From positions 1 to 5,258 of the forward strand of contig JAKAYH010000203.1 in the NCBI GenBank assembly GCA_021826835.1: a DNA stretch of 5,258 nucleotides, read 5' to 3'. The notes beneath the pieces are model-generated. The model was not told the DNA's origin and ran no database searches. It was given only the letters and a program-made list of their open reading frames with translations. A program made the position numbers and the translations under genes. This document shows positions 1 through 5,258 of the stretch, in pieces; the first letter of the stretch is position 1; every line of letters starts with the position of its first letter. This DNA is from Thermoplasmata archaeon (lineage in GTDB: Archaea; Thermoplasmatota; Thermoplasmata; Thermoplasmatales; Thermoplasmataceae).

Positions 1-269
1 CTGTACCTGAATGTGACAAGCTCAAATGTATTGTATAACGACATCTTCCTGCCGCATTTCCTGCAGAGGAATTCTTTTGTCCCGGAACCGTTCGTTCCGC
101 CCATGACAAGTGGGGAATAGCAGAATCTGCAGCTGAAATTTCCGTATTTTTCCATGATCATGGAGGCAATGTCATCATAGCCGAGTATCGGATCCATGCG
201 GAAGATGTATTCTGATCTGTCAATGTCGAGATGCCTTTTCGGGGGACTGTAATCTATCCGGTAATCCAT
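1..269 (-). CDS. Transposase, N-terminal part (runs off left edge)
   Basis: This is the first 89 codons of a gene read on the minus strand and cut by the left edge of the window, so the catalytic core is not visible. The start is the ATG at 269-267, whose A is also the last base of the TGA ending the upstream small gene (TGATG), indicating translational coupling. The protein begins MDYRIDYSPPKRHLDIDRSE and has a four-cysteine zinc ribbon: CRFC at residues 47-50 and CRKC at 69-72 (C-x2-C-x18-C-x2-C), followed by GRKMSLYNTFEL. An N-terminal zinc ribbon of this kind is common in transposases that bind their own ends. Calling it a transposase rests on this ribbon plus the upstream DUF2080-like partner, a pairing known from archaeal insertion sequences. 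The IS family cannot be assigned from this fragment. It could in principle be another zinc-ribbon DNA-binding protein. Confidence 0.7.
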   Translation of the reverse strand, partial: MDYRIDYSPPKRHLDIDRSEYIFRMDPILGYDDIASMIMEKYGNFSCRFCYSPLVMGGTNGSGTKEFLCRKCGRKMSLYNTFELVTFRY

Positions 270-451
270 CAATTGTCTTTTTCTTTCTCCTGGCTCTCCG
301 GTTCGATCCTGACTGCCCTCACCCTCTTCTCGATCCAGTGTTTCGGAACCAGCGCTTTTGCAGACGTGGCATGTTGTGTTACCGTTTTCTCAATAACCTC
401 ATATCCCTCCATCCTGATCTCCATCGGTTTCTCCGCAACCTTCTTTTTCAT
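269..451 (-). CDS. DUF2080-like transposase-associated small protein
   Basis: This small basic protein (60 residues from the ATG at 451) has the core RMEGYEVIEKTV, then SAKALVPKHWIEKRVRAVRIEP, and a charged tail ending EKEKDN. The pattern GYEVIEKTV...S.....VPK.WI.K.V..V..EP matches what I know of DUF2080 proteins, which lie just upstream of transposase genes in methanogenic archaea. The short beta-rich VPK.WI...V.V segment also resembles AbrB/SpoVT swapped-hairpin DNA-binding domains, so a role in binding the element's DNA or controlling the transposase is plausible but inferred. A TTG at 469 would add six residues; the ATG at 451 is preferred because the extension is encoded entirely by an inverted repeat. 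Neither start has a well-spaced Shine-Dalgarno site (GGAG lies only one base before the TTG and 19 bases before the ATG). The stop overlaps the transposase start. Confidence 0.7.
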   Translation of the reverse strand: MKKKVAEKPMEIRMEGYEVIEKTVTQHATSAKALVPKHWIEKRVRAVRIEPESQEKEKDN

Positions 452-470
452 ATTGCAATAATTTTGCAAT
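452..470. repeat. Perfect 7-bp inverted repeat abutting the DUF2080-like start codon
   Basis: The plus strand reads ATTGCAATAATTTTGCAAT: arms ATTGCAA (452-458) and TTGCAAT (464-470) around a 5-base TAATT spacer. It touches the ATG at 451 of the minus-strand small gene. The position suggests an operator or a binding site for the element's own DNA-binding protein, but no function can be shown from sequence alone. Confidence 0.5.
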
Positions 471-589
471 CTCCAGCATTAAGTTTGCATCAGGAGACAC
501 ATCAAAATATTGGACCTGTTAAAAATTGTATGTATAAGGGATCACTCGGTATCCAAGAATCTCGCACACCTCTAATAAGAACTAAAAAG
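471..589. other. Intergenic stretch between insertion sequence and operon
   Basis: This divergent intergenic region lies between the minus-strand IS genes and the plus-strand operon. It should contain the outer end of the insertion sequence and the promoter for the transposase genes, but I cannot place the terminal inverted repeat because the other end of the element is outside the window. Base composition falls from GC-richer to AT-rich across it. I see no convincing gene in it. Confidence 0.4.
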
Positions 590-598
590 TTAAATATT
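584..598 (+). promoter_or_regulatory. Likely archaeal BRE/TATA promoter of the operon
   Basis: An A-rich BRE-like stretch (AAAAAG, 584-589) is followed directly by TTAAATATT (590-598), close to the archaeal TATA-box form. Its centre is about 30 bases before the ATG at 624. Archaeal transcription usually starts some 22-27 bases after the box centre, which predicts a transcript beginning at or a few bases before the start codon. The absence of any Shine-Dalgarno sequence in 598-623 agrees with a leaderless or near-leaderless message. Confidence 0.5.
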
Positions 599-623
599 GA
601 AAACAAATCAATTAATAATTCAA

Positions 624-2369
624 ATGTGTGGGATTATTTCTTATATAGGTAAAAGCAATTGTACCAATTTATTAGTATCTGGTATTAAAAAATTGGAGTA
701 CAGAGGATATGATAGTTTTGGTTATGCGATTAAGTCCTCTTCTGCAATTATAGTGTTTAAGTCTACGGACTCATTGGAGAAAGGGTTGGAGAAAAGTAAC
801 ATATATAAGATTTCAGGTAACTGTGGGATTTTTCACACTAGATGGGCAACAAACGGTAAAGTGAGTTTGGAAAATTCTCACCCTCAGGTTGATTGTAAAT
901 CAAAAATAGCTATAGTTCATAATGGAATAATCGAAAATTATTCTGATATAAAAGATAAATTGAAGAATCATTTTTTCACTTCAGAAACAGACACTGAAGT
1001 AATTCCACACTTGGTCGAAGAATATTTGAATTTAGGCATTCCCTTTTATGATGCAGTTATGAAAGTTGCAAGTGAAATTACTGGTATGTCATCTTTTGTT
1101 GCTATTCATTCTGATTATGAAGAGATGATAGCTGTAAAGAATGGAGCGCCTCTTATCTTGGCACTAGATGATATGGGATTTTTTATCTCTAGTGATGTGC
1201 CATCTGTTTTAGACAAAACTAACAGAATTATCTATTTGAGCGATGGTGATATTGTACGCTTAACCAAGGAGAATTATGAAATAACTAATTTATTGGGAGT
1301 TCATTCATCACACGACATTAAAATTGTTTCGAATGATAACATTATTTTCGAAAATGATAATTACTCACATTTAATGATAAAAGAGATTTATGATCAACTA
1401 TCCATCTGGAAGAAACTCCCAAATAATGTAGTAGGTCGAATAAAACAAGCAACCAATTTATTAAGAAGTGCAGGCAGAATCTATCTGATTGGATCAGGTT
1501 CATCATATCACGTGGCTTTGTGGGGAGCTTTTGAATTTAGAGAAACCGGATTAGACTCATTGGCAATTCAACCACATGAGCTCTCTAATTTCAGAAAAAT
1601 TATAAATAACCGTGACTTGTTATTGATTATCTCCCAAAGTGGAGAGACAGCAGATATAATATTCAATATAAAGACTATTAACAACGTCAAGAAAATTGGC
1701 ATTATTAATGTTGAGAATTCATATCTTTCCGGAGAGGTAGATTTAGTCATTCCAATGAGCGTTGGTTTGGAGAGGGCTGTTGCAGCAACAAAGTCAGTAT
1801 CTAATTCATTAATAGTTTTAACTTACCTTAGTTCTCTTCTAGTTGGTTCCGAAAAAGTTGCAAATCTTGATGTTAATCTTTTGGAGCTAAACAAATTTAA
1901 TCTTGTTGTACCCTCCATAGTGTCAAAGATAGAAGAAATTGCAAATTTATTAGTTAATGAATCCCAACTGTTTATATGTGGGAGTGGTAGTAATTATATA
2001 CTTTCAATGGAAGGTGCATTGAAAATAAAGGAAGTTACATATATTCACGCTGAGGCTCTAGATTTGGTATCTTTGAAACATGGACCCTTAGCAATGATTG
2101 AAGAAGGCACAAAGGTTATTGTCTTGGTTGATGACAAAAAACAACTCAGAAATTTAAATGAACTAAAAGCAAGGGGAGCCGTCATAATAGGAATATCAAA
2201 AAGTAACTTCGAAATTTTTGATTATTTTGTGAGGTCAGTTGAAGCAGGTATTTTTTCATTCGCACCAACCCTTTTTATTTTGCAATATCTTTCTTATTCA
2301 ATTGCAATTAAGAAGGGATTAGATCCTGACAAACCTCGAAATTTAGCCAAGTCGGTGACTGTAAGATGA
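624..2369 (+). CDS. glmS: Glutamine:fructose-6-phosphate aminotransferase (isomerizing), GlmS
   Basis: This 581-residue enzyme makes glucosamine-6-phosphate from fructose-6-phosphate and glutamine in the cytoplasm, the committed step to UDP-GlcNAc. The start is the ATG at 624, not the in-frame TTG at 597, because Met removal must expose the catalytic N-terminal Cys (MCGIISYIG). The class II glutaminase domain (about 2-220) shows EYRGYDSFG (25-33), HTRWATNG (71-78), HNGIIENY (99-106, oxyanion Asn/Gly) and ETDTE (121-125). The isomerase half has two SIS domains: SIS1 with GSGSSYH (290-296) and SQSGETAD (337-344), SIS2 with GSGSNY (453-458) and ALKIKEVTYIHAEA (465-478). By alignment with E. coli GlmS, Glu470, His486 and Lys576 correspond to Glu488, His504 and Lys603. 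Oddities: the usual GELKHGP is VSLKHGP, and the protein ends AKSVTVR rather than AKSVTVE. Length is a little below the usual 600-610. The stop overlaps the next gene by ATGA. Confidence 0.96.
   Translation: MCGIISYIGKSNCTNLLVSGIKKLEYRGYDSFGYAIKSSSAIIVFKSTDSLEKGLEKSNIYKISGNCGIFHTRWATNGKVSLENSHPQVDCKSKIAIVHNGIIENYSDIKDKLKNHFFTSETDTEVIPHLVEEYLNLGIPFYDAVMKVASEITGMSSFVAIHSDYEEMIAVKNGAPLILALDDMGFFISSDVPSVLDKTNRIIYLSDGDIVRLTKENYEITNLLGVHSSHDIKIVSNDNIIFENDNYSHLMIKEIYDQLSIWKKLPNNVVGRIKQATNLLRSAGRIYLIGSGSSYHVALWGAFEFRETGLDSLAIQPHELSNFRKIINNRDLLLIISQSGETADIIFNIKTINNVKKIGIINVENSYLSGEVDLVIPMSVGLERAVAATKSVSNSLIVLTYLSSLLVGSEKVANLDVNLLELNKFNLVVPSIVSKIEEIANLLVNESQLFICGSGSNYILSMEGALKIKEVTYIHAEALDLVSLKHGPLAMIEEGTKVIVLVDDKKQLRNLNELKARGAVIIGISKSNFEIFDYFVRSVEAGIFSFAPTLFILQYLSYSIAIKKGLDPDKPRNLAKSVTVR
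2354..2358 (+). promoter_or_regulatory. Shine-Dalgarno site for the phosphohexomutase, inside glmS
   Basis: GGTGA lies within the last codons of glmS, seven bases before the ATG at 2366. It matches the archaeal/bacterial anti-SD sequence and supports that start for the internal gene, in contrast to the first gene of the operon, which has none. Confidence 0.55.
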
Positions 2370-3742
2370 ATGGTTCTATTGAATCACAATTGCTTGATAT
2401 TTTTCGTGCTTACGACATTAGGGGTGTGGTACCAGACCAATTAAACGAGAAAACCGCATTCAGGCTAGGTCAGGCATTTGGAAGTAGTATAGAAGAGGAC
2501 AAGGGTGTTTGCGTTGGTAGGGATGTTAGAGGGTCAAGTAAAATGATATTTACTTCTTTTTGTAAGGGTGTAATATCTACGGGTGTTGATGTTATTGACC
2601 TAGGAAAAGTCCCTTCTCCGGTTTTATATTTCAACACATTAAATTTAAATCTATCTGGAGGTGCTATAATAACTGCCTCGCATCTTCCAAGTAATTGGAA
2701 CGGCGTAAAATTTTGTGATAACAAGGGTATAGTAGTTTCAGATGGAACTGGATTAGAAATTATTAAGAAATCAGTTTCATCTAAACCAAGAAAACCCAAA
2801 AAAATAGGCAAAATTATATTATACACTAATGGTGTAGATGAATATGTTAACTTCTTGATTAGTAAAGTCACAATAGAAAATCCACCAAAGATAGTTTTTG
2901 ATTTTGGAAATAGCGTCACCGCTAATATTGTCCCAAATATCATGGAAAAACTAAAAATTAAATTTTCTATGATTAATGCTGACCAAGGAAAGCAAATCAG
3001 ACCTTCAGAACTGACTTCATATTCATTGAAAGGCTTGAAGGATGAGGTGTTAAAAACAGAGAGCGACATAGGAATTGCATATGATGGAGATGGAGATAGG
3101 GTTGGTTTTGTGGATGATGTTGGCAATATTTACCCAAAAGGGGAAAAAATAATTCAGATCTTTGCAGGAAGTATTTTGGAAGAAAAAAAAGCGAAAATTG
3201 TTATAGATGTGACTTGTTCAACATCCGTATCTAAATACATTATCGATATGGGTGGTGAACCAATAATAATAAGGGTTGGACATAGTTATTCTGCAAACAG
3301 CGTTTTGAATCTAGGAGCTATGTTTGGGGCACAGTACAGTGGGCATTATAGTTTTCCCGAAATGAATTGTATTGATGATGCTATTTTTGCTAGCTTTAAG
3401 ATGATAGAAATTTTATCTAAAAGCAAGAAAACCTTACATTCCCTAGCTGATCATTTACCTCTTTCATATGCAAGCGAAGTTTTAGAAATAGAGTGTGATG
3501 ATAAGAAAAAATTTCTAATTATTGAAAACATTGCCAGAAAGGTAAAGGAACTAGGGTACTTATCAGAACAGGTGGATGGAGTTAAATTCTTTTCAAACGA
3601 GCATAAGAGTAATTGGGTTTTAATAAGAGCATCTAATACTTCTCCTATTATAAGAGTTAATGCGGATGGAGAAACAAAAGAAATAGTTAAACAATTATTG
3701 GATCAAGGGATAACTTTAGTAAAAGAGGCTATGGAAAAATGA
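2366..3742 (+). CDS. Alpha-D-phosphohexomutase (PMM/PGM/GlmM superfamily)
   Basis: This 458-residue enzyme moves phosphate between C6 and C1 of a hexose. Its operon suggests glucosamine- or N-acetylglucosamine-phosphate as substrate (a GlmM- or AGM1-like role). All four superfamily sites are visible: the phosphoserine loop TASHLPSNWNG (103-113, Ser105); the metal loop DGDGDR (240-245); the sugar-specificity loop GAQYSGHYSF (321-330); and the phosphate-binding loop RASNTSPIIR (421-430). FRAYDIRG (13-20) is the usual N-terminal motif. The sequence looks more like the PMM/PGM branch (COG1109) than bacterial GlmM, so specificity is inferred from neighbours. Oddity: the sugar loop normally reads GGE-x-SGH, and here Glu is replaced by Gln323. 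The start is fixed by the ATGA overlap with glmS and the GGTGA site; the stop overlaps the third gene in the same way. A phosphomannomutase is the main alternative. Confidence 0.92.
   Translation: MNGSIESQLLDIFRAYDIRGVVPDQLNEKTAFRLGQAFGSSIEEDKGVCVGRDVRGSSKMIFTSFCKGVISTGVDVIDLGKVPSPVLYFNTLNLNLSGGAIITASHLPSNWNGVKFCDNKGIVVSDGTGLEIIKKSVSSKPRKPKKIGKIILYTNGVDEYVNFLISKVTIENPPKIVFDFGNSVTANIVPNIMEKLKIKFSMINADQGKQIRPSELTSYSLKGLKDEVLKTESDIGIAYDGDGDRVGFVDDVGNIYPKGEKIIQIFAGSILEEKKAKIVIDVTCSTSVSKYIIDMGGEPIIIRVGHSYSANSVLNLGAMFGAQYSGHYSFPEMNCIDDAIFASFKMIEILSKSKKTLHSLADHLPLSYASEVLEIECDDKKKFLIIENIARKVKELGYLSEQVDGVKFFSNEHKSNWVLIRASNTSPIIRVNADGETKEIVKQLLDQGITLVKEAMEK
3725..3728 (+). promoter_or_regulatory. Shine-Dalgarno site for the nucleotidyltransferase-GNAT gene
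   Basis: GAGG ends 10 bases before the ATG at 3739, within the last codons of the mutase gene. Spacing is a little long. Together with the ATGA stop/start overlap it supports coupled translation from this start. Confidence 0.4.
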
Positions 3743-4890
3743 TTAATCAGGCGGTTATCTTAGCGGCTGGGAAAGGAAAACGAATGAAAGACGGTGTTAA
3801 AGATTCATATTTAGAATCAACACCAAAGTCTTTAATAGATGTTAATGGTGTTCCTCTAATCTCAAGAACGGTTAAGAGTTTGATCTCTGACGGAATACAG
3901 GTTTTTATCGTTATAAATAAAAATGAGGAGAGTAAATTTAGAAAAGCACTTTCAAACTACGATATTACTTATTGTTACGAAGATGAACCACTGGGAACTG
4001 CCCACGCTTTATATTCTGCAAGGGATTTCATAACCGACAAATTATTCGGGGTGTTTATGGGTGACGATATTTTTGATTATGAAGAGTTACAAATTAAAAA
4101 TAAAGATGCTCCAACAATATTCGCATACTTACATTATGACTGTATAAATTATGGAGTTTTAGATGTTGATGGCAATCAAGTTGCTAGGAGTATAATAGAA
4201 AAGAAGAAACTAGGAAAAGGACTTGTGAATACGGGTATTTATGTTATGCCTAATGAATTTTTTGAACTGTTCAAAACTATAACCCGAAGCAGTGATTCAG
4301 CAGAATATTTCCTTACAGATGTGATATCAAAATTTTACTTTTTGAGTAAAGGCTTTAAAGTAGAAATTATAAATGAGTGGCAAGGAATTAATTATCCAAA
4401 GGATCTGAAGACTGTAATGCTAAAAATAGAAGGAAATCCAATAATAAGACTCGCGAGAATGAGTGATGTTGAAAGATTAATTACACTATTTAGTCAATTG
4501 AGCGAAAGTTCAATCGAAGTAAATTATGACAAAGAAAAAGGAAAAGCAGAATTGAAAAGGATTGTAGAAAATCCAAATCAATACACCCTAGTAGCAGTTG
4601 TTGAAGATTATGTTGTGGGAACAGCAACTTTATTGGTACAAAATAATCTAACTCATGGTGCTTCACCATATGCACATATTGAGAATGTTGTAACAGATAA
4701 AGAGTGGAGAAATAAATCAATAGGTAAAATGCTTGTAAATGAACTGATTCATATTGCGAGGCAATTGAGTTGCTATAAAGTAATATTAAATTGCAATATG
4801 TATAATTCAACATTTTACGAAAAGTTAGGCTTTATTTCAACGAATGAAATTGAAATGCGCTTCAACCTGAATGACGATTTCAATCAGTAA
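3739..4890 (+). CDS. Fused sugar-phosphate nucleotidyltransferase and GNA1-like N-acetyltransferase
   Basis: This 383-residue two-domain protein probably performs both the acetylation and the uridylylation steps of UDP-GlcNAc synthesis. Residues 1 to about 228 form a GlmU/RmlA-type nucleotidyltransferase: ILAAGKGKRM (7-16), TPKSLIDVNGVPLI (28-41), EPLGTAHAL (83-91), the metal Asp in MGDD (107-110), IIEKK (152-156), VNTGIYV (163-169), EYFLTDVI (189-196) and INYPKDL (217-223). By alignment, Asn218 would be the second metal ligand. Residues about 235-378 are a GNAT fold: IIRLARMSDVERL (235-247), AHIENVVTD (312-320), WRNKSIGKMLV (323-333), CYKVILNCN (345-353) and FYEKLGF (359-365). The last segments closely follow eukaryotic glucosamine-6-phosphate N-acetyltransferase GNA1. 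The acetyl-CoA loop is divergent (R-N-K-S-I-G), although human GNA1 also departs from consensus there. No hexapeptide beta-helix repeats are present, unlike GlmU. Substrates are inferred. Confidence 0.9.
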   Translation: MINQAVILAAGKGKRMKDGVKDSYLESTPKSLIDVNGVPLISRTVKSLISDGIQVFIVINKNEESKFRKALSNYDITYCYEDEPLGTAHALYSARDFITDKLFGVFMGDDIFDYEELQIKNKDAPTIFAYLHYDCINYGVLDVDGNQVARSIIEKKKLGKGLVNTGIYVMPNEFFELFKTITRSSDSAEYFLTDVISKFYFLSKGFKVEIINEWQGINYPKDLKTVMLKIEGNPIIRLARMSDVERLITLFSQLSESSIEVNYDKEKGKAELKRIVENPNQYTLVAVVEDYVVGTATLLVQNNLTHGASPYAHIENVVTDKEWRNKSIGKMLVNELIHIARQLSCYKVILNCNMYNSTFYEKLGFISTNEIEMRFNLNDDFNQ

Positions 4891-4994
4891 CCAATGACTG
4901 GATTAGTATTCGCTTAATTTCTATGCTACTGTGGGTTCTGTAAATGCTCATTGAAAAATATCCAAAATCGGCCAAGTAAAATTCCCCACTCATA
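4891..4994. other. Intergenic region after the operon, no gene or clear terminator seen
   Basis: This AT-rich non-coding stretch follows the operon stop. I find no stable hairpin and no strong T-tract until TTTTT at 5001-5005, which lies inside the next promoter. Either archaeal-style weak oligo-T termination applies or transcription reads on. The GGCCAAGTAAAATTCCCCAC string at about 4970-4989 recalls the ends of some IS21-type elements, but no second copy is present here. Confidence 0.35.
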
Positions 4995-5002
4995 TTTATA
5001 TT
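4995..5002 (+). promoter_or_regulatory. TATA-box-like promoter for the dehydrogenase-like gene
   Basis: TTTATATT in an AT-rich context (CATATTTATATTTTTATCC) is a good archaeal TATA-box match. A start about 25 bases downstream would leave a leader of roughly 30 bases containing the GAGGAG ribosome binding site. Confidence 0.45.
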
Positions 5003-5043
5003 TTTATCCATTTTATCTATGGCGATCATTTAGTGTGCACGCC

Positions 5044-5049
5044 GAGGAG
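5044..5049 (+). promoter_or_regulatory. Strong Shine-Dalgarno site GAGGAG
   Basis: GAGGAG lies five bases before the ATG at 5055. Its quality argues that 5055 was a real translation start even though the reading frame now breaks shortly after it. Confidence 0.55.
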
Positions 5050-5054
5050 AATAA

Positions 5055-5258
5055 ATGACTAATCAATGTAAGTTTGATATGGGAAATTACCTGTTTATCC
5101 CATTAGCGAAGGATACATGCGCCTCAGTGATGAGGGGTATGAAGTTATCGTGCAGCCTGTAACCTCATCAGACCAGTTGGAGTTAGACCAATCTATGAAA
5201 GAATCTGAAATCATAGTAGCGAATCGGACGCATTGGTTGAGCAATCGCCGATGTGAAA
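5055..5258 (+). pseudogene. Frameshifted N-terminus of a likely D-2-hydroxyacid dehydrogenase (right edge)
   Basis: From the ATG at 5055 the frame reads MTNQCKFDMGNYLFIP and then degrades to a stop at 5160-5162. In the -1 frame an open reading frame continues from there to the window edge without a stop, reading ISEGYMRLSDEGYEVIVQPV and later SEIIVANRTHWLSNR. Joined at about 5102, the two halves give FIP-ISEGYMRL-SDEGYEVI, which resembles the start of D-isomer-specific 2-hydroxyacid dehydrogenases such as 3-phosphoglycerate dehydrogenase (a 'PISEEG...L...G.EV......s..eL......s.iIv..rt' pattern). Loss of one C from a CCCC run at 5099-5101 would explain the break. It may be a decayed gene or a sequencing error. 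Restart at the ATG at 5117 would give an N-terminally shortened protein. The NAD-binding domain is outside the window, so family assignment is tentative. Confidence 0.45.

Follow-up and report, generated by a model that had tools for sequence, protein, structure and literature searches.

The window, the whole 5,258-nt stretch of Thermoplasmata archaeon DNA analysed here, encodes a protein in which a nucleotidyltransferase (NT) is fused to a GNAT-family acetyltransferase of the GNA1 (glucosamine-6-phosphate N-acetyltransferase) type. This fusion is probably a bifunctional enzyme that makes UDP-GlcNAc and was born of adjacent genes, its GNAT half acting on GlcN-6-P, a separate mutase acting next, and its NT half acting last. 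The gene is an intact frame on the plus strand (positions 3739-4890, ATG to TAA) that encodes 383 aa with zero internal stops. The Pfam domain search recommended in the initial annotation detected NTP_transferase at residues 5-199 (E 2e-19) followed by Acetyltransf_1 at residues 267-365 (E 3.5e-17), and the ORF and domains together bear out the 383-residue NT-GNAT protein proposed there. Each motif quoted at that stage occurs once: LAAGKGKRM (residues 8-16), GTAHAL (86-91), GDD (108-110), NTG (164-166) and NYPKDL (218-223) in the NT half (residues 1-230; positions 3739-4428, +), and AHIENVV (312-318), GKMLV (329-333), CYKVILNCN (345-353) and FYEKLGF (359-365) in the GNAT half (residues 231-383; 4429-4887, +). 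In the predicted model of the whole protein (mean pLDDT 90.7, pTM 0.87), the NT part closes with a helix at 220-230 and the GNAT opens with a strand at 235-238; the linker of ~4 residues is as short as had been claimed and close to the earlier estimate of residues 228-235. From the domain and profile searches and the model, the predicted product is a glucosamine-phosphate N-acetyltransferase/GlcNAc-1-phosphate uridylyltransferase.

The fusion gene is the third and last of an operon ordered glmS, mutase, fusion. The first gene (624-2369, +) encodes a 581-aa glutamine--fructose-6-phosphate transaminase (GlmS) that starts with MCGII and scored 494.7 bits against TIGR01135 (NCBIfam cut-off 418.05; the query began at nt 621). 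The second (2366-3742, +) encodes a GlmM/PMM-like phosphohexomutase of 458 aa with the sugar loop GAQYSGH (Q323 at nt 3332-3334), for which the closest model was the archaeal GlmM model TIGR03990, at 319.8 bits and below the cut-off of 439. ATGA overlaps join glmS to the mutase gene (2366-2369) and the mutase gene to the fusion (3739-3742). G+C content is 33% over 597-4890 versus 44% over 1-560.

The N-terminal half is a nucleotidyltransferase of the GlmU/RmlA superfamily. Its best NCBIfam match was archaeal GlmU (TIGR03992; 122.2 bits, cut-off 292.1), which stops at residue 226 of the fusion protein, and its best PDB profile match was likewise archaeal GlmU/ST0452 (PDB 2ggo, 5z09); bacterial GlmU (TIGR01173) gave 71.7 bits (cut-off 366.85). 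The NT half is closer to the archaeal than to the bacterial GlmU by these scores (122.2 vs. 71.7 bits). RmlA and UDP-glucose pyrophosphorylases also matched it in NCBIfam and in a structure search. Residues D109 and N218, present in every one of the 39 fusions, correspond in the alignment to D105 and N227 of E. coli GlmU, an Asp and Asn that we take to be the metal site of the GlmU pyrophosphorylase half. No hexapeptide (left-handed beta-helix) family was present among the 10 Pfam matches of the fusion protein at E 0.01. The fusion therefore differs from bacterial GlmU (TIGR01173; E. coli), whose C-terminal half is a left-handed beta-helix, in having a GNAT and a predicted GlcN-6-P acceptor, as well as in its low score; it differs from archaeal GlmU, the best match of its NT half, in lacking a beta-helix acetyltransferase and falling below the cut-off. 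The suggestion that a GNA1-type GNAT stands in the place of the beta-helix is upheld, and within a glm operon. By sequence relationship, the NT half is predicted to be a GlcNAc-1-P uridylyltransferase.

The C-terminal half is a GNA1-type GNAT. A GNA1 profile was built from ten eukaryotic sequences (eight plants, one marine-eukaryote transcript and T. brucei), and with it the GNAT half scored 89.4 bits, whereas the best of 200 shuffles reached 3.7. Other GNATs scored lower: 2dxq had 52.8, E. coli PhnO 19.8, RimI 17.1, SpeG 6.6 and RffC, which lay outside the 12 best rows, less than 2.2. The GNAT fold at residues 267-365 also appears in the predicted structure. Because Foldseek of the whole model returned mostly NT matches, the GNAT half was modelled alone; GNA1 entries then ranked first by structural Z, with the uncharacterised proteins 2dxq and 1z4e within 1 Z. 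RimI was not the best match by either profile score or structure ranking, and the grouping with RimI or amino-acid GNATs that the initial annotation had named as refuting evidence was not seen in these comparisons.

In C. elegans GNA1, the acceptor-site residues include Glu104, Lys136, Tyr149 and Cys141, with Asp105 serving the 4-OH and Arg164 the 6-phosphate (PMC3413214). The first three have counterparts in E315, K347 (of C345-Y346-K347) and Y360, kept in 32 of 32 fusions, and Cys141 in C352, kept in 31 of 32; E315, K347 and Y360 do not separate the families, since the 2dxq side keeps the same three. At the Asp105 column (N316), every one of the 32 fusions and of the 11 split pairs has Asn, against Asp in 12 of 12 eukaryotic rows. 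The invariant R374 (of E372-M373-R374) is next to M373, an arrangement shared with T. brucei GNA1, rather than three residues further on, and sits two positions earlier than C. elegans Arg164; Arg fills its column in one of the 12 eukaryotic rows. All but one of the 32 fusions, and all 12 eukaryotic rows, have a CYK-to-FY spacing of 12, against 15 in six of six rows on the 2dxq side.

Two GNAT trees were built. In the first, a quick tree of 154 rows with 79 of 84 stand-alone proteins (short ones dropped), four outgroups had end branches with lengths from 2.5 to 6.8, and RimI fell on the GNA1 side with an unusably long end branch. The second left out five of the six outgroups, 36 of the 79 stand-alone rows and eight near-copy fusions, so that its usable outside rows were only 2dxq and five relatives. 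A branch with 100/99 support parts the GNA1 side, with the fusions, from the 2dxq side, and the GNAT half falls in a prokaryotic GNA1-like branch. Eukaryotic GNA1 appears nested within prokaryotes, which is only suggested because 2dxq was taken as the root by assumption. The GNAT half thus resembles eukaryotic GNA1 (EC 2.3.1.4; PDB 1i1d, 3i3g, 3t90, 3cxq) in fold, in the Glu, Lys, Tyr and Cys of the acceptor site, in CYK-to-FY spacing and in its side of the 100/99 branch, but is fused to an NT, has Asn for Asp105 and a shifted Arg, and belongs to the prokaryotic branch. The likeness to GNA1 proposed from the motifs consequently stands by profile and tree, as a relative outside the eukaryotic genes.

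Among the 120 proteins listed of 382 protein matches, at least 39 contained both domains over at least 92% of the query. These comprise the window protein, 36 more fusions of the same type (P0002-P0037; 37-52% identity) and two at 27-28% identity (P0048, P0050). The sources were named Thermoplasmata archaeon, Cuniculiplasma sp. and Ca. Micrarchaeaceae; the longest contig in the Cuniculiplasma sp. cluster was 797 kb. Sixteen of the 37 window-type fusions were called from Met16 and so do not include the glycine-rich loop. In L001, the one of these 16 whose start was checked in DNA, the loop is encoded in frame upstream of the called start behind an ATC codon, making a wrong or unusual start likely there.

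A scan of species genomes (the best 80 of 150 relatives, giving 77 loci) placed an NT and a GNAT of this family next to each other in at least 15 loci. They form a single frame in four (L001, L005 and L013 in Thermoplasmata-labelled bins, L016 in a Nanoarchaeota-labelled bin) and two adjoining frames in 11 with Parvarchaeota or Nanoarchaeota (DPANN) labels (L002-L004, L006-L011, L014, L015); the genomes are draft metagenome assemblies, and binning errors are possible, chiefly for L001 and L013, whose contigs are short. Among the matches listed by E-value for the 101 genomes of G001 and its relatives, full-length ones occurred in G001 (two copies) and G005. Of the 94 genomes in the G003 set, 12 have the NT-GNAT pair and two more have a family GNAT at E 1e-40.

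In 12 of these 15 loci the gene directly upstream of the NT-GNAT encodes a mutase; glmS precedes that mutase gene in three (L001, L005, L013), as in the window. Stand-alone GNATs of the family were found in four loci, all with glmS nearby: 2 bases away in L018 (Vermiphilus), 4 bases in L021 (Diapherotrites), 173 bases in L020, and with one gene between in L019. Two of these four loci have no matched mutase. Downstream of the GNAT, L019 and L020 carry an NT that belongs to a different subfamily (27-28% identity). L066, with a weak GNAT match (28%) on the opposite strand, was not counted. Neighbors were listed for nine loci, seven of them with the GNAT, and YvcK/GlmR-type genes were close by in three (L021, 352 bits; L019, 197.5 bits; L002, 164.9 bits, below the cut-off of 196). 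NCBI names this family UDP-GlcNAc-binding, and B. subtilis GlmR stimulates GlmS, a stimulation that UDP-GlcNAc blocks (PMC7525490).

The mutases adjacent to NT-GNAT form a subtype. The 12 from these loci and that of the window have TASHLP, the sugar loop G(A/G)Q(Y/F)S(G/C)H and an R-x-SNT loop; seven from NT-only loci have SASHN, GGE.SGH and RYSGT. Mutase matches were obtained in 156 relative genomes (62 of 94 and 94 of 101), and the sugar loop was read in 63 (60 loci plus three NT-GNAT genomes without the operon mutase). Gln occupied the loop in 11 of 63, every one an NT-GNAT genome, and Glu in 51, including the best mutases of the NT-GNAT genomes G002, G007 and G010. A mutase fragment from G125 (44-45% identity), where no NT-GNAT pair was found, ends short of the loop. 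The Gln subtype is tied to the NT-GNAT pair, yet its absence from three of 14 NT-GNAT genomes means that it is dispensable in some or missing from the drafts. The sugar-loop Glu contacts sugar hydroxyls and is present in all human PGM1 paralogs, of which PGM3, acting on GlcNAc phosphates, adds an Asn after the Glu that contacts the N-acetyl group (PMC5570346). This Glu-Asn mark was sought in the loop of the operon mutase, GAQYSGH, and is absent, so the sugar loop does not make the enzyme AGM1-like. The Gln-for-Glu change would fit a different mutase substrate, although, as the mark of one clade, it is no independent test.

In the proposed pathway, GlmS would form GlcN-6-P, the GNAT half would transfer an acetyl group from acetyl-CoA to give GlcNAc-6-P, the operon mutase would convert this to GlcNAc-1-P, and the NT half would join GlcNAc-1-P and UTP into UDP-GlcNAc. 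The first and last products (GlcN-6-P, UDP-GlcNAc) follow from family and operon evidence; the order of the middle steps is inferred from GNA1 descent and the glmS-linked stand-alone GNATs and, more weakly, from the mutase subtype. With GlcN-6-P as the likely acceptor, one protein would act immediately before the mutase and again immediately after it, as the eukaryotic order of steps has it, whereas GlmU performs two successive steps. The standard route to UDP-GlcNAc in bacteria and archaea is GlmU, and GNA1 is regarded as the eukaryotic one. HisB offers an analogy as a bifunctional enzyme whose two reactions do not follow one another in their pathway; its enzymes and pathway are different. 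Of the bifunctional, GlmU-like scheme in the initial annotation, the two halves stand, but the likely acceptor splits its steps around the mutase. A putative GNA1-like dimer through the last strand would be expected, and fusion may serve to keep supply local to the mutase or to fix the stoichiometry.

If the mutase instead formed GlcN-1-P and the GNAT half acetylated it, the fusion would catalyze two successive steps with possible channelling of GlcNAc-1-P, an order that we consider unlikely. The GNAT is joined to an NT as in GlmU and the mutase is nearest to archaeal GlmM, but the GNAT descends with GNA1 and keeps the Cys141 counterpart; with Asn for Asp105 and a shifted Arg, the acceptor could have changed, but stand-alone GNATs adjoin glmS, in two cases with no mutase matched in the locus. 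The mutase evidence falls on both sides, as three NT-GNAT genomes have a Glu-type best mutase only and the operon subtype has an altered sugar loop. Neither GlmU model was exceeded at cut-off in any of the 20 genomes reached through the loci (drafts of unstated completeness), compared with four (TIGR03992) and nine (TIGR01173) of 14 control genomes. This absence is supporting only, because G001 and G005 retain NT proteins whose matches (~198-231 bits, below cut-off) take in some of the profile's beta-helix end.

It is rather improbable that the fusion handles another amino sugar or nucleotide (e.g., GalNAc-1-P, dTTP) and yields a different NDP-N-acetylamino sugar. The matches to RmlA and UDP-glucose pyrophosphorylases and a fold common to many GNATs would allow this, but the operon GlmS is above cut-off, YvcK/GlmR-like genes are neighbors, and the counterpart of GlmU N227 never varies among the fusions. 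That the GNAT half is an unrelated acetyltransferase (2dxq-, aminoglycoside- or RimI-like) fused by chance is very improbable given its GNA1 profile score, CYK-to-FY spacing, position across the 100/99 branch from 2dxq and glm operon, even though structural Z does not set GNA1 apart from 2dxq and 1z4e, both the IENVVT motif and the Asn recur in 2dxq, and an NCBIfam aminoglycoside acetyltransferase matches weakly (39 bits, cut-off 140).

As for its origin, the fusion was probably formed by the joining of adjacent genes, which DPANN relatives still have as two genes. The initial annotation had proposed replacement of the acetyltransferase within a GlmU; fusion of operon neighbors is the better account, as 11 of the 15 loci consist of two neighboring genes. 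The fusions do not form one group in the GNAT tree or in a tree of joined NT and GNAT translations, and AU tests do not reject a single group (p 0.247 and 0.231, respectively). P0034, identical to the L016 fusion, is placed apart from the others. The unnamed proteins P0048 and P0050 share the combination of an NT with a GNA1-like GNAT but have an NT of the bacterial GlmU type (TIGR01173, 206 bits for P0048) and a GNAT that joins eukaryotic GNA1 in the second tree, together with a single stand-alone protein (98/92). Since they differ in both respects, they apparently represent a separate, second NT-GNA1 fusion, and the combination seems to have more than one origin. As to mobile sources, viral contigs were scanned four times: the scans with P0001 and P0048 returned zero relatives, A2 one NT-only locus at 27% and A3 three stretches at 26%. 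These scans need exact pattern words and so do not exclude a virus. A plasmid source was rejected, as all 656 matching plasmid records were below 60% identity and the 20 listed rows were NT-like.

A wider proposal, whose chances we place a little short of even, is that a three-gene archaeal operon encodes a eukaryote-order pathway in which one protein flanks a co-adapted GlcNAc-6-P mutase, that the DPANN/Thermoplasmata GNA1-like branch is part of the diversity behind eukaryotic GNA1, and that NT-GNA1 fusions formed at least twice from different NTs. If true, the predicted step order changes in DPANN and Thermoplasmata, a fused or paired GNA1-type route accounts for UDP-GlcNAc in the drafts without GlmU above cut-off (20 of 20), and prokaryotic relatives become available for testing the source of eukaryotic GNA1. 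A full-text search, with most subscription journals outside its reach, found no description of the NT-GNAT fusion. Databases already contain prokaryotic GNA1-like proteins; what the literature searched does not describe is the NT-GNAT architecture, along with its split forms and the mutase subtype linked to it. Source names already label some stand-alone relatives glucosamine-phosphate N-acetyltransferase, and the source annotations dTDP-glucose pyrophosphorylase and GNAT family N-acetyltransferase conceal the predicted function.

The phosphohexomutase gene of the window (2366-3742, + strand) encodes, on a reading of its sugar loop, a subtype with Gln in place of Glu, and this Gln type was also found at the relatives' loci L001, L003-L006, L008, L009, L011, and L013-L016. 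Among the 63 relatives' loops read, Gln occurred in 11, every one from a genome in which a nucleotidyltransferase (NT) and a GNAT of the window-fusion family lie side by side, fused or split; sugar-loop Glu was present in three such genomes. One Thermoplasmata bin (G001) carries the whole glmS-mutase-fusion operon twice, as divergent copies (L001 and L013) that both lie on short contigs, and the pair is either a true duplication or the product of mixed strains.

The listed proteins P0048 (379 aa) and P0050 (378 aa) also join an NT to a GNA1-like GNAT. In a profile search, the NT of P0048 matched the bacterial GlmU profile TIGR01173 with 206 bits over residues 4-237, and the GNAT of both proteins grouped with eukaryotic GNA1. 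Apparently, this is a fusion separate from the window type, with an NT of the bacterial GlmU type. No close relatives were found among viral contigs in two scans. The PDB GNAT 2dxq and the P0170/P0198 group form a GNA1-like family whose loop is longer by three residues; Lys, Glu, and Tyr are retained, and the family is possibly a further kind of amino-sugar acetyltransferase.

Single-domain NTs of the window-fusion family occur near glmS at L012:6040-6741 and L017:1340-2044, with no GNAT seen in either locus. Other NT genes adjoin glmS and a GNA1-like gene: Pfam shows the one at L019:10383-11786 (467 aa), which has a YvcK-like gene after it, to be a fusion with a HAD phosphatase, and that at L020:10432-11823 (463 aa) resembles it by eye. 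On a Diapherotrites contig, glmS and a GNA1-like gene are directly followed by a gene (L021:10444-12099) that joins a HAD-type phosphatase to a YvcK/GlmR (CofD-like) domain.

At the window end upstream of the operon, where G+C is 44% and above that of the operon, an open frame on the - strand (3-272) carries CxxC-like cysteine pairs and extends beyond the window. Together with a match on the - strand (269-469) to the transposon-encoded DUF2080, below its cut-off, this frame suggests that a mobile element adjoins the operon.
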